From: Cystobacter ferrugineus | GTDB taxonomy: Bacteria > Myxococcota > Myxococcia > Myxococcales > Myxococcaceae | NCBI RefSeq assembly: GCF_001887355.1 | Contig: NZ_MPIN01000008.1 | Span: forward strand, 113,935 to 177,934 | DNA length: 64,000 nt | Direction of reading: 5' to 3' | Shown: positions 1-64,000 of the stretch, piece after piece | Numbering within the stretch: position 1 is the first letter of the stretch | How the letters are laid out: each line of letters starts with the position of its first letter | Translations under genes and position numbers: made by a program | The notes under the pieces: model-generated | What the model was told of the DNA's origin: nothing | What the model saw: only the letters and a program-made list of their open reading frames with translations | Database searches by the model: none

Positions 1-3000
1 TTTCATCGACACTGGTTCCGGGAACGGTGCGCCACGAGGTAAGGAAACGGGACGCATGATTTGTGCGTTCTTGTTCTTCCGGACTGGGATCCCTTCGTTG
101 CTCATTCTCGCTGCGGTACACAAATCCGATGATTTCGACGAATAGCTCTGGGTTCTTCGTGAGTTCGCGTTGTAGTGCCCTGGGGAAGCGGTCTTGGTAG
201 TTTTCACAGACGCCCAAGTATGCCCATTCAAGGCGTGCAACCCGAGTGCTTTCGGCGGACGTAGATTCGTCAAGAACCGCCAACAGCTTGGAGACGCGAT
301 AACCGAAGGAGTTCGTCGGCGGGTCGTTGGAGAACGGTGCGACCAGTGCAGCTTCGAGCGCATCCACCAAGACACCATGGGAAAGCGCCGAGCCCTTTTT
401 GTCGATTGCGTGCGAAAGGAGCGCAACGGCCGCATGCGGCCTCGCATGCTTCAAGAACTTCCGTGCAACGTCTTCCGCGTACGCGACGTCCCTGGGAGCC
501 CAAACGGAGAGCAATCCCCAATAATATCTCTCGACCTCCTCACCCAGTGTCGTAGCAACTGCCCACGTGTCCGGAACACAGGGAAGGCACAGGAGGAACT
601 CACCCGCCTGCGCCGGGCTCCAGCGTGCTCGAGAGCGCCTCAGCTTCTCATGGCCCCACTCCACCCCCCTCGTGGCGCACCTTGCCTCCACGAAGCCCCG
701 TGCGAACTGCGCGACGGCGGCGTCTTCCGCTGCGAGTGAGACAGTCATGAGTTCATCCTCCTGCTCCTCGAAGAACTCGCTGTCACCGACAGCCACACCG
801 ACGAATTGCGGATCTTCGACGGACTTCGCGAACGCGATGAGTGCCCTCAAGCCATCCAGCGCAGCGACTGCCCTCACTGCATCATGGCGAGTTCTCGCCA
901 GCATAGCCGCTCGCGCCTCAAGATCGTGTTCGAGTCCTTCTAGAAGAACAGGGCGGCAGGTGAAGAGCGAACGGTACCGAAGCGCCGGGTCGTTTGGCGC
1001 CAGTCGATGAAGAATTGAGGAGAGTAGGGCAACCTGTTCTTGGGAGAGGGCCCATGCGGCATCTCGGAATGAGTTATGCCGAGAGATGATACGTCGACAC
1101 TCATCCGCCAGCACAGCTCGGAGGTCAGGGGGTAATGCCTCCACGTTAATTGAGCCAAGAGCCTGCACGGCCGTGTCGAAGAGACGTGGAGGAAGGCTCT
1201 CCACCTCGCCAAGGAATTCCTTCCATCGCAGTGGCTCTTTTGCCGTCTCCTCCAAAGCCAAGTCGAATAGCGCTTTGGCCACGCGGGCGAGTTCTCCGTA
1301 TGTTAACTGCGGTTCCTCCTCGGGCACCCAGTTCCGCCATCGCGGCTTGGCCGTATTTTGGGTTGTTCTGTGCCTCTCGGACAGTAGCTCGCAGATGAGG
1401 TTCCAGGCCACCTCCGGCTCACGCTCACGCAGCAGCTTGATCACCTCAGTGCGCTGGTCGATGTCGGCACCTGTCTGCGGACGCCAGGGCAGGAAAATCC
1501 CAGTCAGAGAGTCACCAGGGCGATTACCGGAACGAATGGCAGGCAGCAGACGCGCAAGTTTGCCAAGCAGCAAGACAGCACGCCCCAAGTACATCGGGCT
1601 CCACGCGAGTACCTCCAGGGCGGAGACCAACCCAACGTGGAGGGGCGTACCCCAGGTGAACCCCATATCACCAGAAAACAACGGGAGAAGGACTTGCTTC
1701 TCACCTTCAAGTGCGTGCTCCACCGCATCGAGAAAGGCGTCCGGGGCGGCCTCCGCCAACAGGGGGAGCACTCTACCCAGAGAGCCCCATAGACGCCAGT
1801 CTGAGGCACCCTTCTCCAGCACGTTGCGGACGACCCGGGCTGCGATCACCGCGCCGACGCCCTCAGCGCCATTGCTCTCCTCGTCCCGAGTTCCGATCAG
1901 CGCAAGCGTTACCGCAAGCCCCTTATGTAGGAAACTAGAGAAGGGAAGACCCTTACCGTGGACGGCTCCGGCCCAGCGCAGGTCCTCGGGAAGCTCTAGC
2001 CGCGAGTCGAGCCCACCCAGCACCTCAGTGGCGGCGCTCTCGAAGCGAGACCAGTCCGAATCGAAAAGGTGCCGATGGAGCAGAGTCCATGCATCCTCAT
2101 GTGATGTCGGGTACCAAGCGCCTCCTACCCAGCGAACAGGAGGATCATCTTCGTTGGCCCAGCGACCGAGTTGAGCCTTCACCTCCTCGAATGGCTTGTC
2201 CGCAAGGGCTGAGAGGATGCGTCGGTCGTTCTCATTGTTCTCGTTGAAGCCACCAGTGAGGACCAGGGGAAGGATGGAGCGTGCATTCTCCGCCCGGGTC
2301 CAGACCGGATGCTGCACATCGGGGCTCACAGCAAGTCGACGACGGAACGACATGAGGCTCCTGCGTGCCAACGCCGCTAGCGCCCATGCCTGGTCTCGTG
2401 GAAACTGGTTCGACTCCAGTACCCCAGCGACACCGAGCCGTCGAAGCCGCGGCAGTACCAAGCCACCCGATGACGATGCATCGCCACGGCCCAGGGGAAC
2501 CACCACATGGTGCTGATGGCGGGCAGCGCGACTCACGGCTGTGCTGTCCCTCTCCAAGGACACGAGCAGGAGAGGACGGTCGAACCCTGTTAGCCACCGC
2601 AGTGCATTCGTGCTCTTCACGATGACGGCACGGGCGAGCTGGGACTCCCTCTCCTCGTCAGGGAGGATGCACAGGGCGGCTGCGACGAAAGCTACAGCTT
2701 CCTCTGCCGTCTCGGTCTGGACGGTGAGCGGGCGCGCTGGCTCGGCGCACCACTTCCGTAGTGCCTCGACCGCGTCTTCGCGCCCCGCGAGCAGGAGTTC
2801 CGGTTTGATTACCGGCTTCGTGGCAGCGCTCCAGTCCAACCACCATTCATCGAGAGGAGACGTATCCGCGGGCTGCTTTCCAATAAGGGCGGACAACCAG
2901 AGGTGAACAGCCGGAGCCTGCTCCAGCCATTGCTCCAAGTCATCCGCGTCGTACGCACGAACGTCGCGCCAAGTGCCTTCGGCCCGGCGGTCGGCAGCCC

Positions 3001-3367
3001 ATTCGTTCTTCTTCGACCACCTTCGGGGCGTGACGAATACGTACGTCGTGCTTGCAGGGGCCAGCCCTAGCGGGTTCTTGATTCGCTTCTCATAGTCCTC
3101 GTCCGCCTTGGTCTTGATGTCTTTATTGACGCCGAACTCCCAAACGGAACTTCCCGTCGGTACGAACGCGCCTCCATCAGCGCACTGCGCCAGTCCGTCC
3201 CAACCGCCGAGCTGAACCCCCTCGCCGCTTGGGAAGCCAGCCCGGGTAACTCCCTTGGCCGTCGCATGTAGCAGACGCCGGACGAGTTGGGGCAGCCGGG
3301 ACCTTGCGTCCAGACGATCTGCCCAGAAGGCAAGTTCGGTTGCATCAACAAGCAGGTAGTGCGGCAT
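1..3367 (-). CDS. Very large uncharacterised protein, C-terminus beyond window edge
   Basis: The minus-strand reading frame is open from ATG 3367 to base 1: 1,122 codons without a stop, so the gene is partial. An in-frame TGA lies near 3555 with no ATG, GTG or TTG before 3367, which fixes the start although no good ribosome site is seen. The N-terminus has a conserved-looking block: WDG (56-58), VPTGSSVWEFG (69-79) and KADEDYEKR (87-95), then YVFVTPRRW (109-117) and a WL-rich helix to about 159. Residues 200-270 look like a P-loop NTPase core, but no GxxxxGK[ST] is present. The rest (about 270 onward) is helical and repeat-like. I cannot assign a function. Such an architecture is seen in large proteins of defence islands, and the N-terminal block could be a nuclease-like effector; both are inference. 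Third codon positions look less GC-rich than in neighbouring genes. Confidence 0.85.
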   Translation of the reverse strand, partial: MPHYLLVDATELAFWADRLDARSRLPQLVRRLLHATAKGVTRAGFPSGEGVQLGGWDGLAQCADGGAFVPTGSSVWEFGVNKDIKTKADEDYEKRIKNPLGLAPASTTYVFVTPRRWSKKNEWAADRRAEGTWRDVRAYDADDLEQWLEQAPAVHLWLSALIGKQPADTSPLDEWWLDWSAATKPVIKPELLLAGREDAVEALRKWCAEPARPLTVQTETAEEAVAFVAAALCILPDEERESQLARAVIVKSTNALRWLTGFDRPLLLVSLERDSTAVSRAARHQHHVVVPLGRGDASSSGGLVLPRLRRLGVAGVLESNQFPRDQAWALAALARRSLMSFRRRLAVSPDVQHPVWTRAENARSILPLVLTGGFNENNENDRRILSALADKPFEEVKAQLGRWANEDDPPVRWVGGAWYPTSHEDAWTLLHRHLFDSDWSRFESAATEVLGGLDSRLELPEDLRWAGAVHGKGLPFSSFLHKGLAVTLALIGTRDEESNGAEGVGAVIAARVVRNVLEKGASDWRLWGSLGRVLPLLAEAAPDAFLDAVEHALEGEKQVLLPLFSGDMGFTWGTPLHVGLVSALEVLAWSPMYLGRAVLLLGKLARLLPAIRSGNRPGDSLTGIFLPWRPQTGADIDQRTEVIKLLREREPEVAWNLICELLSERHRTTQNTAKPRWRNWVPEEEPQLTYGELARVAKALFDLALEETAKEPLRWKEFLGEVESLPPRLFDTAVQALGSINVEALPPDLRAVLADECRRIISRHNSFRDAAWALSQEQVALLSSILHRLAPNDPALRYRSLFTCRPVLLEGLEHDLEARAAMLARTRHDAVRAVAALDGLRALIAFAKSVEDPQFVGVAVGDSEFFEEQEDELMTVSLAAEDAAVAQFARGFVEARCATRGVEWGHEKLRRSRARWSPAQAGEFLLCLPCVPDTWAVATTLGEEVERYYWGLLSVWAPRDVAYAEDVARKFLKHARPHAAVALLSHAIDKKGSALSHGVLVDALEAALVAPFSNDPPTNSFGYRVSKLLAVLDESTSAESTRVARLEWAYLGVCENYQDRFPRALQRELTKNPELFVEIIGFVYRSENEQRRDPSPEEQERTNHASRFLTSWRTVPGTSVDE

Positions 3368-3402
3368 GAGGAACCATCTAACGGATAGGTCAGCTGATGA
3401 GA

Positions 3403-3460
3403 GGGTGTCTGGGAGGGCGTCAAAGAATTCTGCGTGGGTGTCTGGGAGGGTGTCAAAGAA
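3403..3460. repeat. 25-bp direct repeat, two copies
   Basis: Two copies of a 25-bp sequence beginning GGGTGTCTGGGAGGG and ending GTCAAAGAA lie at 3403-3427 and 3436-3460, with one mismatch. They sit between the start of the large minus-strand gene and the promoter of the first toxin gene. The 33-bp period equals 11 codons, and an open frame on the minus strand runs through it, but no start codon precedes it. A shorter related piece (GGTGTCAGAGAAG) follows at about 3544. Confidence 0.8.
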
Positions 3461-3538
3461 CTTGAGCAGCCCCAGGTTGGGACACGTAGAGGGAAGGAAA
3501 GAGCGGAAAACGCACCGAAAAAGCTGCGGGAAGGCCGC

Positions 3539-3599
3539 GGGAAGGTGTCAGAGAAGCCCTAGGAGACGAAGTGCTAGTACGAGACCTTGACACCTTCCC
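3539..3599. repeat. 12-bp perfect inverted repeat beside toxin promoter
   Basis: GGGAAGGTGTCA at 3539-3550 is matched by TGACACCTTCCC at 3588-3599, separated by 37 bases. It ends four bases before the TTGACA of the toxin promoter. It could be a regulator site, a terminator without a U-run, or a recombination scar at the edge of the duplicated module. The second module copy at 23.8 kb lacks it. Confidence 0.6.
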
Positions 3600-3603
3600 C
3601 GGG

Positions 3604-3632
3604 TTGACACTCCCTACTGGGACCCCTCTACG
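3604..3632 (+). promoter_or_regulatory. Promoter of first toxin-immunity module
   Basis: TTGACA (3604-3609), a 17-base spacer and TCTACG (3627-3632). The same two boxes, the same spacer length and the following CGCTGAGG are found in front of the second toxin copy at 23824-23852, so conservation between duplicated copies supports a housekeeping-type promoter. Confidence 0.65.
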
Positions 3633-3686
3633 CTGAGGATTTCGCCTCGGATGCGCTGGACGTACGAGCTGAGCGGGGGGTTGACC

Positions 3687-5237
3687 ATGTTCGATAACTC
3701 ACCAGGGGCAGGGGCACGGTGGGCGGGCTTGCTGCTCGCCACGGCCCTGCTATGCACCGGTTGTGCGTCGCTGACGCCACCGCCCAGTCGCGGGATAAAC
3801 CCGCGCCACACACCGCACGAGGCCGTAATGCATTCGTTGCCCCAAGGGCTGAGCGAGGAGCGTCCACCCGACCTCACATTCCCCTCCCCCATCCCTCGTG
3901 AGCCCAAGACACCGGCGCGGCTGCAACGTCGCCGGGGCTCACGGGAAGCCGTGACGGCGGCGGCCACTGGCAGCACCGAGGGAATCGCGCGGCAGAGCAC
4001 CCTCGCAGCTCACCTGGCCTTTCGTGGTGCCGTTGGCGACGTGTCCGGATCCACACGTCGGCTCTCCGGCGAACTCTCCAGACTCAATGGCAGCACCGCT
4101 GGCATCGCCGGCAGGGCCTCCGGCCTCTTCGTTCGCTACGTTGACCATGGAGTCATGCAACTGCGGTGGATGAATGCCGAGCTCGTCGCCGCCACCCGGC
4201 TGGCCAACGCCGCTTCGGAGGTGAAGGACCCGGACATGCAATTCGCCCTGCTGCGCCTCGCCGGTCCACGGCTCGAGGCCGCCATGCTGGGCTCCCTCCT
4301 GCTCTCCGTCTGGCTCGACTTCCTCCACCTCACCGACGTCGCCCTCAACCAGCACTTCTACAGCGTGGAGAGGCTGTTCGTGGACCTGGACCGCGTCCAG
4401 AAGATGCTCGAGCCCGCCATGACGGCGCTCTCTTCCGGGAAACCAGGACAGGTGGAGGCCGCGGCGAAAGACATGCCCATGCTGATAGGCCACCTCACCC
4501 GCGAATTCGCGGCGATACGTGAGGCCATGCACGCGGGGGCGGAGCAACTCCAGAAGATTCTGGTGCTCAAGGAAGCCATCGAGGCACTCACCCTGCTGTC
4601 GGCGTTGAAGTTCTCGCTGCCCACGCTGCCACCATCCGCGCCTGCCCTGCTCGGAGTGGGACTAGTGGCGGGAGGCAATGGTGTGATGATGGGCACGCGC
4701 ATCGTCGTGTCGGCCGAGTGGGTGGAGATGATGCGCCAGTTGGTGCGGGCGGGCGTCCTTTCTCTTCCCGCCGTCAGCGCCGCCGTGCGGATTCAGGCCG
4801 GCCAGGTGATGATGGCGCAGTCTCACGATGAGCTGCCCAAGGGCGTGCGCGACGCGCTCGGCGACGGGCCCGAAGTACGGAGCATGCGCGTGACGGGCAG
4901 GGCAGGGGCTGGCATGAACGAGCCCCCACGACACCACATCCTGCCCAAGGAGTTCCGTGAGTGGTTCGAGAAGCGCGGATTCACCGGCGAGACAAACATC
5001 GACCAGTTCTGCGTCGAGATGGAGCAGGCGCATCATGAGGCCATCCATGGCGGTGGATACTGGAAGCTGGGGCGCACATGGCCCGGTGAATGGAACCGTA
5101 TGATCATGGATGCGCTCTATCAAGCTGAAGCCAAGGCGGGCCGTATGTTGACGTGGAACGAGATCCTGGACATCGTCGCGTACCGCATGAGGCGCTATGG
5201 TGTCCCGATGAAGTTCACTCGAGGGAAGGGGCAATGA
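3687..5237 (+). CDS. SitA-like polymorphic toxin lipoprotein, copy A
   Basis: A 516-aa lipoprotein with a signal peptide ending in LLCTGC (Cys26). The centre (about 110-390) is helical with a Gly/Ala-rich hydrophobic stretch. The C-terminal 110 residues hold the likely toxic domain: RHHILPKEF (H416-H417), WFEKRGF, IDQF and EAIHGGG (H454), a DUF2380-type, HNH-like His pattern. In myxobacteria, SitA lipoproteins with exchangeable C-terminal toxin domains move between kin by outer-membrane exchange and kill cells lacking the cognate immunity protein; membership here is inferred from the lipobox, the C-terminal block and the coupled downstream gene. An in-frame ATG exists at 3651, but 3687 aligns with the start of copy B and is preceded by a purine-rich stretch. 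The stop overlaps the immunity start (ATGA). Confidence 0.85.
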   Translation: MFDNSPGAGARWAGLLLATALLCTGCASLTPPPSRGINPRHTPHEAVMHSLPQGLSEERPPDLTFPSPIPREPKTPARLQRRRGSREAVTAAATGSTEGIARQSTLAAHLAFRGAVGDVSGSTRRLSGELSRLNGSTAGIAGRASGLFVRYVDHGVMQLRWMNAELVAATRLANAASEVKDPDMQFALLRLAGPRLEAAMLGSLLLSVWLDFLHLTDVALNQHFYSVERLFVDLDRVQKMLEPAMTALSSGKPGQVEAAAKDMPMLIGHLTREFAAIREAMHAGAEQLQKILVLKEAIEALTLLSALKFSLPTLPPSAPALLGVGLVAGGNGVMMGTRIVVSAEWVEMMRQLVRAGVLSLPAVSAAVRIQAGQVMMAQSHDELPKGVRDALGDGPEVRSMRVTGRAGAGMNEPPRHHILPKEFREWFEKRGFTGETNIDQFCVEMEQAHHEAIHGGGYWKLGRTWPGEWNRMIMDALYQAEAKAGRMLTWNEILDIVAYRMRRYGVPMKFTRGKGQ

Positions 5238-5704
5238 GCAGCGGACAAGCGTGGAGGGGAAACTGGATGGTCCGCCTGTACGAACGAGTCCGTGAGCGCG
5301 GCTACGACTCGCTCACCGCCTTCGCGAACGCTCGCCCCACCGCCTCGCTGGTAGCGCTAGCCGAGGAGCTTGGCGAGGACGATGTCGCAGGGGTTCAGGT
5401 ATTGAGCGGATTGCTCACCGAGGCGGAGCAACGCAAGCAGGTCACACGCTTTGTACGCGATGTGCTTGTGCGCGAACTGTCCGAGTGTCTTCCTGACGGC
5501 TGGCCTGCCGTGCTGGATGACGCCAACCGTTTCAAGGTGGCCAAGGCGCTCGGCTCATGGTTTGCCGATACCCCAGAAACCCATAGGAACCGTGTCGACA
5601 AGGCCAGCGATGCGCTCCTCGCCACACCGCCACCACCTGGCTGGCGGCCGCTCGGCCCCGACGACGAGCTGCTCCTCACCCTACTTCCTGACGAGGAAGT
5701 CTGA
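5234..5704 (+). CDS. Cognate immunity protein, copy A
   Basis: A 156-aa soluble protein with no signal peptide. Its ATG (5234) overlaps the toxin stop codon in an ATGA, so translation is probably coupled. The protein opens with a GNW..RLYERVRERGYDSLTAF block, carries a helical middle and ends in a Pro-rich PPPPGWRPLGPDDELL segment followed by LLPDEE. The same protein occurs twice more in this window (6789-7259 and 25413-25883), every time directly after a toxin gene or toxin remnant. Immunity is inferred from position, coupling and co-duplication; I recognise no named domain. Confidence 0.8.
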   Translation: MSSGQAWRGNWMVRLYERVRERGYDSLTAFANARPTASLVALAEELGEDDVAGVQVLSGLLTEAEQRKQVTRFVRDVLVRELSECLPDGWPAVLDDANRFKVAKALGSWFADTPETHRNRVDKASDALLATPPPPGWRPLGPDDELLLTLLPDEEV

Positions 5705-5857
5705 ACTTCACTCCATGAAGAAGACAATAAGCGAGGACCGATCCTCTTGAATGGCCTGAGCAAGGTTTCAAAGAACTCATGCCGACACTTCGTCACCTAT
5801 GAGTCGTCTGACCCCGTGCATGCCTGAGGCGGCGGGCCATGGCCCAGACAGGCCACT

Positions 5858-6571
5858 TCAGCGCGTGGGTAGCTCGCGGAAGTCGACCTCCTCCAGATTC
5901 AGGCGCCTGACCGTGTCCACGAAGCGCTCGGTGGCGATGAAGATGGTCTCGAAGTCGCTCAGCCGGAACAGCTCAGTGTGAGCCGGAAGCGACGCTGCAT
6001 CCAGCATGGGGTCCTCCGGGAAGGCGAAATCGTCCCAGCCGCACTTGGGGCACTTCGGGGGCCGCTCCGGCGTGCAGTCCGGGTGGAGCCGGCCATGGGG
6101 AAAAATCTCCAATTCCAGCAACTCGGAGTGGTTCCTCTGCCGAAAGCGCAGCTCCGTTCGGAATCCTCGCAGGCCCCGCACTCCCGCAGCCCGCAGCCGC
6201 TCCAGTGCCTCGGGATGCACCAATGGCATCTCGACGTAGTGGAAGAATAGCGGGCTGAAGGTGCCGGTAGCCGTGCCCACTAGTGGGCCGAATCTCGTTC
6301 CAGGCAGCAACGGGCTCTCGGGAGGCACGAGAGGCCGCACCCGCTCACGTAGCCGCGTGAACTCGTCGAATGGCTCCGGTCTGGGCGTCTCGTACTCACC
6401 GCGTGCGGGGAGCACAGACATGTCCACGCCCGGGTACGCAGTGAAGCCCCCGGCCCAGGTGGCCTTGCATTCAGGGCAGCTCAGCCCGGGAAGGGCCCAC
6501 TTGTGCGTGGCACGGAGGTGACCTGTGCACCGTGATTGTCTTGGCGCTCGGAGTCGGTAGAACCTCGTCAT
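5858..6571 (-). CDS. Double-CXXC immunity protein (SitI6-like), apparently orphan
   Basis: A 237-aa cytoplasmic protein with two zinc-ribbon-like Cys pairs: CPEC at 32-35 and CPKCG near residue 188. This matches the Myxococcus double-CXXCG paralogous family (TIGR02264 type), whose members act as SitI6-type immunity proteins next to small SitA6 lipoprotein toxins. No SitA6-type toxin is adjacent; instead the gene is inverted between two copies of another immunity family. GAGGTG a few bases before the ATG is a plausible ribosome site. Either it is an orphan immunity gene giving protection against neighbours, or its toxin was lost. The family assignment is from memory of the motif. Confidence 0.75.
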   Translation of the reverse strand: MTRFYRLRAPRQSRCTGHLRATHKWALPGLSCPECKATWAGGFTAYPGVDMSVLPARGEYETPRPEPFDEFTRLRERVRPLVPPESPLLPGTRFGPLVGTATGTFSPLFFHYVEMPLVHPEALERLRAAGVRGLRGFRTELRFRQRNHSELLELEIFPHGRLHPDCTPERPPKCPKCGWDDFAFPEDPMLDAASLPAHTELFRLSDFETIFIATERFVDTVRRLNLEEVDFRELPTR

Positions 6572-6669
6572 CTCGTCACCTCACCTGAACTCCGTGACGG
6601 TATGGCACGATGGGACCCGTCTGTTCAAAGCAATAGAACTACTCCCGGAATCCCTGGACCCGGGAAAGA

Positions 6670-6792
6670 CTATGCGACGCCGAGATCGAAGCTGGGCGAA
6701 CATTGACGCGGAACGAAGTCCTGGGCATCGTCGCGAGGTATATGAAGGAGTACAAGCTCCCGATGAATTTCACACGTTGGGGTGGAAGATGA
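6670..6792 (+). pseudogene. 3' remnant of a SitA-like toxin gene
   Basis: Read from 6670, 40 codons give LCDAEIEAGRTLTRNEVLGI and then ...YMKEYKLPMNFTRWGGR followed by TGA at 6790-6792. This matches the last 40 residues of the two intact toxins (compare GRMLARNEVLDI and KIPMNFIRWRGR in copy B). Similarity stops at about 6670; upstream bases are unrelated and carry no lipoprotein signal. The ATGA overlap with the next immunity gene is preserved. It is the tail of a deleted third toxin gene. Confidence 0.85.
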
Positions 6793-7259
6793 GCGAGGAC
6801 CGTTCCTGGGGAGGCAACTGGAAGGCGCGTTTGTATGAGCGGGTCCGCGAGCGAGGTTATGATTCGCTCACCGCCTTCGCCGAGACACATCCTACTACCT
6901 CACTGCTGGAACTGGCCGAGAAGCTTGGTAAGGATGACATTGCCGCAGTTCAGGTGTTCAGTGGGCTGGTCGCCGAAGCAGAGCGGAGCCGTCGGCTCCC
7001 TCGTTTGGTGCGCGGCCAACTCGTGCGCGAGCTGGCCGAAACACTCCCAAACGGGTGGCCAGCCGTGATGGACGATGCAAACCGCTTCAAGGTTGCCGTG
7101 GCAATCTCCCGTTGGGGCACCTACACGCCAGAAACTCATCAGAAGCGCGTCGAGCAGGCCAAGGCAGCGCTCCGCGCTACGCCACCGCCGCCAGGCTGGC
7201 GTCCACTCGGCCCCGACGACGAGTTGCTGCGCACGCTCTTGCCCGACGAGGAAGCTTGA
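6789..7259 (+). CDS. Orphan immunity protein, third copy
   Basis: A 156-aa paralogue of the immunity proteins at 5234 and 25413, sharing the GNW.ARLYERVRERGYDS opening and the PPPPGWRPLGPDDELL ending, with scattered substitutions in the middle. The ATG at 6789 is chosen because it keeps the ATGA overlap with the toxin remnant; the frame is open upstream to 6594, but that extension is toxin remnant read out of frame. The open frame indicates continued selection for immunity after loss of the toxin, although no promoter is recognised. Confidence 0.8.
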   Translation: MSEDRSWGGNWKARLYERVRERGYDSLTAFAETHPTTSLLELAEKLGKDDIAAVQVFSGLVAEAERSRRLPRLVRGQLVRELAETLPNGWPAVMDDANRFKVAVAISRWGTYTPETHQKRVEQAKAALRATPPPPGWRPLGPDDELLRTLLPDEEA

Positions 7260-7323
7260 AATCTACTCCCTGGCCAACGACAACCAGACTTGGCTGCACG
7301 TTCCCCAGACCGGTGAAAAAGAC

Positions 7324-8187
7324 ATGACAACGCAGAGACCACCGCAGCAGACCTGGTGGGCCGAGCATCTCGCCATCGTCCGCCGGTACGACGAGATGGA
7401 GTCCCGCCTCACGGCGTCCGTCAGCGAGCGGATGCTCGATCTGGCCTGCCTTCGGCCGGGCATGAGGGTGCTCGATGTGGCTTCGGGGATGGGTGAGCCT
7501 TCCCTGCGCGCCGCGCACCGGGTGGGCCCCTCCGGCTTCGTGCTGGGAACGGACCTGTCCGACGGCATGCTGGAGGTCGCACGGGAGAAGGCTCGCGCCC
7601 AGGCCCTCTCGAACATCGAGTTTCGTACTGCGGATGCGGAGATGCTCGAGGTGCCAGAGCAGTCTTTCGATGCGGCAACCGTGCGCTGGGCGTTGATGTA
7701 CATGCCCCGGCCCGAGCGAGCGCTCGAGAGGCTCTGGCGAGCGCTCCGTCCATCCGCTCCCCTGGTGTGCGCATGTTGGGCGGGGCCCGGGCAGGTCGAG
7801 TACGCGTCGCTGCCGCGCAGGAGCCTGGCCCGATTCAGTCCTCCGCCCCCTATCGAGCCCGAGGCCCCGAGCGTGTTCCGCTTCTCCGACCCCGAGTTCC
7901 TACGCCCGCTGTTGACGCGCACCGGGTTCGTCATGGAGCACGTCGAGTCCATGCATGTGCCCGTGATGGAAGCCGAGGATGAAGCAGGAGTCGTGCGATG
8001 GATTCGCGAGCTCAGGGGTCCCGTGGCGAAGATCGTGGAGCAATTGCCACCGGAGACGCAACGGGCGTGGGAGGAGGAGGTTGCCCGCGAATGCCAGCCC
8101 TATCGGACGGATGGGAAGGTCCTGCTCGGCGGAGTGACATGGCTCGTCGTGGCGAGGAAGCCATTGCATCTTGATACACACGCCTGA
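7324..8187 (+). CDS. Class I SAM-dependent methyltransferase
   Basis: A 287-aa protein of the UbiE/MenG-like small-molecule methyltransferase type. Motif I is VLDVASGMGEPSL (about 49-61), motif II has GTDLSDGMLEVAR, and the motif IV region is EQSFDAATVRWALMYMP. The C-terminal third probably forms the substrate cap. ATG 7324 follows the orphan immunity gene by 64 bases; the frame is open further upstream, but that part overlaps the immunity gene. The substrate is unknown. It faces a convergent LysR gene 44 bases downstream. Confidence 0.85.
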   Translation: MTTQRPPQQTWWAEHLAIVRRYDEMESRLTASVSERMLDLACLRPGMRVLDVASGMGEPSLRAAHRVGPSGFVLGTDLSDGMLEVAREKARAQALSNIEFRTADAEMLEVPEQSFDAATVRWALMYMPRPERALERLWRALRPSAPLVCACWAGPGQVEYASLPRRSLARFSPPPPIEPEAPSVFRFSDPEFLRPLLTRTGFVMEHVESMHVPVMEAEDEAGVVRWIRELRGPVAKIVEQLPPETQRAWEEEVARECQPYRTDGKVLLGGVTWLVVARKPLHLDTHA

Positions 8188-8231
8188 ACACAGTGCATCG
8201 GTTGCATATCGGTGACTCGCATGCCGCCAGT

Positions 8232-9164
8232 TCACGGGCCCGCGGGTGATGCTCGTGCGGCGGCGAGCACCTGCTCACGGAGCCATCGGTGCGCGGGATC
8301 CTGCTGCCGATGCGGGTGCCAGAGTTGCTGCACGCGCAGTGGCTCGTGAGGAATCTCCACCGGCACCAAGGTGAGCGGAAAGGCCTCGGCGAAGCGGCGC
8401 GCCACCCGCTCTGGCAGCGCGGCGATGAGATCGGTGCTCGCCAGCACCCAGGGCGCCACGAGGTAGTGCGGGGTGAAGAGCACCACGTTGCGGCGGACCT
8501 TCGTCTTGCGCTCGAAGCTTCCCTCGGTACCGCCGCGCGGTGAGACATGGAACTGGGGCAGCGACAGGTCGAGATTCCGAGGCTTGCGCAGGGCGGGATG
8601 GCCCGCGCGCCCCACCAGCATGTAGCGCTCGCGCACCAGCACCTGCCGCTGGAATCCTCGTGGTGCGCGGTCCCCCGGGGCGAGGTCGAAGACGCCGAGG
8701 ACCAGATCCAGCTCGCCGGTCTCCAGCTCGGTGGTGGGGAAGTCGCGAGGGAGCGACTGCACGCGCAATCGCACACCGGGATAATGCGCGAGCCGTGCCG
8801 CGAGCTGTGGAAGCACGAGGAGCTGGGCGTGGTCGCTCGCCGCCAGCACGAAGGTGCGGTGCGCGGTCTCGGGGACGAAGTCCTCGGGCGGTACCAGGGC
8901 TTCCTGGAGCTGCCGCAGCGCGAGCGTGAGCGGCCCGCGCAGGGCTCGCGCTCGCGCGGTGGGCACCATGCCCTGGCGGCCACGCACGAAGAGCGGGTCT
9001 CCGAGCGCGGCGCGCAGTCGTGCCAGTGCGTTGCTGGTGGCCGGCTGCGAGAGCCGTAGACGTGCCGCCGCGCGCCCCACGCTTTGTTCGATGAAGAGCG
9101 CGTCGAGCACGCGGAGCAGGTTCAGATCGAAGGTCGCGAGATTCACCTCGTGAATATCGCTCAT
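8232..9164 (-). CDS. LysR-family transcriptional regulator
   Basis: A 310-aa regulator. An N-terminal winged helix-turn-helix (about 8-66: LNLLRVLDALFIE, SVGRAAARLRLSQPATSNAL) is followed by a LysR substrate-binding domain (about 95-295). The start at 9164 gives the usual family length; longer in-frame starts would read into the divergent gene. The only spacer to the divergent metallo-beta-lactamase-fold gene is 70 bases, so the regulator most likely controls that gene and itself from 9165-9234. The inducer is unknown. Confidence 0.9.
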   Translation of the reverse strand: MSDIHEVNLATFDLNLLRVLDALFIEQSVGRAAARLRLSQPATSNALARLRAALGDPLFVRGRQGMVPTARARALRGPLTLALRQLQEALVPPEDFVPETAHRTFVLAASDHAQLLVLPQLAARLAHYPGVRLRVQSLPRDFPTTELETGELDLVLGVFDLAPGDRAPRGFQRQVLVRERYMLVGRAGHPALRKPRNLDLSLPQFHVSPRGGTEGSFERKTKVRRNVVLFTPHYLVAPWVLASTDLIAALPERVARRFAEAFPLTLVPVEIPHEPLRVQQLWHPHRQQDPAHRWLREQVLAAARASPAGP

Positions 9165-9234
9165 TCCCACATCCAGGAGGCCAATGGAGCGGCGAGAGGG
9201 CATGGTGCGGTCGAACCTCCAGGGGAAGTGCTCC

Positions 9235-10200
9235 ATGAAGAAGCTCATTGGATTGTCCTTGCTGTTCACCGCGTGCGCGTCGCTGCCCCCGGCCGGGCCC
9301 CATGCCTTCGTGCCCCCGCCCACCCCGGCCACGCCGCTTCAAGTGTGCTGGGTGGACACGGGCGGCGTGTCGGTGCCAGGGAGCTACGGCGCGGGCGGCT
9401 CCACCGTGGCCGCCACCTGGGAGGTCACCTCCGCGGCACTCGTCATCCGCCACCCGGAGGGAGATCTCGTGCTCGACACGGGCATCTCCCCCCACGCGAG
9501 CGAAGAACAACGGGAGTTGGGCGCCTGGGGCCGCTTCATCTTCTCCCAGACGGCGGGCCGCAATGCGCCGCGGAGGAACTTGAAGGACGCCCTCTCCGCG
9601 CTCGGGGTGACCCGGCCGAAGGCGCTGCTCCTCTCTCATGTGCACGCGGACCATGCGGGCGGGGTGGCGTCGCTGCCGGACGTGCCGGTGTGGCTGGCCA
9701 CCGAGGAGAAGCAACTCATCGAAGCGGAGCTGGAGCACCCACGCGGGGTCGCGCTCCCCGCGCAGGCCCGGGCTTTGAAGGGCCGCATGGTGCCCATTCC
9801 CTTCACGGCGGAGCCCTACGCGAACTACGACGCCCGCTTCGACGTCTTCGGTGACGGCTCCGTGGTGGTGGTGCCAACCTTCGGGCATACACCGGGCAGC
9901 GTGGCCACGTTCGTGAATGTGGCTCCGGCCCTGCGCTTCGTGCACGTGGGCGACCTCATCAACCTGCGGGAATCCATCGAGCGGAACGTGGGGAAGTCGT
10001 GGCTGATGCGGCAGCTCACCGACGAGGACTCCGCGCGCACCCAGGCGGAGGTGGCGAAGCTGGTACAACTCCACGCGCGGGATCCGGAGTTGCGCATCCT
10101 GCCCGCGCACGATCGCCAGGCCTTCGTGGAGCTCTTCGGCGCCGACGCGGGTGAGGTGCCGCCATGCATCGGCGCGCCGCCAGAGTCCTGGCGGCGTTGA
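9235..10200 (+). CDS. Metallo-beta-lactamase-fold hydrolase, lipoprotein (lactonase-like)
   Basis: A 321-aa protein with a short lipoprotein signal (MKKLIGLSLLFTAC) and a metallo-beta-lactamase fold: SHVHADHAGG (about 134-143) carries the HxHxDH zinc ligands, with later GHTPGS and PAHD pieces giving further ligands. The layout resembles N-acyl homoserine lactone lactonases (AttM/AiiA type), but the export signal is less usual for those, so a general exported lactonase or esterase role is safer. AGGGGA about ten bases upstream supports ATG 9235 over 9184. It is divergent from a LysR regulator. Confidence 0.85.
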   Translation: MKKLIGLSLLFTACASLPPAGPHAFVPPPTPATPLQVCWVDTGGVSVPGSYGAGGSTVAATWEVTSAALVIRHPEGDLVLDTGISPHASEEQRELGAWGRFIFSQTAGRNAPRRNLKDALSALGVTRPKALLLSHVHADHAGGVASLPDVPVWLATEEKQLIEAELEHPRGVALPAQARALKGRMVPIPFTAEPYANYDARFDVFGDGSVVVVPTFGHTPGSVATFVNVAPALRFVHVGDLINLRESIERNVGKSWLMRQLTDEDSARTQAEVAKLVQLHARDPELRILPAHDRQAFVELFGADAGEVPPCIGAPPESWRR

Positions 10201-10328
10201 CTCGCGCGGAAGGTGTCCCACTCACCAGCATGCTCTTTCCCATGGCCGGAACGCGTTCGAGGCGGCGCCGCGAGGTGGCGGCCCATCGACGCAGCCGAAC
10301 GACACCCGCGCCGCCTCCTGAACGAGGC

Positions 10329-11195
10329 TCACGCCGACAGGAAGGTGTCGACGTCCCCGGCGACCTCCACCGGGTACTGGAACAGGAAGGCGTGTGCCGA
10401 GTCCGGGTAGATCTTGATCCTGGCGTTGGGGATGAGCCCGGCCATGAGGTGGCTGAGCCGGGTGGGAATCATGAGGTCATCATCCCCCTGGATGACCAAC
10501 GTGGGCTGCCGGATGGCGGTCAGGCGCTGCAACTGGCCGTGGTCGGGAATGCCCCAGTCCAGGACGGCGTCGTACTGCGCGTCGCGGGCGGCCAGCGAGC
10601 TGGGCTGGTCGCGCTCCACGGAGCGCTGCATGAAGCGGCCGAGGAACTCGACGCCCTTGGCCTGGCTCGTCTGGGTATGGGCGAAGAAGATGTAGAGCAG
10701 ATCCTCGCCACGCGGCTCCGGGCGGCGCGCATGGTCGGCGATGTCCTGCCGCCAGCCGTGCATCCCGGGCGCCCCTTTCGGGCCCGTGCCGGCGAGCACG
10801 AGCCGGCGGACCAGCGCGGGGCGGATCAACGCGATCTCCTGCGCGACGAAGCCGCCGAGCGAGAAGCCGAGCAGGTCGGCCTGCTTCACATTCAAGGCCT
10901 CGAGGAACGCGATCGCGTCGCGCGCCATCTGCGCGACCGTGCTCGGCACGGTTCCATTGGAGAGCCCCACGCCCACGTTGTCGAACAGGATGACCTCACG
11001 CCTGGCGGACAGCGCGTCGACGAGCGCGGGATCCCAGTTGTCGAGGTTGCCGCGGAAGTGCTGCAGCAAGACCAGCGGTGGCACGGAAGGCGAGGCGGCC
11101 CCCAACCGCCGGTAGGCGTAGCGGACTCCGTTCGCCCCCTGGACGAACTGGTTCTTGGCGGTGACAGCGGTGACGGGGGTGGGTTGGGCGGACAT
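10329..11195 (-). CDS. Alpha/beta hydrolase
   Basis: A 288-aa cytoplasmic alpha/beta-fold hydrolase. The oxyanion region is LLQHFRGNLDNWD, the nucleophile elbow is GFSLGG (Ser near 117), the acid lies in the GDDDLMIP region, and the catalytic His is in SAHAFLFQYP. The pattern fits the haloperoxidase/esterase group. GGAGCACACC before ATG 11195 supports this start. The substrate is not determined. The gene stands alone between a convergent lactonase-like gene and a DoxX gene. Confidence 0.85.
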   Translation of the reverse strand: MSAQPTPVTAVTAKNQFVQGANGVRYAYRRLGAASPSVPPLVLLQHFRGNLDNWDPALVDALSARREVILFDNVGVGLSNGTVPSTVAQMARDAIAFLEALNVKQADLLGFSLGGFVAQEIALIRPALVRRLVLAGTGPKGAPGMHGWRQDIADHARRPEPRGEDLLYIFFAHTQTSQAKGVEFLGRFMQRSVERDQPSSLAARDAQYDAVLDWGIPDHGQLQRLTAIRQPTLVIQGDDDLMIPTRLSHLMAGLIPNARIKIYPDSAHAFLFQYPVEVAGDVDTFLSA

Positions 11196-11308
11196 GGTGT
11201 GCTCCTGGCGCCCAATATGACCGGTCGTCTTATTTCGTGTCAACCGCTTCGCGCCATGCGCTCATCGGCCAACCCACCCCTTCGCAAGAGGTGAGCCCCC
11301 CGGAGGTT

Positions 11309-11728
11309 TCAGCCGCGCATGGTGAGCAGGCCCACCAGGGAGACGAGGAAGTAGGGCACCAGGCCCGCGGCGCCCGCGTAGTCCTTGGCCATGCGCTGGC
11401 CGAAGAAGAGGGCCACGAAGGAGAGCCCCGAGAGGGCCGCGCCCCACATGGCCACCCGCCCGCCACCGGACAGGACCAGGAACACGGCCCCGGCCGCGCT
11501 CACCGCGCCGGAGGCCAGTTCCAGCACCGTGAGGGTGGCCAGCAGCAGCGGCACCACGCCGCGCAGGGGGCTCTTGGAGAAGTGTCCGGTGAGCCACCCC
11601 AGGTTTCCCTTCCAGTCGATGACCTTGTCGAGGCCGGACTGGAGGAAGGTGATGGCCAGGAAGAGCGCACACAGGAGCTGGACGAGCCAGAGGGGGAAGA
11701 GGTTCGAGTCGAAAGACGGCATGGGCAC
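11309..11728 (-). CDS. DoxX-like membrane protein
   Basis: A 139-aa integral membrane protein with about four hydrophobic helices: LWLVQLLCALFLAITFLQSG (about 13-32), VVPLLLATLTVLELASGAVS, AAGAVFLVLSGG and a C-terminal YFLVSLVGLL. Length and helix pattern fit the DoxX/SURF4-like family. A second ATG two codons later (11722) is an equally possible start. It lies 113 bases upstream of the alpha/beta hydrolase on the same strand. Function is unknown beyond a membrane redox-associated guess for the family. Confidence 0.7.
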   Translation of the reverse strand: MPMPSFDSNLFPLWLVQLLCALFLAITFLQSGLDKVIDWKGNLGWLTGHFSKSPLRGVVPLLLATLTVLELASGAVSAAGAVFLVLSGGGRVAMWGAALSGLSFVALFFGQRMAKDYAGAAGLVPYFLVSLVGLLTMRG

Positions 11729-12036
11729 GCACTCTACCCCCGTCGGTCAAATTGAAACACTGGGAGTGCATTCACACTGCTCCGCGTGTATCCTCTTCAT
11801 CGCTGGTAGCGTGGCCCCCTGAAACCCGGGGTGTGGGCTCACTGTCTGATTATTGGGCACACTGTCCGAGACTCAGACGATCCGGTGTCGTGCGCGTAAG
11901 TCTTTGCACCAAAAAGCAATTCATCAGGGAATGTCAGGACTCTTTACAAAGAAGTCCCGGACGATGGGTGCAGCCATGTTCCAGGGCTGCTCGGGTATGG
12001 CTGGCCAGGCCCCTGCTTTCCGGTTTGCCCAGGTGT
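11729..12036. other. Gene-free spacer
   Basis: No supportable gene. It lies between the DoxX gene (minus) and the sigma54-like site at 12037, so it should hold the DoxX promoter and any enhancer sites for a sigma54 activator. I see no clear hairpin or repeat. Confidence 0.5.
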
Positions 12037-12052
12037 TGGCCCGGGGGTTGCT
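12037..12052 (+). promoter_or_regulatory. Sigma54-like -24/-12 promoter
   Basis: TGGCCCGGGGGTTGCT matches the sigma54 consensus TGGCACGNNNNTTGCW with one mismatch and has the required ten bases between GG and GC. It lies 83 bases before the ATG of the metallopeptidase gene. A weaker match (TGGCCAGGCCCCTGCT) sits at 12002-12017. Confidence 0.6.
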
Positions 12053-12135
12053 GATGGGAAGGGGTGCGCGGTCGCGGCTGGAGTTCCCCAGGCGGCGGCG
12101 TCCAACCCCTGTCGTCCCTCGAAAAGGAAGCCCCC

Positions 12136-12903
12136 ATGCGTAAGCTTTCCATGGCGTTGCTCGCCGGTGTTGCCCTCGTTGGTTGCGGTGTCGACCCGCA
12201 GGCCGAGCAGCAGGAGATCATCTCCAACCTGCTCGAGGCCGGGTTTCCCGCCAACGACATCATGGTCCACGAGGATGCCGTGTACGTGGGGCTCGACGCG
12301 CACGTGACCCTCGAGGCGTCGCGCGAGATGCTCCAGCCCGGCAAGCAGAGCGCGGAGCAGTACCGGACGACCAATCTCGTCGACACCAGCGCCGTGAAGA
12401 AGATCTGCGTCGTTCCCACCTCCCAGTTCAACAGCTATAGCCAGCTCAGCGCCGGGCTCGATCAGGCCATCGCCAATTACAATGGCCAGAACCTCTCCTT
12501 CACCATGGCGCGCGGCTCGGCCTCCGACTGCGACGCGACCATCAGCGCGAGGACCACGACGGGCACCGGCGGCTCCGCTGGATTCCCCAAGGGCGGCAAG
12601 CCCTACGGAACCATCAACATCGGCACCGGGCTGCAGAGCTACAGCGTTGACGTGAACGAGCACGTCATCACCCACGAACTCGGCCACGCGATTGGTTTCC
12701 GCCACTCGGACTACTACAACCGGTCCATCAGCTGCGGCGGCTCCGCCACCAACGAGGGCGCCTCCAACGTAGGAGCCATCCTCATCCCCGGGACGCCGAG
12801 CACGGCCAAGGTGGGCGGGTCGATCATGAACTCCTGCTTCCGCTCGTCCGAGACCGGCGAGTGGAGCAGCTCCGACATCACCGCGCTGAACTACCTCTAC
12901 TGA
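12136..12903 (+). CDS. M57 dual-action HEIGH metallopeptidase, lipoprotein
   Basis: A 255-aa exported protease. The signal ends in VALVGC (lipoprotein Cys near 17), and the zinc site is HELGHAIGFRH (about 179-189) with a downstream SIMNS Met-turn-like segment. This matches the bacterial M57 HEIGH peptidases common in myxobacteria. AAAAGGAAG eight bases before ATG 12136 supports the start. A sigma54-like promoter lies upstream, hinting at developmental or starvation control. It ends three bases from the convergent cupin gene. Confidence 0.9.
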   Translation: MRKLSMALLAGVALVGCGVDPQAEQQEIISNLLEAGFPANDIMVHEDAVYVGLDAHVTLEASREMLQPGKQSAEQYRTTNLVDTSAVKKICVVPTSQFNSYSQLSAGLDQAIANYNGQNLSFTMARGSASDCDATISARTTTGTGGSAGFPKGGKPYGTINIGTGLQSYSVDVNEHVITHELGHAIGFRHSDYYNRSISCGGSATNEGASNVGAILIPGTPSTAKVGGSIMNSCFRSSETGEWSSSDITALNYLY

Positions 12904-12906
12904 GGG

Positions 12907-13368
12907 TCACTCCTCGAGGGTCGCCAGGAACGGCTCGCCGTGCTCCTGGCACCAGCGCTGGTAGGTCTCCAGCCGGTCCGCGGACGTCACCCGGCGGAGA
13001 ACCTCGCCGTCTTCTCCCAGGTACTCGATGGCGCCGCGCACGGTGATGAGCAGGACCACCGGTTCCTGTCCGGCGGCCCGCCAGCTATCGACATTGCCGG
13101 GAGGCTCGTAGACGTAGGTGCCCGGGCCCACCACCGTCCCCGTGTCGAGGAGCTCGCGGCGGCCCGCGATGTTGAAGGCGTGCACCTCGCCGGTGTGCCG
13201 GTGCCGGGGGATGAGCGTCCCGGGCTCCAACCGGAAGAGGTACGTCCAACCACTGCCCTCCCGGAAGAAGCGCAGCGGCTTGAAGGCGAGCCCCGGAGCA
13301 CCCATGGGAATCCAGGGCATGCGGTCGGCATCGATGGGGTGTGACGCACAGGCGAGGGAAGAAGTCAT
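12907..13368 (-). CDS. Cupin-domain protein
   Basis: A 153-aa single-domain cupin. The metal site is PRHRHTGEVHAF (His56, His58, Glu61 or His63), followed by a Gly-rich second motif ending PPGNVDSW. The shape resembles ChrR-like and 2,4-dihydroxyacetophenone dioxygenase-like cupins. ATG 13368 is preferred to 13389. The gene is divergent from a MocR-type regulator with an 83-base spacer, so regulation by that protein is likely. The substrate is unknown. Confidence 0.8.
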   Translation of the reverse strand: MTSSLACASHPIDADRMPWIPMGAPGLAFKPLRFFREGSGWTYLFRLEPGTLIPRHRHTGEVHAFNIAGRRELLDTGTVVGPGTYVYEPPGNVDSWRAAGQEPVVLLITVRGAIEYLGEDGEVLRRVTSADRLETYQRWCQEHGEPFLATLEE

Positions 13369-13451
13369 GAGGACAGCGTGCCCTCGCATTGGACCGATGG
13401 CGGTGCCAGGATGGCGGAATCTCGTTGGGCCAATCCATGGGAGCCTCGGGC

Positions 13452-14894
13452 ATGGACCTCCACGTCAACCTCCAGAATCGCAGGGACCTGGCGGGGCAGC
13501 TCTACCGTGAGCTGCGCGCGGCCATCCTCGCCGGGCGTCTGCGCCACGGAGAGCGGTTGCCTCCCACCCGGGAGCTCGCCCTGCGCCTGGACGTGTCCCG
13601 CAACACCGTGAGCGCGGCCTACGAGTGGCTCACCGCCGAGGGGCTCCTGGAAGCGCGCACGCGGGCGGGCAGCTTCGTCCGGGGACAGGCATCGCCTCGG
13701 AGCGGACGCGTGGGAAGGAACTCCCAGGTGCCACTGCGCGCCCGGGCCTTCTGGCGTTCGCTGCCCGAGGCCCCCCTGCCCTCCCCTCCCGCCACCTACG
13801 ACTTCGCCGTGGGCATCCCGGATGCCGGGCGCTTTCCCTTCGAGGCGTGGAGACGCCTCCTGGCGCGTCAGCTCCGTGCCGCCGCCCTGCCCGGGGGCTA
13901 TGCCGAGGCGGCGGGACACCAGGGGCTGCGTGAAGCGGTGGCCCGGCACGTCGGCGTCGCGCGCGGTGTGCGCGCGGAGGCGGAGGACATCCTCATCACC
14001 AACGGCGCGCAGCAGGCGCTCGACCTGGTGGGCCGGGTGCTCATCGAACCGGGAGACCGCGTCGCCCTGGAGGAACCGGGCTATCCGCCCGCGCGGCAGG
14101 TGTTCCAAGCGTTGGGAGCGCGTATCGTGCCCGTTCCCGTGGATGAGGAAGGGCTCGACGTGCGGGCCCTGCCGGACACCGCGCGCCTCGTCTACGTCAC
14201 CCCGTCCCATCAGTTCCCGCTGGGCATGCCCATGTCCCCCGCCCGGAGGAGCGCGCTGCTCGACTGGGCGAAGCAGCGGGACGCGGTGGTGATTGAAGAC
14301 GACTACGACAGCGAATTCCGCTTCGGCGGCCGCCCCCTGGAGACGCTGCATGGCATGGACCGTTCCGGCCGTGTCCTCTACGTGGGCTCGTTCTCGAAGG
14401 TCATGCTTCCAACGCTGCGCCTGGGGTTCCTCATCGCGCCTCCGTCGCTCCAACGGGAGCTCCGGTGGGCCCGGCGCGTGATGGACTGGCACGGCCCGCT
14501 TCCCGAACAGGCGGCCCTCGCGCGATTCATCGACAGCGGGCTGCTCGCACGGCACATCCGCAAGATGCGAAGGGAGTACGAGGAGCGGCATGAGCGCGTC
14601 ACCCAGGGACTGACGCGCCATTGCGGCGAGTGGCTCGAGCTCGTGCCGTCCCTCGCGGGCCTGCACCTGAGCGCGACCTTCCGGCGGGGTGGCTTGAAGC
14701 TGGAGCGGGACGCCGTGGCGCGCGCCCGGGCGGCGGACGTCGGACTCGTCACGCTCTCGCGCTACTACAACGGTCCTCGCGCAAGGCCGGGTCTGGTGCT
14801 GGGTTATGGCTCCGTGCCAACCGCGCGCATCGCGGAGGGTCTCCGGCGCCTGGGCGACTGCCTCGCGAACGCGGCGGACGCCAGCGCCCGGTGA
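13452..14894 (+). CDS. MocR/PdxR-type GntR regulator with aminotransferase domain
   Basis: A 480-aa regulator. The N-terminal GntR winged helix (about 10-78, RELALRLDVSRNTVSAAYEWL) is fused to a class I aminotransferase-fold domain (about 115-475). The PLP pocket is visible: TNGAQQALDLV, EDDYDSEFR (Asp for the pyridine nitrogen) and SFSKVMLP with Lys316 as the Schiff-base lysine. GGGAG nine bases before ATG 13452 supports this start; 13437 is an alternative. It is divergent from the cupin gene and probably controls it. The effector is PLP plus an unknown amine or amino acid. Confidence 0.9.
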   Translation: MDLHVNLQNRRDLAGQLYRELRAAILAGRLRHGERLPPTRELALRLDVSRNTVSAAYEWLTAEGLLEARTRAGSFVRGQASPRSGRVGRNSQVPLRARAFWRSLPEAPLPSPPATYDFAVGIPDAGRFPFEAWRRLLARQLRAAALPGGYAEAAGHQGLREAVARHVGVARGVRAEAEDILITNGAQQALDLVGRVLIEPGDRVALEEPGYPPARQVFQALGARIVPVPVDEEGLDVRALPDTARLVYVTPSHQFPLGMPMSPARRSALLDWAKQRDAVVIEDDYDSEFRFGGRPLETLHGMDRSGRVLYVGSFSKVMLPTLRLGFLIAPPSLQRELRWARRVMDWHGPLPEQAALARFIDSGLLARHIRKMRREYEERHERVTQGLTRHCGEWLELVPSLAGLHLSATFRRGGLKLERDAVARARAADVGLVTLSRYYNGPRARPGLVLGYGSVPTARIAEGLRRLGDCLANAADASAR

Positions 14895-14923
14895 CTTCAA
14901 GGAACCAGAGGATGCGCCGTGGC

Positions 14924-15064
14924 TCACAGGCCGCGGTAGGTCCTCGCCGCGGAGTCCATGCGATCGATCTGACCCGTGGTGAACATGTCCATGCAGGCGT
15001 CGTCGCTGTAGTCCATGAAGTGGGTGATGGGGTCCACGCCGCCGCCAGCGCAGGTGTCGCGTGA
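14924..15064 (-). pseudogene. C-terminal remnant of an M43-like metallopeptidase
   Basis: The minus strand reads DTCAGGGVDPITHFMDYSDD, then ACMDMFTTGQIDRMDSAARTYRGL and a stop at 14924. NFMDY..D.CM..FT..Q..RM is the C-terminal signature of myxobacterial pappalysin-type (M43) proteases, and Met of MDY would be the Met-turn. An in-frame stop lies just upstream and no zinc-binding HExxH is present, so only the last 45 codons remain. Confidence 0.75.
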
Positions 15065-15160
15065 TGGTCACCGAACAGCCATGCAACTCAATCAAAAAAC
15101 ACACATCAACAACAAACACATCCATGATTGACTCGAACAACGAACAACAGAGTGCGGCAG

Positions 15161-15250
15161 TTGGATACACGTCTGGCTTAGGATGAACTCCGTTCAGGTG
15201 GAGGCGGACGAGGACGGGCGCGCTGCGTCATCGGAAGAATCGAATCGAGC
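15161..15250. repeat. 90-bp repeated element, copy 1
   Basis: The block starting TTGGATACACGTCTGG and ending GGAAGAATCGAATCGAGC recurs at 21555-21644 in the same orientation with eight mismatches in 90 bases. It has no inverted ends. Each copy lies upstream of a plus-strand gene. The bases 15342-15356 carry a third scrap (CGGAAGAATCGAAC). Confidence 0.85.
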
Positions 15251-15369
15251 CTTCACAGGAGCATGCCAGCGAGGACGATCTCCACGTAGCGCTGCGCGGC
15301 CTCTCTTTGGCCTTTCTGGCTTTTCATGTGATGCTCAATGGGCGGAAGAATCGAACAGGATGGTCAACC

Positions 15370-16518
15370 GTGTCCTTCTATCAGCTTCGGGAAGAAGTCA
15401 TCCCCCTGCTCCTGGCGCTCGCGTCGCCCATGTCTCCGGAGGAGTTGATCCGCTCGGTCGCGCTCAGTTCCGGCCTGCCCGAGTCCCTGCTGCGCGACCG
15501 CTTCGAGGCGATTCGCAAGGCGGGGCTGTTGTCCGCCTCGGAAGACATCTCCCAGCAATCCTCGGTGCTGTTCCTGGACTTCGCGACCCTGGGAAGTCAG
15601 CGGAACATGCTGCGTGATCGGGCTCGGACCGACGCGCTCCTGCGCGCCATCCGGGAGGTGGTCCGGCCCGGAGACACGGTCGTGGACGTGGGCACCGGGA
15701 CGGGAATCCTCGCCATGGCGGCCGCGGCCAGCGGCGCGAAGCGGGTCTTCGCCATCGAGCGCTCCTCCATCGCCAACACGGCGCGCTCGCTCGTCGAGGC
15801 CAACGGCCTGGCGGACAAGATCGAGTTCTTCCAGGGGGACGCGGCGGACTTCGGCGCGGACATCCAGGCGGATGTCATCATCTCGGAGTGGATCGGCCAC
15901 TTCCTCATCGTCGAGAACATGTACCCCGCCTTCACGGCCGTCCGGGATCGCGTGCTCAAGCCGGGAGGGCGGACCATTCCCTCGGGAGGCAAGCTCTTCC
16001 TGGCCCCCATCGAGGACTCCGCCCTGTACCAGTACGACGGCCCCGGCTTCTGGGAGCAGCCCATCGGGGGATTCGACTACTCCCAGCTAAAGGCCCAGGA
16101 GCTGGGCAACCAGAAGATGAAGGTGGACCGGCTCCGGCGCGAGAGCTACCTGGCGGAGCCGGTGCTCCTGCGCCGGATCGACTGCACGACGGAGGCCGTG
16201 AGCGCCTTCTACTTCGAGTCGAGCGTGGAGTTCCGCATCGATCGGGACGCGCAGGTGCACGGCCTCGCGGGCCACTTCGAGTTGGAGCTGGCGCCCGGCG
16301 TCGTCCTCGACACCTCACCGTTCTCCATCCACACGCACTGGCACCAGACCTGGTTCCCGATCGACACGCTCGCCGTGAAGCGAGGAGACCGGCTCCAAGT
16401 GACGTTCTCCTCGTCACCCGGCTCGCACGTGCCGTCGATGAGCCTCACCGTGCGGCGCCTGTCCGCGCAAGGAGCCGAACCCGCGCGGACCTACCAGTAT
16501 GGGACGGGCCTGCTCTGA
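15370..16518 (+). CDS. Protein arginine methyltransferase-like enzyme
   Basis: About 382 aa. An N-terminal winged-helix-like segment (1-60, LREEVIPLLLALASPMSPEE) precedes a PRMT-like core: motif I VVDVGTGTGILAMAAA (about 104-119), the acidic IERS end of the next strand, a double-E-like loop in ISEWIGHFLIVENMYP (about 171-186) and a THWHQTWFPI loop (about 321-330) like the PRMT THW loop, in a C-terminal beta barrel. These together favour PRMT over a small-molecule methyltransferase. The frame is open upstream (TTG 15307, ATG 15331), but AGGA ten bases before GTG 15370 favours GTG. The target protein is unknown. Confidence 0.75.
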   Translation: MSFYQLREEVIPLLLALASPMSPEELIRSVALSSGLPESLLRDRFEAIRKAGLLSASEDISQQSSVLFLDFATLGSQRNMLRDRARTDALLRAIREVVRPGDTVVDVGTGTGILAMAAAASGAKRVFAIERSSIANTARSLVEANGLADKIEFFQGDAADFGADIQADVIISEWIGHFLIVENMYPAFTAVRDRVLKPGGRTIPSGGKLFLAPIEDSALYQYDGPGFWEQPIGGFDYSQLKAQELGNQKMKVDRLRRESYLAEPVLLRRIDCTTEAVSAFYFESSVEFRIDRDAQVHGLAGHFELELAPGVVLDTSPFSIHTHWHQTWFPIDTLAVKRGDRLQVTFSSSPGSHVPSMSLTVRRLSAQGAEPARTYQYGTGLL

Positions 16519-16541
16519 GGCGCGCTCACGGCCCGCTTGAT

Positions 16542-17969
16542 CTACCTGGCTTGAAGGGTGATGGTGCCCAGCATCCCACGGTTGAAGGAGAGTGAAGCAT
16601 CCTGGTCCGCGGTGTGCGAGTGGGGCGCATCGTAGATGCCCGCGAAGAGCATGCGCCCATCGGGCCGCAACGCCAGGTGCCAGAGTTGAACGTCGCGAGG
16701 CCCGGAGAGCGAGAGGCGCTCGAGCGGCTCTCCCGTCCGCCAGTCCAGCCGCACCAGCAGCCCCTTGCCGTAATCGACCTGACTGTTGCTGTCCGCCTGG
16801 GCGTAATCGTAGTTGCCGCCGACGTAGATACGCCCCTCGCCGTCGACCACGACGGCCCGGGGGTAGTCCTCGCGCGCCAGGTCGAGCTGACGGTACAGGA
16901 GCAACGCGCCCTCCCGCAGGCTCGCGCGCATCAACACGAGGTCGAACTCGAGTGTGTCATTGGGGATGTCGAACTTCTCCAGCCGGTTGCGGGCCACCAG
17001 CACCACCTCTCCGGCATGGATGGCCATTGCCTCCAGGAGATCGTCCGCCGCACCGCCGTGGAGTTGGATGTCGATGAACGCGCCGTGCGCCGAGAAGCGC
17101 AGGACGGCGACATCGATGGACCCGTCCTCGCGGGCTTGGAGCGCTCGTTGGAAGTGCCGCTGGTAGGCCCGCGCCTCGGACAAGGCCATGTCGAAGGCCA
17201 CGACGAGGTTGCCCTCACCGTCGAGCGCGAGCTGCTCCGCCCCGATGAGAAGAAGGTTGTCATGATGCGGCATGACCTGCGTGTCCCACGCGAGCTCGAG
17301 TGAAGGCGTCAGCCGATAGAGTTTGACCCCGTAGACACGCACACTGAAGACCACGTCCTCGCCCAGCGCGAGCGCCTTGAGCGGCCCGAGGAAACGAGTG
17401 TGGGACCAGCCAGGCCCGAGCGTCGTGAGCACCTCGACGTTCATGACGTCGCCGTTCCTGCTGCCATCGAACTCATAGGAAAGGTTCTCACCGGGACGGC
17501 CCGGGTCCTCGAAGCGGCGCTCCACGAGGGTCTCCCCGTTCGCGGAGAGGCGGCGCAGGTACAGGTCATAGAAGGCCTGGTTGGACTCACGCCGCAGCTC
17601 GAAGAGGGTCAGCTCCCCGCTCGGGTGGAGGACGAAACGCACCAGGTGGGCGCCCTCCAGAGGCTTCAGCGTGCGCTCGAGACGGCCGTCCTGCGAGTAC
17701 ACCTCGAGGAAGCTCCGGCCCTCGTCGTGGGAGCGCAGCGAGCTGTCCTTGTCACGCCGCAGCACCCAGGCGCGACCCTGTGCGTCCGCCTCCAATTGCA
17801 TCACGTCGGAGACGAAGGCGTTCCCGACACGACGCACCCGCACCTCGTCGGGCCAACCCTCCCGGGAGGCAAACACCTCCTCGTCCAATCCAGGCTCCAC
17901 CGCCGGGCACCCGGCCCCCAGCAAGACCACCAGCGCACCGACAAGGCCCCAGCACATCCCTCCACGCAT
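16542..17969 (-). CDS. Beta-propeller-like lipoprotein
   Basis: A 475-aa lipoprotein: signal ALVVLLGAGC, then repeated four-strand blades with DxxGRxW/DGEGRIYVGG turns (for example LEADAQGRAWVL, LALDGEGNLVVAF, VVVDGEGRIYVGG, LALRPDGRMLFAG). It resembles the delta-60/NHL-like propellers common among myxobacterial surface lipoproteins. The frame extends far upstream, but ATG 17969 directly precedes the signal sequence. It is divergent from the TetR gene and convergent with the methyltransferase gene. The ligand is unknown. Confidence 0.8.
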   Translation of the reverse strand: MRGGMCWGLVGALVVLLGAGCPAVEPGLDEEVFASREGWPDEVRVRRVGNAFVSDVMQLEADAQGRAWVLRRDKDSSLRSHDEGRSFLEVYSQDGRLERTLKPLEGAHLVRFVLHPSGELTLFELRRESNQAFYDLYLRRLSANGETLVERRFEDPGRPGENLSYEFDGSRNGDVMNVEVLTTLGPGWSHTRFLGPLKALALGEDVVFSVRVYGVKLYRLTPSLELAWDTQVMPHHDNLLLIGAEQLALDGEGNLVVAFDMALSEARAYQRHFQRALQAREDGSIDVAVLRFSAHGAFIDIQLHGGAADDLLEAMAIHAGEVVLVARNRLEKFDIPNDTLEFDLVLMRASLREGALLLYRQLDLAREDYPRAVVVDGEGRIYVGGNYDYAQADSNSQVDYGKGLLVRLDWRTGEPLERLSLSGPRDVQLWHLALRPDGRMLFAGIYDAPHSHTADQDASLSFNRGMLGTITLQAR

Positions 17970-18185
17970 GCTCACGGACTGCCCCCCTACAGAACCGCTC
18001 CCGGCCGAACGGACGGTGCCCTCCGTAACGGACGAGTACGGATAACTCAAGCAGGAAGCGTGAGACCTCGCCCTCCAGGCTCCGGGGCGAGAACCCCCAC
18101 GCGACACACCTGAAGCCTGATCGGCCGCCCGCCGCGGCAGCGAGCAGCCACCGCGCAGGCACAGGCTCTTGCCCTGACACCATTC

Positions 18186-18207
18186 GATATGTACGTTCGT
18201 ACACATC
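18186..18207. promoter_or_regulatory. TetR-type operator palindrome
   Basis: GATATGTACG-TT-CGTACACATC: ten-base arms with one mismatch. This is typical in size and symmetry for a TetR-family operator and lies in the spacer between the lipoprotein gene and the TetR gene, 54 bases before the preferred TetR start. It covers the alternative ATG at 18189, which argues against that start. Confidence 0.65.
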
Positions 18208-18260
18208 GAAACTTGCTTCAAGGGAGCGCCCCTCATGCCCGAGACCAGGAGACGCGATTG

Positions 18261-18800
18261 GTGACCCGCCGGTACGACCCTGATCGACGCGACCGCATCA
18301 TCGACGCGGCACTCGCGGTCATCGCCGAGGGTGGCGTCGCCGGCACCTCGCACCGTCGCGTCGCCGACCGCGCCGGGGTGCCGCTGGGCTCGATGACCTA
18401 TCACTTCACGAGCATGGACGAGTTGCTGCGCGAGGCGTTCACCCGCTTCGCCACGCGCCTCAGCGAGCGCTTCGCCGAGCGCCTCGAGGCGGCAGCCGAC
18501 CTCGACGCGCTGGCCGAGGCGATCGTCCACCTCGTGCACGATGACCTCGCGGCCGGCCCGGACGATCTCGTGCTCTCCCTCGAGCTCTACACACTTGCCG
18601 CACGCCAGCCCGCCTTCCGGCAGATCACCCACGATTGGATGCGCCGGAGCCGCGAAGTGCTCGAGCGGCTCGTCGACGCCAGGACGGCGTACGAACTCGA
18701 CGCATTGATCGAGGGGCTGATCATCCACATCAGCCTCGATCCGCTCCCGCGCGACCGCGCCGTCACGCGTGACGCCGTACGCCGCATTCTCTCCCCCTGA
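18261..18800 (+). CDS. TetR-family transcriptional regulator
   Basis: A 179-aa regulator. The N-terminal TetR helix-turn-helix (about 8-55: IIDAALAVIAEGGVAGTS, VADRAGVPLGSMTYHF) is followed by a helical ligand domain. GTG 18261 with AGGAG upstream is preferred over ATG 18189, since the latter lies inside the palindromic operator. The regulator is followed by an MFS gene after 11 bases, so it probably represses its own operon and the transporter. Confidence 0.85.
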   Translation: MTRRYDPDRRDRIIDAALAVIAEGGVAGTSHRRVADRAGVPLGSMTYHFTSMDELLREAFTRFATRLSERFAERLEAAADLDALAEAIVHLVHDDLAAGPDDLVLSLELYTLAARQPAFRQITHDWMRRSREVLERLVDARTAYELDALIEGLIIHISLDPLPRDRAVTRDAVRRILSP

Positions 18801-18811
18801 ACCTGACCCTC

Positions 18812-19882
18812 ATGACCCCCGCCTCTCCTCCCCTGGTGTCCCGCCAGCTCCTGGCGGCCCGCGCCGCCGTCGCGGCGCTGTTCCTCACGAACGGCGCGAT
18901 CTTCGCCAACCTGCTGCCGCGCTATCCGCAGCTCAAGGCCGACCTCGGGCTCAGCAACGCCGAATACGGGCTCGCCGTCGCGTCGTTCCCCTGCGGAGCC
19001 CTGATGGCCGGGCTCGCCGCCGGAGCACTCATCCGCCGCTTCCGGTCGTCTCGGGTCGCCGTGGCGGGCACGCTGCTCACGAGCGCGGGCGTGCTGCTCG
19101 CGGGGCTCGCTCCATCATGGTGGGCGCTCGCCGGGGCGCTCTTCTTCGCTGGCTGCATGGACGCCATCACCGACGTGGCGCAGAACTCGCACGGCCTGCG
19201 CGTGCAGCGGCTCTATGGCCGGTCCATCCTCAACTCGTTCCACGCCGTCTGGAGCATCGGCGCGGTGACCGGCGGCCTCATGGGCGGTCTCGCCGCGGGC
19301 CTCGACGTGCCGCGTGGCGTGCATCTGGGTATCTCGGCCCTGCTCTTCGCCGTCGTCGCGCTGACGGCGCTGCGCTTCACGCTCCCCGGCCCGGAGCCCA
19401 TCGAGCCCGACCAGCGCGCGGAAGAAGGCGCGCGGGCCGACGGCTCCCCGGCACGGCACGGGGCGATGGGCCCCAGTCGCATCTGGCTCATGATCGCGGC
19501 GCTCGTCCTGATTGCCGTCGGCGGCACCCTCGTCGAAGACGCCGGCTCGACCTGGGCGGCTGTCTACCTTTCCGGCACGCTCGGTGCCGAGGCCGCCGTC
19601 GCCTCGTTCGGCTTCATCGCGCTGGTGGGCGCGCAGTTCGTCGGGCGGCTGCTCGGCGATGGCCTCGTCGACAGGTTCGGCCAGCGCGCCGTCGCCCGGA
19701 CAGGAGGCGCGACGACGGCGGCGGGTATGGGCGTGGCGCTGATGTTCCCCTCGGTGCCGGGCACCATCGCGGGCTTCGCACTCGCCGGCTTCGGCGTCGC
19801 GACGCTGGTGCCCGCCGCGATGCACGGTGCCGACGAATTGCCCGGCCTGAGAGCCGGCACCGGCCTCACCGAGAACTCGTAA
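18812..19882 (+). pseudogene. MFS transporter, 3'-truncated
   Basis: A 356-aa fragment of a major facilitator protein of the YbjJ/fucose-permease-like type. About ten hydrophobic helices are visible, with a central hydrophilic loop (about 193-225) and typical MFS turns (GALIRRFRSSRV; LGDGLVDRFGQR). The final recognisable segment, AAMHGADELPGLRAGTGLT, normally leads into the last helices, but here the frame ends at once in ENS and a stop. About the last 40 residues and two helices are missing, and the following DNA is unrelated, so the protein is probably non-functional. It shares an operon with TetR. Confidence 0.7.
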
Positions 19883-20007
19883 TTTCGAGGTTGATGCTCA
19901 CCAGTCCGGTCGTGGATTGCCAGACGCGAACATGCTTCGCCCCAAGCTCCTCGGCCTGGACAGTGTTCCAGGACGATGCAGGAACGGAGGAGCCTACAAC
20001 CGCCCGG

Positions 20008-20271
20008 TCACTGATAGATGCACGCCCACTTCCTCGGGGAGGCGGTACACATGCAGGACCCCTGCGCGGCGGAATCACCGACACAGCAGTTTCGCGAGAC
20101 GCCAGGTTGAGTGCAGTCCTGCCCTTGGAGATACGAGCACGAGTCGCTCGTGGCGCAAAGGGCACTCTCGCTTTGCGCCAGAGACTCCTCGCCTTGTTCG
20201 AACTCCGCTCCTCCACAACCCGCCATGACGGAAACGACAAGCGTTGCGAGAATGAGCAGCGAGCGCTTCAT
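20008..20271 (-). CDS. Small Cys-rich lipoprotein
   Basis: An 87-aa exported protein: signal MKRSLLILATLVVSVMAGC, then an acidic linker and a compact Cys-rich domain with eight Cys in about 45 residues (CATSDSC, DCTQPG, NCCVGD, CMC, WAC). The disulfide-rich end suggests an extracellular or periplasmic binding domain. GGAG seven bases before the ATG supports the start. A long hairpin lies just upstream (20282-20325). It is the next gene after the chitinase on the same strand, 148 bases away. Function unknown. Confidence 0.7.
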   Translation of the reverse strand: MKRSLLILATLVVSVMAGCGGAEFEQGEESLAQSESALCATSDSCSYLQGQDCTQPGVSRNCCVGDSAAQGSCMCTASPRKWACIYQ

Positions 20272-20281
20272 GTTCGACTCC

Positions 20282-20325
20282 GATGTTGCAGGGGTTGTCC
20301 GTCACCGTACAAACCCCGCAACATC
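20282..20325. promoter_or_regulatory. Long hairpin upstream of the Cys-rich lipoprotein gene
   Basis: GATGTTGC-AGGGGTTGT pairs with ACAAACCCC-GCAACATC around a ten-base loop, with one slip near the middle. It starts 11 bases before the lipoprotein ATG on the minus strand, so the leader RNA would contain it. It may cover the ribosome-binding region, stabilise the mRNA, or be an operator. Confidence 0.5.
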
Positions 20326-20354
20326 TCGTCAATCCTTCACACTCGCTCGCATGC

Positions 20355-20376
20355 CCCAGGTTCCGCGGAACCTGGG
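20355..20376 (-). terminator. Perfect 22-bp palindrome after chitinase gene
   Basis: CCCAGGTTCCG followed directly by its exact complement, 44 bases downstream of the chitinase stop. It can form a stable stem, but there is no U-run on the minus strand; a T-rich stretch follows only on the plus strand. Termination or mRNA end protection is likely. Confidence 0.45.
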
Positions 20377-20419
20377 TCCTTTGTCTTCTGGAGTGCCTCG
20401 GCGGCAGACGCCGTTCGGC

Positions 20420-21349
20420 TCAGCAGCCGGTGTTCCCGCCAGGGCTCACGCCGAGCATGCTCGTGAAGCGCAGGTAGTTGTTCACGCGGCTCTGCACCTG
20501 GGCGGGGTTGCGGCCGTTGCACTCCAGGGCACCATTGATGGTGCGAATGGTCTCGCCGAAGCCAGCTCCGGAGACGATGGCATCGTGCCCCGTCCTGGAG
20601 CCCGCGCCCGTCTGCGTCATCCAGAACCAGAGGGCGCTCCGCCAGGCGGCGACCGCATCCCGCGAGAGCAGGTCAGGGTCGTTCTTCAAGTCCAACCCGA
20701 GCGCGTTGCCCGCGGCGCAGTAATTGCCATTCCACGAGAGCTGGATGGGACCACGGCCATAGTACCACTTGCCCGGCGCACAGCCGCAGCCCGGCGGGCC
20801 CCAGCTCGTGTCGCACATGACGCTCTTGTTGATTTCCTCGATGTACACGAGGTGACCGGTCTCGTGCGCGACGTTGGCGAGGAAGGCCGCCACCTCTCGC
20901 TTGCGGGTGTCGACATCACCCGTGGTGCCAAACGTGGGGAAGGTCGACGCCGCGGCGAACAGTGACTCGAACGAGTAGAACGGGTTGCGGCCGGGGAACA
21001 TGTTGTGGAACATGGCCGGGCTGAGCACCCCACCCACCCCAGGGCTGGCGGGGCCACCACCGTCGCCGCCGCCATTGCCTCCGCCATCACATTGACCACC
21101 CGTCGACCACAGCGACGGCGCCGCGACGGGATTCCAGCCGCAACCCGCGCAAGGCGTATGAGCGACGAGGGCCGTATAGCTCGCGCCACCGTAGGTGACG
21201 ACATCTCCCGCGCTGTAGGCCGTTCCTTCCGCCCAGGCGCCTCGACACGCCGCCTCCGCCGCTCGCGGAACAAGTACCATCGCCATGGAAGAGAACAGCA
21301 GCGCCGCGAACAAGAACTTCTTCGAGATGTCGCAAAACCCCTGACGCAT
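20420..21349 (-). CDS. GH19 chitinase with chitin-binding module
   Basis: A 309-aa secreted enzyme. A signal peptide ends at AEA (about 33), followed by a CBM5/12-type chitin-binding module (about 35-87: GTAYSAGDVVTYGGASYTA), a Gly/Asp linker (88-103) and a GH19 domain. The catalytic Glu is in VAHETGH, and YYGRGPIQLSWNGNY is the family's substrate-cleft signature. It hydrolyses beta-1,4-GlcNAc polymers, for example fungal chitin, consistent with a predatory life style. GAGGAG nine bases before ATG 21349 supports this start over 21388. Confidence 0.92.
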   Translation of the reverse strand: MRQGFCDISKKFLFAALLFSSMAMVLVPRAAEAACRGAWAEGTAYSAGDVVTYGGASYTALVAHTPCAGCGWNPVAAPSLWSTGGQCDGGGNGGGDGGGPASPGVGGVLSPAMFHNMFPGRNPFYSFESLFAAASTFPTFGTTGDVDTRKREVAAFLANVAHETGHLVYIEEINKSVMCDTSWGPPGCGCAPGKWYYGRGPIQLSWNGNYCAAGNALGLDLKNDPDLLSRDAVAAWRSALWFWMTQTGAGSRTGHDAIVSGAGFGETIRTINGALECNGRNPAQVQSRVNNYLRFTSMLGVSPGGNTGC

Positions 21350-21554
21350 GTCCAGCATCTCCTCTGTCGTTGAGTGTTGGGACGCCACCCGGGACGACCG
21401 GTGAACGGTTGGCCTGCCCGAGCTACGCCGCGTATGGAGTGGAGCCTTTATTTTTTCGGGTTTTATGGCGCTTTCGAGCCCCCCTGGCGACGTCGTTGCT
21501 CATCTCCGCCAGCCCTCCTCGTTTTCTCATACTTTACGAATCCCTCGTGTTCGA

Positions 21555-21644
21555 TTGGATACACGTCTGGTTTTGGATGAACTCCGTTCAGGTGGAGGCG
21601 AACGGCAACAGGCGCGTTGCGTCATCGGAAGAATCGAATCGAGC
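21555..21644. repeat. 90-bp repeated element, copy 2
   Basis: Second copy of the element at 15161-15250, same orientation, eight mismatches. It occupies the middle of the 360-base gap between the chitinase and the serine hydrolase gene, ending 65 bases before the ATG of the latter. The rest of that gap (21350-21554) should hold the chitinase promoter; I see nothing else in it. Confidence 0.85.
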
Positions 21645-21709
21645 GGGTGAGGGTGACAGCTTCGCGGAGTCACAGTGTTCCAGAGCCTGCTGGAACACAG
21701 GAACTGCTC

Positions 21710-23539
21710 ATGAACCGCAAGCACATCTTCTCACGCAGGCAGACACTCTACTTTTGCACAACGCTGCTCGGCTTCGGTCTTCTGGCCGGCGGCTGCGATG
21801 ACGACCACCCTCCATCGGGGCAATCCAAGGATGCCTATGCCGAGGTGAAGACGGAGGTCAGCCGACTCATCGAGTCTGGCATGGCAGAGGGCAAGGTCCC
21901 CGGGCTGAGCATCGCGCTGGTGGATGACCAGGAAGTGGTGTGGGCGCGGGGCTTCGGTTTTGCTGATGAGGTCGCACGGCGTCCCGCCACCGCCGAGACC
22001 CTCTACGAGATCGGCTCGACCAGCAAGGTCTTCACCGCCACGGCGCTGATGCAGCAGGTGGAGCGGGGCCGCGTCGCGCTGGACAGGCCCATCCAGGAGC
22101 TCATCCCGGACTTCACCATTCAGTCGCGCTTCCCGGAGAGCGGCCCCATCACCCCGCGCAACCTGCTGACGCACCACGCGGGCATTCCCGAGCAGTACGT
22201 CGGGGGATTTACCCCGAAGGTGTTGTCACTCACCGAGCGGATGAAGCTGCTCCGGGAGGACCATCAGACCTATCCGGTGGAGCAGATATGGGCCTACTCC
22301 AACACCGGCATCGTGGTCGCTGGCCGGGCGCTGGAGATGGCCTCGGGCATGGAGTTCACCGCCGCGATGAAACAGAACCTGCTGAGCCCGCTGGGCATGA
22401 ATCAGTCCTCATTCCGGGTAGAGGCTCACATGGAGCCCAACGTGGCGGTGGGCCATGGCTCGCTGGCCGCCCGTGACGCTCCGCCACACTGGCTGGACGG
22501 CGAAGGCCCCGCGGGCAGCATGCGCAGCTCGGTGCTGGACATGAGCCGCTTCATCAAGATGCTGCTGGCGAATGGCCAGGCGGGAGAGACGACGCTCGTG
22601 CAGCCGGGGACGTTGCAGGAGATGTGGCGGCAGCAGAACGTCGGCGTTCCGCTGGACCTGGACACCCGCGTCGGCATCACCTGGTTCCTGGAGGACCTGC
22701 CGCTGACCAACGGCCAGTCCGCGCGGATGGTGCACCATGGTGGCGCGACCCTGTTCTTCCGCTCCATGCTGGCACTGCTGCCCGAGCACAAACTGGGCGT
22801 GATGGTGCTCACCAACAGCAGTGCCGCCCAGAAGCTCGCGCCGTTCATCGCCCAGGAGGCGCTCGCGCGGGCCCTGAAGGTCAAGACAGGGTTGGAGGTG
22901 GCGCCCCGTACGCAGGAACCCCAGGTGCAGCCTGTCACCCGGCCAGTGGAGGAGCTCCGGGCGCTGGAGGGCTTGTACGCCACCGACCTGGGCGCCATGA
23001 AGGTAGCCGTGGAGAATGGCGACCTGGTAGGCAATCTCGACGGTCTCCGGCTCCTCCTGGCGCCTCACCAGCAGGGCCTCTTCAAGACCGAGCTCCAGGG
23101 CGCGCCACTGTGGCTCTTGTTCGAGCGCATCGACGGCCATGACGTCGTCCTGCTCCCCCAGGGTCCCCTGCCCTTGTTGTCGAGCGGCCGCCAGTTCCTG
23201 GGCGAGCGCATCACGCCCTCCGAGTTGCCTGAGTCCTGGAAGAGCCGGCTGGGCCAGTACAGCGTGCCGCGGGGCGCACCCCGGGAGTTCTTCGAGAGTG
23301 CCAGGCTGAGCCAGGGGGAGGGATTGCTCGTCCTGGATGTCTCCAGTGCGATGCTGGGAGAGACGGTCACCCTGCTGCTGAAGCCGGAGGGTGAGGATCG
23401 CGCCATCGTGCTCGGGCTGGGCCGTGGCAAGGGCGAGGTCGTGCGCTTCGAGCAGCAGGGAGAGGCGCGATTCCTCATCACCAAGGGCATTCGCCTGCAG
23501 CAGAACCCACCAGAGAAAGGAATTGGAAGCGAGGAGTAA
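21710..23539 (+). CDS. Beta-lactamase-fold serine hydrolase, lipoprotein
   Basis: A 609-aa lipoprotein (signal ending GLLAGGC) of the class C beta-lactamase/D-Ala-D-Ala carboxypeptidase fold. The three active-site motifs are present: STSK (Ser near 102), YSN (near 196) and HHGG (near 343) replacing KTG. The C-terminal 230 residues form an extra beta-rich domain often found in esterase or peptidase members of this family (DUF3471-like). AGGA nine bases before ATG 21710 supports the start. The substrate may be an ester, a D-amino-acid peptide or a beta-lactam; I cannot choose. Confidence 0.88.
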   Translation: MNRKHIFSRRQTLYFCTTLLGFGLLAGGCDDDHPPSGQSKDAYAEVKTEVSRLIESGMAEGKVPGLSIALVDDQEVVWARGFGFADEVARRPATAETLYEIGSTSKVFTATALMQQVERGRVALDRPIQELIPDFTIQSRFPESGPITPRNLLTHHAGIPEQYVGGFTPKVLSLTERMKLLREDHQTYPVEQIWAYSNTGIVVAGRALEMASGMEFTAAMKQNLLSPLGMNQSSFRVEAHMEPNVAVGHGSLAARDAPPHWLDGEGPAGSMRSSVLDMSRFIKMLLANGQAGETTLVQPGTLQEMWRQQNVGVPLDLDTRVGITWFLEDLPLTNGQSARMVHHGGATLFFRSMLALLPEHKLGVMVLTNSSAAQKLAPFIAQEALARALKVKTGLEVAPRTQEPQVQPVTRPVEELRALEGLYATDLGAMKVAVENGDLVGNLDGLRLLLAPHQQGLFKTELQGAPLWLLFERIDGHDVVLLPQGPLPLLSSGRQFLGERITPSELPESWKSRLGQYSVPRGAPREFFESARLSQGEGLLVLDVSSAMLGETVTLLLKPEGEDRAIVLGLGRGKGEVVRFEQQGEARFLITKGIRLQQNPPEKGIGSEE

Positions 23540-23633
23540 CACTTCGCCGGCCCTGGGGTTCTCCATTCGGGACTCCATTCACTTTCCGCTCCCCCTCGCA
23601 TCGCGGGGGAAGAGGTCCCGAAATGATGAAGCA

Positions 23634-23786
23634 ATGAGGAGCTGGAGGCGTACGGGGAACAATGACTTCGTCGAGCGGGACGAATTGGGCCTGCTCGAGG
23701 GCATGAGTGTGAAATTCAAGCCCTCGCCGGACGGCGGCATGCTCCTGCTCCTCAACGACCAGCCCATCGGCAGCCGCGTACCCTAG
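23634..23786 (+). CDS. Short hypothetical ORF
   Basis: A 50-codon frame from ATG 23634 giving a basic opening, then NDFVERDELGLLEGMSVKFK, PDGGMLLLLNDQPIGS and a stop. The alternating hydrophobic pattern looks like a small beta-rich protein, and codon use is coherent. It could also be the tail of a lost gene. It lies between the serine hydrolase gene and the promoter of toxin copy B. I do not recognise it. Confidence 0.35.
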   Translation: MRSWRRTGNNDFVERDELGLLEGMSVKFKPSPDGGMLLLLNDQPIGSRVP

Positions 23787-23823
23787 CGAGAACACGTCAC
23801 CCGGCCCCCCTTCAAATGCAACA

Positions 23824-23852
23824 TTGACACGCTCCACTGGGGTTCCTCTACG
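23824..23852 (+). promoter_or_regulatory. Promoter of second toxin-immunity module
   Basis: TTGACA (23824-23829), 17-base spacer, TCTACG (23847-23852), then CGCTGAGG. These boxes and the spacing are identical to those at 3604-3632, while the spacer sequences differ at several positions. Similarity between the two loci begins at this TTGACA. Confidence 0.65.
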
Positions 23853-23883
23853 CTGAGGCTTTCGCCTGGGACGGGGGTGGACC

Positions 23884-25416
23884 ATGCGTGATGACTTGCC
23901 ACGAGCACGAAGGGTGGGCCTGGTGTTCGCCATGGCCCTGCTATCCACCGGCTGTGCGTCGCTGACGCCGCCCGGCCGGGGAATGAGCCTGAGCTACACG
24001 CCGCGCGAGGCCGTGGTGCCGTCGTCAGTCGAAGGGCCGAGTGAGCGGTCTCCACTCGCCCTCGCCTCCACCCCACATGAGCCCGAGGCACCGACGCGGC
24101 TGCAACGTCGCCAGGGCGCACGGGAAGCCATGACGGCGGCGGGCCCTGGCAGCGCCGAGAGAACTACATGGCAGAGCGCCCTCGCGGCCCATCTGGCCTT
24201 TCGCGGTGCCGTCGGCGACGTTTCCGGCACCACACGTCGGCTCTCCGGCGAACTCTCCAGACTCGAGGCCAGCACCTCTGGCATCGCCGGCAGGGCCTCC
24301 GGCCTCTTCGTCCGCTACGTCGACCATGGAGTCCAGCAACTGAGGTGGATGGAGGCCGAACTCGCCGCCGCCACCCGGTTGGCCAACGCCGCTTCGGAGG
24401 TGAAGGACTCGGACATGCAGCTCGCCCTGCTGCGCCTCGCCGGTCCACGGCTCGAGTCCGCCATGATGGGCTCCCTCCTGCTCTCCGTCTGGCTCGACTT
24501 CCTCCACCTCACCGACGTCGCCCTCAAACAGCAGTTCTACAGCGTGGAGAGGCTGTTCGTGGACATGGACCGCGTCCAGAAGATGCTCCAGCCCTCCATG
24601 ACGGCACTCTCCTCCGGGGAGTCAGGACAGGTGGAGGCCGCGGCGAAAGACATGCCCATGCTGGTAGGCCACCTCACCCGCGAATTCGCGGCGACACGTG
24701 AGGCCATGCGCGCGGGGGCGGAGAAAATCCAGAAGATTCTGGTGCTCAAGGAGGCCATCGAGGCGCTCACCCTGCTCTCGGCGTTGAAGTTCTCGCTGCC
24801 CTCGCTGCCACCGTCCGCTCCCGCCCTGCTCGGAGTGGGACTGGTGGCGGGAGGCGATGGTGTGATGATGGGCACACGGATTGTCGTTTCCGCCGAGTGG
24901 GTGGAGATGATGCACCGGCTGGTACGAGCGGGCGTCCTCACCCTTCCCGTAGTCGGCGCGGCCGTGCGGATTCAGGCGGGCCAGGTGATGATGGCTCAGT
25001 CCCACGACGAGCTGCCCAAGGGCGTGCGCGACGCGCTCGGTGATGGACCCGAGGTGAGAGGCATGCGCGTGACGGGCAGGGCGGGGGCAGGCATGAACGA
25101 GCCGCCGCGACACCACGTCCTGCCCAAGGAGTTCCGTGCGTGGTTCGAGAAGCGCGGCTTCACCGGCGAGATGGACATCGACCAGTTCTGCATCAAGATG
25201 GAGCAGGCGAACCACGAGGCCATCCATGGCGGTGGAAACTGGAAGCTGGGCCGCGCATGGCCCGGCGAATGGAATCGAATGCTCATGGAGGCACTACACG
25301 ACGCTGAGATCGACGCTGGCCGGATGTTGGCGCGGAACGAGGTTCTGGATATCGCCGCGGAGGCCATGCAGCGTTACAAAATCCCGATGAACTTCATTCG
25401 CTGGAGGGGACGATGA
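23884..25416 (+). CDS. SitA-like polymorphic toxin lipoprotein, copy B
   Basis: A 510-aa paralogue of the toxin at 3687, highly similar over its whole length, including the lipobox LLSTGC (Cys24), the helical centre and the C-terminal RHHVLPKEF (H410-H411), IDQF and EAIHGGG blocks. Differences cluster in the signal and pro-region (about 25-85) and in the last 60 residues, which are the parts expected to set toxin specificity. GGGGGTGG directly upstream of ATG 23884 acts as ribosome site. The stop codon overlaps the next start (ATGA). The role is the same as copy A: delivery to neighbouring kin and killing of non-immune cells, by inference from the Sit family. Confidence 0.85.
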   Translation: MRDDLPRARRVGLVFAMALLSTGCASLTPPGRGMSLSYTPREAVVPSSVEGPSERSPLALASTPHEPEAPTRLQRRQGAREAMTAAGPGSAERTTWQSALAAHLAFRGAVGDVSGTTRRLSGELSRLEASTSGIAGRASGLFVRYVDHGVQQLRWMEAELAAATRLANAASEVKDSDMQLALLRLAGPRLESAMMGSLLLSVWLDFLHLTDVALKQQFYSVERLFVDMDRVQKMLQPSMTALSSGESGQVEAAAKDMPMLVGHLTREFAATREAMRAGAEKIQKILVLKEAIEALTLLSALKFSLPSLPPSAPALLGVGLVAGGDGVMMGTRIVVSAEWVEMMHRLVRAGVLTLPVVGAAVRIQAGQVMMAQSHDELPKGVRDALGDGPEVRGMRVTGRAGAGMNEPPRHHVLPKEFRAWFEKRGFTGEMDIDQFCIKMEQANHEAIHGGGNWKLGRAWPGEWNRMLMEALHDAEIDAGRMLARNEVLDIAAEAMQRYKIPMNFIRWRGR

Positions 25417-25883
25417 GCGACGGAAGCGCTTGGGACGGCAACTGGAAGGTCCGCTTGTATGAGCGGGTCCGCGAGCGTGGCTACGATTCGCTCACCGCCT
25501 TCGCGAACGCCCGCCCCACCGCCTCCCTGGTGGCACTGGCCAATGAGCTTGGTGCGAATGATATCGCAGCAGTGCAGGTATTCAGCGGATTGGTGGCCGA
25601 GGCGGAACGGGACCATCAGCTCACACGTTTGGTGCGCGGACAGTTCGTTCGCGAATTGTACGAGGCTCTCCCCGAGGGTTGGCCCGCAGAGATGGACGAT
25701 GCGATTCGTTTCAAGATAGCCAAGGCACTCGGCTTCTGGACTTCCTTCACTCCTGAGACTCACAAAGAGCGCGTCAGGCAGGTCAGGGCGGCGCTCCGCG
25801 CCACACCGCCTCCGCCCGGGTGGCGACCGCTCGGCCCCGACGACGAGCTACTGCTCATGCTCCTGCCCGACGAGGAAGTCTGA
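25413..25883 (+). CDS. Cognate immunity protein, copy B
   Basis: A 156-aa paralogue of the immunity proteins at 5234 and 6789. Conserved ends (GNWKVRLYERVRERGYDS and PPPPGWRPLGPDDELL) flank a middle section with scattered changes (for example ALGFWTSFTPETHKERV against ALGSWFADTPETHRNRV in copy A). It is translationally coupled to toxin B by ATGA. Similarity between the two loci ends about seven bases after its stop codon, so promoter, toxin and immunity gene were copied as one unit. Confidence 0.8.
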   Translation: MSDGSAWDGNWKVRLYERVRERGYDSLTAFANARPTASLVALANELGANDIAAVQVFSGLVAEAERDHQLTRLVRGQFVRELYEALPEGWPAEMDDAIRFKIAKALGFWTSFTPETHKERVRQVRAALRATPPPPGWRPLGPDDELLLMLLPDEEV

Positions 25884-26122
25884 ACTTCACCTCTGGACCC
25901 AGGAACACCCCCCACGCCCACGAGGTAGTGGTGAAGCTGTCGAGACCCGCCCGGACGTTACAGCAGGTGCAGGCCAAGGCCTAATCCATCAGGTTGAGCC
26001 CCGATGTTGACCTATCCGGTCATCCATCCCTTCCCTTTCGCATTCCCCGGTGTTACCTTGGAGGACCTTCAAGTGGATCCCAGGACCCAACAGGTCTTCT
26101 CCGCGGCGCAGGAGTATTTCGC

Positions 26123-26278
26123 ATGTCCTCACCTCAACCCGACGGCCACACGCTCCGCCCCACGGAGCCCGGGGGTCTTCTCTTCGATGGACCGGAATGC
26201 CGGTACACGTGCGTGCTGCTCACCCCCGAGGAGCAAGCCACGGAGGCATGGAGGAGCACGCGGAGGGAGCCACGGTGA
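26123..26278 (+). CDS. Small protein coupled to XRE regulator
   Basis: A 51-codon ORF (opening MSSPQPDGHTLRPTEPGG) with AGGAG eight bases before ATG 26123. Its stop codon overlaps the GTG start of the XRE gene (GTGA at 26275-26278), a typical coupling arrangement. No domain is recognised. The 239 bases before it, after immunity copy B, contain no supportable gene. Confidence 0.45.
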   Translation: MSSPQPDGHTLRPTEPGGLLFDGPECRYTCVLLTPEEQATEAWRSTRREPR

Positions 26279-26664
26279 AGAACGACCCGATGACGAGGAA
26301 GAAGCTCACCGTGCACCTGGGAGAAGCACTGCGGGCGGCCCGGGCTCGGGCGCAATGGACGCAAGCGGACGTGGCCGAGCGCGTGGGGGTGGCCACGGAG
26401 GTGTACGGGAGGATGGAGCGCGGCAACCTGACGCCCAGCGTGCCGATCCTGCGTGCCTTGTGCGGGGTGTTGAGGATGGACGCCGATGAGGCCCTGGCCC
26501 TGGAATCCCGGGGGACGGCCGCCTGGTTGAAGGAGCAACCCGCCCCCGAGGAGGAGTCGCCACAGATACGCCGCCTGATGCGCGCGCTGCGCCTGATGGA
26601 CGACAAACAACTGGCGGCCCTGAGCGTGGTCGCGCGCACCCTGGCATCATCGGCAGACGAGTAA
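26275..26664 (+). CDS. XRE-family regulator
   Basis: A 129-aa protein with an N-terminal Cro/CI-type helix-turn-helix (about 14-68: LGEALRAARARAQWTQADVA and EVYGRMERGNLTPSVPIL) and an acidic helical tail. GTG 26275 with GGAGGGAG upstream is the preferred start; MTRKK five codons later is an alternative. It is a paralogue of the convergent gene at 26705-27082, sharing VYGR.ERG..TPSVP.LR. The targets are unknown. Confidence 0.85.
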   Translation: MKNDPMTRKKLTVHLGEALRAARARAQWTQADVAERVGVATEVYGRMERGNLTPSVPILRALCGVLRMDADEALALESRGTAAWLKEQPAPEEESPQIRRLMRALRLMDDKQLAALSVVARTLASSADE

Positions 26665-26670
26665 CGGCCT

Positions 26671-26694
26671 TCCGGGGGCTCACTGAACCCCGGA
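26671..26694. terminator. Bidirectional terminator between convergent XRE genes
   Basis: TCCGGGG (26671-26677) pairs with CCCCGGA (26688-26694) around a ten-base loop in the 40-base gap between two convergent genes. No U-run follows on either strand. Confidence 0.5.
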
Positions 26695-26704
26695 GCACGG
26701 CCAC

Positions 26705-27082
26705 TCACCTGGAGAAGTGGGAGTCGGCGGTCTCCAACAACTTGCGCGCGAGGCTCAGTCGCTCCGGAGGCCAGTCACGCAAGAGGTGGATGATGCGGCT
26801 CAACTCCGGGTGCTCGATGGGCTCGGACGAGCGCCTCGCGGCCGACCCCTTCGCATCCTGCGCCCGCGGCGACAAGGAAAGGAGCGCGTCCGCGGAGAGT
26901 CCCAGGGTGGCGCAGATGCGGCGCAGGGAGGGCACGCTGGGCGTCATCTTCCCACGCTCGATCCGGCCGTAGACCGCGGGCTTGAGCCGGACCCGCTGGG
27001 CGACTTCCGCCTGGGTGAGGCCCTGGCGCAGACGGGCCGCGCGAGCCATGTCCCCGAGAATGTGTCGCAGCTTGTCATCCAT
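26705..27082 (-). CDS. XRE-family regulator
   Basis: A 125-aa protein with a Cro/CI-type helix-turn-helix (about 7-62: ARLRQGLTQAEVAQRVRLKP, VYGRIERGKMTPSVPSLRR) and a C-terminal helical segment. It is similar to the convergent XRE protein, so the pair arose by inverted duplication or by common descent. The start at 27082 places it divergent from the TlpA-like gene, 62 bases away, whose expression it might control. Confidence 0.85.
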   Translation of the reverse strand: MDDKLRHILGDMARAARLRQGLTQAEVAQRVRLKPAVYGRIERGKMTPSVPSLRRICATLGLSADALLSLSPRAQDAKGSAARRSSEPIEHPELSRIIHLLRDWPPERLSLARKLLETADSHFSR

Positions 27083-27144
27083 GGAACCGCGTCTAGCTCA
27101 AGAGACGGCACGCCGGACAGCAACTGCTTCATGCTCTGCGACCT

Positions 27145-27666
27145 ATGACACGGCAAGGCTTCATGCCCAGGGTGGTGAGTGCCCTCATTGGCGCCTGGGT
27201 GGCGTTGGCTCCGGGCTGCCGGAGCGAGCCACCTCCGAGCTACATCCGGCTCGAAGGAGCCGCCCCCGTGCTCGAAGATCCACCGGACGCACGCGCCCAG
27301 CTCATCGTCTTCTGGGCCTCGTGGTGTCCTCCCTGCCGCGAGGAAACCCCCGAGCTGTTGGCCCTGGCGAAGAATCCCCCCGAGGAGCTCCAAATCCTGG
27401 TCTTCAGCCACGACGCCGACATGCAGGGCGTGGAGACGTTCCTCGGAGGGCCGCCCGCCACGGCCCTGCACCTGCGCCTGGACGTGGGAAAGCGCGCCGC
27501 CCTCTCCTTGGGCGTGGACACGCTTCCCACGAGCATCCTGGTGGTGGACGGACGCCTGGTCGCCCGCTTCCAGGGTCCTCGGGAGTGGAATTCCCGCGCG
27601 ATGCGGCGCCTCCTGGAGAAGCTGACCAAGGAGCACCCGGCACGCGCCCCCACCCCAGCGCATTGA
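27145..27666 (+). CDS. TlpA-like thioredoxin lipoprotein
   Basis: A 173-aa exported thioredoxin-fold protein: signal ending APGC, then FWASWCPPCREETPELLAL (active site CPPC near residues 59-62), the helix and strand order of TlpA/ResA, and the cis-Pro loop in DTLPTSILV. It probably reduces or protects thiols in periplasmic proteins. It begins a plus-strand run that continues into the heavy-metal efflux genes, whose products are rich in Cys, so keeping those thiols reduced is a plausible role. Confidence 0.88.
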   Translation: MTRQGFMPRVVSALIGAWVALAPGCRSEPPPSYIRLEGAAPVLEDPPDARAQLIVFWASWCPPCREETPELLALAKNPPEELQILVFSHDADMQGVETFLGGPPATALHLRLDVGKRAALSLGVDTLPTSILVVDGRLVARFQGPREWNSRAMRRLLEKLTKEHPARAPTPAH

Positions 27667-27703
27667 CTCGCCCCACACGTCACCGGTAGGACCCAGGGGA
27701 TCG

Positions 27704-28006
27704 ATGCCGTTGTTCCTCCGCCTCATCGCCCTCCTTCTCATGCTGACGACCGGAGGGGTCTCCCAGACGCTCGCCCTCGTCGGCGACGAGGTCGAGGACT
27801 GTGCGGGCGAAGAGGAAGACGGCCCGTGTGCCGACTGCGCGGGTGACTGCGGCGTGTGCCCATGCTGCCCTCTCCGGGCGATTCCCTCCACGCCCGTCGT
27901 GGAAGTGCCCGCCGAAGTGACCCCGCCGGAACCGGTGCTCGTCTCCCTCCACGAGCCCGCTCTCCTCGCGGTGGGCACGGACATCTTCCAGCCTCCGAGA
28001 GCCTGA
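27704..28006 (+). CDS. Small exported Cys-rich protein
   Basis: A 100-aa protein with a hydrophobic signal (LFLRLIALLLMLTTGGVSQ) and an acidic Cys cluster, DCAGEEEDGPCADCAGDCGVCPCC (in full about 32-55), followed by a Pro/Val-rich tail. The Cys/Asp/Glu cluster would bind soft metal ions. It sits between the thioredoxin gene and the metal-efflux operon, so a metal sensor, scavenger or export partner is likely. CAGGGG upstream of ATG 27704 supports the start. The 176 bases after it hold no supportable gene. Confidence 0.7.
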   Translation: MPLFLRLIALLLMLTTGGVSQTLALVGDEVEDCAGEEEDGPCADCAGDCGVCPCCPLRAIPSTPVVEVPAEVTPPEPVLVSLHEPALLAVGTDIFQPPRA

Positions 28007-28182
28007 CCCTCGACCCTCGCGGGAGAAGTGTGTCCAGCGTTCCCCGCCACGAGCCTCTTCAGGCCTCGAGAGTCCTCCCCGCGTCCGTGCGTCCCCAGTC
28101 CCCGTCTCCCCGTGCATCCCGCGCGGGGCGTTCACCCCCGTGATCGGCCTTCCAGGTGAAGGCGCACGGCCGGAGTTCCTCC

Positions 28183-28458
28183 ATGCGTTCCTTGCGTTCA
28201 CTGTCCCTCGTGGTGTCCCTGCTCGTCGTCCCCGCCCTGCCCGCCCTGGCCGAGGACAAGAAGCCCACCGAGGCCGCCAAGACCGAGAGCGGGAAGGCCA
28301 CCTGTGAGCACGGTGTCCAGAAGAGCCTCTGTACCCGCTGCAACCCGAAGCTGGCCACCGTCTACAAGGCCAAGGGCGACTGGTGCGCCGAACACGAGCG
28401 GCCCGAGTCCCAGTGCGTCCTCTGCCACCCAGAGCTGGCCCAGAAGGGAGTGAAGTAG
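28183..28458 (+). CDS. Small periplasmic protein with CxEH/CxxC repeats
   Basis: A 91-aa exported protein: signal ending PALA, then CEHGVQKSLCTRCNP and WCAEHERPESQCVLCHPEL. The same repeat unit (C.EHG.P.S.C..C[HN]P) is found in the N-terminal part of the RND adaptor that starts one base after this stop codon. The repeats should bind metal; the CVLCH piece also fits the heme-attachment pattern CxxCH. It is probably a periplasmic metal carrier for the efflux pump. GGAG before ATG 28183 supports the start. Confidence 0.75.
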   Translation: MRSLRSLSLVVSLLVVPALPALAEDKKPTEAAKTESGKATCEHGVQKSLCTRCNPKLATVYKAKGDWCAEHERPESQCVLCHPELAQKGVK

Positions 28459-30027
28459 ATGCGCCCCCGCATCGGCCCGAGGGTCGTGGCGGTCCTCCTC
28501 GCCCTGGGAGCGGCGGCCTGCTCGAGCGGCTCCAAGCCCACCGGGGCGGAGAAGTCCACCCCGCCTCCCGTCGATGCGGGTCCCCCCTCCGCGACAGCCA
28601 TCACCACCCAAGAGGTGAAGTTGTGTGAGCACGGCGTGCCCGCGGAGCTGTGCACGAAGTGCAACCCGGAGTTCATCGACGTCTTCAAGGCCCAGGGCGA
28701 TTGGTGCGAGGAGCACGGCCTGCCGGAGTCCCACTGCAAGCAATGCCATCCGGAGCTCACCTTCACCGCGCGGTCCTCCACCCCGAAGGATTGGTGCAAG
28801 GAGCACGCGGTGCCGGAGTCCCAATGCACCCGGTGCCACCCGGAGCTCGTGGCGAAGTTCATCGAGGCCGGGGACTACTGCCGCGAGCATGGCTACCCCG
28901 AGTCCGTGTGCCCCTACTGCCACCCGGAGAAGGTGAGGGCCGCGGGCGCTGAACCGCCCGTCTTCCCCGAGCCCGGCACCCGCGTGCGCCTCGCCTCGGC
29001 CGAGACGGCTCGCGAGGCCGGCATCCGGACAGTGCGCGTGCGGCGCCAACCCTTCGCCCGCACGCTGGAGGTGGTTGGACAGCTCGACTTCAACCAGAAC
29101 CGGCTGGCGCGGCTGTCGACCCGGAGCGACGCGCTGGTGATGGAGGTCCGGGTGGATGTCGGCGACGAGGTGAAGGCCGGCCAGCCCCTCGCGGTGGTGA
29201 CGTCCGCCACCGTCGGCGAGGATCAAGGACGGCTCTCGACGGCACAGGCCCGGGTGCGGGCCGCCCTCGCGGCGGTCTCCCGTGAGCAGACCCTCGTCGA
29301 GCGAGGCATCAGCCCTCGGCAGGCCCTGGAAGAAGCCCAGGCGGAGCTGGCGGCGGCCGAGGGTGAACGCGAGGCGGCTCGAGCTGCCCTGGGAGCCGCG
29401 GGCGCCTCCACCGGAAGCCAGCAGGGACTCTTCACGTTGAAGGCCCCCTTCGCGGGAACGGTGGTGGCCCGGGATGCCGTGCCCGGCCGGCACGTCGCGG
29501 GGGGACAGACGCTCCTCCAGCTCGCGGACCTGGGCACCCTCTGGGCCCAGCTCGAGGTGCCCGAAGCGGACGCCCTGGCCGTGCGCGCGGGTCAGCCCGT
29601 CACCCTCTCCTTCGAGGGCGTGCCCGGAGAGACGCGCCAGGCCCCCCTCACCCGCGTGGGTGCCTCGGTGGAGCCAGCCACCCGCACCGTGCGCGCCCGC
29701 GTGGAGCTGCCCAATCCGGACCATGCGCTCAAGGCGGGCCTCTTCGTCCGGGCCCGGGTGCAGGTGTCCGCCCCGCATGACGCGCTCCTGCTCCCCCGCG
29801 AAGCCATCCAGCACGCCGAGGGGCGCCCCCTCGTCTTCGTGAAGACGGGAGCGGGCCTCTACGAGCCCGTCGCCGTGGAGCTGGGTGCCGCGACCCGAGA
29901 GCACGTGGAGGTGGTGAAGGGACTCGAGCCCGGTGCGGAGGTCGTCACCACGGGCGCCTTCCTCCTCAAGACGGAGATCCTCAAGGGCTCCATCGGCGCG
30001 GGCTGCTGCGAGGAAGGCGGCGGGTAG
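28459..30027 (+). CDS. RND efflux periplasmic adaptor (CusB/CzcB type) with metal-binding repeats
   Basis: A 522-aa membrane-fusion protein. After a lipoprotein signal (ALGAAACSS) come several tandem Cys/His repeats (about 55-160: CEHGVPAELCTKCNP, WCEEHGLPESHCKQCHPE, WCKEHAVPESQCTRCHPE, YCREHGYPESVCPYCHPE), then barrel-sandwich, alpha-hairpin and beta-barrel domains of the HlyD/CusB type (about 180-510) ending GCCEE. It would hand metal ions to the inner-membrane pump encoded five bases downstream. The N-terminal repeat domain is much larger than that of standard CusB/CzcB. The outer-membrane channel gene is not in this window. Confidence 0.9.
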   Translation: MRPRIGPRVVAVLLALGAAACSSGSKPTGAEKSTPPPVDAGPPSATAITTQEVKLCEHGVPAELCTKCNPEFIDVFKAQGDWCEEHGLPESHCKQCHPELTFTARSSTPKDWCKEHAVPESQCTRCHPELVAKFIEAGDYCREHGYPESVCPYCHPEKVRAAGAEPPVFPEPGTRVRLASAETAREAGIRTVRVRRQPFARTLEVVGQLDFNQNRLARLSTRSDALVMEVRVDVGDEVKAGQPLAVVTSATVGEDQGRLSTAQARVRAALAAVSREQTLVERGISPRQALEEAQAELAAAEGEREAARAALGAAGASTGSQQGLFTLKAPFAGTVVARDAVPGRHVAGGQTLLQLADLGTLWAQLEVPEADALAVRAGQPVTLSFEGVPGETRQAPLTRVGASVEPATRTVRARVELPNPDHALKAGLFVRARVQVSAPHDALLLPREAIQHAEGRPLVFVKTGAGLYEPVAVELGAATREHVEVVKGLEPGAEVVTTGAFLLKTEILKGSIGAGCCEEGGG

Positions 30028-30032
30028 CGGCC

Positions 30033-33000
30033 ATGCTCTCCTGGCTCATCGACGCGTCGCTGCGGCACCGCCAGGTCGTCCTCGTGGGGGCGTTGGCCCT
30101 CATCGTCTCGGGCGTGCTCGCCTTCCGGGAGCTGCCCCTGGACGCCTTCCCGGACACCACCCCCACCCAGGTCCAGGTCAATGCCGTCGCCCCGGCCCTC
30201 ACCCCCGTGGAGGTGGAGCGTCAACTCACCCTCCCCATCGAGCAGGCCCTGGCCGGACTGCCCCGCGTGCAGGAGCTGCGCTCGCTCTCCAAGTTCGGGC
30301 TCGCCCAGGTCACCCTCCAGTTCGAGGACGGCACGGACCTGTGGTTCGCCCGGCAGCAGGTGGCCGAGCGTCTGGGCCGCGTCGAGCTCCCCGCGGGTCT
30401 GGCGCGGCCCACCCTGGGGCCCGTGGCCACGGGACTCGGAGAGGTCTTCCACTACCTGGTGAAGAGCCGAACGCGGAGCCTCGCCGAGCTGCGCACGCTT
30501 CATGACTGGGTCATCGCCCCGAGGCTGCGCGGCGTGCCGGGCGTGGCGGAGGTGAACGCCTGGGGCGGCGAGGAGAAGCAGTGGCACGTGGTGGTGGAGC
30601 CCCAGCGCCTCCAGCAGTTCAACCTCTCGCTGGGGGACGTCTACCGGGCGCTGGAGGCCAACAACGCCAACGTGGGCGGCGGCGTGGTGGAGCGGGGAGG
30701 CGGGGCCAGCCTCGTGCTCGGGGTGGCCGCGCTGGAGAAGGGCGAGGACGTCGAGGAGGTGGTGATCGCCGCACGCCATGGCGTACCGGTGCGCATCCGG
30801 GACGTGGCCCGCGTGGAAGTGGGCGGGGAGATCCGCCGAGGCGCCACCACGGCGGATGGCGAGGGCGAGGCCATCCTGGGCCTGGGCTTCATGTTGGTGG
30901 GAGAGAACTCCCACACGGTGACGAAGGCGTTGGCCCAGCGTCTGGAGGAGGTAGGAAAGAGCCTCCCCGAGGACGTCCAGGTGGAGCCCGTCTACGAGCG
31001 CACCGAGTTGGTGGACCACGTGTTGCGCACGGTGCGCACCAACCTCTTCGAGGGCGCCCTGCTCGTCATCGCGGTCCTCTTCGTCGCGCTGGGCCACTGG
31101 CGCGCGGGCCTCATCGTGGCGGCGGCCATCCCCTTGTCCCTGCTGTTCGCATTCAACGCGATGCTGAGCTTCGGCATCGCCGGCACCCTCATGTCCCTGG
31201 GAGCCATCGACTTCGGCCTCGTGGTGGACTCGTCCGTCATCCTCGTGGAGAACGCGGAGCAGCGGCTCGCCGAGGCCCCCCCGGACAGCGACTCGCGGCG
31301 GGTGATCCGGGATGCCACCCTCGAGGTGCGCGAGCCCACCCTCTTCGGCGAGCTCATCATCGGCGTGGTGTATCTGCCCCTGCTCACCCTGGAGGGCGTG
31401 GAGGGCAGGCTCTTCCGCCCCATGGCCCTCACCGTCATCTTCGCCCTGCTCGGCTCGGCCCTCCTGTCCCTGACGCTCATGCCGGTGCTCGCTTCCTTCG
31501 CGCTGAAGCGCAGGGCGGGCCGTCACCACAAGCCGCGGCTCATCATGCTGCTCGAGCGCGCCTACCAGCCCGTCCTCCACCAGGCCCTCGCCCATCCCCG
31601 GCGCGTGCTCGCCGGCGCGGGACTGCTCGGGGTGGGAGCCCTCGTGGCCGCCACGCAGCTCGGCAGTGAGTTCGTTCCCCGCCTCTCCGAGGGCACCCTC
31701 GTCATCAACACCGTGCGCCTGGCCGAGGTGTCCCTCACCGAGTCCATCCGCTATGGCGGGCAGATCGAGAAGGTGCTGCGCGAGAAGTTCCCGGACGAGG
31801 TGAAGCGCGTGTGGACGCGCACCGGCACGGCGGAGATCGCCACCGACGCCATGGGCATCGAGCTGTCCGATGTCTTCATCACCTTGAAGCCCCGCGAGGA
31901 GTGGAAGCGGGCGGAGACCCAGGAGGAGCTCGTCGCGGAGATGAAGGCGGAGCTGGCGGACCTGCCCGGCATGCGCATGGCGTTCCTCCAGCCCATTGAA
32001 ATGCGCGTCAACGAGATGATCGCCGGGGTGCGCGGCGACGTGGGCATCAAGCTCTTCGGAGACGACCTGGACGTGCTCGAGGCCAAGGCGCGGGAGATGG
32101 AGGCCGTGGTGCGAGCCATCCCCGGGGCCGCGGACGTCACCGTGGAGCAGGTGACGGGCCAGCCCGTGCTGCAAGTGACGGTGGACCGCTCGGCCATCGC
32201 CCGCCACGGCATCCCCGCCCGGGAGGTGCTCGACGTGGTGGAGGCCGTGGGCACACGCCGGGTGGGCGAGGTGCGCGAGGGCGAGCGGCGCTTTCCCCTC
32301 GCGGTGCGCCTCGCGCCGGAGTACCGCGAGGAGCCGGCGAAGCTCGCCACCGTGCCCGTGACGGCTCCGAGTGGGGAGCGGGTACCGCTGGGGCGGCTGG
32401 CCACGCTCCGGGAGGTGTCCGGTCCCACCACCATCCAGCGAGAGGGGGGACAGCGCCGCCTCGTCATCCAGGCCAATGTGCGCGGCCGGGACCTGGGCGG
32501 CTTCGTGGACGAGGTGCGCCGGACCCTGGAGGAGAAGGTGGAGTTGCCAGCCGGCTACCATGTCCGCTTCGGCGGGCAGTTCGAGCACCTGGAGCGCGCC
32601 CGGACGCGGCTGCTCATCGTGGTGCCCATCGCCCTCGCGCTCGTCTTCGCCCTGCTCTACCTCACCTACCGCCGGGTGCTGGACGCGCTGCGCATCCTCG
32701 TCAGCGTGCCCTTCGCCTGGGTGGGAGGCGTCCTGGCGCTGCTCATGCGCGGACTGCCCTTCTCCATCTCCGCGGCCGTGGGCTTCATCGCCCTGTCGGG
32801 GGTGTCGGTGCTGGGGGACATGGTGCTCGTCAGCCGCGTGCGCCAGTTGCTCGAGCGGGGCCTGCCACTCGGGGAGGCCCTGCGCGAAGCGGCCCTGTCA
32901 CGCCTGCGGCCGGTGCTGATGACGGCCGCCGTGGCCGCCATCGGCTTCCTTCCCATGGCGCTCAACACGGGGGTGGGCGCGGAGGTGCAGCGCCCCCTGG

Positions 33001-33107
33001 CCACCGTCGTCATCGGCGGCCTCCTGTCCTCCACCGTGCTGACCCTGCTCGTGCTGCCCGTCCTCTACTCCGTCTTCGGCGCCGGACGGACCCACACGGA
33101 CAGGTGA
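30033..33107 (+). CDS. Heavy-metal RND efflux pump (CzcA/CusA family)
   Basis: A 1,024-aa inner-membrane proton/metal antiporter of the HME-RND family: twelve membrane helices, two large periplasmic loops, and a helix-4 motif AIDFGLVVDSSVILVEN with the Asp, Asp and Glu spacing of CzcA, which favours divalent ions (Zn, Co, Ni, Cd) over Cu(I). N-terminal LPLDAFPDTTPTQVQV and AFLQPIEMRVNEMIAG are family hallmarks. It is the final gene of a tight operon with the adaptor and small Cys-rich proteins. The convergent OmpA gene ends six bases away. Confidence 0.93.
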   Translation: MLSWLIDASLRHRQVVLVGALALIVSGVLAFRELPLDAFPDTTPTQVQVNAVAPALTPVEVERQLTLPIEQALAGLPRVQELRSLSKFGLAQVTLQFEDGTDLWFARQQVAERLGRVELPAGLARPTLGPVATGLGEVFHYLVKSRTRSLAELRTLHDWVIAPRLRGVPGVAEVNAWGGEEKQWHVVVEPQRLQQFNLSLGDVYRALEANNANVGGGVVERGGGASLVLGVAALEKGEDVEEVVIAARHGVPVRIRDVARVEVGGEIRRGATTADGEGEAILGLGFMLVGENSHTVTKALAQRLEEVGKSLPEDVQVEPVYERTELVDHVLRTVRTNLFEGALLVIAVLFVALGHWRAGLIVAAAIPLSLLFAFNAMLSFGIAGTLMSLGAIDFGLVVDSSVILVENAEQRLAEAPPDSDSRRVIRDATLEVREPTLFGELIIGVVYLPLLTLEGVEGRLFRPMALTVIFALLGSALLSLTLMPVLASFALKRRAGRHHKPRLIMLLERAYQPVLHQALAHPRRVLAGAGLLGVGALVAATQLGSEFVPRLSEGTLVINTVRLAEVSLTESIRYGGQIEKVLREKFPDEVKRVWTRTGTAEIATDAMGIELSDVFITLKPREEWKRAETQEELVAEMKAELADLPGMRMAFLQPIEMRVNEMIAGVRGDVGIKLFGDDLDVLEAKAREMEAVVRAIPGAADVTVEQVTGQPVLQVTVDRSAIARHGIPAREVLDVVEAVGTRRVGEVREGERRFPLAVRLAPEYREEPAKLATVPVTAPSGERVPLGRLATLREVSGPTTIQREGGQRRLVIQANVRGRDLGGFVDEVRRTLEEKVELPAGYHVRFGGQFEHLERARTRLLIVVPIALALVFALLYLTYRRVLDALRILVSVPFAWVGGVLALLMRGLPFSISAAVGFIALSGVSVLGDMVLVSRVRQLLERGLPLGEALREAALSRLRPVLMTAAVAAIGFLPMALNTGVGAEVQRPLATVVIGGLLSSTVLTLLVLPVLYSVFGAGRTHTDR

Positions 33108-33113
33108 GACGTC

Positions 33114-33941
33114 CTAGCGCGCCGCGGTGGCCTGGTCGCCCGGCGCGAGGACGATCTCGATGCGCCGGTTGAGGCTGCGGTTCTCCGGCGAGTTGTTGGC
33201 GGCGATGGGCTGGTAGGGCCCATAGCCCGCGGCGGACAGCCGGGTCGGGTCCACGCCCGCGTCCTGCAGCGCCCGCACCACCGCCATCGCCCGCGCCAGG
33301 CTCAGCTCCCAGTTCGTGGGGAACGGCCCCTTCGGATCCGTGGGCACGTCATCCGTGTGCCCCTCCACCCGGATGATCTTCCCCTGCACGCCCTTGAGCG
33401 CCTCGGCCACCTTCTTCAGCGCCGCATCCCCCTCCTTGCCCACCCGCGCCGAGCCCGAGGCGAAGAGGATCTTGTCCTTGAGGTTCACCGTCATCCGGCC
33501 CTTGAGCTCCGACAGCTCCACCTTGCCCTCGGCGATCTCCTTCTCCAGGCTCTTGGAGAGGTTCTCGTACTCGGCGCTCTTCTTCTCCAGGGCCTCCTTG
33601 GCCTCGGCGAGCTTCTTCGTCGAGCGCGCCAGCTCCTGGTTGAGCGCCGTCAGCTCCGCGTTCTTCTGCTCCAGCGCCCGGCGCTCGGCCGTTCCCGCCG
33701 ACAGCCCCGCCTCCGCGGTGTTCAGGCGCGTGTTCAACGCCTCCTTCTCCGCCTCCAGCCCCTTCACCTGCTCCTCCAACTGCCCCACCTTCTCCTGCGC
33801 CGCCGTGCGCGCCGCCTTCTCCGCCTGGAGTTGTTCATCGAGCGTCCGCGCGTTCTGCATCGCCAGGTCGTACTTGCCCTGGGTGACACAACCGGTGGTG
33901 AGCATGAACGTGCAGAGGGAGATCAGCAGCCTGGACCGCAT
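33114..33941 (-). CDS. OmpA-family lipoprotein with coiled coil
   Basis: A 275-aa lipoprotein (signal ending LTTGC). A long heptad-rich coiled coil (about 30-150, rich in E, K, A, L) leads to a C-terminal OmpA/MotB peptidoglycan-binding domain (about 155-268): ILFASGSARV, VEGHTDDVP, NWELSLARAMAVVR, NRSLNRRIEIVL. The protein would tether the outer membrane to the wall. It stands alone, 50 bases from the stop of the next minus-strand gene. Confidence 0.9.
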   Translation of the reverse strand: MRSRLLISLCTFMLTTGCVTQGKYDLAMQNARTLDEQLQAEKAARTAAQEKVGQLEEQVKGLEAEKEALNTRLNTAEAGLSAGTAERRALEQKNAELTALNQELARSTKKLAEAKEALEKKSAEYENLSKSLEKEIAEGKVELSELKGRMTVNLKDKILFASGSARVGKEGDAALKKVAEALKGVQGKIIRVEGHTDDVPTDPKGPFPTNWELSLARAMAVVRALQDAGVDPTRLSAAGYGPYQPIAANNSPENRSLNRRIEIVLAPGDQATAAR

Positions 33942-33991
33942 TCGGGTTCTCCTGGAGTCTTGGTTGAAGCTCCAAGCATATGCCCGAAAGG

Positions 33992-35653
33992 CTAGTGGGA
34001 GTCACGCCTGGACTCGAGGATGTTGCGGGACAGTTCATCCATGAGCGCGAGCAGTTCCTGGCGGACCGCATCGGAGGACTGGCGGAGCTGGGCGGTGAGG
34101 ATGTGCAGCGAGTCTCCGGGAGAGCTGGCCTCGTGCAGCATGCGAGCGGCCGTGCGCGTGGCGGACAGGGGACCGTCCAGGTCCTCGGCCACCAGGCGGC
34201 GCAGCCGCTCCAGCGGATTGGGCGGCGAAGCGGGCGACGGAGCAGTGACCGCCGCCGGAGTCTCGGGGACGTTGGAGACGGCGCACACGCGGTTGCGGCC
34301 CTGGCGCTTGGCCTTGTAGAGCGCCGCGTCGATGAGCTCGATGAGCTCGGTGACGGACGAGGCGTGCGCGGGGTAGCAGCCCACCCCGGCGCTGATCGTC
34401 AACGCGCGGCTGCCGCCCCGGGCGCCCTTCACCACGGCGCCCTCCACCGCGGCCCGGAAGCGCTCGGCGGCGATCAACCCCTGCTCCAGGTCCGTCTCGG
34501 GGAGGATCATCGCGAACTCCTCGCCGCCGTGGCGGGCCACCACGTCCGTGGAGCGCGCCGTCTGGCGCAGCCGCGTGGACACCTCGCGCAGGGCCTGATC
34601 TCCCGCGGTGTGGCCGAGCGTGTCGTTGACCTGCTTGAAGTGGTCCAGGTCCAACAGCACCAGCGTCATCGGGTGCTTGTAGCGCTGGGCACGCCGGAAC
34701 TCGACGCCGAGCGCCTCGTGGAAGTAGGCGCGGTTGTACAGCCCGGTGAGTGGATCCGTCACCGCCACCAGCATGGCGCGGTCACGCGAGGTGCGCAGTT
34801 GGCGCTGGCGGCGCTGGCGGCGCAGGGCCGTCCCCATGCGGGCGATCAACTCGGCCATGGGCGTGTTCAGCGTGAGGTAGTCGTCGGCGCCGGAGTCGAA
34901 CGTGGAGACGCGCCGCGAGGTGGATTCCACCTCGTCCACCACGATGATGGCGGGCGCCTCCTCGTCGAAGCCGAAGCGCTTGAGCAGCGGCTGATCCCCC
35001 TCGAGCGCGACCGGGTAGCTCACCACGAGCAGGTCCGCTTCCGTGGTGGTCATGCGCTGGGATGGGGAGCGCAGGGTGAGGTGGAAGTCGCCGCTCAGGG
35101 GTGAGCCACGCAGCGCCCGGGCGAGCCGCTCGCCCATCACGGGCGTGTGGTGGATGATCTCCACCCGCGCCTGGGGCGGCATGGGCGCCTCCGGCTCGCG
35201 CATGACGCGCGCCATGGCCTCGTGCTGGGCCTGGAGCTGGGCGCGCATCTTGCCGAGCGAGATGAACGAGCGCACGCGGGCAATCATCTCGGCGTCGGGA
35301 GCCGTCTTGGTGAAGAAGTCGTCGGCGCCCGCCTTCAACCCCGTGACGCGATCATCCGTGGAGTCGAGCGAGGTGAGCAGGAGGATGGGCGTGTTGAGGG
35401 TGCGGGCATGGCCTCGGAGCTGGCGCGTCAGCTCGTGGCCGTTCATCTGCGGCATCATCACATCCAGGATGAGCAGATCGAAGAGCTGGGGGCCCTCGGT
35501 GGCGAGCGCCAGGGCCTCCAGGGGCGAGGTCGTCATCGCCACCTCCAACCCGCTCTCCTTCAGGCGCGAGCCGATGGTTTCGAGGGCGATGATGCTGTCA
35601 TCCACCAGAAGGACACGACCGGTGGTGCTGAGGCTGTTCGTGAATGCAACCAT
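33992..35653 (-). CDS. REC-REC-GGDEF response regulator (PleD-like diguanylate cyclase)
   Basis: A 553-aa protein. REC1 (about 14-130) has the phosphoacceptor Asp in LLILDVMMPQMNG and TSLD/KAGADD loops. REC2 (about 160-280) is degenerate: its Asp position reads LLVVSYPVA. The GGDEF domain (about 290-460) has GGEEF at 376-380 and an intact inhibitory RSTD site at 367-370, so it should make cyclic di-GMP under product control. A helical tail (about 475-553) is extra relative to PleD. ATG 35653 is chosen because the longer frame has no coherent domain. The partner kinase is unknown. Confidence 0.92.
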   Translation of the reverse strand: MVAFTNSLSTTGRVLLVDDSIIALETIGSRLKESGLEVAMTTSPLEALALATEGPQLFDLLILDVMMPQMNGHELTRQLRGHARTLNTPILLLTSLDSTDDRVTGLKAGADDFFTKTAPDAEMIARVRSFISLGKMRAQLQAQHEAMARVMREPEAPMPPQARVEIIHHTPVMGERLARALRGSPLSGDFHLTLRSPSQRMTTTEADLLVVSYPVALEGDQPLLKRFGFDEEAPAIIVVDEVESTSRRVSTFDSGADDYLTLNTPMAELIARMGTALRRQRRQRQLRTSRDRAMLVAVTDPLTGLYNRAYFHEALGVEFRRAQRYKHPMTLVLLDLDHFKQVNDTLGHTAGDQALREVSTRLRQTARSTDVVARHGGEEFAMILPETDLEQGLIAAERFRAAVEGAVVKGARGGSRALTISAGVGCYPAHASSVTELIELIDAALYKAKRQGRNRVCAVSNVPETPAAVTAPSPASPPNPLERLRRLVAEDLDGPLSATRTAARMLHEASSPGDSLHILTAQLRQSSDAVRQELLALMDELSRNILESRRDSH

Positions 35654-35899
35654 GGTCCGCTCCGAGCTCAGGCTATCAAGCGGGATCGCCGAGGAAGGCA
35701 AGGAGCCGTGAACCCGCGCTCCCGCGACCCTTCCCCGCGTCGTCCCTTCCATCCCAAGAGGAACCCTCTTGTGCGGATGCGCTCCCCCACTCCCCCGCCC
35801 CGGAACGAAGCATACGCGGGGAGCCTGCCCGCCAGACATGCCCCCCCGCTCATTCACACCGTGGGCACGGCCCGAGCGGGGAGCAGACGCCTGGGTGCC

Positions 35900-37063
35900 C
35901 TACTCCCCGACACGCGAAGTGCCGTCCCCACAGAAGTGCGCAATGGCCCTGGAAAGGTAGGCCTCGCACCGCACCAGGTCCTCCATCGGCACGTACTCCC
36001 CCGTCTGGTGCGCCACGCGAATGTCCCCCGGGCCGAACACCACCGCCTGCGCCCCGAGTTCCGTGAGTTGAGGGGCTTCCGTGCCAAAGGGAACCGTGAT
36101 GGGCGCGTTGCCGGAGAGCTTGGCGAGCACCCGCACCACCTCCGCGTCCGCGCGCGTGTCCACCGCGGGCTCGGCCCGCACCAGGCGGATCCGCGCCTCA
36201 TAGCCGGGCTCGTCCCGCACCAGCTCCTGGCGGATGGACTCCAGCAGCTCCAACACCCGCTCCTGGGGCTGACGTGGAATGGGCCGCCACTCCACGATGA
36301 AGCGGCACGCGCCGGGGATGATGTTGGACGCCTTGCCACCGCCGATCCGGCCCACGTTCACCGTGGTGAAGGGGGGCTCGAAGGACTCGTCCTGATCCTC
36401 GCGCAGCCGCGTGCGCGCCAGGGTCTCCAGCTTCTGCAGGAAGCGCCCCGCGCGGAAGATGGCCGAGGCGCCCTCGTCCGGATAGGCGCTGTGCCCCTCC
36501 TGGCCCAGCACCTCCACCTCCGCCAGGCAATACCCCTTGTGCGCGCGCACCGGCACCAGCCGCGTGGGCTCGCCGACAATGGCATGCCGCGCCCGGCCCT
36601 TGCCCAGCGTCACGAGCTGCTTGGCGCCCTCACACCCCAGCTCCTCGTCCGCTGTCAGCAGCACCATCAGGGGCGCGCGCGGCGGCCGCGGCAGATGGGT
36701 CACCGCGTGCAGCGCGCAGGCGATGAAGCCCTTCGTGTCACACGCGCCCCGGCCGTACAGCCGCCCATCGCGCTCGGTCAGACGCAGCGCGTCCGTCCAT
36801 GCCGTGTCATAGGGCACACAGTCCGTATGACCCACGAGCGCCAGGGCGGCCGGCTCTTCCAGCGCGCCGCCCAGCACCGCGATGAGGTTCACCTTCTCCA
36901 CCCCGGCGTCGTCCCGGTACGACACCTGCTCCACCTGGAAGCCCACCGCTTCCAGCTTGCCCCGCGCCAGCGCCACCAGCGGCGCGTTGGAGCGGGAAGA
37001 GGTCGTGTCCACCGCGACCAGTTCGGCCAGCGTGGCGCGCAGCGCGGGCAGGGTGTCACTCAT
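35900..37063 (-). CDS. argE: M20 deacylase, acetylornithine deacetylase type
   Basis: A 387-aa zinc peptidase/deacylase of the ArgE/DapE family. Metal and catalytic residues are visible in LVGHTDCVP (His near 79), GACDTKGF, TADEELGCEG (general base and metal Glu), GEPT and VAHQTGEYVP. A dimerisation domain is inserted around 180-290 (GHSAYP; GGGKASNIIPGAC). It would hydrolyse N-acetylornithine in arginine synthesis; the ArgE name is from motif and length and could be a related M20 enzyme. The 246 bases upstream of its C-terminal neighbour (35654-35899) hold no gene. Confidence 0.85.
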   Translation of the reverse strand: MSDTLPALRATLAELVAVDTTSSRSNAPLVALARGKLEAVGFQVEQVSYRDDAGVEKVNLIAVLGGALEEPAALALVGHTDCVPYDTAWTDALRLTERDGRLYGRGACDTKGFIACALHAVTHLPRPPRAPLMVLLTADEELGCEGAKQLVTLGKGRARHAIVGEPTRLVPVRAHKGYCLAEVEVLGQEGHSAYPDEGASAIFRAGRFLQKLETLARTRLREDQDESFEPPFTTVNVGRIGGGKASNIIPGACRFIVEWRPIPRQPQERVLELLESIRQELVRDEPGYEARIRLVRAEPAVDTRADAEVVRVLAKLSGNAPITVPFGTEAPQLTELGAQAVVFGPGDIRVAHQTGEYVPMEDLVRCEAYLSRAIAHFCGDGTSRVGE

Positions 37064-37191
37064 CGGGAGGGCCTCCGAGGGCTCGGGCCACCACGCGTCA
37101 TGCGGCGCCCAGGCAGGGACTGTAGACCCTCGGACGGCCTTGTCCCAGGGGAAGAGCGCCCCGAGCGGAGCGCTCCAGCCGGCGCATCACA

Positions 37192-37659
37192 TCAGATGTG
37201 GGCCCCGGCCTCTTCTCTCGTCCAGGGGCGCATGCGCACCGCATCCTTGATCCACGCCAGGTGCCGCTCCTCGTCCTTGCGGTTCTGCTCGATGAGCTGA
37301 CGCACCTCGGGGCTCCAGTCGAAGCTCAGCGCCAGCTCGTAGGTGCGGTTGGTCAGCTCCTCGTTGCCGAGCATGGCCACCAGCGCGGCCTCGGTCCCCA
37401 TCATGCTCGTGATCGCCGTCATGCCCTTCATGACCGCGCCCTTGAGATCCGGCCGCAGTTCCACCGGCTCTCCACCCAGTTGGCGGATGAACGCGTTGAG
37501 ATCCTGCACGTGCCGCACATGGTCCACGCGGAACTCGTTCAGGCGCTCGCGCACCAGTTGATCCTTCACGCGGGCGATGGCGGCCTCGTAGGTCCCCGCC
37601 GCGTCCACGTCCAGTTGAGCCAGGCTCCTGAGCTTCTCCACCTCGGGAATGATCGCCAT
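37192..37659 (-). CDS. Ferritin-like domain protein
   Basis: A 155-aa four-helix protein. Pairs of carboxylate and His residues at helix positions suggest a diiron site: DAAGTYEAAI, FRVDHVRHVQDL, LTNRTYELALSF and RKDEERHLAWIK. It resembles the DUF2383/DUF892-type stress ferritin-like proteins. AGGGGAGG before ATG 37659 supports this start, although the frame is open to 37875. It is divergent from the CBS-domain gene, which suggests a shared stress response. Confidence 0.85.
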   Translation of the reverse strand: MAIIPEVEKLRSLAQLDVDAAGTYEAAIARVKDQLVRERLNEFRVDHVRHVQDLNAFIRQLGGEPVELRPDLKGAVMKGMTAITSMMGTEAALVAMLGNEELTNRTYELALSFDWSPEVRQLIEQNRKDEERHLAWIKDAVRMRPWTREEAGAHI

Positions 37660-37892
37660 CTCGAGTCCTCCCCTGTCTAGAATTCGCGGTTCGCGCAAAT
37701 CTGTTTCGGGGTCCCGGTCCGGCCAATCCCACCTCCCCGGCGTCTGTCCGGAAAGCGGGCGGGCGGACGGGCCCTCGCCGTGCGTCCGCCCCGGGAAACG
37801 ACAAGGCGAGCCCGTGGGACGCACGGCATTCCAGACGAGGAGGGCCCACCGTGTGGCCGAGAGCAGTTCTTCCACCGGGCGCGAGGTGTGCC

Positions 37893-38309
37893 GTGAAGAT
37901 TCATGAGGTGATGACCCCGGACGCGGTCTCCGCCCACCCGGAGATGACGCTGATGGCCGCCGCCGAGATGATGCGGTTGCTCAACGTGGACACCCTTCCC
38001 GTCGTCGAGGACGAGCGCGTCGTCGGCCTCGTCACCGACCGCGGCATCGTCGTGAGGGGGCTGGCCCTGGGGTTCGATCCGCGTACCACGCCCATCGTCC
38101 GGGTGATGGCCCGGCACGTGCCAGGATGCGAGCCCCACGAGGACGCGCGAGAGGTCGCCGAGCGGATGCGGCAACTGCGCGTGCGCCGCCTGATCGTCAT
38201 GGACGCGCAGGAGCGGCTGCTGGGCAGCGTGAGCCTCGGTGAGCTCCAGCAGGGGCCGAGAACCGCGCCCCCGGAGGACGAGGAGATCTTCGTGCACCCC
38301 CGTCCCTGA
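37893..38309 (+). CDS. CBS-domain pair protein
   Basis: A 138-aa protein made of two CBS domains: MTPDAVSAHPEMTLMAAAEM to VVGLVTDRGIVVRGL, and VMARHVPGCEP to RRLIVMDAQERLLGSVSL. Such proteins bind adenine nucleotides and act as small stress or energy sensors. GTG 37893 with GAGGTG just upstream is preferred to the frame opening at 37851. It is divergent from the ferritin-like gene and convergent with the FG-GAP operon. Confidence 0.85.
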   Translation: MKIHEVMTPDAVSAHPEMTLMAAAEMMRLLNVDTLPVVEDERVVGLVTDRGIVVRGLALGFDPRTTPIVRVMARHVPGCEPHEDAREVAERMRQLRVRRLIVMDAQERLLGSVSLGELQQGPRTAPPEDEEIFVHPRP

Positions 38310-38327
38310 CGGACGGGAGGTGGGGCA

Positions 38328-41300
38328 TCAGAAGGTGAGCGGCAACATGAACGCCGTGCCGTTCTCCGCGCCGGTGCGGTAGCTGAGCGGCGCGCCGATG
38401 ACGAGCGAGGGCGGCGTCCTGGTGTCCCCCGGCGTGAGCGCCAGGGACTGGCCGAAGTTGGCGCGCTCCGCCGTGTCGCCCGTGAGCAGGAGCCAGGGCG
38501 AGGGCGCCCCCTTGATGGCCGGCCCGCCCTCGTACACGAACACCGCGCCCCCACCGTCCGAGGCCACCGAGGCGCCCGAGGCACTCACGATCAGCTCCGG
38601 CACGCCATCTTTCGTCAGGTCCACGTTGCCGCGCACCACCGCTCCGAAGTTCACGGCCCGCGTCGGACTCACCACCATGAGGGGATTGAGGTCCACGGCC
38701 TTCACATTCACCTCGCCCGTGGCGGGCCGGCGCTTGCTCACTTCCGCCACGTCGATCAGCAACACCGACGGCTGCGTCACGCCCTCATAGGGGATGTTGG
38801 TCGCGGTCACCGCCAGATAGTCCGCGCCGCTCTTCCCGAGCACACGGCCCACGCGCGCCGTCGAGCCTCCCAGCCCGGCGTAGAGACCCGGGGCATCCGC
38901 TTGCCGATCCGCCAGGCGCACCGTCGTTGGTACCTTGCGCGCGCACTTCGCGCCACTCGTGTCATGGCCGAACAGGATGATGACGTTCGACGCCGAGCCA
39001 TCCGCGGCGCGCCACGCCACCTCGTCACACCCGTCACCATCCAGGTCGCCCAGCGCCGCCGGGGCCGAGGTCTGCCGGTCGTAGTACGGCGACGAGTAGA
39101 CGGGATCACACCCCATGGACAGCTTCGACAGCGAGAGGTCATCCGGAGCGCGGCCCAGGAAGAGCTCGAAGCCGTTGTTGCGCAGCACGCCGATGTCCTG
39201 CTTGCCGTCGCCATTGAGGTCGAAGCCCCCCAGGACCGAGCGCCCGAGGGCGCGGCGCTGACAGACGGAGCCCGTGCCGGTGCAACCGGCGATGTCCCCC
39301 GGAGCCCACAGCCAGTAGGCCTGCTTGAAGCTCCCGTCCGCCTGGCCGAGCGACACCAGCACCCCCCCGGCCTCCAGACTCGACGCCGGCACGCACGCGG
39401 CATTCTCCTTGAAGTAGGGCTCGATCTCCGTTTTGCGCACGTTGGCGCCCGGCTGGATGAAGTTGCTCGCCCCCACCACCGCGTCCGCCCTCCCATCCCC
39501 GTTGAAGTCCGTGAAGGCCACGTCCGAGCCCACTCTGCGCCCGCGCCAGAGCGGCGCGGAAGCGCCCTCGGCCGCGAGCGTGGCCCGCGTGGCGTCGCGC
39601 ACCCAGGCGCGGCCGGCGTTCAAGTCGTTGCCATCCTCGCTGGGCCCCGGCCCCCCCCAGCCCTGCGCGCCAATCAGCGCCACCGCGCCGCCCTGGGCCC
39701 CCTTGGCCACCGCCACGCCCTCTCCATAGCGCTCCTTGCTCGGCCGCGCCGGCACCATGGCGCTCGTGCGCGTCCACTCGGCGAGCGACGCTCCCGCCTC
39801 GAGGTAGGCATCCACGCGTCCGGTGAAGGCCAGCCCGAGCCCGCTATCCGAGGCCCGTCCCGCGAAGGCCACCAGCGCCGAGGTGCCGGGCAGCGACCAC
39901 GCCGCGAGCCCCGCGCCCAGGGCGTCCGACTTCGTCTGCCCCTGCAGGGCGAGGAGCGGTTTGTTGAGCACCGCGCCCTTCACCAGGGTCGCCAGGGGGT
40001 GGACGATGATCCTCCCCGCCAGGCGCAGCGGCGTGCTCGGAGACGCGGAGGGCGCACCCAGCAGCAATTCCGGACCGGGATTGCCATCCACATCCATCAC
40101 CGCCCAGCTCCGCCCCGCGGTGCCACCCGTCGCGTCCCCATACAGACGGGCGAAGGCCGCCTCGCGCTTGATCTGCACGGGAGTCGTCGCGGGCTCGCCC
40201 TGGGGCTTGTACGTGCTCAGGTCGAAGAGCAGCGCGCCTCCCGCGTCGGTCATCGCGCTCAACCCACCGCTGGTGCGCAGATCCGGCGCGTCCGTCTTGT
40301 CCGCCAACACCATCAGCAAGGGAGGCCGGGAGCCCTCGCCCGGCACCGTCGCCAGACGCCACGTCCCCTCGCCTTTGTCCGCCGGGTAGTTGGAGGGCAG
40401 CACGATCAGGTCCGGCGCCGAGCGGATGCGCTCACCGTTCCCGCGCGCGAAGAACACCGCCACGGTCTGCGGCATCACGTCATCGAGGGAGCCATCCGAG
40501 TTGAAGAACGACGCCTTGCTGAGCGCCGCCAGGTCACCCAGCCCATCCCCATTCAGGTCCGCCACCACCAGCGCGCGGCCCAGCTCCGTGCCCTTGCGCG
40601 ACTCGAGCGTGCCGCCCTTGCCCAGGTCCGCGCCGCCCAGGCGGGTGGTCGGAAGCTGCGGCACCGTCTGGCCCGGGGTGAGCAGGTAGATGTCCACGAC
40701 GCCGCGGTTGGACCCCGACCCGGGCACCAGGTCCGCCGTGGGCGAGCCCACCACCAGATCCAGGTCCCCATCCCCATCCATGTCCGCGAGCGCCAGGCCC
40801 GAGCCGAAGAAGCCACGGCCCGTGTTGGTCACGGGATTGCCGATGCGCTCCGGACCCTTCTCGCCGAAGCGGTACAGGTACACCGCGCCCGAGTCAGCGA
40901 TGGTGGTGTCCGCGCCCGGCGAGGACACCACCAGCTCCGCCCGGCCATCCTTGTCCAGGTCCCCCGCGAGCACCGTGTCGCCGAAGAGGGCCGAGTTCGT
41001 CTCACCGACGAGCACCCAGGTGGGCTGCGCGGGCAGGCCCGACAGGCTGCCCTTGAAGATGAACACCGCGCCCCCGGACGGCCTGCCGAGGTCGCTCTCG
41101 CGCCGGCCCACGGCCACGTCCTCCACCCCATCCCCATCGAAGTCCGCCGTCACCACCGAGGCCACGTCCGTGAGCAGCCCGTGCGCCTGCGTCTCGCGCG
41201 TCAGCTCCGTCATCACGTGCACCGACAGGGTCGCCTTCTCGCCGGTGAACGCGTCCGTCGCCTCCACCTGTGCCGTGCCCGTGTCCTCCGGCGAGCTCAC

Positions 41301-41996
41301 GAAACGCCCGCCCTCCACCCGGCCCGGGCCCGACACCTTCGCCCAGAGCACCCGGTCGGTGCCCCCCTCGGCCCGCAGTGGAATGGACGAACCCGACGGC
41401 AGCCCCAGGAACGCCGGGCTGCCCCGAAGCCGCGCGTTCTTGCGCACCTCGAACTGGAGCTGGGCCACATCGCCCGAGCGGTCATCGCGCACCCGCACCA
41501 GATCCACGCCCTCGCCCTGGCCGGCCGTGTACACGCCCGTGGGCGACACGGTGCTGCCCGTGGCCCCCGCGTCCAGCGAGAAGACGGGCGAGCCCAACAG
41601 GCCCGTCACCTCCACCTGGAAGCTCGTGCCCGGCTTGAGCGTGGCTCGCGTGGGCGCCACGCCAAAGGCCGCCACCACGGACATCTGCAACCGCGCGTCG
41701 CCGGGGCAGCGCATGTCCTCCACCACCACGGTGTCCGTGCCGGGAGTGGGACCGGCGACGAAGCGCGAGCCATTCACCTGTCCCGAGGAGCCGCCCGGCT
41801 CGAGACGGTAGGAGTAGTAGCCGCTGCCGCCCGCGGCCTTGAGGTTGACGCCCACGTTCACGCGCACCTGGGTGCTGTCCGCGGTGAGGGTCAGGGGCGC
41901 GAGGCCCACGCAGGCATCCACCGGATCCTCGCCAGGGTCCGGGCAGGCAGACAACAGCAGCGCGAGCGCGAGCGACGCGCGGAAGGCTCGATTCAT
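38328..41996 (-). CDS. Large FG-GAP/VCBS-repeat lipoprotein
   Basis: A 1,222-aa surface lipoprotein (signal ending LLLSAC). Residues 25-270 form Ig-like beta domains with repeated SPTGVYTAG-type strands; after that come at least eight integrin-alpha-like FG-GAP repeats with Ca-binding loops (DFDGDGVEDVAVG, DLDKDGRAELVVSSPGAD, DMDGDGDLDLVVGSP, DLNGDGLGDLAAL, DFNGDGRADAVVGAS, DLNGDGKQDIGVL). It should be a Ca-stabilised beta propeller for binding a polymer or a protein partner. It is the last gene of a five-gene operon, 11 bases after the preceding stop. Confidence 0.9.
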   Translation of the reverse strand: MNRAFRASLALALLLSACPDPGEDPVDACVGLAPLTLTADSTQVRVNVGVNLKAAGGSGYYSYRLEPGGSSGQVNGSRFVAGPTPGTDTVVVEDMRCPGDARLQMSVVAAFGVAPTRATLKPGTSFQVEVTGLLGSPVFSLDAGATGSTVSPTGVYTAGQGEGVDLVRVRDDRSGDVAQLQFEVRKNARLRGSPAFLGLPSGSSIPLRAEGGTDRVLWAKVSGPGRVEGGRFVSSPEDTGTAQVEATDAFTGEKATLSVHVMTELTRETQAHGLLTDVASVVTADFDGDGVEDVAVGRRESDLGRPSGGAVFIFKGSLSGLPAQPTWVLVGETNSALFGDTVLAGDLDKDGRAELVVSSPGADTTIADSGAVYLYRFGEKGPERIGNPVTNTGRGFFGSGLALADMDGDGDLDLVVGSPTADLVPGSGSNRGVVDIYLLTPGQTVPQLPTTRLGGADLGKGGTLESRKGTELGRALVVADLNGDGLGDLAALSKASFFNSDGSLDDVMPQTVAVFFARGNGERIRSAPDLIVLPSNYPADKGEGTWRLATVPGEGSRPPLLMVLADKTDAPDLRTSGGLSAMTDAGGALLFDLSTYKPQGEPATTPVQIKREAAFARLYGDATGGTAGRSWAVMDVDGNPGPELLLGAPSASPSTPLRLAGRIIVHPLATLVKGAVLNKPLLALQGQTKSDALGAGLAAWSLPGTSALVAFAGRASDSGLGLAFTGRVDAYLEAGASLAEWTRTSAMVPARPSKERYGEGVAVAKGAQGGAVALIGAQGWGGPGPSEDGNDLNAGRAWVRDATRATLAAEGASAPLWRGRRVGSDVAFTDFNGDGRADAVVGASNFIQPGANVRKTEIEPYFKENAACVPASSLEAGGVLVSLGQADGSFKQAYWLWAPGDIAGCTGTGSVCQRRALGRSVLGGFDLNGDGKQDIGVLRNNGFELFLGRAPDDLSLSKLSMGCDPVYSSPYYDRQTSAPAALGDLDGDGCDEVAWRAADGSASNVIILFGHDTSGAKCARKVPTTVRLADRQADAPGLYAGLGGSTARVGRVLGKSGADYLAVTATNIPYEGVTQPSVLLIDVAEVSKRRPATGEVNVKAVDLNPLMVVSPTRAVNFGAVVRGNVDLTKDGVPELIVSASGASVASDGGGAVFVYEGGPAIKGAPSPWLLLTGDTAERANFGQSLALTPGDTRTPPSLVIGAPLSYRTGAENGTAFMLPLTF

Positions 41997-42007
41997 GGTG
42001 GAGCGCC

Positions 42008-43558
42008 TCAGGGGTTGGCGCCGGTAGCCGCCCAGCGCTGGATACGGATGATGAGCTGCGGATCCAAGGGGCCGTCCGCGGGCATGCGCTGCTCACGCAC
42101 CGCCGCGATGATGAGGGAGGCGTTGTCCTTCCACAGCTCGTACGTGGACAGCGGCCGGCCCGGCCCCGCCGACTCATGGCACTTCGCGCAACGCTCCTGG
42201 TGGATGGGGCGGATGTCCTTGTCCCAGCCCAGCACCACCGTGCTCAGCGGCTCGTAGGAGAAGGCCACCGAGCGCCGGGCCTGGGTGCCATCCGCGTAGG
42301 TCGCCACGGCGCTCAGCGTGTGCAGGCCCGCCTCCAGGCCCGCGAAGGAGTAGGAGCGGGGCGTCCCGTCCGCCTCCACGCCCCCGAGGCTGTACGCCGG
42401 CCCCTCCACCATCACCTCCGCGCCCCCCACCTCGAAGGCCAGGCGCTCGGGCGGCGTCGCGCCCGGAGCCACGCGCGCGCTCACCACCAGCATGTCCTCC
42501 ACCACCGTCATGCCCTCGTACAGGCCAATCACCCGGGGAACCGGACCCCAGCTCAGCGCCAGCGTGTCCGCGCCCAGTTGCACCCACGCGCAGCCGCTCT
42601 CGTCGGCCGCCAGGAAACGGAACTCGCGGGTATCCACGTTGGCGGCGGTGCCCCACGTGTCCGCGTCCGCGTCATAGGACAGCAGCGCGTCACCCGACTT
42701 CACCCAGACGAAGCGGCCCGCGGCCAGCACCTGGGTGGGCGGCCGCTCCAGCAACACCGCGCGCCAGCCCCGCGCCGTGTGCCGCAACAGCCGCTCGGAC
42801 GTCATCACCCACGCCTCCGCCCCCCCCTTCTCCGAGGCCCCCAGGCCCACCAGCGCCACCACGCGCTCGCCGTCCTGGAGCGGCACCGCGGCGGGACGCA
42901 CCTGCCACACGTCCGGCGCCGTCTGCACCGCGACGCGCAGCTCACCGTCGCGCAGCAGCCACAGCGCCGAGGCCACCTTGTCCACCGGGGCCGCCACCAG
43001 GGAGGTGATGCCATCCAGCGTCTGCCCCTCCACCTTGAGCGCCGCGAGCTGGCCATCGCGCAGCCGGTACAGGCCCGACTCATGCGCCAGCCACGCCACG
43101 CCCTCGGCCGTCGACGCGGTGGCCTCGAGCCCCGGGCCGAGCAGCTCGCGCCAGGGCGGCGCGATGAGCCAGCCCGCCTGCGCCAGGAAGAGGCCATTGG
43201 AGGCCTCCACCAGCGCCGAGTTCGTCCCCATCCGGAAGGCGGCATGTACCCGCCCCGGGGCCACCCGGTTGCCCGGGTGGTTCTCCAGCGCGCCCCGCGT
43301 CCCATCCAACCGCAAGCGGATGGCCTCGCCCGACGCCGTCGCGAAGATGCCGCCTCCCGTCTGGTCCGCGAAGCCCGGCGCCGCCGCCACGTCCGCCCGC
43401 GCCTTCACCAGCATGGGCTGGAAGGGCACGGGGCTCGGACGATCCACCGCGACGGATGGGCCACACCCCCCCAGCCCCATCCCCACCAGGCACAACAACC
43501 GCCACCCCCACGACCGCCAGGGCGCACGGGACTCGAAGTTCGAGGCTCGGGTCTTCAT
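42008..43558 (-). CDS. Lipoprotein with C-terminal CXXCH (cytochrome c-like) domain
   Basis: A 516-aa lipoprotein (signal ending GMGLGGC). The main part is a beta-rich, propeller-like domain; residues about 355-440 resemble an Ig-like domain; the last 65 residues (KDIRPIHQERCAKCHESAGP and onward to RIQRWAATGANP) are a mono-heme cytochrome c-like module: CAKCH and a distal Met in EQRMPAD. It probably transfers electrons at the outer membrane. It begins four bases after the DUF1501 gene in the same operon. Confidence 0.85.
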   Translation of the reverse strand: MKTRASNFESRAPWRSWGWRLLCLVGMGLGGCGPSVAVDRPSPVPFQPMLVKARADVAAAPGFADQTGGGIFATASGEAIRLRLDGTRGALENHPGNRVAPGRVHAAFRMGTNSALVEASNGLFLAQAGWLIAPPWRELLGPGLEATASTAEGVAWLAHESGLYRLRDGQLAALKVEGQTLDGITSLVAAPVDKVASALWLLRDGELRVAVQTAPDVWQVRPAAVPLQDGERVVALVGLGASEKGGAEAWVMTSERLLRHTARGWRAVLLERPPTQVLAAGRFVWVKSGDALLSYDADADTWGTAANVDTREFRFLAADESGCAWVQLGADTLALSWGPVPRVIGLYEGMTVVEDMLVVSARVAPGATPPERLAFEVGGAEVMVEGPAYSLGGVEADGTPRSYSFAGLEAGLHTLSAVATYADGTQARRSVAFSYEPLSTVVLGWDKDIRPIHQERCAKCHESAGPGRPLSTYELWKDNASLIIAAVREQRMPADGPLDPQLIIRIQRWAATGANP

Positions 43559-43562
43559 TACG

Positions 43563-44978
43563 TCACGTCAGCAGGGACCGCAGGGGCTCGACACGCGTGA
43601 TGCTGTAGTCCAGCCCGGCGGACGCCAGCACCGTCGCGATGATGTGATCCGGAAGGATGTTCTGGCCGTTGATGGGATCGGACTCGCCCGTGGCCAGGTT
43701 CACCACGGCCGGTGCCATGGCGATGTCACCGCTGCGCCCGAACACCGTGTTGTGCTTGAGCCCCGCGCCCATCAGCAGACAGCTATTGGTGAGGTGGTGG
43801 TCGCGGCCGGACGCGGCGTTCATCAGTGGCGTGCGGGCGAACTCCGAGTAGACCAGGATGGTGGTGTGGTCCATGAAGGTGTCGCCGGCCTTGTACGGGT
43901 GCGGGGTGTTGCGCAGATCCTCCACCAGCATGGCGAGCGCTTCGAAGCCCTTGCGCAGGTTGAGCGCATGCGACGTCTGCGTGCCGAAGTGGGTGTCCAG
44001 GCCCCCGGCCAGGTTGATGGACACGCACTGGCTGATGCCCTTCTTGAGCGCCGTGGCCACCAGCGCCGCGCGCCCCGCCGCGTCATCGTACGGCCCACTG
44101 TCGCCCAGGCCATAGGCCAACCGCACCGCCTCGGCTTCTTTGGTCTTCAGCTCGAAGCGGAACGATTTGTCCAGCTCGCTGGAGATGACCTGCCGCATCT
44201 GACCGCGGCTCGACGAGTACGTGGTGCCCACCCCGCCGACGCCATAGGCCGCCGCCTCGCAGGAGATGGGCTGACCGTTGAAGTCCACCAGCTGCTTCTC
44301 CAGCTCGCTGTCGAGCTGGGTGGTGCTGGGCGAGAGCGCGAGCAGCAGGTCGCTCGACTTGCTCACCTTGAGCGCGTTGGCGGAGCCCGGGTAGCGGTCG
44401 TTATACGACTCCACGTTGTAGGCAATGGAGGGGATGGGCACCGCGGGCGCCATCTGCCCCACCACTTCGGTGGCCGTGGACGAGCCTCGCGCCGAGGCAC
44501 CAATGGGACGCTTGCCGGTGATGAAGTAGCGCCTGCCCTCCTCATGCGCGAGCGTGGTCATGTTGATGCCCCGCACCACCGTCATGAGATCGTAGTGGTC
44601 CGACAGGCGGTGGACCGCCGAGCGGTTGCTCACCGCCGGACCGAAGGTGATGTTGGAGGGGGCCGCGCCCGGGCGCTTGTCCGGCACGATGGGCCGGGTG
44701 GGGATGCTCGGGTCGGTGAAGCTGTAGCCCGGGAGGATGCGCGTCTGGGACACCCGGTCCGGAGTGAAGACGTCGGGATCCCTCGGATCGAAGGCGAGGA
44801 GCTGATCCCACCCGCCATCGAAGTAGACGAAGACGAAGCAGCGGTCGGAGGGCTTGAGCGCGGTGCTCTGCGCGAAGGCGCGGAAGGGCGTGCTCCCGAA
44901 CAGGGTGGTGCCCATGAAGCCCGCGGCGGCCTTGAGGAAGGTGCGGCGTCCGGCGGACGTGTCGTGGTTCTTCTTCAT
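43563..44978 (-). CDS. DUF1501 protein with Tat signal
   Basis: A 471-aa protein with a twin-arginine signal (RRTFLKAAAGFMG), followed by a DUF1501 domain, an alkaline-phosphatase/sulfatase-superfamily fold: FVYFDGGWDQLLAF near the start, GGLDTHFGTQ, STILVYSEFART-type strand (TTILVYSEFARTPL) and GRDHHLTNSCLLMG near the C-terminus. In planctomycetes DUF1501 genes are paired with DUF1549/DUF1553 cytochrome-like genes; here the partner is the DUF1549/1592-like gene upstream. The reaction is not known. Confidence 0.88.
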   Translation of the reverse strand: MKKNHDTSAGRRTFLKAAAGFMGTTLFGSTPFRAFAQSTALKPSDRCFVFVYFDGGWDQLLAFDPRDPDVFTPDRVSQTRILPGYSFTDPSIPTRPIVPDKRPGAAPSNITFGPAVSNRSAVHRLSDHYDLMTVVRGINMTTLAHEEGRRYFITGKRPIGASARGSSTATEVVGQMAPAVPIPSIAYNVESYNDRYPGSANALKVSKSSDLLLALSPSTTQLDSELEKQLVDFNGQPISCEAAAYGVGGVGTTYSSSRGQMRQVISSELDKSFRFELKTKEAEAVRLAYGLGDSGPYDDAAGRAALVATALKKGISQCVSINLAGGLDTHFGTQTSHALNLRKGFEALAMLVEDLRNTPHPYKAGDTFMDHTTILVYSEFARTPLMNAASGRDHHLTNSCLLMGAGLKHNTVFGRSGDIAMAPAVVNLATGESDPINGQNILPDHIIATVLASAGLDYSITRVEPLRSLLT

Positions 44979-44999
44979 TGGTGCGTCTCCCCGGAGCGG

Positions 45000-45668
45000 T
45001 CAGTAGGTGAGGAAGCGGGAGTCGGTCATCAGCGCGATGCACAGGGCCGCGAGGGCCTGATCCCGCTTCTTGATCGTCTCGGCGCGAGCGGCCGCCTTGG
45101 TGAAGAAGTCCGCCCAGCGCGTCAGCTCCTCGTCATGCAACGGCGAGCCCCAGAAGCGGGTGGACAGGTACACGAGCAGCTCGCGCACCTGGGCGTCGGT
45201 GAGCTTGCGCAGGTCACCCACGGTGCCGTCGGGCAGCGGGCGGGCCAGCACCCGATCCTCCGCCACGGTCAGCTTCAGGTCCGCGCTCGCCCGGGCCACG
45301 CACACCTCGCGCGCCCCGTCCTCGAGGAACTTGGCGAACACGAGGTTGGCCTCGGTGCTCTCCGCGTTGACGAGCGCGTAGTCCGCGCGGCCCAGCGACG
45401 CCGCCCGGCTGTTGAGCTTCGACCAGGGCTGGCCCACCGCCGTCTGGATGGAGGAGCCGAGCTGATCCACGGTGAGGCGGCGCGCGGAGCGTCCCACGCG
45501 GCCGTCCTGCTGCTCCGGATCCGGCAGGGGCACCACGCCGCCGTTGCCGTGGATGCCATCGGTGGGGGGCTGCAGGACGTCCACGGGGGTGAGGGTGCCA
45601 GAGGAACCGCCCTGGTCACACGCGGCGGTGCCGAGCGCGACGAGCGCGAGCAGGAGCAGGCGGCGCAT
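45000..45668 (-). CDS. Small operon lipoprotein
   Basis: A 222-aa lipoprotein (signal ending LGTAAC). After a Pro/Gly linker it is helical and lacks Cys pairs apart from the lipid Cys and three scattered ones. It carries RRLTVDQLGSSIQTAVGQPW, which resembles the DUF1587-type start of planctomycete cytochrome-associated proteins, and a C-terminal ALCIALMTDSRFLTY that resembles the end of DUF1592/1553-type proteins. Its ATG overlaps the upstream stop codon (TGATG at 45668), so translation is coupled. It could be a partner split from the large CXXCH protein. Confidence 0.75.
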   Translation of the reverse strand: MRRLLLLALVALGTAACDQGGSSGTLTPVDVLQPPTDGIHGNGGVVPLPDPEQQDGRVGRSARRLTVDQLGSSIQTAVGQPWSKLNSRAASLGRADYALVNAESTEANLVFAKFLEDGAREVCVARASADLKLTVAEDRVLARPLPDGTVGDLRKLTDAQVRELLVYLSTRFWGSPLHDEELTRWADFFTKAAARAETIKKRDQALAALCIALMTDSRFLTY

Positions 45669-47728
45669 CAGTCGATCCTCCGGTAGGCGTCCGACAGCAG
45701 CAGACGCTCGATGAGACCCTTGAGACGGTGGTTGTCGGCGGCGAAGTCCGCGGCGAACTGCTCGAGGTAGAGCACCTGCTCCTGTGCCGACATGGGACGG
45801 CCGAGGAACTCCTCCCAGATGCGCCGCACCGCGCAGCGCTCCAGGTCCCCGCCCTGCATGAGGCGCTGCACGAGCGCCTGGGGCCCCCCCTCGATGTTCT
45901 TCTCCTCTTCGTCGTTGCGGTAGAGGTACGAGGTGAGCGTGCCCAGAAAGCGCGCGCCCCCCTCGTCATAGGCCTGCATCACGTACTGGGAGCACTCGCC
46001 ACCGCAGGAGGTGTTGCCCGCGATGGCGCAGTCGTAGCACTTGGGATCGAAGCGGGGAAAGCGCGAGGGCTCCAGGTAGAGCGCGGCGCGCTCGGCGAAG
46101 CGGCCCCAGTGCGCGCCCGTGGGCTCGATGGTGGCGTGGCAGTCCTTGCAGGCGCAGCGCGTGGCGAGGTTGTTGTCGCGGTTGCACGCGTCCTCGGCCG
46201 GGGGCGGGCGGTTGTTGGAGGGCACGAACGCCTTGCACAGGAAGGCCGAGTAGAAGTGGCTGACGCGCGCGCGCTGGGTGGGGAAGCGGTAGAGCCAGGC
46301 CGGCGTGGTGAGCACGCCCGAGTGCTGGGGGCCGCGCACGTACTCGCGCCACGTGTTCGCGTCCGCGAAGGGCAGCACCGGCATCGACTCGGCGGGGGCG
46401 GGCGAGGACAGGGAGAAGACGCCCACGCCCTGCTGGGGATCACGGTACAGCTCGGACAGGGGGCCATTCACGAAGGAGCGGCGCGTGGTGAGGATGTTGA
46501 AGTAGGGCTCGTCGTTGCGCAGCACCGAGTCGGCGATGAGCTCGGGCTCGGCGTTGATCGCCGACACCCGGGAGGAGTGGGTGACGGCGGCGGTGGTGGA
46601 GGTCGCCACATTCTCGCAGCGGCGCATCCTCTCGCCACAGCCACAGCTCCGGTCGTTATTGAAGCGCGACGTCGTGCACGACTCGAGCGTCCAGGGGTTG
46701 ACCGAGCGCTCCTGCGCCTCGATGGCGCAGATGCGCACCTCCGGCCCATTGATGTCCCAGAAGGGCGCGGGCCGCGTCACGTACCCCTCGCGCTGGATGC
46801 AGCCGCGCTGCGGCACATAGGTGCCCACCACGCCATTGCGCGGAGTCATCGTCAGCGAGCACCGGTCCAACCGCGTGAGCGTGGTGGTGTTGGTCGGATT
46901 GGCGTGCTTGAAGGCCACCACCTTGCCCGCGGAGTCCGTCTCCTCCACGGTGAGCGCGGACGTGGACCCCTTCGTCGGGTGCGGCTTGCACAGGTGCGGC
47001 ACCAGCGCGGTGCCCACCCGCCGCATGTCGCAGAAGTACATGTACTTGGGATCCAGGCGCTCCCCCACCTTCTTGTTCGTCGCCGCCTCGCACGAGTTGA
47101 TGGCCAGATCTGGGACGGGATCCTTGGTGGGATCTTCGTTGGGGACCAGATCCAACCGGTTGCACTGGTAATAGGAGATGGTGTCGTAGTCCCAGCTCAC
47201 CGGCAGCGGCACACCCCGCTCGTCGTAGCAGGCCTTGGTCGTGGTGGGCTCGGCGTGCGGATCCTGCCGGGGGGCGGTAGCACACGACTCCTGGGGGATG
47301 TAGCTGTCACAGCCGACGCCATTGGCCCCGCGCAACTGGATGCTGCTGTTGGCCCGCATGGACAGGGCTTCCGTCGCGTCCCCCTTGCCATACAGGCGGT
47401 AGTTGCCGTTGTTGTTGACGCTGCCGCTCACGTTGCTCCAGAGCAGCGCGCGGTGGTAGCCGCGCATACGCGTGTAGAACTCCTCCGAGTTCATCATCGA
47501 GCGCACGTCCTCGACGGACACCTCGCCCTTGGCCCGCACCGCCGTGTACTCCTCCACGGTGGGCGGACGGCCGAGCAGATCCAACGAGAGCTGGCGCAGG
47601 TAGCGCTCCAGGGGGACCTTCGTGACCGGAGCGCACACAGGTCCATCCTCGGCCAGAGCGGGGGTCGACCCGAGGAGCAATGCGGCGGCCAGGGGGGCGA
47701 GGACGCTGCGTGCGAGGGGCACGGGCAC
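45668..47728 (-). CDS. DUF1549/DUF1592-like exported CXXCH protein
   Basis: A 686-aa exported protein (signal ending PALA). The N-terminal LERYLRQLSLDLLGRPPTVE is the DUF1549-type opening; a Cys-rich middle (about 180-390) carries many scattered Cys; then CACKDCHATIEPTGAHWGRF gives a cytochrome c-like CKDCH site; the C-terminus (VRRIWEEFLGRPMSAQEQVL, LKGLIERLLLSDAYRR) matches the helical ends of such proteins. It heads the five-gene operon and is coupled to the next gene by TGATG. No terminator or other gene lies in the 147 bases upstream, which should hold the promoter. Confidence 0.85.
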   Translation of the reverse strand: MPVPLARSVLAPLAAALLLGSTPALAEDGPVCAPVTKVPLERYLRQLSLDLLGRPPTVEEYTAVRAKGEVSVEDVRSMMNSEEFYTRMRGYHRALLWSNVSGSVNNNGNYRLYGKGDATEALSMRANSSIQLRGANGVGCDSYIPQESCATAPRQDPHAEPTTTKACYDERGVPLPVSWDYDTISYYQCNRLDLVPNEDPTKDPVPDLAINSCEAATNKKVGERLDPKYMYFCDMRRVGTALVPHLCKPHPTKGSTSALTVEETDSAGKVVAFKHANPTNTTTLTRLDRCSLTMTPRNGVVGTYVPQRGCIQREGYVTRPAPFWDINGPEVRICAIEAQERSVNPWTLESCTTSRFNNDRSCGCGERMRRCENVATSTTAAVTHSSRVSAINAEPELIADSVLRNDEPYFNILTTRRSFVNGPLSELYRDPQQGVGVFSLSSPAPAESMPVLPFADANTWREYVRGPQHSGVLTTPAWLYRFPTQRARVSHFYSAFLCKAFVPSNNRPPPAEDACNRDNNLATRCACKDCHATIEPTGAHWGRFAERAALYLEPSRFPRFDPKCYDCAIAGNTSCGGECSQYVMQAYDEGGARFLGTLTSYLYRNDEEEKNIEGGPQALVQRLMQGGDLERCAVRRIWEEFLGRPMSAQEQVLYLEQFAADFAADNHRLKGLIERLLLSDAYRRID

Positions 47729-47875
47729 CTCCTAGACTGCGGGTGGGGGAAACCGCGGACGTGCTTTATGACATGAATTCAAACTACTGAACAAGAGGGC
47801 TTTCCCGTCAGACGAGAAAATCACGCCCTCGCTGTTCGGTTGCATCGGGGGCGAGGCCGGGTCAAAAGACGGTCC

Positions 47876-48445
47876 ATGTCCAACGCCGCCGGAGCCCCCC
47901 TGTCCCGAGGGGAGAACGATCGTCCCTTCTACATCTTCACCGCGGTGGTCTCCACCGCGGCGCTCGCGTTCCTGGCCTATCTGCTGCTCATCCGCAGGGG
48001 AGGCGCGGCGGGAGGGGTGGACCTGCGCTTCCTGCCCGCGGTGAACGCGAGCCTCAACGCGCTGGCGGCGGTGTTCCTCGCCGCGGGTTGGGTGGCCATC
48101 CGCCAGAAGGCCCGGCGCGCGCACCAGTATCTCATGGTGTCCGCCTTCGCGTCCTCGTCGCTCTTCCTGGTGTGCTACCTGGCCTACCACTACGTGCACG
48201 GGGACACGCGCTACGCGGGCGGCGGGGCGCTCAAGGTGGTGTACCTGCTCATCCTGGCCAGCCACGTGCTGTTGTCCACCGCCGTGGTGCCGGGCGCGCT
48301 GCTGGCCTTCTACTTCGCGTGGCGCAACGCCTTCGAGCGGCACCGCAAGGTGACGCGGTGGCTGGCGCCCATCTGGCTCTACGTGTCCGTGACGGGCGTG
48401 GTCATCTTCTTCATGCTGCGCGGCAGCCTGCCCTCCTCGCCCTGA
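47876..48445 (+). CDS. DUF420 membrane protein (CtaM-like)
   Basis: A 189-aa integral membrane protein with five or six helices. Conserved His residues at helix ends (HQYLMVSAF, YLAYHYVHGD, LILASHVLLS, ERHRKVTRWLAPIW) match DUF420/CtaM proteins that assist assembly of heme-copper oxidases. ATG 47876 is the first reasonable start before the membrane part. It is divergent from the DUF1549/1592 operon with 147 bases between. Confidence 0.85.
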   Translation: MSNAAGAPLSRGENDRPFYIFTAVVSTAALAFLAYLLLIRRGGAAGGVDLRFLPAVNASLNALAAVFLAAGWVAIRQKARRAHQYLMVSAFASSSLFLVCYLAYHYVHGDTRYAGGGALKVVYLLILASHVLLSTAVVPGALLAFYFAWRNAFERHRKVTRWLAPIWLYVSVTGVVIFFMLRGSLPSSP

Positions 48446-48460
48446 AGCGGGCCGGGCGGC

Positions 48461-49642
48461 TCAGGGATGGGCCTCGGACTTGGGGGTCGGACCCAGCGCG
48501 AACGCCTCGCGGGGCAGGCGCATGGTGAAGGCCGAGCCCCGTCCCTCCTCGCTCTCCACGGTGAGGGTCCCCCCGTGCATCGTCACCATGCGGTAGGCGC
48601 TCGCCAGGCCCACGCCGCTGCCGGAGATGGCGGGCGCCACGTTACGGCCGCGGCGGAAGCGCTCGAAGATGTGGGGCAGATCCTCCGCGGGGATGCCCAT
48701 GCCCTGATCCCTCACGCACAGCCGCACCCAGCCCTCCGGGCCGGAGGACTCCTCGCTGAGCGACACGTCGATGGTGCCTCCGCGCGGGCAGTACTTCACG
48801 GCGTTGCCCAGCAGGTTGTCCAACACCCGCTCCAGGCTCGACGCGTCCCATTGGCCCCGGAAGTCCATGCCCTCCACGTGCAGCTTCACCGGGTGCGTGG
48901 CCGCCAGCGGCCCCAGTTCGCGCACCTTGGCGCGCACCAGCGCGAGCAGGTCCACCGCCTCGCGCTGCAAGGGGCGCTCGCCTCCCTTGGACACCGCGAG
49001 GAAGTGGTCGATGAGTTCGCTCATGCGCTGCGTGCCCCGGAGGATCTGCGCCAGCCGCGCCTCCACGCCCGGCGTCTGCGCCTCCTGGGGGAGCTGGCGC
49101 CGCAGGAGCTGGGTGCTCAGGAGGATGCTCTGCAGCGGGCCCTTGAGGTCATGCGTGGCGATGGCGAAGAACTCGTCGCGCACCGCCAGGGCCGCATGGG
49201 CCGCGCGTTCGGCGATTTCCGCCTGCCGGCGCCGCTCCTCCAGCTCACGCGCCATGCGCATGGACTCCACCGCGTTGTGCAGGCTGTGGCGCAGGCGCTC
49301 CGGGGAGAAACCATCCTTGAGGAGATAGTCCTGGGCGCCCGCGCGCATCGCGGCCACCGCCACGCGCTCGTTGCCGCTGCCCGTGAAGATGATCACCGCC
49401 GGCATCTGCTCGCCGCAGCGCTCCTTGAGTCGCTGCAACAGCGAGATGCCATCGAGGCCCGGCAGGTGGAAGTCCAGCACGAGGGCATCGGGCATCGGGG
49501 GGCGGTCGAGCCGCTCCAGGGCTTCCTCCGCCGAGCCCGCGAGCTCCACCTCCCAGCGCGTCCCCGTGTCCTTCTCCAGGGCACGCCGCACGGCCCGCTG
49601 ATCCGCCAGGCTGTCGTCAACGAGGAGTACGCGCAAGCTCAT
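48461..49642 (-). CDS. Response regulator-histidine kinase hybrid
   Basis: A 393-aa protein. The N-terminal REC domain (1-125) has the Asp in ALVLDFHLPGLDG and Lys in DYLLKDG; the HisKA domain (about 150-220) has the phosphoacceptor His in IATHDLKGPLQSILL; the HATPase domain (about 250-380) has N box NLLGNAVKYC, G1 DQGMGIP and G2 GSGVGL. The REC-first order suggests a kinase switched by an upstream phosphate donor. Its ATG overlaps the preceding stop by four bases, placing it last in the phytochrome operon. Confidence 0.92.
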   Translation of the reverse strand: MSLRVLLVDDSLADQRAVRRALEKDTGTRWEVELAGSAEEALERLDRPPMPDALVLDFHLPGLDGISLLQRLKERCGEQMPAVIIFTGSGNERVAVAAMRAGAQDYLLKDGFSPERLRHSLHNAVESMRMARELEERRRQAEIAERAAHAALAVRDEFFAIATHDLKGPLQSILLSTQLLRRQLPQEAQTPGVEARLAQILRGTQRMSELIDHFLAVSKGGERPLQREAVDLLALVRAKVRELGPLAATHPVKLHVEGMDFRGQWDASSLERVLDNLLGNAVKYCPRGGTIDVSLSEESSGPEGWVRLCVRDQGMGIPAEDLPHIFERFRRGRNVAPAISGSGVGLASAYRMVTMHGGTLTVESEEGRGSAFTMRLPREAFALGPTPKSEAHP

Positions 49643-50094
49643 TCCAGGGACAAGCCTCCGAGCCCGGGCAGCCGCGCGACGTTGAACCAGAAGTGCTGCA
49701 AGGCGCTCACGACGTCCTGGAGCTCCTCGAGCCCACTGGGCTTGAAGAGGTAGCTGTTGGCGCCCAGCTCATAGGCGCCATCCACGTCCTCCACACGCTT
49801 GGAGTTGGAGAAGACGATGACGGGCAGCGCGCGCAGGTGGGCGTCCGCCTTGAGCAGGGAGAGGATCTCCCGTCCGCCGACTCCGGGCAGGTGCAGATCC
49901 AACAGGACCATCACGGGCCGGGGCGCATTCACGTATGCCCCCCGCTGGAACAGATAATCGAGCGCCGACTCTCCATCCGGCACCCGCACGATGGGCCAGG
50001 ACAGTGAGACCTTACGCGCCAGGCGCTGCAGGGCCTCGGCGTCGGGATCACTGTCCTCGACGAGCAGCACGGGCCGTTTGGGCTCATCCATCAT
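49639..50094 (-). CDS. Single-domain response regulator
   Basis: A 151-aa CheY-like receiver: acidic pocket LLVEDSDPDAE, phosphoacceptor Asp in MVLLDLHLPGVGG, and VIVFSNSKRVED with SYLFKPSG for Thr/Ser and Lys. This is the Rcp1/phytochrome-associated receiver type, which takes phosphate from a bacteriophytochrome kinase. It has no output domain. ATG 50094 overlaps the BphP stop codon (ATGATGG), and the gene's own stop overlaps the next start, so it is coupled on both sides. Confidence 0.92.
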   Translation of the reverse strand: MMDEPKRPVLLVEDSDPDAEALQRLARKVSLSWPIVRVPDGESALDYLFQRGAYVNAPRPVMVLLDLHLPGVGGREILSLLKADAHLRALPVIVFSNSKRVEDVDGAYELGANSYLFKPSGLEELQDVVSALQHFWFNVARLPGLGGLSLE

Positions 50095-52331
50095 CCGGGC
50101 CCCTTGCCCAGGGTGAAGTAGAAGGTGGAGCCCTGACCGGGCGCGGACTCCACCCACAAATCGCCGCCATGCAACTGAATGAGCCGGCGCGCGATGGACA
50201 ACCCCGCTCCGCTGCCCCCTCCGTACGCATGGGCGGGGTGCAGGCGACGGAACATCTCGAAAATGGTCTCGTGGAACCGCTCGGGAATGCCGATGCCGTT
50301 GTCGCGCACGTAGAAAACGTACTCATCCGCCCGTCGGCGTGCCGGGTTGGACAGGGGTTCCTCGGGGCTGATGAAGCCCGCCTCCACCCAACGCGGCTTC
50401 CCGGCCTGGTGGTACTTGGCCGCATTGGTGAGCAGGTTGGACCAGACCTGGTGGATGCGCACACGGTCGCACGCCACCACGGGGAGTGGGCGAGGGACCT
50501 TCACCTCGATCTGGTTCTCCTGGATGCGCGCCGACACGATGGTCAACACGTCTTCCAGGATTTCCTGCATGTCCGCCTGACCCCAGGACAGCTCCACGCG
50601 TCCGACCCGGCTGAATTCGAAGAGCGCTTCCATCTGCCCCTGGGTGCGTCCGGCCAGCCACCGGACCTCCTCCAACTGCTTGCGCCCCTCGACGCCCACG
50701 GCCTCGCCCACGTCCTCCAGGAGGAAGCCCACGTACTGCTGGATGCCACGCAGCGGCTCCTTGAGGTCGTGCGCCACGGTGCCACCGAAGGCATCCAGCT
50801 CCGCGTTGGAGCGCGAGAGGGCGGCGGCATGGCGCAACAACACGCCCACCAGCGCCCCGCGCAGTCCGGAGGCGGCGGTCCGGTCCTCCTGAGACCAGGG
50901 CAGGCTCGCCCCCTGCACCGTCTCCTGCCAGGCCTCGAAGGAGGCGCGCGGGTGCAACCGCTGGGAGCCGGGGCCCTGGACGACGGGCTTGAGCGGATTG
51001 CCCGCCCAGGTGACGGTGCGCGTGACTTCCGGACGGAACCAGATGACGAAGCGGGGAGCGCTCGAGTCCAGGCGCACCGCGAGCAGGCCACTGGCCACGT
51101 CCAGGTAGGCCTGCGCGGGCTCATACACCTGGCCGAGCCGCTCCGTGTAGAAGATGGTGCCCTCGAAGGCCTGCCGTGCGAGCCACTCACCCAGGGCCTT
51201 CACCTCGTCCAGGGTGGGCGTGGCTCCCATGAGGATGGGCGCCTCGCCGAGCAGCAGGACCGCGCCCGTCGAGCCCGTGAGTCCCAGCACCGAGTCCGCC
51301 TCGCGCGAGAGCGACACCGGCAGGGAGCTCGAGTCCACGGACAGGCGCTCCATCAACTGCGTCTGGAATTGAGCCCGGCGGGCGAGCTCGGCGGCCATCG
51401 CGGCGCGCTCCTCGGCCGCCAGTTGCAGCGACACCAGCCGGGCCAGCACGTCGCACGCCCGGCGCGCGGCGGCCGGCACCCGCAGAGGGGTGCGGTGATG
51501 GCACGCGATAAGGCCCCACAGCGCGCCCTCGCGCAGCAGGGAGATGGACATGGACGCGCCCACCCCCATGTTGGCCAGGTACTCCAGGTGCACCGGCGAC
51601 ACGCTGCGCAGGGCCGCGCCGGACAGGTCCAACGGCCGTCCCAGCTCGGGGAGCACCGCGGGTACCAGCGGCACGGGCCGCGCGCGCGCATCGGCGATGA
51701 GCCGCAGGGTGTTGCGGACATAGAGGGCACGGGCCTGCACGGGGATGTCGCTCGCGGGGAAGTGCAGCCCCAGGAAGCTGTCCATCGCCGGATCCCGGCT
51801 CTCGGCCACCACCTCGCCGTGCCAGTCGGAGTCGAAGAGGTACACCATCACCCGATCGAAACCAGAGAGCGTGCGCACCGCGCCCGCCACCTCCTGCAGG
51901 AGCGCCCGCGGCCCCTTGGCCCGCGTCAGGGGCGAGAGGATCTGATCCACCATGACCAGGGCCCCCTCCTCGCTGACGTCGCCGGTGACGGGCTCCAGAT
52001 CCAGCACCGCCAGCCCATCGCTGCGGTGCAGGAGCCCCACGAAGGGGTGTCCCGCGGCCTCGATGCGCAGGGTGCCCACGGGGCCCTGCTGGGACAGGGC
52101 CCGGTTGAGCAGGGCGAGCGACGTGGGGTGCAGGAACTCCGCCAGCGGCTGGCCCAATAGTGCCTGGGGTGCCCGTCCCAACCAGGCCTCGATGTTGGCG
52201 CTCACCACCCGCAGGGTGAGGTCCGGCTCGGAGAAGGCCAACAAGGCACCGTGTGGCTGGATGCCGCCCAACAGGTGGATGGGCTCGCGGTCACATTCCG
52301 TGAGTTCAGTCTGGGAGACAGGGGGATTCAT
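50091..52331 (-). CDS. bphP: Bacteriophytochrome histidine kinase
   Basis: A 746-aa red/far-red photoreceptor. Cys13 (TECDREPIHLLGGIQPHG) is the biliverdin-binding Cys of bacterial phytochromes; PAS (about 15-115), GAF (about 135-310, FPASDIPVQAR with the chromophore Asp) and PHY (about 320-500, tongue PRASFEAW) follow; the kinase part has VAHDLKEPLRGIQQY (His-box near 525), NLLTNAAKYH, DNGIGIP and GSGAGLS. Light state would control phosphate flow to the response regulator encoded directly downstream. The ATG overlaps the heme oxygenase stop by four bases, so chromophore and apoprotein are made together. Confidence 0.95.
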   Translation of the reverse strand: MNPPVSQTELTECDREPIHLLGGIQPHGALLAFSEPDLTLRVVSANIEAWLGRAPQALLGQPLAEFLHPTSLALLNRALSQQGPVGTLRIEAAGHPFVGLLHRSDGLAVLDLEPVTGDVSEEGALVMVDQILSPLTRAKGPRALLQEVAGAVRTLSGFDRVMVYLFDSDWHGEVVAESRDPAMDSFLGLHFPASDIPVQARALYVRNTLRLIADARARPVPLVPAVLPELGRPLDLSGAALRSVSPVHLEYLANMGVGASMSISLLREGALWGLIACHHRTPLRVPAAARRACDVLARLVSLQLAAEERAAMAAELARRAQFQTQLMERLSVDSSSLPVSLSREADSVLGLTGSTGAVLLLGEAPILMGATPTLDEVKALGEWLARQAFEGTIFYTERLGQVYEPAQAYLDVASGLLAVRLDSSAPRFVIWFRPEVTRTVTWAGNPLKPVVQGPGSQRLHPRASFEAWQETVQGASLPWSQEDRTAASGLRGALVGVLLRHAAALSRSNAELDAFGGTVAHDLKEPLRGIQQYVGFLLEDVGEAVGVEGRKQLEEVRWLAGRTQGQMEALFEFSRVGRVELSWGQADMQEILEDVLTIVSARIQENQIEVKVPRPLPVVACDRVRIHQVWSNLLTNAAKYHQAGKPRWVEAGFISPEEPLSNPARRRADEYVFYVRDNGIGIPERFHETIFEMFRRLHPAHAYGGGSGAGLSIARRLIQLHGGDLWVESAPGQGSTFYFTLGKGPG

Positions 52332-52945
52332 GAAAGGGAGACCTCACGGAAACGGGCTTCGAATGCGTCGAACGTGGCCTGAGCCCCCTGGATGACGCGG
52401 GGAGCGAGCGCGGGCTCGGGACAGGCGCGCAGCAGGGCCTCACCAAAGGACTTCCACATGGGACCCACGTTCTCGCCATAGGCGCGGAAGAAGGCGAAGC
52501 GTCCCACGGGCGTGCCCTCGAAGTGGCGCGCGAGGTGCCGCAGGATGAGCTGACCTCCAAGCGTCGAGCCCTCCAGCACGTAGAGGACCCCGAGCGCCTC
52601 GGGCCCCCCGGGCACGGCGGGAGGGCGCGCGAGGGACGGCAGCCGGGCCAGGGAGTCCTCGTCGTGACCGAGCGCCAGGAGATCCTCGCGCAACAGGTGC
52701 AGCTTGCGGCGTTCGTTCACGCGCAGCTCGGGATGGGACGCCTCCAGGTGCTCGGCCACGGCCGGCTCCAGGAAGGCATGGAGCGCGTGGAGCGCCTCCA
52801 GGTGCGCGCGGTAGCCGGACACGGAGAGGCCCGGCGCCATGAGACGCACCACGCTCTCGGCGCGCTCATGGTGGGGTCGGGTTTCCGCCTTCAACGATTG
52901 CAACAGGTTGGGGGACTCGGGGGAAAGCAACACCCCTCCAAGCAT
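52328..52945 (-). CDS. bphO: Biliverdin-producing heme oxygenase
   Basis: A heme oxygenase of about 205 aa, all-helical, with the proximal heme His in ETRPHHERAES (His25/26) and the distal Gly-rich helix in VLYVLEGSTLGGQLILRHL. It opens heme to biliverdin IX-alpha, the chromophore for the phytochrome encoded immediately downstream (four-base overlap). The start is uncertain: 52972 and 52945 are ATGs, and a GGAGGGG lies just inside, favouring a still later GTG/TTG; the family's conserved part begins at about LLQSLKAET. Confidence 0.9.
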   Translation of the reverse strand: MLGGVLLSPESPNLLQSLKAETRPHHERAESVVRLMAPGLSVSGYRAHLEALHALHAFLEPAVAEHLEASHPELRVNERRKLHLLREDLLALGHDEDSLARLPSLARPPAVPGGPEALGVLYVLEGSTLGGQLILRHLARHFEGTPVGRFAFFRAYGENVGPMWKSFGEALLRACPEPALAPRVIQGAQATFDAFEARFREVSLS

Positions 52946-52960
52946 GGATGTGGGAAGGAG

Positions 52961-52979
52961 GCCGGGGAACAAGCCCGGC
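52961..52979. terminator. GC-rich hairpin between subtilase and heme oxygenase genes
   Basis: GCCGGG pairs with CCCGGC around a short AT-richer loop, about 30 bases downstream of the subtilase stop. It could end the subtilase transcript or lie in the 5' leader of the phytochrome operon. There is no U-run. Confidence 0.4.
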
Positions 52980-53008
52980 GCTCAAGTGTCCACCTGTCGC
53001 CAGGAAGG

Positions 53009-55177
53009 CTAGTCGGGGGATGACTCGGTGGGCGTGAGGGCGAAGTTGATGCCACTCACGGTCCTGGACGCGCTCACCTCGATGGGCTCGATGTTGGCGG
53101 AGTCACGCCAGGCGCCCAGCCGCTCTCCGTCCTCGAAGAACTCCTCGTCCCCATCCTCGTCGATGGTGGCGATCGCGTAGTAGGTGCGCGGGGTGAGCTT
53201 CATGCTGTAGGAGTAGCCACTGGACGAGGACACCAACGTCAGCCCCTCCTCCTCGAGATCCAGCTCACCCGCGGCGTCCTCGAAGAAGAAGGCGAGGATG
53301 ATGTCCTTGTCCTCGATGCTTCCCACCTGGATCTTCACCGCCACGGTGGCCGACTGCCCGTTGTCGCCCGTCAGGGTGAGCTGCGCCGGGTACTCGCCGC
53401 GCGACAGGTTCCCGGTGTTGACGGCCACCGGCAGCGCGACCGAGCGATAGGCGGACACGGTGACGGTGTTGCCGCTCGGGAAGGACAGCGCGGAGGCGTA
53501 CGTCCCCGAGGCCTTCACGGTCACCTTGAGCGAGCCGCCGCCAAGGTTGCGCACCGCGAGTGACTGGGTGCTGGCGCCCAGGAAGGAGATCTGGTTGGCC
53601 CCCACGCCGAGCTTCGACGGGGCGTTGGGATCCAGCCCATTCCTGGCCGCCAACACGGCGGCCTGGGCGTTGACGAGCCCCTCGCCGCAACCTTCGCCGC
53701 ACTTGCTCGCCGGATCCGCGGTGGCGGTGAGGATCTGCTCGACCTCGGCCGTGGTGAGAGCCGGATTCTGCGCCTTCATCAGCGCCACGATGCCGGCCAC
53801 GTGCGGCGAGGCCATGCTGGTGCCCTGGTAGTAGGCCCACACGGGCGTGCCGTCGTCGTCCAGGATGGGAGAGAGCACGCCGTCCGGCTTGCCATCCCCA
53901 TCGAGATCCTCCGCTACCTCACCGCCCGTGGCCATCACGTCCACGTTGGCGCCGTAGTTGGAGTAGCTGGCGCGCTTGCCGTTGAAGCGCGTGGCGCCCA
54001 CGCAGATGACGTTGTCCTGGTTGCACGGAGAGAAGGCGCTCGCGTCGACGTTGTCGTTGCCCGCCGCCACGACGATGATGACGCCCTCGGCCACGGCGTC
54101 ATCGATGACCTCCTGGAGCGCCTGGCTCGGGGGAGACGCCCCGCCGAGGCTCATGTTGATGACCTTGACGGGATTGGCGTTGGTCCTCAACCCGGGAACC
54201 GGCAGGCCCACGGCCCACTGGATGCCGGCGGCGATGTCGGCGAACGAGCCGCCATCCGAGCCCAGCGCGCGCACCGGAACGATGGGGCCCGACCAGGTGA
54301 CACCCGCCACGCCCGCGCCCTCATTGCTCACCGCGCCGACGGTGCCCGCCACGTGCGAGCCATGCCACGAGGAGCTGCCGTTGGGCTGGTCCTTGCCCAC
54401 GTCCGTGGCATCCATGTCGCGCCCGTCGCCGTCTCCCGAGCTGGCGACATCGGAGATCATGTCCACGCCCTGCACGACTCGGCCGTTGAGGTCCGGGTGC
54501 TTGACGATGCCCGAGTCGATGATGCCCACGGCGACCCCCGCCGTGGTGATGTCCCAGGCGGCGGGCAGGTTCATCATCCGGTAGTGCCACTGGCGCGAGT
54601 AGCCCGGATCATTGGGCGTCTTGAAGGCGTACACCCGGGCGTTCTTCTCCGCGTAGCGCACGCCGCGCATCCCCTCCACCTCCTGGGCGAGTGACTCCGT
54701 CGCGAGTGCCCGCATGACCCCGGGATACAGGGGCTCGTAGCCGATGAGGTGCAGGTGCTCGGTGATGGCGCCCTTGTACACCGCGCGGTAGCTGGACAGT
54801 TGCACGCGCGAGAGGGCCTCGGACTCGGAGAGGTTCGCCTCCTCGAAGCGGACGATGACCTCCCCCGGGATGGCGTCCGCACCTTGCGTCCCTCCCGCGG
54901 ACAGAGCCGAGCGCCGCGCCGCCCGCTGCGTCATGACGGCCCGCGTCAGGGAGGCGGACAGCCGCTGCCGGACCGCCGGATCCCTCAGCTTCTCGGGCCA
55001 GGCGGCCGGGGACGTGGCGGACTGGAGACGGAAGGGCGTCAGGGTGCCCTTCACCGTGCCCGTGACCGAGGGCGAACCCGGATCGGGCTCAATGAAATCC
55101 TCCAGGTTGCAAGCAGAGGCGGACAACAATCCCAACAGCGCGAGACGACGGACCATGCGGGTTTTCCTTGGACGCAT
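53009..55177 (-). CDS. Subtilisin-like (S8) serine protease, lipoprotein
   Basis: A 722-aa exported protease. Lipobox LLSASAC; an I9-like propeptide region (about 80-160); S8 domain with the catalytic triad: Asp in VAVGIIDSGI, His in WHGSHVAGTVGA, Ser in YQGTSMASPHVAG. The oxyanion Asn lies in VVAAGNDN. A beta-rich C-terminal part (about 500-715) with a VSSSSGYSYSMKL segment is probably for binding. ATG 55177 with GGAGGG six bases before is preferred to 55210. It is divergent from the glycerol transporter operon. Confidence 0.93.
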   Translation of the reverse strand: MRPRKTRMVRRLALLGLLSASACNLEDFIEPDPGSPSVTGTVKGTLTPFRLQSATSPAAWPEKLRDPAVRQRLSASLTRAVMTQRAARRSALSAGGTQGADAIPGEVIVRFEEANLSESEALSRVQLSSYRAVYKGAITEHLHLIGYEPLYPGVMRALATESLAQEVEGMRGVRYAEKNARVYAFKTPNDPGYSRQWHYRMMNLPAAWDITTAGVAVGIIDSGIVKHPDLNGRVVQGVDMISDVASSGDGDGRDMDATDVGKDQPNGSSSWHGSHVAGTVGAVSNEGAGVAGVTWSGPIVPVRALGSDGGSFADIAAGIQWAVGLPVPGLRTNANPVKVINMSLGGASPPSQALQEVIDDAVAEGVIIVVAAGNDNVDASAFSPCNQDNVICVGATRFNGKRASYSNYGANVDVMATGGEVAEDLDGDGKPDGVLSPILDDDGTPVWAYYQGTSMASPHVAGIVALMKAQNPALTTAEVEQILTATADPASKCGEGCGEGLVNAQAAVLAARNGLDPNAPSKLGVGANQISFLGASTQSLAVRNLGGGSLKVTVKASGTYASALSFPSGNTVTVSAYRSVALPVAVNTGNLSRGEYPAQLTLTGDNGQSATVAVKIQVGSIEDKDIILAFFFEDAAGELDLEEEGLTLVSSSSGYSYSMKLTPRTYYAIATIDEDGDEEFFEDGERLGAWRDSANIEPIEVSASRTVSGINFALTPTESSPD

Positions 55178-55308
55178 GAGGACCCTCCAACAATCTGGAC
55201 GGCGAGACATTCCGACTCCTTACTCGCCTGACCCTGGACCGGGCGAGAACCTTCTCCCTACAGTGCGCGCGCGATGACAGCGGCCTGGAGCAACGAGGGA
55301 TACAACTG

Positions 55309-56413
55309 GTGAAGCAAGGCATCGAGCTGGACGCAATCACGCGCGTGGTCGGCGGCGAGACGCACCTCGCGGACATTCACTTGAGGCTCGAGCCCGGCTC
55401 CTTCCACGTGCTGCTGGGCCGCACGCGCGCGGGGAAGACCTCCCTCCTGCGCCTGCTGGCGGGACTCGACCAACCCACCCGGGGCACGGTGCGCGTGAAC
55501 GGCACCGACGTCACCGGCGTGGACGTGCGCAAGCGCGACGTCGCCATGGTGTACCAGCAGTTCGTCAACTACCCCTCCCTCACCGTCTACGAGAACATCG
55601 CCTCGCCGCTGCGGCTGGCGGGCAAGCTGGACGCGAAGGAGCTGGACCGGCGCGTGCGCGACACCGCCGCGGCGCTCCGCCTGGAGCCCTTCCTGCAGCG
55701 GCTGCCCGCGGAGCTGAGCGGAGGCCAGCAACAGCGCACCGCCATGGCGCGCGCGCTCGCCAAGGACGCCTCGCTCCTGCTGCTCGACGAGCCCCTGGCC
55801 AACCTGGACTACAAGCTGCGCGAGGAGCTGCGCACGGAGATCCGCCAGCTCTTCCGCAACCGGCCCGCCGTGGTGGTGTACGCCACCACCGAGCCCACCG
55901 AGGCGCTGCTGCTCGGCGGCCAGACGGTGGTGCTCCACGAGGGGCGCGTGCTGCAGACGGGCCCCACGCTGGAGGTGTACCAGGCCCCCGCCACCGAGCA
56001 CGTGGGCCAGGTGTTCAGCGATCCCCAGATGAACCTGTGGGACGCGGAGGTGACACAGGACGCACGCCTGCGCCTGTCTCCCGAGGTGGACTTCCCCCTG
56101 TCCGGCCACCTCCAGGGGCTCGCGCCGGGGCGCTACCGCCTGGGACTGCGCGCCCACCACCTGCGACTCTCCCCCTCCTCCCCCACCGACGTGCGCATCC
56201 CCGCGCACGTGGAGCTGGAGGAGGTGAGCGGCTCGGAGACACTGCTGCACGCGGCGCACGCCGGGCTCGCGCTCGCCGCGCAGGTGGACGGCGTGCACCG
56301 CCACCCCTCCGGCGCGCCCGTGGAGCTGTTCGCTCCGCCCTCGCGCCTGTTCGTGTTCGCCCCCGGAGGCCGGCTCGTGGCCGCGCCGCCGTTCGCCCAC
56401 CAGGAGGCCGCGC

Positions 56414-56427
<14 letters not shown>
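55309..56427 (+). CDS. glpS: Glycerol ABC transporter ATPase GlpS
   Basis: A 372-aa ABC ATPase. Walker A is GRTRAGKTS (about 37-45), the signature is LSGGQQQR, Walker B is LLLLDEPLANLD. Where the H-loop His normally sits, the sequence reads VVVYATTEPTEALLL, so the switch His is absent, as in the GlpS half of GlpSTPQV systems. A C-terminal OB/TOBE-like domain follows (about 240-370). The start is GTG 55309. It overlaps glpT by 14 bases. With GlpT it should drive import of glycerol. Confidence 0.88.
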
Positions 56428-57502
<1,075 letters not shown>

Positions 57503-57545
57503 ACCCCCGAACGAGAACCCCCCTTCTTCTTCAGGAATCCCCTTC

Positions 57546-58408
<863 letters not shown>

Positions 58409-58412
<4 letters not shown>

Positions 58413-59200
58413 GACGCCTCGCCGTCCCCCTCTATCTGGCGCTGAGCTTCGTGCCCATCTACTGGCTCGTGTGCATGTCGCTCAAGACGAACGAGGAAAT
58501 CCTGGGCGACTTCTCCGCCTGGCCCCGCTCGCCCACGCTCGACAACTACACCACCATCTTCACGGACCCCTCGTGGAGCATGAGCTACGTGCACTCGCTC
58601 ACCTACGTGAGCATCAACACGGTGCTCTCGGTGCTGCTCGCGCTGCCCGCGGCGTATGCCTTCTCGCGCTTCCGCTTCCTCGGCGACACGCACCTGTTCT
58701 TCTGGCTCTTGAGCAACCGCATGTCGCCCCCGGCGGTGTTCCTCCTGCCCTTCTTCCAGCTCTACTCGAGCATCGGCCTGTTCGACACGCCCTGGGCCGT
58801 GGCCTTCGCGCACATGCTCTTCACCGTGCCCCTGTCCGTGTGGATCCTCGAGGGCTTCATGTCCGGCGTGCCCCGGGAGATCGACGAGACGGCGTACATC
58901 GACGGCTACAGCTTCCCGCGCTTCTTCCTGCGCATCTTCTTCCCGCTCATCCGCTCGGGCGTGGGCGTGACGGCGTTCTTCTGCTTCATGTTCAGCTGGG
59001 TGGAGTTGCTGCTCGCGCGCACGCTCACGTCGGTGGAGGCCAAGCCCATCGTCGCCGCCATGACGCGCACGGTGAGCGCGGCGGGCATGGACTGGGGCGT
59101 GCTGGCCGCGGCGGGCGTGCTGACGCTCGTGCCGGGCGCGGTGGTCATCTACTTCGTGCGCAACTACATCGCCAAGGGCTTCGCCCTGGGGAGGGTGTGA
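58409..59200 (+). CDS. glpQ: Glycerol ABC transporter permease GlpQ
   Basis: A 263-aa MalG-type permease. ATG 58409 overlaps the previous stop and follows AGGAGG. Six helices, with EAA loop EIDETAYIDGYSFPRFFLRI. The upstream open frame to 57698 is the glpP gene read in another frame. It forms the heterodimeric channel with GlpP. Confidence 0.88.
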
Positions 59201-59205
59201 GCCCC

Positions 59206-59484
59206 ATGGACATGGAATGGATGGCGTGGACGGCCCCCACGGCCGGCTTCTTCGGCTTCATCGTGCTCGTGCTCGCGGCCTACACCGTCTGGGGAATCCG
59301 CTCCCCGTCCCTGCCTCGCAAGGGCCTGCTGCCCATGAGCACCACCCGGGGAGACCGTCTCTTCGTCGGGCTGCTGGGCAGCGCCTTCCTGCACCTCGCC
59401 TGGGTGGGCCTGACGGATGCGTCCGTCTGGGTGGCCACCGCTCTGTCGTTGCTGTTGCTCGTCTTCATTTCTCGCTGGGGGTAG
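59206..59484 (+). CDS. DUF2160 small membrane protein of glycerol transporter
   Basis: A 92-aa protein with two or three helices (MAWTAPTAGFFGFIVLVL, LLGSAFLHLAWVGL, VATALSLLLLVF) and the conserved IRSPSLPRKGLLP and TTRGDRLF linkers of DUF2160. This family is found almost only inside glycerol-type ABC transporter operons, between the permeases and the binding protein, where it is probably an accessory subunit. It lies five bases from glpQ and four from the binding-protein gene. Confidence 0.85.
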   Translation: MDMEWMAWTAPTAGFFGFIVLVLAAYTVWGIRSPSLPRKGLLPMSTTRGDRLFVGLLGSAFLHLAWVGLTDASVWVATALSLLLLVFISRWG

Positions 59485-59488
59485 ACCA

Positions 59489-61267
<1,779 letters not shown>

Positions 61268-61279
61268 TTGCCTCGCGAG

Positions 61280-61308
61280 GAGGAGGCTCCGCGACATGGG
61301 GCCTCCTC
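61280..61308 (+). terminator. Hairpin after glp operon
   Basis: GAGGAGGC (61280-61287) pairs with GCCTCCTC (61301-61308) with a 13-base loop, 13 bases after the glpV stop. No U-run follows, as is common for GC-rich genomes. Confidence 0.5.
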
Positions 61309-61369
61309 TTCGAGGCGGACGTAGAGCGCAGCAACGGTTGAAGCCGGGGGTCGTGGCAAAGGAGCGAGG

Positions 61370-61924
61370 ATGAGAGCCGCGTCGTGGATCCAGATGGGCG
61401 CCCTGCTCCTGCTGTTGGGGGGCTGCCGGGAGCCCGCGCCCCCGCCTGCACCCGGGACCCCCGAGAATCCGCTCCTCACCGTGGAGGGAACCACCGTTCG
61501 CTACAACGGGCAACTCCTGCCCTGGGATGACACCGGGACCTGGCGGCGAGTGCTCGGTCCGCCCAGCCGGGAGAGGGAGGGCATCCTCACCTGGGACGAG
61601 CTAGGAGTTTTCCTCTACGATCGAGACCCCAAGGACCCCGGCCCTGAGTCATTCGAGGTCCTGCTGGGCCGCGCGAGGCACTCTACGCTCACCGAGGGAG
61701 AGCCTGAGAGCTGGCCGCACAAGACCTTCGCGGGTCGGCTCCTCGTGGATGGCTCAGCCATCACCCACCGGTCCAAAATCCATGAAATCAATCGGGACAA
61801 GAAGGGTTCTGATTTTGCCCGCGACTACATGAGCGGGATATTCAGCTATTACATGGGGGATTTCTACGTGCGGCTCGACTATGGCCATGACCGCTCTCTC
61901 ACGGCCTTCAGTATCTCGAAGTGA
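61370..61924 (+). CDS. Small lipoprotein of unknown function
   Basis: A 184-aa lipoprotein (signal MGALLLLLGGC). A Pro-rich linker is followed by a beta-rich domain: TTVRYNGQLLPWDDTGTWRR, LTWDELGVFLYDRDP, SFEVLLGRARH, FAGRLLVDG, FYVRLDYGHD. It recalls DUF7738-type small proteins that occur beside toxins and effectors. It lies 138 bases before the LysM/Het-C-like gene on the same strand, so an immunity-like role is possible but unproven. Confidence 0.7.
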   Translation: MRAASWIQMGALLLLLGGCREPAPPPAPGTPENPLLTVEGTTVRYNGQLLPWDDTGTWRRVLGPPSREREGILTWDELGVFLYDRDPKDPGPESFEVLLGRARHSTLTEGEPESWPHKTFAGRLLVDGSAITHRSKIHEINRDKKGSDFARDYMSGIFSYYMGDFYVRLDYGHDRSLTAFSISK

Positions 61925-62062
61925 TCGTTGGCGGTCGTGCTGCTGGTGCCCAGCAACGCTCGTGCGAACCGCTCCGTCGTAGGCTCTTGTTCCCCTTCTT
62001 CCTCCTTGCCACAGTAGTCGCGCAGCCGATGCGCGCAGGTGCGCACGCGAGGGGGAACATCC

Positions 62063-64000
62063 ATGGCGGGCAATCCACGAAACCACACTTTCAGCCCAAA
62101 GCCCTCGCCCAACGCGTCCTCTCCATCCCCGCCGCCGGGGCTCACGCCCCGAACGCATCGGGTTCGAGCAGGGGACACCCTCTCCCAGTTGGCACTGGAC
62201 TACCAGGTCTCGCTGGAGTCACTCGTCGCCGCCAACCACATCCAGGATGCCCGTCTGCTCTGGGTAGGACAGGTGCTGACCATTCCGCGGACAGACTCTT
62301 CCGTCACCCAGCCCGCGTCTTCCCCTGCGTCTCCTTCCTCGGCCCCTCCCCCGCAGCGCAACACGGTGGTGCCTCGGCCTCGCACCAGACCCTTCGGGAA
62401 CTCCTCGGTCACGCCTACCTGGATCGCCGTGGAAGGCGAAGTGCTCCAGAGCACCTTGGCCCTTGAGGAGTTGCACTCGCTCGTCACGTCGATGACGCCG
62501 GACGAGTTGCTGTCGTGGTTCCAGCTCATCTTTGGCGAGGACATTCCTCGAGCTGCCATCCAGCGCCTGCGCTCCGCCGTGCTCAACGGCGCCCTGCCTC
62601 CACCCCGGGTTGTCATCGTCCGCGATGAACTCGACGGGCACCCGGCCGCCTACCACGCTCCGAGCCGCTCCATCCTCATCTCCCGTGGGCTCGTGCTCCA
62701 GGCGCGGAGCGACAACAACGAGGCCTGGAAACTGCTCATGTGTCTCATCGAGGAGTTCGGCCATCACCTGGACCGACTGCTGCGCACGCACTACTCCTCC
62801 GTCGGAGGAGATGCACTACTCGATGAGGGGGCCCGAGTGGCCTATGCCCTCATCGACTTCGGGTACAGCCGAGGGCAGCAGCGCCGCGAGTTCGCCCGCT
62901 ACACCACGGCCAGGGGCCCGGTGGCCTTGGAGGTGGAGTTCGCGGACATGACAGCAGCCGTCCAGCGTTTCCTGAACGCTTCAGACCAGCGGGAGGATGC
63001 CCGCTCGGGAGACCTGGAGTACTTCGGCGCGGGACGTGGCTCCGGACGCGAGGGCTCCTTCGGACACGAGTCCATCGAGGATTCACTGAAAGAAGCCAGT
63101 TTCACTTTACCGGAGCGTAATGCAGTTTACTTTGGCAACTGGCTACGCGACCATTCGCAGCTCGTCGACCCCAAACTGGTCCGCAAGAAGGGTGCCCGGG
63201 TCGACGCGAGACTGTCCCGAGAATCCATCACGCGCATCGTGGACGTCATGGCACGAGAGAAGTTCGGGAATGAGTCCCGGTTCCGGGTGAATACCCAACG
63301 TCTGGGCGTCTACCGCAACGAGGAGCACATCGACAATCCAAACGGCATCACGGACGCTCGCGCCATTGATCCCGCCTTCCGGGGCGCCTGCCAAGCCGAA
63401 GAGCTGGCCATCAACTCCTTGCGGATGAAGAACTTCATTCGCACCGGGGGCTTATCCGGAGGTCGGCCGCCGCGTACCCACCGCGTGAAGGACGGGGAAA
63501 CGCTGGACAGCATCGCCCGCGCGAATGGGCTCACCTGGCAGGCCTTGGCACGTCATAACTTCGGTACCGACGTCAAGGATGAGGTCTCCCGGCAGCTCTA
63601 CACCAAGGTGGGCTGCCGAAAGAGGACTGCCGATGGCCGCAGCTACATCTTCACGAGCCAGGATTCGCCTGGCCTCATCCAGATTCCTGGCGCCACGGGG
63701 GACCTCGTCCCGGAGGCGTCCTACAGCGCCTTCCACTACATGAGCACCCAGTTGCGCACGGCCGTGAAGCTGGGGCGCACGGACGACGGCTTGCGGCACT
63801 TCGGCCATGCGCTGCACACCCTGGAGGACTTCTTCAGTCACACGAATTTCGTGGAACTGATGCTCATCCAGCTCGGCGCCTGGGTGGAACCCTGGGTGCC
63901 CGCTCAGGGTGCCAAGGCGGGTGATGCCTCCTCCCTGGTCCTGACCAGTGGTCAGTTCGGCGGACTGGACACCATGGCGAGCCTCATCCTGGGCATCGCC
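62063..64000 (+). CDS. LysM and Het-C-like domain protein, partial (effector-like)
   Basis: The frame is open from ATG 62063 (GAGGGGG upstream) to the right edge: 646 codons, no stop. No signal peptide. A LysM domain is at about 34-80 (HRVRAGDTLSQLALDYQVSL, VGQVLTIPR). A His-rich helix EEFGHHLDRLLRTH (near 230) looks metal-binding. YFGNWLRDHSQLVDPKLV (about 355) and FGHALHTLEDFFSHTNFVEL (about 580) match the Het-C/HetC-like alpha-helical, zinc-dependent phospholipase-type domain. A second LysM (about 472-505, HRVKDGETLDSIARANGLTW) lies between these two blocks. The mixture suggests an antibacterial or anti-eukaryotic effector aimed at cell envelopes; this is inference. Confidence 0.8.
   Translation, partial: MAGNPRNHTFSPKPSPNASSPSPPPGLTPRTHRVRAGDTLSQLALDYQVSLESLVAANHIQDARLLWVGQVLTIPRTDSSVTQPASSPASPSSAPPPQRNTVVPRPRTRPFGNSSVTPTWIAVEGEVLQSTLALEELHSLVTSMTPDELLSWFQLIFGEDIPRAAIQRLRSAVLNGALPPPRVVIVRDELDGHPAAYHAPSRSILISRGLVLQARSDNNEAWKLLMCLIEEFGHHLDRLLRTHYSSVGGDALLDEGARVAYALIDFGYSRGQQRREFARYTTARGPVALEVEFADMTAAVQRFLNASDQREDARSGDLEYFGAGRGSGREGSFGHESIEDSLKEASFTLPERNAVYFGNWLRDHSQLVDPKLVRKKGARVDARLSRESITRIVDVMAREKFGNESRFRVNTQRLGVYRNEEHIDNPNGITDARAIDPAFRGACQAEELAINSLRMKNFIRTGGLSGGRPPRTHRVKDGETLDSIARANGLTWQALARHNFGTDVKDEVSRQLYTKVGCRKRTADGRSYIFTSQDSPGLIQIPGATGDLVPEASYSAFHYMSTQLRTAVKLGRTDDGLRHFGHALHTLEDFFSHTNFVELMLIQLGAWVEPWVPAQGAKAGDASSLVLTSGQFGGLDTMASLILGIA

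Follow-up and report, generated by a model that had tools for sequence, protein, structure and literature searches.

A repeated Cys/His unit shared by a small exported protein and an RND adaptor in a putative metal-export cluster of Cystobacter ferrugineus

By analyzing a 64,000-nucleotide stretch of the Cystobacter ferrugineus genome (hereafter the window, meaning the whole stretch of DNA that was analysed), we found that a Cys/His repeat unit is shared by a small exported protein of 91 amino acids (aa) and the N-terminus of the HME-RND adaptor encoded directly behind it, and that this unit belongs to a conserved domain that has no name and for which no Pfam or NCBIfam model was found here. 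The cluster encoding both proteins is best explained overall as a periplasmic metal-export operon, in which metal would be relayed to the pump through the repeats, their thiols would be maintained by a thioredoxin, and expression would be set by a nascent-chain sensor, a combined reading that we hold with moderate confidence.

Five genes running in the same direction make up the cluster, and these encode, in order, a TlpA-like thioredoxin, a Cys-rich 100-aa protein, the 91-aa exported protein, the HME-RND adaptor and a CzcA/CusA permease. This gene order is kept in relatives: among the 29 loci of the class survey (L003–L031), tblastn matches to the thioredoxin were found in 24 and to the Cys-rich protein in 25; the four loci lacking both are short stretches of 1.8–2.5 kb, and in one locus (L030) the Cys-rich protein is present and the thioredoxin match alone is missing. 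No outer-membrane factor is encoded near the cluster, the closest match on the contig lying about 0.3 Mb off, which weighs against the export reading. The host genome as a whole measures 12 Mb.

The repeat unit and its ligands

It had been claimed in an earlier note on this DNA that a unit of the form C-x-EH-x-x-PES-x-C-x-x-C-[HN]-PE occurs in the 91-aa protein and repeatedly in the adaptor N-terminus. We reproduced this, with the literal pattern fitting one unit in the former and three in the latter, and found that each protein bears an additional, looser first unit (CEHGVQKSLCTRCNP in the small protein and CEHGVPAELCTKCNP in the adaptor), which brings the totals to two units in the 91-aa exported protein and four in the adaptor N-terminus. 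The same note listed two exported proteins besides the adaptor as sharing the array; in fact, a single small exported protein shares it with the adaptor, and the upstream Cys-rich protein is without the unit. The small protein (28183..28458, forward strand; 91 aa from the ATG, with an N-terminus judged signal-like by eye) is a candidate periplasmic metallochaperone and carries its unit pair at 28303..28437 (forward strand), which was matched by the A3 profile at 1.4e-22 in its own genome. The adaptor units, all on the forward strand, are located at 28624..28668 (unit 1, the looser one given above), 28705..28752 (unit 2, CEEHGLPESHCKQCHP), 28795..28842 (unit 3, CKEHAVPESQCTRCHP) and 28879..28926 (unit 4, CREHGYPESVCPYCHP), and their sequences bear out the earlier statement that three adaptor repeats contain CxxCH.

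A wider pattern, C-x(1,2)-H-x6-C-x2-C-[HN]-P, produced six matches in the six frames of the 64-kb window, all of them in these two genes, and zero matches in each of 60 dinucleotide shuffles of the window. Genome-wide, units were found in this cluster only, and no third unit-bearing protein was detected in a search of the own genome at E values up to 0.001. The same genome encodes other HME-like permeases, five of them with 37–51% identity over nearly the whole length.

The site can be written as C-x(1,2)-H-x6-C-x2-C, and paired units are joined by a conserved linker with the consensus P-E-L-I-x-x-F-K-A-x-G-D-W. Ligand conservation was counted over 456 context-dereplicated distinct units from 171 open frames: the first Cys (C1) and the His are present in all 456, the second Cys (C2) in 454, and the fourth ligand (C3) is Cys in 446, His in seven and unaligned in three. 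Across the 16 members of the small protein family (A2), the C/H ligands are likewise nearly all invariant. Because the unit-finding profile was built from units with these ligands, their invariance is partly imposed by the search, and the variation directly after the CxxC is more telling: this residue is Asn in 228 units, His in 134 and other or unaligned in 94, and it differs between orthologous repeats.

The earlier note had proposed that the units bind metal, heme, or both. Judged from the sequences, metal binding is likely and heme binding unlikely, because the fourth ligand swaps between Cys and His and because His follows the CxxC in only the minority of units just given; the metal part of the proposal, to which ligand conservation also speaks, was thus retained, and the heme part was given up on account of the variable residue after CxxC. 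When one ligand changes from Cys to His, a metal site remains, whereas neither a CxxCH heme site nor a disulfide survives. That the CxxCH units are covalent heme sites, with the adaptor N-terminus forming a small multiheme cytochrome, would be in line with the CxxCH in three adaptor units and one small-protein unit and with the weak similarity of the adaptor to Pfam Cytochrome_C7 (E 0.2, which is under the cut-off), but His after CxxC varies between orthologous repeats and the CxxC itself is CxxH in seven units, which makes this reading very improbable. A multiheme c-type cytochrome was rejected on the ground that CxxCH is not conserved.

No model for the unit domain was returned by Pfam or NCBIfam for the window proteins, or by Pfam for the 16 A2 members. 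Among known zinc domains, a weak B-box match to the Trim66 model was seen in 12 of the 16 members (best E 0.012, under the cut-off), and one member matched DUF2749 at 4e-4. No convincing PDB sequence relative of the unit pair was obtained, the best match (E 0.045) being an antitermination protein; Foldseek returned zero matches with the small protein's model as query; and a description of the domain was absent from titles and abstracts of open-licence literature, among the matches listed. AlphaFold2 predicts, with high confidence, that the unit region of the small protein adopts a compact fold (block means of 90–94 over residues 41–90), while block means of 64–85 were obtained for the unit pairs of the adaptor and 47 for the spacer at residues 101–110.

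The pump, its likely metal and a putative relay

The permease (30033..33107, forward strand) falls into the CzcA/CusA family of heavy-metal RND permeases by its match to TIGR00914 (1180.6 bits, cut-off 701.45). The adaptor (28459..30027, forward strand; 522 aa, with the four units at its N-terminus and a GAGCC tail at its C-terminus) has a core matched by HlyD_D23 (3.2e-42) and HlyD_3 (6.7e-21), both above the Pfam cut-offs, and passes RND_mfp TIGR01730 with 174 bits (cut-off 94.9); its 186.6 bits against TIGR00999 (CzcB/NccB) are under the cut-off of 319.3. By these profile scores it is classed as an HME-type RND adaptor that is not filed under CzcB/NccB.

In alignment, the CusA methionine ligands M573, M623 and M672 correspond to N, L and E in the permease, which by sequence places it outside the CusA-type Cu/Ag (HME4) class. 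The Cd/Zn and Ni/Co exporters CzrA and NczA likewise lack the CusA methionines and have E at position 672 (PMC3637150, as given in its Table 1). The cluster resembles CzcCBA and ZneCAB in the missing CusA ligands and in that, among solved structures compared by sequence, the permease is nearest ZneA (9.4e-201) and the adaptor nearest ZneB (1.6e-28). It differs from them in the sequence of TMH IV (DFGLVVDSSVILVEN, against the motif DFGx3DGAx3VEN given in PMC3637150), in the knuckle array on the adaptor and in having no CzcC-like gene beside the adaptor. Because ZneA and ZneB are closest and the CusA methionines are missing, a divalent ion (Zn, Cd, Co or Ni) is a better guess for the transported ion than Cu or Ag.

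A survey of the repeat in other genomes, as the earlier note had suggested, located it in two phyla: the unit-pair profile matched 57 of 195 sampled genomes of the host phylum and 48 of 294 genomes in a draw from the planctomycete phylum, and tblastn found the unit in two of 72,556 plasmid records, both planctomycete. Forty further loci were fetched around unit matches, some genomes contributing two. A CzcA/CusA-like permease frame lies within the fetched stretch in 38 of the 40, and in the two without it (L151, L153) the adaptor sits at the contig end. The adaptor bears units in 37 loci and is without them in L145, L156 and L163, and a separate small unit protein occurs in 27, a count from which L141 was left out since a 270-codon frame there overlaps its adaptor. 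The small protein lies ahead of the unit-bearing adaptor in seven loci and behind it in 17; therefore, the linkage to the pump is not one inherited layout. Across relatives, strict-pattern matches per adaptor range from one to six, and the orthologues in L066, L067 and L068 retain two units.

A metal relay into an efflux pump, which the earlier note had regarded as unusual, has a precedent in the path from CusF through the CusB N-terminus to CusA and in the CusF-like domain of SilB (PMC4446572). In the mechanism we favor, each repeat unit would form one metal-binding knuckle, its ligands being Cys, His, Cys and either Cys or His; the 91-aa protein would act as a two-knuckle periplasmic metallochaperone; and the four knuckles at the adaptor N-terminus would accept metal from this chaperone or collect it directly, and then pass it into the CzcA-type permease in the manner of CusF and the CusB/SilB extensions. 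One domain family would in that case serve both as free chaperone and as adaptor arms. We infer both the binding of metal and the direction of its transfer.

As in the Cus and Sil systems, so far as PMC4446572 describes them, a small periplasmic metal-binding protein (here predicted) and an adaptor extension are encoded together with the permease, and, as is the case for SilB, the free chaperone and the extension are related; the extension is N-terminal in CusB, and the CusF-like domain of SilB is C-terminal. In contrast, the present cluster has repeated N-terminal Cys/His knuckles where CusF has a beta-barrel and CusB a tail containing Met, and none of the 16 A2 members matched the CusF family of Pfam at E values up to 1. 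Though outside the CusF sequence family, the small protein may still work like CusF, and by gene layout the two proteins could function like CusF plus a CusB/SilB extension while being unrelated in sequence. If true, a solution equivalent to the CusF/CusB relay would have evolved a second time and independently, and would be present in two phyla: the chaperone-plus-adaptor relay of copper/silver pumps would have an unrelated, repeat-based counterpart on divalent-looking pumps, built from a candidate metal-handling domain that the family databases searched here do not model.

The knuckles could instead hold structural zinc for docking, by which the small protein would be bound to the adaptor or the adaptor ring would be shaped, with the transported metal bypassing them. 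Cys3His sites are typical structural zinc sites, the small protein and the adaptor share the pair and its conserved linker, as a docking module would, and the module is also carried by thioredoxin-fused proteins located mostly away from a pump. The varying repeat number and the loss of a pair in L066, L067 and L068, however, suit capacity better than a fixed interface, and we consider docking rather unlikely.

The thioredoxin link

The first gene of the conserved cluster (27145..27666, forward strand) encodes a TlpA/ResA-like thioredoxin that is probably exported and contains the motif WASWCPPC (Pfam Thioredoxin 1.4e-8, Redoxin 1.5e-8), and the WCxxC is kept in its homologues. A second class of unit matches (L055–L065) was found to consist of fusions, a WCxxC domain coming after two units in all 11 fetched proteins, and Pfam Thioredoxin was confirmed in both of the two that were scanned. 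In L063–L065, the fourth ligand of the first unit is His. Of the 11 loci, L063 alone has a permease match, about 4 kb from the fusion; most thioredoxin-fused proteins have no pump close by, so the unit domain is not pump-specific. The neighbour in L057 is a proline dehydrogenase gene, and the same gene is found 1.8 kb away in L056.

That units and thioredoxin are fused at some loci and encoded in the same cluster at others suggests a thioredoxin that services the cysteines of the units; the thioredoxin encoded first would keep them reduced and able to hold metal. A thioredoxin gene at the head of the conserved cluster and units fused directly to WCxxC domains would also be expected if the cysteines were redox-active and formed a thiol/disulfide switch with the thioredoxin, either gating the pump or protecting thiols in the periplasm. 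A His that hardly varies and a fourth ligand at which His can replace Cys fit a metal site rather than a disulfide, and such a switch is therefore improbable; upkeep of metal-binding thiols remains the reading that we prefer. The thioredoxin link, together with the resemblance in build between the upstream Cys-rich protein and CutF, goes beyond the earlier note.

The Cys-rich leader and the region behind it

The Cys-rich gene (27704..28006, forward strand) encodes a 100-aa leader with a hydrophobic N-terminus that appears signal-like by eye, a Cys cluster with CxxC, a 41-residue linker and the C-terminal residues DIFQPPRA. In a set of 33 distinct homologous sequences, the window's own included, seven Cys columns are kept in 26–33 sequences, the last eight residues read [DG]-[IVL]-F-[QRH]-PP-[RK]-[ATV] in all 33, and the final CxxC stands 39–43 residues from the PP in all 33 of these close homologues; outliers of 49 and 50 reported by the script reflect an earlier CxxC being matched and measure 40 and 41 from the last Cys, and in two rows a stray Cys follows further on. 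Where linkers have the same length, their identity averages 54%, with a minimum of 17%. In three Anaeromyxobacter loci (L041, L043, L044), BLAST missed the leader, but inspection by eye shows a diverged version with GVFHPPRA or GVFHPPQS at its end; these three break the spacing, with 28, 30 and 44 residues from the last Cys.

Leaving aside the signal peptide, which was judged by eye, the sequence fits the published rule for CutF-like proteins. In CruR, 45 residues separate the CXXC from RAPP, a distance kept within one or two, and CutF combines a Cys motif with a terminal GPPPRL (PMC9426467, PMC8456105, PMC9973294, in the parts bearing on these motifs). Like CutF and CruR, the leader is short, with a signal-like N-terminus, a Cys motif, a near-terminal PP at nearly fixed spacing and metal-export genes behind it, and its intergenic region of 176 nt compares with 162 nt in cruR. 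It differs in its seven Cys, in ending with FQPPRA rather than RAPP or GPPPRL, in having its PP 39–43 residues away where CruR has RAPP at 45, and in its family matches: none of 11 leader members (A4) matched DUF2946, the CruR family, at E values up to 10, and a link to DUF6660 is weak (best E 0.018, three of the 11 members; in the genome sample E 0.003, under the cut-off, in one of 142 genomes). Taken together, the sequence indicates that the Cys-rich protein is probably a CutF-like nascent metal sensor.

Metal caught by the Cys cluster of the leader during export would alter stalling at the C-terminal PPRA, and the altered stalling would set the expression of the genes behind it. We infer the stalling as well as its sign, and the sensor reading rests mainly on the anatomy of the leader protein. 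The CutF-like sensors that have been studied respond to copper and this permease looks divalent, which counts against the sensor reading, as do the departure of the leader spacing from the 45 residues of CruR and its loss in the three Anaeromyxobacter leaders. A published list (PMC9973294), made up mostly of Pseudomonadota and Bacteroidota, already includes CutF-like proteins encoded in front of genes for an RND permease, an adaptor and CusF; the present cluster places a CutF-like leader ahead of such a pump in Myxococcota. In a leader scan of 24 loci from the planctomycete draw, four passed the filter, of which L137 and L124 look plausible; in L137, a leader ending EVFHPPRA lies directly ahead of the adaptor, its last Cys and the PP being 40 residues apart, and at least one genome of this draw probably has a CutF-like leader.

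Only tentatively do we suggest that the cluster is a self-contained operon that senses, chaperones, delivers and pumps, in which the Cys-rich nascent leader would set translation of the metallochaperone, the zinc-knuckle adaptor would be a multi-site conduit and the thioredoxin would keep the thiols loaded. If true, it would include a nascent-chain sensor whose metal is not copper, and would offer a compact genetic system in which nascent-chain metal sensing and adaptor metal delivery are testable together.

Two RNA hairpins are predicted upstream of the small gene, and for the hairpin counts, four of 36 leader loci (L025, L030, L031, L072) were dropped as having no usable small-gene start. 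For hairpin A (28108..28128, forward strand), with fixed alignment columns, six of 2000 re-deals were as good for eight distinct rows and an 8-bp stem, and 176 of 2000 for five distinct rows and a 7-bp stem; none of 1000 was as good when the arms were chosen by best match, a figure biased to that outcome because the arms were picked in this way. Hairpin B (28138..28169, forward strand) ends two bases before the GGAG ribosome-binding site (28172–28175). Its stem ends 1–2 nt before the GGAG in 32 of 32 upstream regions, under a search that maximises pairing, and the hairpin scores above 41 control genes (Mann-Whitney p 5e-8, on sequences that are not independent); compared with shuffles, p was under 0.05 in 12 of 32 regions, the window not among them. 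When its arms were re-dealt with a corrected anchor, four of 2000 re-deals were as good, and 36 of 2000 for the non-redundant set, with some rows remaining out of register, no anchor in L047 and a contribution from unequal hairpin lengths; with a bad anchor there was no signal (143 of 1000; non-redundant 533 of 1000). The stretch before the GGAG gave z below −1.645 in 22 of 32 regions (mean −2.46), with a fold not truly forced to end there. For the window itself, z was −2.29 for 27985–28215 and +0.63 for 28113–28195. RNAalifold on the full intergenic alignment yielded a weak −1.84 kcal/mol, and Rfam over 27000–30500 returned one chance-level match (E 0.75), far under the cut-off. The hairpin evidence is mixed, and our confidence in the RNA part is moderate at best.

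A conserved cis element, here CGGGAGAAGTGTGTCC, lies at 28020..28035 (forward strand), 14 bases after the leader stop, and stands out as a near-invariant block in the intergenic alignment; it is a variant of the 16-mer TCACGGGAGACGTGTG. A CorE sigma-factor promoter was dropped as its meaning, the element being without the AAC that CorE work looks for in the −35 region (PMC3107203, in the part describing that search). Allowing one mismatch is not specific, because the own genome then gives 10 matches against three for the reversed control. The exact 16-mer had zero copies when reversed and 26 copies in 24 of the 142 class genomes. Three copies (G046, G108, G132) are elsewhere, two of them inside other open frames, a copy on a short stretch of contig C929 (G115) is probably the 23rd at the same operon place, and the remaining 22 are at that place by coordinates.

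A further copy of the cis element in the genome of C. ferrugineus

Within a second locus of the same genome (L164, C6:330500-337500), a further copy of the cis element, CGGGAGACGTGTGTCC, was found at about C6:334417-334432, and is preceded at a distance of 111 nt by a leader-like frame that has a hydrophobic N-terminus, contains DAHCAH and ends in KASPPRV. A probable lipoprotein with a GHEHEH end is located downstream of this copy, and the locus is perhaps a second metal operon led by a sensor.

Leader-like frames and repeat units in other genomes

A Cys-rich leader-like frame with the C-terminus EVFHPPRA was identified on the reverse strand (4157-4564) of L137, a locus not of Myxococcota, with a unit-bearing adaptor directly downstream. 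Proteins in which two of the Cys/His repeat units are fused to a WCxxC thioredoxin-like domain were found in other myxobacteria (loci L055-L065), mostly with no pump nearby. Locus L053 is labelled Vicinamibacteraceae, yet came from the same phylum draw as a Planctomycetota-labelled record, and its label may be wrong.

Adaptor tail and divergent upstream gene

The C-terminal end of the window adaptor (29990-30027) is a conserved GAGC(C) tail, common to many other unit-bearing adaptors in the alignment (A1), and the cysteines of which may constitute an additional metal site. Upstream of the cluster, a helix-turn-helix gene with an HTH_3 match (26705-27082, minus strand) lies in divergent orientation.

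Follow-up and report, generated by a model that had tools for sequence, protein, structure and literature searches.

A conserved five-gene operon for exported PSCyt/PSD-like, DUF1501, cytochrome-like and FG-GAP proteins in Myxococcaceae

In a window of 64,000 nucleotides from Cystobacter ferrugineus (contig NZ_MPIN01000008.1), five adjacent genes, here called A to E, form a real and old envelope module, which is not a proven polymer-degrading machine. Judging from their sequences, the five genes encode a set of exported and probably heme-containing proteins, and the reading that we prefer, with a probability of roughly 0.45, is that A to E make up one envelope-anchored c-heme redox complex built around a metal-binding C. 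The closest known kind of system is the planctomycete pair of a PSCyt/PSD gene and a DUF1501 gene.

Gene order and conservation

The genes lie on the minus strand from 47728 to 38328 in the order A-B-C-D-E, next to a divergent DUF420 gene. The features referred to below, with the basis of each in brackets, are:

38328..41996, minus strand: E, lipoprotein with an integrin-alpha-like propeller, 1,222 aa (ORF, Pfam)
42008..43558, minus strand: D, lipoprotein of 516 aa with a propeller-like body and, at the C-terminus, a small c-type cytochrome domain (ORF, Pfam, alignment)
42176..42190, minus strand: CXXCH of D (CAKCH, residues 457-461), predicted c-type heme site (all orthologues)
43563..44978, minus strand: C, DUF1501 protein, Tat-exported, 471 aa (ORF, Pfam, predicted fold)
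44544..44546, minus strand: His145 of C, at the superfamily Ser/Thr/Cys nucleophile position (motif spacing, 9 residues before TGxxP)
44934..44948, minus strand: twin-arginine motif of C, RRTFL, residues 11-15 (RRxF/L in 27/27)
45000..45668, minus strand: B, small lipoprotein (Cys17), weakly PSD5/DUF1595-like, 222 aa (ORF, Pfam, alignment)
45668..47728, minus strand: A, PSCyt2/PSD4/PSCyt3/PSD2-like protein, Sec-exported, 686 aa (ORF, Pfam, orthologue alignment)
46136..46150, minus strand: CXXCH of A (CKDCH, residues 527-531), predicted c-type heme site (26/26 orthologues)
47729..47875, no strand: divergent intergenic region between A and DUF420 (comparison across relatives)
47876..48445, plus strand: DUF420 (CtaM-like) integral membrane protein (PF04238, E=7.5e-42)

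The junctions A/B, B/C, C/D and D/E measure -1, 21, 4 and 11 bases, with A and B overlapping by one base at TGATG, where the start of B lies on the stop of A. This agrees with an earlier note on this DNA, which had described five close-spaced genes, at most 21 bases apart, with one coupled junction. The order A-B-C-D-E, together with the divergent DUF420 gene, is kept in 26/26 loci examined, which places the gene set far beyond chance. Of the 145 genomes of the order, 81 carry A and 79 of these carry D as well; with weak hits left out, the other 64 have neither. Nearly all Myxococcaceae carry A to E, in a distribution that is not patchy, and searches for A and D indicate that each Myxococcaceae genome examined has a single operon copy. 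A scan of the named genomes with query P0005 gave matches only in Corallococcus, Hyalangium and one Myxococcaceae MAG. Conservation as a unit in relatives, the lack of which the earlier note had named as a refuting condition, is thereby upheld.

The predicted export and heme signals are conserved along with the gene order. All 26 operon orthologues have both CXXCH motifs and the Tat signal of C, and their B, D and E proteins each keep an N-terminal lipobox cysteine, in line with the earlier description of an exported operon with two cytochrome-like CXXCH sites.

Elsewhere in the wider myxobacterial phylum, counterparts of A, B, C and D are rearranged as D-A-B-C in a dozen or more distant loci, an arrangement that is new here. 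An FG-GAP gene lies divergently beside D in two of these loci, and E is absent from most of those found, some of which are contig fragments. The recurrence of the same parts across the phylum in another order argues that the set is tied by function and not by position alone. A literature search on DUF1501 returned no publication about the A-E operon, and a search joining FG-GAP and MXAN returned none either.

Predicted properties of the proteins

Protein A of the window scores below the Pfam curated cut-offs for DUF1549, DUF1592 and DUF1585, and these matches recur in all or nearly all relatives: PSCyt2 and PSD2 similarity is present in 23/23 A members, with best E values of about 5e-7 and 2e-6. 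PSCyt3 is matched by 19 of the 23. A conserved AxxEPxGxHWGR context follows the CKDCH, and the Myxococcaceae form alone has a Cys-rich insertion, some 180 residues long. A fold search with the model of A, which is poor and of low confidence around the central, putative heme region, gave nothing below E 1, and sequence searches against solved structures found no relative of A, C or D. Since the first GTG of A (47728) overlaps the AGGAGGT ribosome site and relatives start at the second GTG (47722), the latter is the likelier start.

In D, an invariant MPADGP motif lies downstream of the CAKCH. D joins its CXXCH to a cytochrome c domain whose profile stays sub-threshold for the window protein (17.1 of 27 bits) and matches above the curated cut-off in the relative L126. 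Cytochrome c assembly genes are present in the host genome (three PF01578 matches). E proved to be the giant FG-GAP lipoprotein that it had been taken for, with a lipobox cysteine, eight Pfam FG-GAP stretches above cut-off (E=4e-40), DxDxDG loops resembling Ca sites, and similarity to integrin-alpha (E=5e-9).

C matches DUF1501 with E=7e-24, and weak DUF1552 similarity was seen in 18 of 30 C members among the relatives. Its AlphaFold2 model (pLDDT 79, pTM 0.81) matches nucleotide pyrophosphatases, alkaline phosphatases and sulfatases, with Z 17-20 over 240-270 residues (in VIA-align, Z up to 19.7, rmsd 3.1, 243 residues), and the predicted fold is that of the alkaline phosphatase superfamily. 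C resembles these enzymes (nucleotide pyrophosphatase/phosphodiesterase, PafA and sulfatases) in this predicted fold and in one retained metal-ligand-like residue set, D328, H330 and H394, but differs from them in having His145 at the nucleophile position and an altered second metal-site motif, where EF (E379-F380) follows the metal strand in place of the usual DH pair. His145 stands in place of Ser, Thr or Cys in every aligned sequence from the operon and from the D-A-B-C modules, and the module family shows no variation at D58, H145, D328, H330, E379, D393 and H394. The active site was mapped by motif spacing and helix start, not by coordinates; the mapping rests on this spacing because a profile-profile alignment with myxobacterial phosphodiesterases and sulfatases, overall not significant, brought into register just the end of the SE/SD strand and the final helix. 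C may be a pseudo-enzyme or purely structural.

Relation to known pairs and a proposed redox complex

DUF1501 and DUF1552 genes are the usual neighbors of PSCyt genes. Published accounts (PMC5615132, PMC2754498; Kamneva et al. 2012, cited in PMC4452313) place PSCyt genes beside two uncharacterized gene families, and Rhodopirellula carries 41 copies of each of two PSCyt/PSD-type domains (PMC2754498). As in these planctomycete and verrucomicrobial systems, A joins similarity to PSCyt2 (DUF1549), PSD4 (DUF1592), PSCyt3 (DUF1588) and PSD2 (DUF1585) with a CXXCH motif, C is likewise a DUF1501 protein with a PSCyt/PSD gene close by, and the products are exported. A PSCyt/PSD protein accompanies a DUF1501 gene in 26/26 loci and in the D-A-B-C modules, and CXXCH is found in the PSCyt part of A throughout the operon orthologues as well as in those distant module members that were read. 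The kinship with planctomycete pairs claimed by the earlier note stands as a relation; the matches of A are sub-threshold in the window protein. In contrast to those systems, the cytochrome, PSD and PSD5-like parts are here spread over three genes (D, A and B); the cytochrome c is not fused to the PSD part, and a small cytochrome domain sits on the separate gene D while A keeps its own CXXCH. For this reason we regard the operon as a variant of the PSCyt/PSD-DUF1501 kind and not as a standard member. The propeller-like body of D, the added FG-GAP lipoprotein and the Cys-rich insertion of A are further differences.

DUF1800-DUF1501 pairs, which occur for example with bacterial chitin synthases (PMC5122149), also place a Tat-type DUF1501 protein beside an exported partner, helical in their case, and PSD proteins show weak DUF1800 similarity at the C-terminus. 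Unlike the operon, the three such pairs found elsewhere in the host genome showed no CXXCH or cytochrome gene, and no chitin synthase lies near the operon, in contrast to the chitin-synthase-linked pairs.

In the proposed redox complex, C would fold in the cytoplasm before Tat export and would probably carry a metal site on the alkaline-phosphatase-superfamily fold, with the nucleophile replaced by His. A would bear a single c-type heme and would be, together with its small lipoprotein relative B, the DUF1501 partner, as PSCyt/PSD and DUF1800 proteins are elsewhere. D would act as a lipidated c-type cytochrome carrying electrons from or to the A-C core, and E, as a large calcium-binding propeller lipoprotein, would hold the complex to a surface or substrate. 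The complex would perform a redox reaction on a target located at the outer membrane or beyond it. It is tempting to go further and speculate, although we hold this extension to be doubtful, that DUF1501 is here a new redox metalloenzyme on an alkaline-phosphatase fold, with His for the nucleophile, that is coupled on the cell surface to two c-type cytochromes, and that D-A-B-C(-E) is an ancestral myxobacterial oxidoreductase which would explain the many orphan PSCyt/PSD/DUF1800-DUF1501 pairs of other phyla. In planctomycetes and verrucomicrobia, few proteins of unknown function have multiplied as much as those of the PSCyt/PSD and DUF1501 kinds, and the compact, single-copy form of the operon, with its parts on separate genes, opens the reaction of this large orphan family to testing by gene deletion and heme stains.

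Alternative readings and the divergent DUF420 gene

C could instead be an active phosphatase-, phosphodiesterase- or sulfatase-like enzyme of a hydrolytic system acting on an extracellular polymer or lipid, with the cytochromes as accessories. The predicted fold of C would suit such a role, and verrucomicrobial PSCyt genes often lie near sulfatases, and some of these PSCyt genes carry carbohydrate-binding modules (PMC5615132). However, the His at the nucleophile position and the EF in place of DH make this unlikely, as does a Pfam scan of the five genes and ten neighboring ORFs, in which no gene for a carbohydrate-active enzyme, sulfatase or glycan importer was found. The scan, the lack of the usual nucleophile at its expected place and the non-patchy distribution also tell against the earlier proposal that the operon serves the oxidation or degradation of a polymer. 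A C without its usual nucleophile would suit a structural or adhesive surface complex in which C is a pseudo-enzyme, E is the working part, through integrin-like adhesion or matrix binding, and A to D only anchor, mature or regulate it. That E is the largest product, with its FG-GAP stretches and integrin-alpha-like similarity, and that three lipoproteins share one operon, speak for this. Yet the rarity of E in the D-A-B-C loci, fragments included, suggests that the core does not need it, and A and D have kept their CXXCH motifs unchanged over a deep divergence, something that a structural role alone would not demand; we give this reading little credence.

The constant position of the DUF420 gene, divergent beside A in all 26 loci while the outer neighbors vary, and the requirement of heme-copper oxidases for CtaM (PMC9145763, PMC4958251), could point to a respiratory or oxidase-assembly accessory cluster working with this CtaM-like neighbor. 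Such a role appears very improbable, as DUF420 occurs in 131/145 genomes, including families without the operon, where it adjoins SCO/CtaB-type genes, a heme oxygenase gene or a DNA-ligase-like gene, and the D-A-B-C modules of other lineages have no DUF420 gene in their vicinity. The adjacent gene is the DUF420 oxidase-assembly gene that the earlier note named, but an independent one that is present without the operon; it provides no evidence for operon function, and we rejected a functional link to it as evidence.

The DUF420 gene likely starts at ATG 47876. A sigma-70 scan found no promoter. The spacer separating the gene from A measures 78-175 bases in 25/26 relatives and 302 in one; a GGAGGT site precedes A, and a block reading AATTC...GCATA is kept in the closer relatives.

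A five-gene set kept as a unit in Myxococcaceae

The earlier note described a five-gene exported redox operon, and its sequence features were borne out: the window holds the five open reading frames in the stated order and at the stated spacing, with both CXXCH sites, a Tat motif and signals for lipoproteins. The genes are:

47728-38328, minus strand: A (P0005, 686 residues), B, C (DUF1501, Tat), D (cytochrome-like lipoprotein) and E (FG-GAP lipoprotein)
47876-48445, plus strand: divergent neighbour of A, a CtaM-like DUF420 gene

In Pfam, gene E matches FG-GAP (E=4e-40), C matches DUF1501 (E=7e-24) and the divergent neighbour matches DUF420 (E=7.5e-42). The window proteins A (PSCyt2, PSD2, PSD4, PSD1), B (PSD5) and D (cytochrome) match weakly. 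Those of A recur consistently across 23 members, with PSCyt2 and PSD2 matched in all 23, PSD1 in 22, PSD4 in 21 and the CXXCH-bearing PSCyt3 in 19. A relative of D from another lineage, at locus L126, matches cytochrome c profiles above the cut-off.

The set is also conserved as a unit in relatives. Across 145 genomes of the order, A was found in 81 at E < 1e-100, all within Myxococcaceae, and D (E < 1e-70) in 79 of these 81 and in 0 of the 64 others, as counted by comparing the A and D lists with weak cytochrome hits left out. In all 26 loci examined, the order A-B-C-D-E is kept on a single strand, DUF420 lies divergently, and both A and D have their CXXCH. A and B overlap by 1 base in most of them, and the remaining gaps are mostly short, a few reaching 57-158 bases at C-D or D-E. 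The flanking genes farther out (CBS protein, M20 peptidase, GGDEF, histidine kinase, phytochrome) are lost in deeper relatives, whereas the A-E block is kept. Among operon orthologues, A has 24-27 cysteines and 170 of 686 invariant positions. Upstream of A (47729-47875), an AATTC...GCATA block kept in closer relatives may be a promoter.

A rearranged module and its known relatives

A phylum-wide profile search with A recovered relatives in other families, mostly of ~540-650 residues, whose surroundings show the order D-A-B-C in at least 12 loci (for example L064, L066, L070, L072, L124, L126, L128, L129, L131, L133, L135, L136 and L137), in contrast to A-B-C-D-E in Myxococcaceae. Two arrangements of the same parts are better evidence for joint function than one conserved order. 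At L126 and L129, an E-related FG-GAP protein lies divergently beside D. The D relative at L126:7437-9431 carries a tandem pair of cytochrome domains, whose CXXCH motifs are at 514 and 604. In the tree of C, all operon copies form one clade (100/100) inside Myxococcaceae, and the D-A-B-C copies fall in several clades apart from it, so both kinds occur together in some deep family members. A Cys-rich beta insertion of ~180 residues (P0005 ~115-300), probably disulfide-bonded, is confined to the operon form of A from Myxococcaceae and is absent from the distant relatives aligned.

Planctomycete and verrucomicrobial PSCyt/PSD genes usually neighbour DUF1501 or DUF1552, and this is the kind nearest to the operon, together with the DUF1800-DUF1501 pair. 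The operon is thus a variant of a known, functionally orphan kind. The literature assigns the PSCyt/PSD genes no known function and raises a possible redox or carbohydrate link (PMC5615132, PMC2754498, PMC4452313), and the DUF1800-DUF1501 pair is found with bacterial chitin synthases (PMC5122149). The window's genome holds six more DUF1501 genes (L058-L063), with DUF1800-type partners in three (that of L060 so called by likeness to L059) and PSD-type in three; at L062, a CXXCH-bearing lipoprotein gene lies between the two. In both sequence and fold comparisons, the C-terminal PSD2 region of A (P0005 ~590-684) and its relatives weakly match DUF1800, DUF4214 and the phycobilisome linker domain, and these orphan families may share one common helical domain.

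A putative envelope redox complex

The AlphaFold2 model of C (pLDDT 79, pTM 0.81) matches nucleotide pyrophosphatases, PafA-type alkaline phosphatases and sulfatases, with Z scores of 17-20 across 240-270 residues and a Foldseek E of 4e-5. In the alkaline-phosphatase superfamily, the nucleophile opens a helix and a TG motif follows it nine residues later; phosphodiesterases and sulfatases from relatives show T...TG and C...TG at this spacing. By motif spacing rather than coordinates, His145 of C occupies this position, where a helix of the model begins, and all aligned operon and D-A-B-C members have His there. The strand-end motif is SEF, as opposed to SDH in the superfamily, and D54 of the first strand is not conserved, whereas D58, D328, H330, D393 and H394 are. 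Together with the model, these residues suggest that C retains the fold and part of a putative metal site, but not the superfamily's usual chemistry.

The best-supported reading is that the A-E products would form an envelope redox complex: C, Tat-exported, with its putative metal site; A, a putative heme protein, with B as its small partner; D, a predicted lipidated cytochrome; and E, a predicted calcium-binding surface protein. The earlier note's further proposal, oxidation or degradation of a polymer, found no positive support, since none of the ten neighbouring ORFs scanned is a carbohydrate-active or sulfatase gene and the operon is near-universal in Myxococcaceae. As a proteolytic genus, Myxococcus is not known to grow on polysaccharides, and this too counts against a role in polysaccharide utilisation.

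CtaM, a DUF420 protein, acts in oxidase assembly (PMC9145763, PMC4958251). We rejected its adjacency as evidence that the operon serves the oxidase, because 131 of the 145 genomes carry DUF420, among them whole families that lack the operon, and none lies in the D-A-B-C surroundings checked. In genomes without the operon, it adjoins SCO-/CtaB-like genes, heme oxygenase or a DNA-ligase-like gene, as named from their translations. The stable adjacency may instead reflect shared regulation. Beyond DUF420, a phytochrome-type histidine kinase followed by heme oxygenase (50091-52972), with response regulators alongside (48461-50157), makes up a bacteriophytochrome cluster.
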